The notes under the pieces were generated by a model. That model did not search any database. It saw only the letters and a program-made list of their open reading frames with translations, and had not been told where the DNA came from. Positions 1-9,227 of a stretch of 9,227 nucleotides of DNA are shown here, in pieces (the stretch's first letter is position 1; each line of letters starts with the position of its first letter). The stretch lies in NCBI GenBank assembly GCA_001803565.1, contig MHDQ01000257.1:1-9227 (forward strand). The letters are read 5' to 3'. This DNA is from Nitrospinae bacterium RIFCSPLOWO2_12_FULL_45_22. GTDB lineage: Bacteria; 2-12-FULL-45-22. The translations under genes and the position numbers were made by a program.

Positions 1-1
1 T

Positions 2-229
2 ATATGCCTGATCAGGCAGGTAAAATTCTGGCAATTCTTATATCACTGGCCGAAGCTCTTTACTGGCACGATAGATAAGGTCGCCCTTCTAGAGACCTGC
101 CGTACCCCTACCCTGGAAATCTCCCTGCCACCAAACACCCCCTACCAGCTCGATGGCGAAAGTTTTTCTGACACAAGTATCCTCTCTGTCTCTGTTTTAC
201 CCCGGGCCTTGAAGCTCTATGCCCCATAA
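2..229 (+). CDS. Diacylglycerol kinase / YegS-BmrU family lipid kinase, C-terminal fragment (5' end outside window)
   Basis: Frame 2 is open from the window edge to TAA at 227-229 and gives the last 75 residues of a protein. The fragment has the C-terminal beta-sandwich signature of the diacylglycerol kinase/YegS/BmrU lipid-kinase family. It starts with a tract around FTG (residues 20-22), then a strand LEISLPP (38-44), then the QLDGES motif (49-54), and ends with a hydrophobic strand closing in VLPRALKLYAP, which resembles the usual 'vlp.alrvlvP' terminus. Family members phosphorylate diacylglycerol or related lipids at the membrane with ATP. The catalytic GGDGT-type motif would lie upstream and cannot be seen, so activity cannot be judged. 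The gene is convergent with the DUF1015 gene, and the gap between them is filled by an inverted-repeat element. The assignment rests only on the C-terminal pattern. Confidence 0.65.
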   Translation: MCLIRQVKFWQFLYHWPKLFTGTIDKVALLETCRTPTLEISLPPNTPYQLDGESFSDTSILSVSVLPRALKLYAP

Positions 230-249
230 TTTGGTAACAGTTCCCACTG

Positions 250-276
250 AAAAATGGGATGTCGAGCAAGCTCGAC
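250..276 (-). terminator. Hairpin plus T-run, left end of the element, reading leftward
   Basis: Positions 261-276 form a perfect 7-bp stem (GTCGAGC/GCTCGAC) with a 2-nt loop. On the minus strand a run of five T follows at 254-250. It could stop transcripts from the DUF1015 gene or from further upstream. It lies about 300 nt past the DUF1015 stop, so some transcripts may end earlier. Confidence 0.4.
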
Positions 277-466
277 CACTACACCATTTCGTTATTAGGT
301 TATTTGCATATGCACTTGTCTCCGGCAAATATCTTACAAAAACAACGTAACTTAGTAAAAATACTGCATTTACGAGAGGTAAACTGCAAATAACCATGTA
401 TGGAAAATTATCAATTATATCAATAAGATACAAATCCAACCGGAGTCAAGTGCATATGCATATTAG

Positions 467-510
467 GTTATTAGGTCATTCCGTAATTAATAACCTAATG
501 ACCTAATAAC
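467..510. repeat. Short palindrome of the TTATTAGGTCATT type
   Basis: A perfect 14-bp inverted repeat: GTTATTAGGTCATT (467-480) pairs with 497-510, with a 16-nt loop containing CGTAATTA. It is an extra block in the right arm of the 238-569 element, absent from the left arm. A relative with the same words occurs at 1947-1978. Confidence 0.6.
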
Positions 511-532
511 GAATCTTCTGTAAGATGTAGTG

Positions 533-558
533 GCAGAGCTTGCTCTGCAAGGTTTTTT
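533..558 (+). terminator. Hairpin plus T-run, right end of the element, reading rightward
   Basis: GCAGAGC (533-539), a TT loop and GCTCTGC (542-548) form a perfect stem. AAGG and six T (553-558) follow. It looks like an intrinsic terminator for the plus-strand lipid-kinase gene and would shield the convergent DUF1015 gene. The stem differs from the left-end hairpin at two base pairs, with pairing kept at both. Confidence 0.5.
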
Positions 559-580
559 CAGTGGCAACTAATTAATATTT

Positions 581-1909
581 TTATCCTTGCGAGAAGCGAT
601 AGAGGACCAAGCCGGTGAGGAGTTTGGGGTAGAAGAAGGTAGATTTTTGAGGCATCTTATGTCCAGCGAGGCAGACATTTTTTATATCCTGGAGCCTGGT
701 GGGATTCAAAAAGAAGGCCCAGTGATATACTCCCTGGTCAACTAATGCGATGGCTTCCTGCATGTTATGGGTAAAGCCAATATATTCCTGCTCTTTAAGG
801 GTTTTTATGGACATCTGCAGGGTCATTTCCAGTAATATGGTTTGGAATATGGTTACATCAAGGGTCTTCCAGACCGCAGGTAAAGGTTCTTTTATTACCT
901 TTTCAGGATCAATGGTATCTTTTAGCTGCAGTAGGTAATACTTCCCTTTGCCGATGTACATACCAAAGCCTGCCCGTCCCTTATCCAGACCCTCCAGCAA
1001 AGATAGTATCTCATCAGGATTTTTTTCGTTAAGCTCGATGGGCTGGATGGAGAAGTATTGCCGGGCCCGTTCTTCAAAGCCTGCCCAATCAAACCACCCA
1101 TTTGGGCTCCTTAGCGCCCGGTGGATAGGTAAAACAGCGAGCCCTTGATCATCTAAATTAGAGAAGTACATCATGATATAGCCAGAAGGATCATCCTTGC
1201 CCGGGGATGTCCTGATCAATTGGGTCTCCCGGTGGTATTCTAAGGCAGATTCATAGCGATGGTGTCCATCGGCAATGATCAGTTGTTTTTCTGCCATTTC
1301 GTTAGAAATGATATTAATTAGCTCTGGTTCAGAGATAGCCCATAACGAATGCCCTATCTCGTTATGGTTAATTAATTGAATTACGGGATTCTCTCTTGCT
1401 CCATACTCTTCCAGTAAGGCATTGATTTTTTTGCCTGGATCGGAATATAAACCAAATATCGGACAGAGATTAGCCTTACAAGCCCTTAGCAGATTCAGTC
1501 GGTCTAGCTTTGGGGAAGCAAGGGTATTCTCGTGGGGGAGGATGATCCCTTTACCAAAGTCTTCTAACCTGGTTAACCCAATAAACCCCCACCGGGTTTC
1601 CCGTTTTCCTTTCCAGGGATAAGTCTGTTTATAGGCATAGAAGGAGGGCAGAAGGTCGGGTGCCAATATCACTTTCTGGAGCCAATCCTCAAAGTCCCTG
1701 GCAGCCCTCGTATAGCGGTTATCACTGGCAGTGTCAGTAGGATAAATCTTTCCTAAGATTAAACGTATTATATTATATTCGTCTTTTTGATAATAACCCT
1801 CTTGTTCTTCAGGGGTGATTACGTCATAAGGGGGAGTCACCACCGGGTTGGGGGCTGGGACTTTCTCCTGATTATACTGGATTCCACGGAAAGGTCTTAT
1901 AATAGCCAC
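581..1909 (-). CDS. DUF1015 family protein (PF06245)
   Basis: 442-residue protein of the DUF1015 family, whose biochemical role is unknown to me. Family marks are clear: an N-terminus MAIIRPFRGI (1-10) followed by VVTPPYDVI (23-31); the LPHENT...PKLDRL segment (125-138); NLCPIFGLYSD (147-157); the hallmark IADGHHRYESAL (212-223); and VLPIHRAL (259-266). Length is close to the family norm of a little over 400 residues. The start is GTG at 1909; I chose it because the conserved MAIIRPFRG begins there, though no good ribosome binding site precedes it. No signal peptide or membrane segment is seen, so it is probably cytoplasmic. In other genomes the family often sits beside serine-biosynthesis genes, but not here. 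It is last in the minus-strand block, 103 nt after the exported-protein gene, with a palindromic repeat between them. Confidence 0.9.
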   Translation of the reverse strand: MAIIRPFRGIQYNQEKVPAPNPVVTPPYDVITPEEQEGYYQKDEYNIIRLILGKIYPTDTASDNRYTRAARDFEDWLQKVILAPDLLPSFYAYKQTYPWKGKRETRWGFIGLTRLEDFGKGIILPHENTLASPKLDRLNLLRACKANLCPIFGLYSDPGKKINALLEEYGARENPVIQLINHNEIGHSLWAISEPELINIISNEMAEKQLIIADGHHRYESALEYHRETQLIRTSPGKDDPSGYIMMYFSNLDDQGLAVLPIHRALRSPNGWFDWAGFEERARQYFSIQPIELNEKNPDEILSLLEGLDKGRAGFGMYIGKGKYYLLQLKDTIDPEKVIKEPLPAVWKTLDVTIFQTILLEMTLQMSIKTLKEQEYIGFTHNMQEAIALVDQGVYHWAFFLNPTRLQDIKNVCLAGHKMPQKSTFFYPKLLTGLVLYRFSQG

Positions 1910-1946
1910 GATACCACGCTACGTTAATATGTTATTGGGTTATTTT

Positions 1947-1978
1947 GTCATTAGGTTACTACGTAATTACCTAATGAC
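1947..1978. repeat. Palindrome GTCATTAGGT / ACCTAATGAC
   Basis: A perfect 10-bp inverted repeat (1947-1956 with 1969-1978) with a 12-nt loop containing ACGTAATT. It lies between the exported-protein gene and the DUF1015 gene. It shares the words CATTAGGTTA and CGTAATTA with the palindrome at 467-510, so both belong to one repeat family. No T-run follows in either direction, so a terminator role is doubtful. Confidence 0.6.
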
Positions 1979-2012
1979 CCAAGGTCGCAATTACGTAATC
2001 TCTACCTAAAGG

Positions 2013-2846
2013 CTATTCAACAATTATATCCCCGACGGCTATCTCAGTGCTGGAATGGCTAATAACAGCCGTAGAGGTCTTTTCTTGCACGGCTATTATC
2101 CTTAACATACCGATCTGGCTTTCTGTCGCAGAATTTAACCGGTCAGGATGCTGGATATTAAAAGTATCACCTACTGCTATCGCGTTCGCTTTACCCTGGT
2201 CTATATAGACAATATCTCCCTGAGTGGCAAACCGCTTTTCATCCTTTATAGCCACAATATAGCCGGTCACTCCTTCTCCCTCTTTTCTTCCTGAAGTAGT
2301 TTCTTCCTGTCCAGCGCCTCCCTGGGTAAGGGGTATAACCCGGTCGCCTTTAAAGATGGCGTTGTCATACATATCTGTTATAATGGCAGTAGAAGTTTTA
2401 TCGCTGGCTTCAGTAATGCGGAGCTTCCCTATTACTTTTATTAAATTGCCCAGTTTTTCTTTAGTTACCGGGTGGATAATTAATTTTACTACCCGAAATA
2501 CCCGTAATTGATCGCCAGGCTTAATTCCCTGTCCGCTCCCGCTATCCAAAAACACTATATCCCCTTCTCCCAGGATTTCGCTATCTCCCTTGGAGCCATA
2601 GATACTATAGTAGGGCAGTGCGGCGCTGGTGATATGTCCCCCTTGTTCGGCTAGAACCGCTAACTTCTTTGGCTCGAGAAAGCTGCCCTGGGCATAAAGG
2701 TTCATGGCCTCTATGGCGCTTAGTAGCGCCAGGAACAAGACCCAATAAATAATCCGAAAGGGGGTATTCACTTGACTCCAGTAAGAAGGTTTATCATACA
2801 ACATCTTGTGTAACAAAGAGAGATAGCATGCCATATTTTGTAGCAA
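2013..2846 (-). CDS. Exported protein with two FlgT-C/LysM-associated-type repeat domains; 5' end replaced by a MITE
   Basis: The open frame gives 277 residues from TTG 2846. Other in-frame starts are ATG 2834 and ATG 2804. None has a visible ribosome binding site, and all lie inside a 113-bp insertion. Native sequence resumes at residue 31 with a hydrophobic stretch (IIYWVLFLALLSAIEA, 32-47) ending near YAQG, typical of a signal peptide. The mature part holds two related beta-rich units: GDIVFLDSG..GIKPGD...IGKLRITEASDKTSTAI (95-155, ending GDRVIPL at 167-173) and GDIVYIDQG..AIAVGD...IGMLRIIAVQEKTSTAV (210-261, ending GDIIVE). They are joined by a low-complexity linker (174-194). Similar units occur in cell-envelope proteins that often carry LysM; no LysM is seen here. 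Role unknown; periplasmic or surface location inferred. The gene may be poorly expressed or a recent pseudogene. Confidence 0.7.
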   Translation of the reverse strand: MLQNMACYLSLLHKMLYDKPSYWSQVNTPFRIIYWVLFLALLSAIEAMNLYAQGSFLEPKKLAVLAEQGGHITSAALPYYSIYGSKGDSEILGEGDIVFLDSGSGQGIKPGDQLRVFRVVKLIIHPVTKEKLGNLIKVIGKLRITEASDKTSTAIITDMYDNAIFKGDRVIPLTQGGAGQEETTSGRKEGEGVTGYIVAIKDEKRFATQGDIVYIDQGKANAIAVGDTFNIQHPDRLNSATESQIGMLRIIAVQEKTSTAVISHSSTEIAVGDIIVE

Positions 2847-2877
2847 CTTGAGTCAAGTGAATACCCCCTTAATCCGA
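2751..2877. mobile_element. 113-bp MITE (2758-2870) with perfect 21-bp TIRs and 7-bp target duplication
   Basis: The terminal inverted repeats at 2758-2778 and 2850-2870 are perfect reverse complements over 21 bp (outer end AAGGGGGTATTCAC). The element is flanked by identical 7-mers AATCCGA at 2751-2757 and 2871-2877, a clear target-site duplication. The 71-bp interior cannot encode a transposase, so this is a non-autonomous element moved by an enzyme encoded elsewhere. Perfect arms and flanks suggest a recent insertion. It lies in the signal-peptide coding region of the exported-protein gene. Confidence 0.92.
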
Positions 2878-2903
2878 TATCCAGGATCAATACGTTTCAT
2901 CAT
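2850..2903 (-). pseudogene. Severed ancestral 5' end of the exported-protein gene
   Basis: On the minus strand ATG 2903 and ATG 2900 are followed by KRIDPGYRI and then run into the MITE, reading KGVFT and a TGA stop at 2855-2853. The frame is the same as that of the downstream gene. Removing the MITE and one copy of the 7-bp duplication (120 bp) gives MKRIDPGYRIIYWVLFLALLSA, a classic signal peptide with a charged start and hydrophobic core. This is therefore very probably the original start, now cut off by a stop codon carried in the element's inverted repeat. Confidence 0.85.
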
Positions 2904-3066
2904 TTGTATATTTAGGACGCAGATTTCCGCAGATTCACGCAGATAATTAGAATACAGGAGTCAGGAGTTAGAATCCAGAAGAGGAGTAGATTGTTCCGCT
3001 CATTCTGACTTCTGCCTGCCTGTGCCGAAGGCAGACAGGAATTCTGACTACTGACTCCTGTATTCC

Positions 3067-3266
3067 CTAAGAATCTGTCACAAAATAACTTGATCAATTG
3101 TATTGTATAGGAGTTTCCTTTTTTAGTGTAAGAAGAGGAGATATGGGGATGGTAGGGATAGGGAGATTTATATATAATTCTTTTTATCTCCAACATCTCC
3201 TTTATCCTCTTATCTCCTTGTCTTACACATTTAACTTGATCAAGTTATTGCGTAGCAATGCCTAAG
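3067..3266. mobile_element. Repeat R1, copy A, interrupted by R3 and flanked by CTAAG
   Basis: R1 runs from AATCTGTCAC (3072) to GCAATGC (3261), flanked by direct CTAAG repeats at 3067-3071 and 3262-3266. Its ends form an imperfect inverted repeat sharing AATAACTTGATCAA on the left and its complement on the right. The uninterrupted form is 79 bp (copy B, 6510-6588). Here R3 splits it near its centre. Confidence 0.8.
3126..3228. mobile_element. Repeat R3, copy A, 103 bp, inserted inside R1
   Basis: The terminal inverted repeats are GTGTAAGAAGAGGAGATA (3126-3143) against the complement of 3211-3228, with two mismatches in 18. One strand is purine-rich with several G-runs (3145-3163). Copy B of R1 at 6510-6588 lacks this block, which proves it is a separate insertion. 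The T-rich junction hides the exact target duplication. Confidence 0.8.
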
Positions 3267-3290
3267 CAGTATATTTTATATTATTTAAGT

Positions 3291-3710
3291 TTAGAGGTCT
3301 AGTTTTTTTAGAAATTCTTTCAGCCCTTCAGTTAAATTACACTTATCTAACTTATCTAGAGGGAACCAACCTGCCTCGGTTACATCAGACCCTGCCCTTA
3401 ATGCACCCTTCAGGTAACGGGCAGTATAATCAATAATTATGTAATGATATTTTATCTTTCCCTCATCATCTCTTATTACCCGCTCTACTATGCCAGCCAG
3501 GTATTGGATTTCTACTTTGATCCCACATTCTTCAAAGACCTCCCTACGAACCGCATCCTCTAAGGACTCTCCTAACTCTACTATACCACCAGGCAGGGTC
3601 CACTGTCCTGCCCCGGGTTCATTCCCCCGCTTTATCAGAAGGATTTCCCCTCCTTCTATTATTACTGCCCCTACACCGATAATAGGTAGTTGTGGATATT
3701 TTCTAGACAT
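3291..3710 (-). CDS. Nudix hydrolase (MutT/ADP-ribose pyrophosphatase-like)
   Basis: 139-residue single-domain Nudix protein, the usual length for the family. The Nudix box is complete at residues 42-64 and fits Gx5Ex7REUxEExGU: GIVELGE, then RE at 56-57 and EE at 60-61, followed by CGI. These glutamates bind Mg2+ for cleavage of nucleoside diphosphates linked to another group. The N-terminal strand GVGAVIIEGGEILLIKRG and the W37-T-L-P-G-G sequence are typical. Substrate cannot be predicted; ADP-ribose or an NTP is plausible. The ATG at 3710 overlaps the end of the DUF2851 gene by 8 nt, so the two are almost certainly cotranscribed and translationally coupled, which fits the weak ribosome binding site. 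No export signal; cytoplasmic. Confidence 0.92.
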   Translation of the reverse strand: MSRKYPQLPIIGVGAVIIEGGEILLIKRGNEPGAGQWTLPGGIVELGESLEDAVRREVFEECGIKVEIQYLAGIVERVIRDDEGKIKYHYIIIDYTARYLKGALRAGSDVTEAGWFPLDKLDKCNLTEGLKEFLKKLDL

Positions 3711-5247
3711 AAGCCTGAGGTGTTGTAGTTGTTATGAAGGATAGGAATTCACAGCCCTCACAGCTCCCACCCCGTTCTGTACAATAGTCATAGAAGAGAT
3801 GGAGTAGGGCTTGCTGTCGCCGGGCAGAATGGATCAAAGCCCGTCTCTCTTTATTCCCACCAAATATCCTGTTAGTCATAAACCGAAGGATAGAGTTATC
3901 AGGCGCTTTAGGGGCGGTTTCATATATATTGTGAAGAACCTTTTCTAATTCTACTTCCCGGTTACGCCGGGCATGAATGAGGGCTAAAGGGATAATCACA
4001 TTGATTATAATTTGGTGGATCTTTTCTGGGCCAATAAGTTTTATGGGCTTAGCTAAGGGCCTCCCGCCCAGGGTAAAGCGATAGAGCCAATAATCAGCAT
4101 AATTGGCGCCCCATAGTTGTTGATAGGCCGGGAAAATGGCCGAATAATGACTGGCCCCGGGAGTAAGAGGAGTTTTACGCAAGGTTTCTATAGGGTAAAG
4201 GAGTTGGGCAAATATACCTTTCGGAAGATTTTCTGTCAGGAAATAAGCCAGGCCAGCTAATCTTCTGGGGGGATAATTAGCTGGCCTGGTTCCTACTAGC
4301 CTCCAACTCACATCTTCTGGCTTTACCTGAGGGACAAAACCATTTACCTCTTGCCATACCCGCTCTATTTTATGAAGATATTTTGAGGTAGCTGGCTCCG
4401 GCGACCTCATGACTACCCGGTTGCCCGCCAGTATAATCCAACCGCCAGCAATCAAAAAGATGCCCTGGAGTCTCAAGGCATCTTCAGCTACAGAAGAGCC
4501 TTTAAGCACCTTCTTCAATATATCTAACCGTAAATCTTTAGCCAGTTTCAAGAAGGGTTTCTGGTTAGCTTTATAGCCCAGGGCCATCATGATTCCTTGA
4601 TAAGCCAGTTGATCAAAACCCTCTTTTATCAATTCTTTTTCGTACCTGAGGGCCTTTAAGACTATCCTCTCATCCCCTACTAAATCCAGTACCTGGCTGA
4701 TCTTTTGCGGGTCCTCTTGCTGGATCATGGAACTACAATGGCCCTGCCCACCACGGCAATAATAGGGATAAAGCTCCGGCTCTATGCTTTCTAAGAGCTG
4801 AGAAATATTGCTGCCTAAAACCCGGTTCAATTCCAACTCTACTATCTCCTGCCCGACAGAATTAAAAATTTTTCGGCCCTTAAGGCCCTTTTGCCAGACG
4901 ACATGCAAGACAACCCCATTAAAAGCTGGGTCCTGGTGATGTCCGTGTCCTTTCCAATCGTTAGAATGGAGGTCTATCTCTATATCTCCTTTAAGGATGA
5001 TATTATCATCCAGACATATCACGGCCTTAGAAAAATCCGGCCCCTTTTCAAGATTCCACCAGCCCGGTGTGATCACCTTTATCCTATGACCATCCACGGT
5101 CTCCAGGGGGATATTTTCCAGGTATTGGTCCTGCCATAGGCAGCGTAAGAAGCGTTCAGTAACTTTATCCTGGCCAAAATGCTCTCCCTGTTCTCTTAAA
5201 CACCATTCCCAGGGCCACCGTTGCTTTCTCTTCAACATTTTATACAT
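3703..5247 (-). CDS. DUF2851 family protein
   Basis: 514-residue protein matching the DUF2851 family, of unknown function. The conserved N-terminal block is plain: VDGHRIKVITPGWWNLEKGPDF (51-72), GDIEIDLHSNDW (87-98) and HGHHQDPAFNGVVLHVVW (101-118). The order PDF, then an E-x-D strand, then a His-rich stretch has the look of a metal-binding or nuclease-like core, but that is inference. The C-terminus has a cysteine cluster C489-x6-C496-x2-C499, and C-rich sequence also occurs near YYCRGGQGHCSS in the N-terminal half. The ATG at 5247 has a modest AAGGG-type ribosome binding site about 10 nt upstream; ATG 5238 is an alternative. It leads the minus-strand block behind a good promoter and overlaps the Nudix gene by 8 nt. 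No signal peptide or membrane segment. Confidence 0.85.
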   Translation of the reverse strand: MYKMLKRKQRWPWEWCLREQGEHFGQDKVTERFLRCLWQDQYLENIPLETVDGHRIKVITPGWWNLEKGPDFSKAVICLDDNIILKGDIEIDLHSNDWKGHGHHQDPAFNGVVLHVVWQKGLKGRKIFNSVGQEIVELELNRVLGSNISQLLESIEPELYPYYCRGGQGHCSSMIQQEDPQKISQVLDLVGDERIVLKALRYEKELIKEGFDQLAYQGIMMALGYKANQKPFLKLAKDLRLDILKKVLKGSSVAEDALRLQGIFLIAGGWIILAGNRVVMRSPEPATSKYLHKIERVWQEVNGFVPQVKPEDVSWRLVGTRPANYPPRRLAGLAYFLTENLPKGIFAQLLYPIETLRKTPLTPGASHYSAIFPAYQQLWGANYADYWLYRFTLGGRPLAKPIKLIGPEKIHQIIINVIIPLALIHARRNREVELEKVLHNIYETAPKAPDNSILRFMTNRIFGGNKERRALIHSARRQQALLHLFYDYCTERGGSCEGCEFLSFITTTTPQAYV

Positions 5248-5290
5248 TTACCATTTACCCTTTTGCTGCTTGCTTCTATCACGGGCTTTT

Positions 5291-5320
5291 ATTATACTAG
5301 AAACGTAACAGTTTAGCCAA
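5291..5320 (-). promoter_or_regulatory. Sigma-70-type promoter for the DUF2851 operon
   Basis: On the minus strand, TTGGCT (5320-5315) and a perfect TATAAT (5296-5291) are separated by 18 bp. The start codon at 5247 leaves a leader of about 35-40 nt. It probably drives DUF2851 and Nudix, and originally the genes beyond. Confidence 0.6.
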
Positions 5321-5358
5321 ATTAAGATTGCAGTTAACATTCAGTAGGAGAAATATTT

Positions 5359-5502
5359 GCCACAGAGACACAGAGGCACTGAGATAAACGAAATGACACA
5401 CAAAGGGAAGCTAAAAGTGTAAAGCTAAGGAATATTTCCTTAGTTTTGCACTTTTTGCTTTAAGCTTTACATTTAGTCTCTGTGGCTCTGTGCCTCTGTG
5501 GC
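5359..5502. mobile_element. 144-bp CACAGAG-type palindromic element
   Basis: The left end has GCCACAGAGACACAGAGGCAC (from 5359) and the right end its near complement (5476-5502, ending GCCTCTGTGGC). Inside, 5413-5432 and 5436-5455 form a 20-bp stem with two mismatches and a 3-nt loop. Repeats of this CACAGAG type are scattered between genes in many bacteria. It ends 22 bp before the TIM-barrel start codon, so it may affect that gene's leader. Confidence 0.75.
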
Positions 5503-5523
5503 TAAAGAGTTAAAGGGTTAGAG

Positions 5524-6456
5524 ATGTTAGGCATATCAACGGCCTGGAAGTCTAAAGAAGTTGCGACAGGAGATGAATTGCTGAAGGCCCTGGATGAGAT
5601 AGGGATAAACCAGACCGAACTAGATTTCCGAATAACATCTCCCATCTTCCAGCAGCTCCTGCCCTCTATAAAACAAGGCCGGCTCAAAGTCCTTAGTGTC
5701 CATAATTATTTTCCTTTACCGGATATTATCCCTTTGGACAAGGCTAATGCCGACACCTTCCCTCTTTCCTCTCTGGATGAAGCTGAACGACGGCAAGGGA
5801 TCCATTATACTATGAAGACAGTTCAGGTAGCCCATGAAATAGGGGCCAGGGCGGTAGTAGTCCATCTAGGCAGAGTAGATATGGGCTTCCAGAAAAAATA
5901 CTATCACCAACTCTATGATAGCGATAAACTCAGGGGAGAGAAAGGCCAATTATTCCTGAAAGACCAGAAAAAAGTCCGGGAAATATATAAACCGAGACAT
6001 TTAGATGAATTATTTGATAGCCTGGAAAAGGTCCTTAAAGAGGCCGAGAAACTCCGGATTCCTATTGGGATAGAGAACCGGCTCCATCTTAATGAGATAC
6101 CGAATTTTGATGAGATAGGGCTGTTGCTAAAAAAATTTTCCGGTAGCCCCCTCTATTATTGGCATGATACCGGGCATGCCGCAGTTCAAGAGAACTTAAC
6201 CATCGTTGAGCAAAAGGCATTACTGGAGGCTTATTCGTCTTCTCTATTAGGGGTTCATTTGCACGATACCAGGGACTATGAGGACCACCTGGCACCGGGC
6301 AGAGGAACGATAAACTTTTCCTCCCTCCTGCCCTTTATAAAAGATGGCGCCCAGCGGGTACCCGGACCCATCATTAAAATAGTGGAGGCACATCCCAAAG
6401 TATCCCGGGAAGAACTGCTAACGGGTATAGATTATTTAACCAGCTTAGGGCTATAA
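5524..6456 (+). CDS. Sugar phosphate isomerase/epimerase-like TIM-barrel protein (xylose isomerase-like fold)
   Basis: 310-residue protein of the xylose-isomerase-like/AP-endonuclease-2 TIM-barrel superfamily, a normal length. Metal-site candidates fall at the strand ends as in the family: E184 in GIENR, D215 and H218 in WHDTGH, H245 to D248 in GVHLHD, and E288 in IVEAH. Others are H60-N61 in SVHN and H114 in VVHLGR. GRGTINF (259-265) is the usual segment after the HLHD strand. Such enzymes isomerise or epimerise sugars or inositol-like compounds with Mn/Mg/Co; the substrate cannot be told. The ATG at 5524 has AAAGGG (5512-5517) 6 nt upstream. It precedes the GlpX-like gene on the same strand; without the R2/R1 insertion the gap would be about 60 bp, so they were probably one operon. 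Cytoplasmic. Confidence 0.85.
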   Translation: MLGISTAWKSKEVATGDELLKALDEIGINQTELDFRITSPIFQQLLPSIKQGRLKVLSVHNYFPLPDIIPLDKANADTFPLSSLDEAERRQGIHYTMKTVQVAHEIGARAVVVHLGRVDMGFQKKYYHQLYDSDKLRGEKGQLFLKDQKKVREIYKPRHLDELFDSLEKVLKEAEKLRIPIGIENRLHLNEIPNFDEIGLLLKKFSGSPLYYWHDTGHAAVQENLTIVEQKALLEAYSSSLLGVHLHDTRDYEDHLAPGRGTINFSSLLPFIKDGAQRVPGPIIKIVEAHPKVSREELLTGIDYLTSLGL

Positions 6457-6487
6457 TTAACTTGAGCACATTAGGAATTATCTTTTC

Positions 6488-6728
6488 GGACGCAGCTTAT
6501 ACTGCTTAGAATCTGTCACAAAATAACTTGATCAATTGTATTGTATAGGAGTCTCCTTTAACTTGATCAAGTTATTGCGTAGCAATGCCTTAGGGAATAC
6601 AGGAGTCAGAATTCCTGTCTGCCTTCGGCACAGGCAGGCAGAAGTCAGTAGGAACGGAACAATCTACTCCTCTTCTGGATTCTGACTCCTGACTCCTGTA
6701 TTCTAGTTATCTGCGTTAATCTGCGTCC
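6488..6728. mobile_element. Repeat R2, copy B (reverse orientation), carrying R1 but not R3
   Basis: The ends are GGACGCAG (6488-6495) and CTGCGTCC (6721-6728), a perfect 8-bp terminal inverted repeat. Apart from the R1 insertion, the body is the reverse complement of copy A at 2915-3273. It contains the long GACTCCTGTATTC stem and inner GC-rich hairpin. Without R1 and one 5-bp flank it is about 157 bp. It fills most of the gap 6457-6758 between the TIM-barrel and GlpX-like genes; I see no gene there. Confidence 0.82.
6505..6593. mobile_element. Repeat R1, copy B, 79 bp, flanked by CTTAG; empty site for R3
   Basis: The core runs 6510-6588 with direct CTTAG flanks at 6505-6509 and 6589-6593. 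It matches copy A in plus-strand orientation but has no R3: AGGAGTCTCC (6547-6556) runs straight into TTTAACTTGATCAAG. Because the surrounding R2 is reversed, R1 sits here in the opposite orientation relative to R2. Confidence 0.82.
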
Positions 6729-6745
6729 TAATTAAATAAGATTAT

Positions 6746-6752
6746 AAAGGGG
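6746..6752 (+). promoter_or_regulatory. Ribosome binding site of the GlpX-like gene
   Basis: AAAGGGG, 6 nt before ATG 6759, fixes that start. It lies just outside the right end of R2, so the insertion did not destroy translation of this gene. Confidence 0.75.
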
Positions 6753-6758
6753 CCATTA

Positions 6759-7685
6759 ATGGAACAAGACCTGGCATTAGAGAGTGTACGGGTGACCGAG
6801 GCAGCGGCATTGGCCTGTGCGCGATTAATGGGACAGGGTGATGAGCACTTAGCGTATTATAGCGCGGTAGAGGCCATGAGCAAAGCCTTGAAAAATTTGC
6901 CTATAAAAGGAACTATTGCTATCGGTGCCGGTGAACCAGAGGATAGCCCACAGTTATATGGGGGCGAACAGATTGGTAGCGGTGACTTTCCCGAGGTAGA
7001 GATCGCATTAAATCCCCTGGAAGGGACTACTATCTGTGCTACTGGGGGGCCTAATTCTATCTCCGTGGTAGCCATAGGTAAGAAAGGCTCCTTCTTCCCC
7101 TGCCCAGATGTCTATATGGAGAAGATAGCAGTAGGGCCTAAAGCCCGGGGTGTTATAGATTTGAACCTCTCCCCAGCCGAAAATCTCAAAAACATTGCTG
7201 ATGCCCTGGGTTGTTATATTGAGGATTTGACTGTAGTGATCTTGAACCGCCCCCGACACCAGGAGCTCATTCAACAAGTACGGGGAGCCGGCGCCCGGAT
7301 AAAGCTGATTGGTGATGGTGATGTATCGGCCGCAATAGCTACTGCCTTGAAAGGTTCCGGGGTGGATATCCTGATGGGTATTGGTGGGGCTAAACAAGGG
7401 GTATTAGCTGCTGCTGCCCTAAAATGCCTGAAAGGGGACATTCAGGGAAGGCTCTGCCCCCAGCCAGGGAGCGATATTCCTGGCCCTTACCTGGATAAAG
7501 TGCTGACTATAGATGATCTGGTAAAAGGAGAAAATATAAGTTTTGCTGCTACTGGTATTACTGACGGCGACATGCTTAAAGGGGTGAGGTTTTTTAGTGG
7601 GGGTGCCCACACTTATTCCCTGGTTATGTCCTCCCAATACCGCACCATCCGCTTCATAGAAACCGACCATTACCTCCCTTATTAG
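6759..7685 (+). CDS. GlpX-like class II fructose-1,6-bisphosphatase homologue lacking most metal ligands (probable pseudoenzyme)
   Basis: 308 residues, aligned without gaps to E. coli GlpX (from memory) through about residue 220. GlpX hydrolyses fructose 1,6-bisphosphate in gluconeogenesis with Mg/Mn held by D33, E57, D85, E88 and E213. Here these are Y33, A57 (GAGE for GEGE), N85 (NPLEGT for DPIEGT), E88 and Q213 (GIGGAKQG for GIGGAPEG); D61 is E. Codons were checked: TAT, GCC, AAT, CAA. Substrate-side residues remain: Y119 in YMEK, R164 and R166 in RPRH, D186 and D188 in GDGD, T90. The loop after IQGRL is about 19 residues shorter than in E. coli. The frame is intact and conserved elsewhere, so it seems maintained. 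It may be a ligand-binding or regulatory protein rather than a phosphatase. The start has AAAGGGG 6 nt upstream. Confidence 0.9.
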   Translation: MEQDLALESVRVTEAAALACARLMGQGDEHLAYYSAVEAMSKALKNLPIKGTIAIGAGEPEDSPQLYGGEQIGSGDFPEVEIALNPLEGTTICATGGPNSISVVAIGKKGSFFPCPDVYMEKIAVGPKARGVIDLNLSPAENLKNIADALGCYIEDLTVVILNRPRHQELIQQVRGAGARIKLIGDGDVSAAIATALKGSGVDILMGIGGAKQGVLAAAALKCLKGDIQGRLCPQPGSDIPGPYLDKVLTIDDLVKGENISFAATGITDGDMLKGVRFFSGGAHTYSLVMSSQYRTIRFIETDHYLPY

Positions 7686-7689
7686 CCTT

Positions 7690-7829
7690 GTAAGCGTTCA
7701 GTCGTCAGCTATCAGCGGTCAGCAAGACAAGGAAAAACAACAACTTATGTATAAACACCTGTCTTGGGAAGAGCGGGTTATTTCTTGTATTCTTTTGTTT
7801 TAACTGAAGGCTGATAGCTGAACGCTTAC
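7690..7829. mobile_element. 140-bp GTAAGCGTTCAG-type palindromic element between convergent genes
   Basis: Perfect 12-bp ends: GTAAGCGTTCAG (7690-7701) and CTGAACGCTTAC (7818-7829). Related CAGCTATCAGC words continue inward on both sides. It fills the space between the GlpX-like stop (7685) and the opposing stop at 7837. The interior has no coding potential. It may double as a terminator by folding, but no strong stem with a T-run is seen. Confidence 0.75.
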
Positions 7830-7836
7830 TTAGCCT

Positions 7837-8943
7837 TTAGCCCTCAAGGCTTTCCAGGAATGCCTGTACCCGCGTCTTCATCTGCCCCATACCAGCCATA
7901 GAATATTCCCGGTCTAGCCCTAAAATAGGCAACCCTAACTCGGCTAGATAGGCCTTAGCCATGGGGTAATAGACCCCATAAATATCACAGAATTTTATGG
8001 TTTCATAGATAGCCCCGGCTACCCGGAAGCGCTCTACCATCTCTTTCAAATGCCTTTTCCTGTTAGTATCAGGCCTGATCCGGGGACATGGGGCATTGGT
8101 CAGGTAACGTCTGGCTAATGCCCGGATAGGGTCTTGCTCCGGTACTACCGGGTTCCAGAAATACCGGGAGCCTACACAAAGATCATCGGCTACAATCAAG
8201 GCCCCTGACTCTTCTACTAGCTTCAGATAATCAGGATTATCCAGCTCACTACCCAGTACCATTAGCCTTATCCGATGGTCTGTATCTGCTTTTGGGGGAG
8301 AAATTTCTTTTAAAAATCCTTCCAGCAAGGCATTAAACTCTTCTTTAGGCATAATCATTGCCGCTTTTACTATTTCTAAAGTCTCGGCACCAGTGATGGG
8401 GGGAGTATCGGCTGTCCGCAGTTCATAGAGCTGGCGTAAGAGCTTTCGGGTCTGGTTATGCACTTCTATTGATTTATTTAGGGCCTCATCAGTGATGGTT
8501 TGTCCAGTAAAGCCCTCTACTTTTTCTTTGAAGCTCTTTAATTGCTGGGTATAGAAATCTAAGGTAGGATCGTCCACTTTATGGGGTAGACTGATTATAT
8601 GGGTAAAAGGAGGTTTTATATACTGGCGCCAGACATCGAATAGCCTCCGGATATGGTCGCAGGTATTGGCCACTACAAAACCATCAAGAAACGCATAATT
8701 GTTAGTTAGGGCCTCTTCCAGACAGCTCCGGACAAATGAACAGGCATTGGTATATAGATGAGCATCAGCCAACGGCGTCCGCTCGGCCCCACCCATAACC
8801 CGCACCGGCAGGATACCGGCAGAAGCCAGTATCTCTTCCGGTACATAGAGACACATCCAGCCTATAATTTTCTGCCCCTGCCCCTGCCTCCCCTTTAAAT
8901 TCCGGTATCTATTTACATAAGCTTCCCTAAATCTCTCCATCAT
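7837..8943 (-). CDS. 2-hydroxyacyl-CoA dehydratase subunit D / benzoyl-CoA reductase family protein, possibly double-cubane-cluster type
   Basis: 368 residues from ATG 8943. I prefer this start over the in-frame TTG at 8958 because GGAGGA (8955-8950) lies 6 nt before the ATG. Family features: GWMCLYVPEEILASAGILPVR (from residue 28), NACSFVRSC, VVANTCDHIRRLFD, ADDLCVGSRYFW and IKFCDIYGVYYPMAKAYL. Cysteines are C31, C68, C74, C95, C256, C286 and C319. Family members bind Fe-S clusters and use ATP-driven activator proteins to reduce or dehydrate difficult substrates such as 2-hydroxyacyl-CoA or benzoyl-CoA. Those enzymes are usually heterodimers; neither partner nor activase is in the window. 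Six cysteines fall where I recall those of YjiM/double-cubane proteins, so a stand-alone enzyme is possible. Substrate unknown; oxygen-sensitive enzymes of this kind point to an anaerobe. Confidence 0.85.
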   Translation of the reverse strand: MMERFREAYVNRYRNLKGRQGQGQKIIGWMCLYVPEEILASAGILPVRVMGGAERTPLADAHLYTNACSFVRSCLEEALTNNYAFLDGFVVANTCDHIRRLFDVWRQYIKPPFTHIISLPHKVDDPTLDFYTQQLKSFKEKVEGFTGQTITDEALNKSIEVHNQTRKLLRQLYELRTADTPPITGAETLEIVKAAMIMPKEEFNALLEGFLKEISPPKADTDHRIRLMVLGSELDNPDYLKLVEESGALIVADDLCVGSRYFWNPVVPEQDPIRALARRYLTNAPCPRIRPDTNRKRHLKEMVERFRVAGAIYETIKFCDIYGVYYPMAKAYLAELGLPILGLDREYSMAGMGQMKTRVQAFLESLEG

Positions 8944-8949
8944 CGCCCA

Positions 8950-8955
8950 TCCTCC
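8950..8955 (-). promoter_or_regulatory. Ribosome binding site deciding the start at 8943
   Basis: GGAGGA on the minus strand, 6 nt before ATG 8943. The longer frame from TTG 8958 would place this site inside the coding region, so the shorter start is preferred. Confidence 0.8.
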
Positions 8956-9013
8956 CAAAGCTTGATCCTAAAAATCTCTGTTAATGACAATATTTTAATA
9001 TCTTTTTCCCCTT

Positions 9014-9042
9014 AAAATAGCTTTTCCTAATCTTACTGTCAA
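9014..9042 (-). promoter_or_regulatory. Sigma-70-type promoter for the dehydratase-like gene
   Basis: On the minus strand, a perfect TTGACA (9042-9037), a 17-bp spacer and TATTTT (9019-9014). This predicts a leader of about 65 nt to ATG 8943. Repeat R1 copy C begins 37 bp further upstream, leaving the promoter intact. Confidence 0.7.
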
Positions 9043-9078
9043 TAAGAAATAATCTGGGGTTTCCCCAAAATTTTATTA

Positions 9079-9227
9079 CTAAGAATCTGTCACAAAATAA
9101 CTTGATCAATTGTATTGTATAGGAGTTTCCTTTTTTAGTGTAAGAAGAGGAGATATGGGGATGGTGGGGATAGGGAGATTTATATATAATTCTTTTTATC
9201 TCCAACATCTCCTTTATTCTCTTATCT
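9079..9227. mobile_element. Repeat R1, copy C, with nested R3 from about 9138; cut by the window end
   Basis: CTAAG (9079-9083) is followed by AATCTGTCAC and then R3 from GTGTAAG (9138). Over the 149 bp shared with copy A (3067-3215) I count two differences: A to G in the G-rich tract and C to T near the end. The left flank is not R2, so R1 with R3 also exists outside R2. Confidence 0.85.

Follow-up and report, generated by a model that had tools for sequence, protein, structure and literature searches.

The window, by which we mean the whole 9,227-nucleotide stretch of DNA analysed here, comes from a bacterium of a little-known phylum and contains a gene for a GlpX-fold protein whose catalytic metal site has been dismantled (Table 1). 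The reading frame and coordinates given in a preliminary description of the sequence are correct, and the gene encodes an intact relative of GlpX, the class II fructose-1,6-bisphosphatase (FBPase). The product scored 409.6 bits against the Pfam profile PF03320 (cut-off 27) and 337.3 against the NCBIfam profile TIGR00330 (cut-off 259.3). Since both curated cut-offs are exceeded, it belongs to the GlpX/class II FBPase sequence family. An alignment with GlpX structures, as proposed in the preliminary description, was made from an AlphaFold model (mean pLDDT 95.0, pTM 0.93) and gave TM-scores of 0.87-0.95, normalised to the query; the predicted model has the GlpX fold. No promoter or terminator was found on scanning positions 6400-7900, and the window contained no Rfam match. 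On the minus strand at 7837-8958 lies a gene for a 2-hydroxyglutaryl-CoA dehydratase D-component family protein, whose best NCBIfam match, a double-cubane reductase, scored 246.6, below the cut-off of 350. Two other minus-strand genes, at 3703-5247 and 581-1909, are conserved but have no assigned function (DUF2851 and DUF1015, respectively).

Table 1. Coordinates of the GlpX gene and its active-site codons in the window, and of the paired genes of family f82 at their own loci.
Feature	Location	Strand	Remark
GlpX-fold protein, catalytic metal site dismantled	6759..7685	+	308 aa, open frame intact
Codon 33 (TAT), Tyr replaces metal ligand Asp33	6855..6857	+	Common to sister genome G001
Codon 57 (GCC), Ala replaces metal ligand Glu57	6927..6929	+	Not shared with G001
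Codon 61 (GAG), Glu replaces conserved Asp	6939..6941	+	Gly in G001
Codon 85 (AAT), Asn replaces metal ligand Asp85	7011..7013	+	Not shared with G001
Codons 88-90, Glu88 (GAA) and Thr90 (ACT) retained	7020..7028	+	
Codon 119 (TAT), Tyr119 of 6-phosphate pocket retained	7113..7115	+	
Codons 164-166, RxR motif of 6-phosphate pocket retained (164 CGC, 166 CGA)	7248..7256	+	
Codons 186-188, DGD motif contacting furanose ring retained (186 GAT, 188 GAT)	7314..7322	+	
Codon 213 (CAA), Gln replaces metal ligand Glu213	7395..7397	+	Not shared with G001
f82 class III FBPase-GlpX pair	L071 8368-11119		
f82 class III FBPase-GlpX pair	L085 3885-6662		
f82 class III FBPase-GlpX pair	L086 3589-6392		
f82 class III FBPase-GlpX pair	L087 2719-5492		
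f82 class III FBPase-GlpX pair	L088 5357-8076		
f82 class III FBPase-GlpX pair	L089 3-2177		Upstream gene cut by stretch end
f82 class III FBPase-GlpX pair	L090 3828-6592		
f82 class III FBPase-GlpX pair	L091 3675-6425		

The active-site residues of Escherichia coli GlpX are D33, E57, D85, E88, T90, Y119, K164, R166, D188 and E213 (PMC5892879), in agreement with the ligand positions used in the preliminary description. In the Francisella enzyme, the Asp85 equivalent and a backbone carbonyl coordinate one Mn2+, to which E57 is linked via water; the 6-phosphate is bound by an Arg motif and the furanose hydroxyls by DGD, and the Thr90 equivalent is the proposed nucleophile (PMC10289334). Inspection of the codons bore out both halves of the original observation: D33Y, E57A, D85N and E213Q are present with E88 kept, and the pocket residues T90, Y119, R164, R166, D186 and D188 all remain. 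Four of the five published metal ligands have thus become residues without a carboxylate, and the protein reads Y, A, N, E and Q where a class II FBPase has D33, E57, D85, E or D at 88, and E213. Position 61, which is conserved in canonical sequences and absent from the published ligand list, is also changed; our literature search found no paper mentioning Asp61 and GlpX together. A lost catalytic motif in a retained predicted fold is one of the marks of a pseudoenzyme, and we infer that the protein probably lacks metal-dependent FBPase activity.

Changes of this kind are uncommon in the family. Nearly all relatives first retrieved read D, E, D, E or D, and E at the five ligand positions, and all five ligands are intact in 96 of the 116 GlpX sequences collected, with D at position 88 counted as equivalent to E. 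The remaining 20 represent fewer than 20 independent origins, since several share a genus or family, one row is gapped across the first two ligands, and the alignment at position 57 is ambiguous in L072 at least.

The phylum is represented in our collection by two genomes, the window genome and its sister G001, whose GlpX is 68% identical to that of the window. The G001 protein reads Y33 but keeps E57, D85, E88 and E213, and therefore may be active. Of the 55 columns that at least 95% of canonical sequences conserve, 12 are altered in the window protein and 11 in G001. Both proteins are altered at eight columns (33, 35, 41, 54, 61, 63, 65 and 225), while four changes in the window protein (57, 81, 85 and 213) are not shared with G001. 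A search of the phylum for relatives with the same four substitutions, as had been suggested, found D33Y but not A57, N85 or Q213 in the one relative available. Since G001 shares D33Y and a changed D61 and retains E57, D85 and E213, the metal site was probably lost in steps. Going by these two sequences, the D33/E57/D61 side of the site may have changed early, after which the window branch would have lost E57, D85 and E213. Because only D33Y is common to the sole relative from the phylum, the other three substitutions have no datable place along that branch.

We then asked what the window branch says about selection. The branch is not accelerated (length 0.38, against 0.42 for G001), and the ligands account for three of the four conserved-column changes not shared with G001 (hypergeometric P about 0.001 under equal mutability). 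Pairwise dN/dS between the window and G001 genes was dropped as a measure owing to saturation of synonymous sites, which also makes estimates of omega for the branch unreliable; we therefore used a test against omega = 1. In the codon model, fixing omega at 1 on the window branch gave a poorer fit than the optimum (2 x delta lnL about 7.6), a weak test given the saturated synonymous sites and a difference in third-position GC (0.48 versus 0.75), and one that leaves the time of loss undated. Setting omega to 0.5 cost only about 3 lnL units relative to the optimum. Neutral evolution would predict about 3.4 stop codons on the branch, where none was seen (P 0.03), and under it at most one change at the 43 non-ligand conserved columns had a probability of 0.0004. 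Neutrality on the window branch is modestly rejected. The preliminary description had held that the changes were not the result of decay; these tests argue against drift over the whole branch, for which simple decay appears a poor fit, but a recent loss is still compatible with them.

One GlpX copy was found in the window genome (321 contigs, 85% complete). The preliminary description had advised a check for a canonical FBPase and suggested that the protein might regulate a real phosphatase. A search of this 85% complete genome limited to classes I, III and V, outside which inositol-monophosphatase-like and phosphoglycerate-mutase-like FBPases lie, found no such enzyme, so that regulation of a real phosphatase is unsupported in this host. 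The single phosphofructokinase (PFK) found scored 588.6 against the NCBIfam equivalog for the pyrophosphate (PPi)-dependent enzyme (cut-off 550) and reads GGDD and PKTIDND. PPi-PFK is reversible, and an FBPase may therefore be dispensable. The sister genome also has one PFK, which is above no equivalog cut-off. The adjoining TIM-barrel gene, named as a neighbour in the preliminary description, was considered as a partner and rejected: it is not next to glpX in G001, and the two form no shared cluster among the compared loci. No conserved neighbourhood was found for the window GlpX, nor any partner in its genome. In G001 and in G074, which belongs to another phylum, glpX adjoins a miaB-type gene on the same strand (L052 4788-7202 and L066 6830-9262); the L066 gene is assigned to MiaB, and the L052 gene was called from reading the sequence alone.

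Altered ligands also occur in GlpX proteins of G032, G074 with G193, G173, G045, G050, G277, one of the three copies of G404, and family f82. A class V FBPase is present in G032 and G074. Ligand changes were the basis on which these parallel cases were selected. Among 11 representatives compared, R166, G187, G207, G209 and G226 are kept in all 11, and R41 and D61, which were not selection criteria, are kept in two. Retention of the pocket is incomplete, with D188, Y119 and T90 lost in several. The altered G404 copy reads DKDEE at the ligands and the single GlpX of G277 reads EEDEE, and both have Gly and His in place of Thr90 and Tyr119 (L103 and L100). The degenerate genes of G074 and G193 (L066/L084) are under purifying selection, with a pairwise omega of 0.10 at dS 0.96; a canonical pair (L094/L095) has 0.08. 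In G050 and G045, the degenerate glpX ends a row of aminotransferase, homoserine dehydrogenase and apgM-type genes (L069 5253-9853 and L070 7466-11980), and homoserine dehydrogenase and apgM-type genes also lie beside a canonical glpX in G058 (L080).

In the bacterial family f82, eight genomes encode a GlpX in which position 33 is L or V, position 57 is R and position 85 is I, V or L, with Thr90 replaced. Each of these eight genes is directly preceded on the same strand, at a distance of 16-69 bases, by a class III FBPase homologue. The one upstream gene scanned (L071) matched PF06874 with 335.4 bits; judged by eye, its phosphoesterase motifs look intact, and this phosphatase gene, unrelated to glpX, is apparently functional in sequence. 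The degenerate GlpX genes of L088 and L090 are under strong purifying selection (omega 0.032, dS 1.7); dS is saturated for the other pairs. Because the degenerate GlpX directly follows a class III FBPase, regulation of that FBPase is the leading idea for f82, though not for the window protein. By analogy, the pairing would lend indirect support to a regulatory role for degenerate GlpX proteins.

With moderate confidence, we propose that the window protein is a GlpX-derived pseudoenzyme that probably binds fructose 1,6-bisphosphate (FBP) or a similar sugar bisphosphate. PPi-PFK, by interconverting fructose 6-phosphate (F6P) and FBP, would have made hydrolysis by GlpX dispensable. D85N and E213Q are near-isosteric changes that remove charge; together with D33Y and E57A they would strip four negative charges from the metal site. 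Metal-free binding of a bisphosphate would thereby be favoured, as the acidic residues near the 1-phosphate would be gone. In its bound form, the protein may regulate some process. The same account, in which PPi-PFK carried the flux and FBPase became dispensable, also fits a gene that lost its ligands lately and is drifting but not yet broken. The single GlpX copy, the presence of PPi-PFK, the undatable non-shared changes and the small lnL penalty of omega 0.5 are all consistent with this, as is the fact that a single base substitution in an Asp or Glu codon would suffice for each of D33Y, D85N and E213Q. However, the frame is intact, the branch is not accelerated, and the changes are concentrated at the ligands with few at other conserved columns; we consider such a recent loss fairly unlikely.

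It is unlikely, too, that the protein has remained a phosphatase that uses metal differently or works by a changed chemistry, hydrolysing the same or another bisphosphate slowly or independently of metal. Glu88, the proposed nucleophile Thr90 and the substrate pocket would serve such an enzyme, the sister protein keeps the D85/E213 metal site without D33, and the Francisella enzyme is described with one Mn2+ held by its Asp85 equivalent, a backbone carbonyl and water-mediated E57 (PMC10289334). In the window protein, however, positions 85, 57 and 213 read Asn, Ala and Gln, and the metal-holding side chains are gone. A kept pocket with acidic residues replaced near the 1-phosphate could also point to an active site refashioned for another reaction or another ligand, which we regard as very unlikely. 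A genome of 321 contigs at 85% completeness invites suspicion of a sequencing, assembly or binning artefact, but the frame is open, the four substitutions are separate, and one of them recurs in G001, a separate genome whose protein is 68% identical, which makes this highly improbable.

Extended to the parallel cases, the pseudoenzyme reading would have GlpX repeatedly becoming a non-catalytic sugar-bisphosphate sensor where PPi-PFK, class V or class III FBPase moves flux between F6P and FBP, and in one family being co-transcribed with a class III FBPase and regulating it; we offer this generalization tentatively, as a possibility that we doubt more than we credit. If degenerate GlpX proteins do sense sugar bisphosphates, they would represent a layer of regulation that recurs in central carbon metabolism. 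As the window protein passes the curated cut-off, annotation would call it a class II FBPase, and metabolic models would then credit it with a gluconeogenic activity that is probably absent. A search of open-access full texts, outside which most subscription journals lie, found no paper joining GlpX and pseudoenzyme.

Compared with the class II FBPases of E. coli, Mycobacterium tuberculosis and Francisella tularensis, the window protein has the same family and predicted fold and keeps E88, T90, Y119, R164 (as in M. tuberculosis), R166, D186 and D188, but D33, E57, D85 and E213 are replaced and position 61 is changed. It is also shorter than most relatives at 308 residues. The G001 protein, 68% identical to it, likewise has D33Y, is also altered at position 61 and shares six more changed columns, but retains the other four ligands, of which the window protein keeps E88. 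Ligands 33, 57 and 85 are replaced in both the window and f82 proteins; f82 GlpX also keeps E88 but, unlike the window protein, has an acidic residue at 213, lacks Thr90, has Glu in place of D188 and is encoded by a gene that directly follows that of a class III FBPase homologue. Beyond this single member of the GlpX family, recurrent ligand loss is the more general point.
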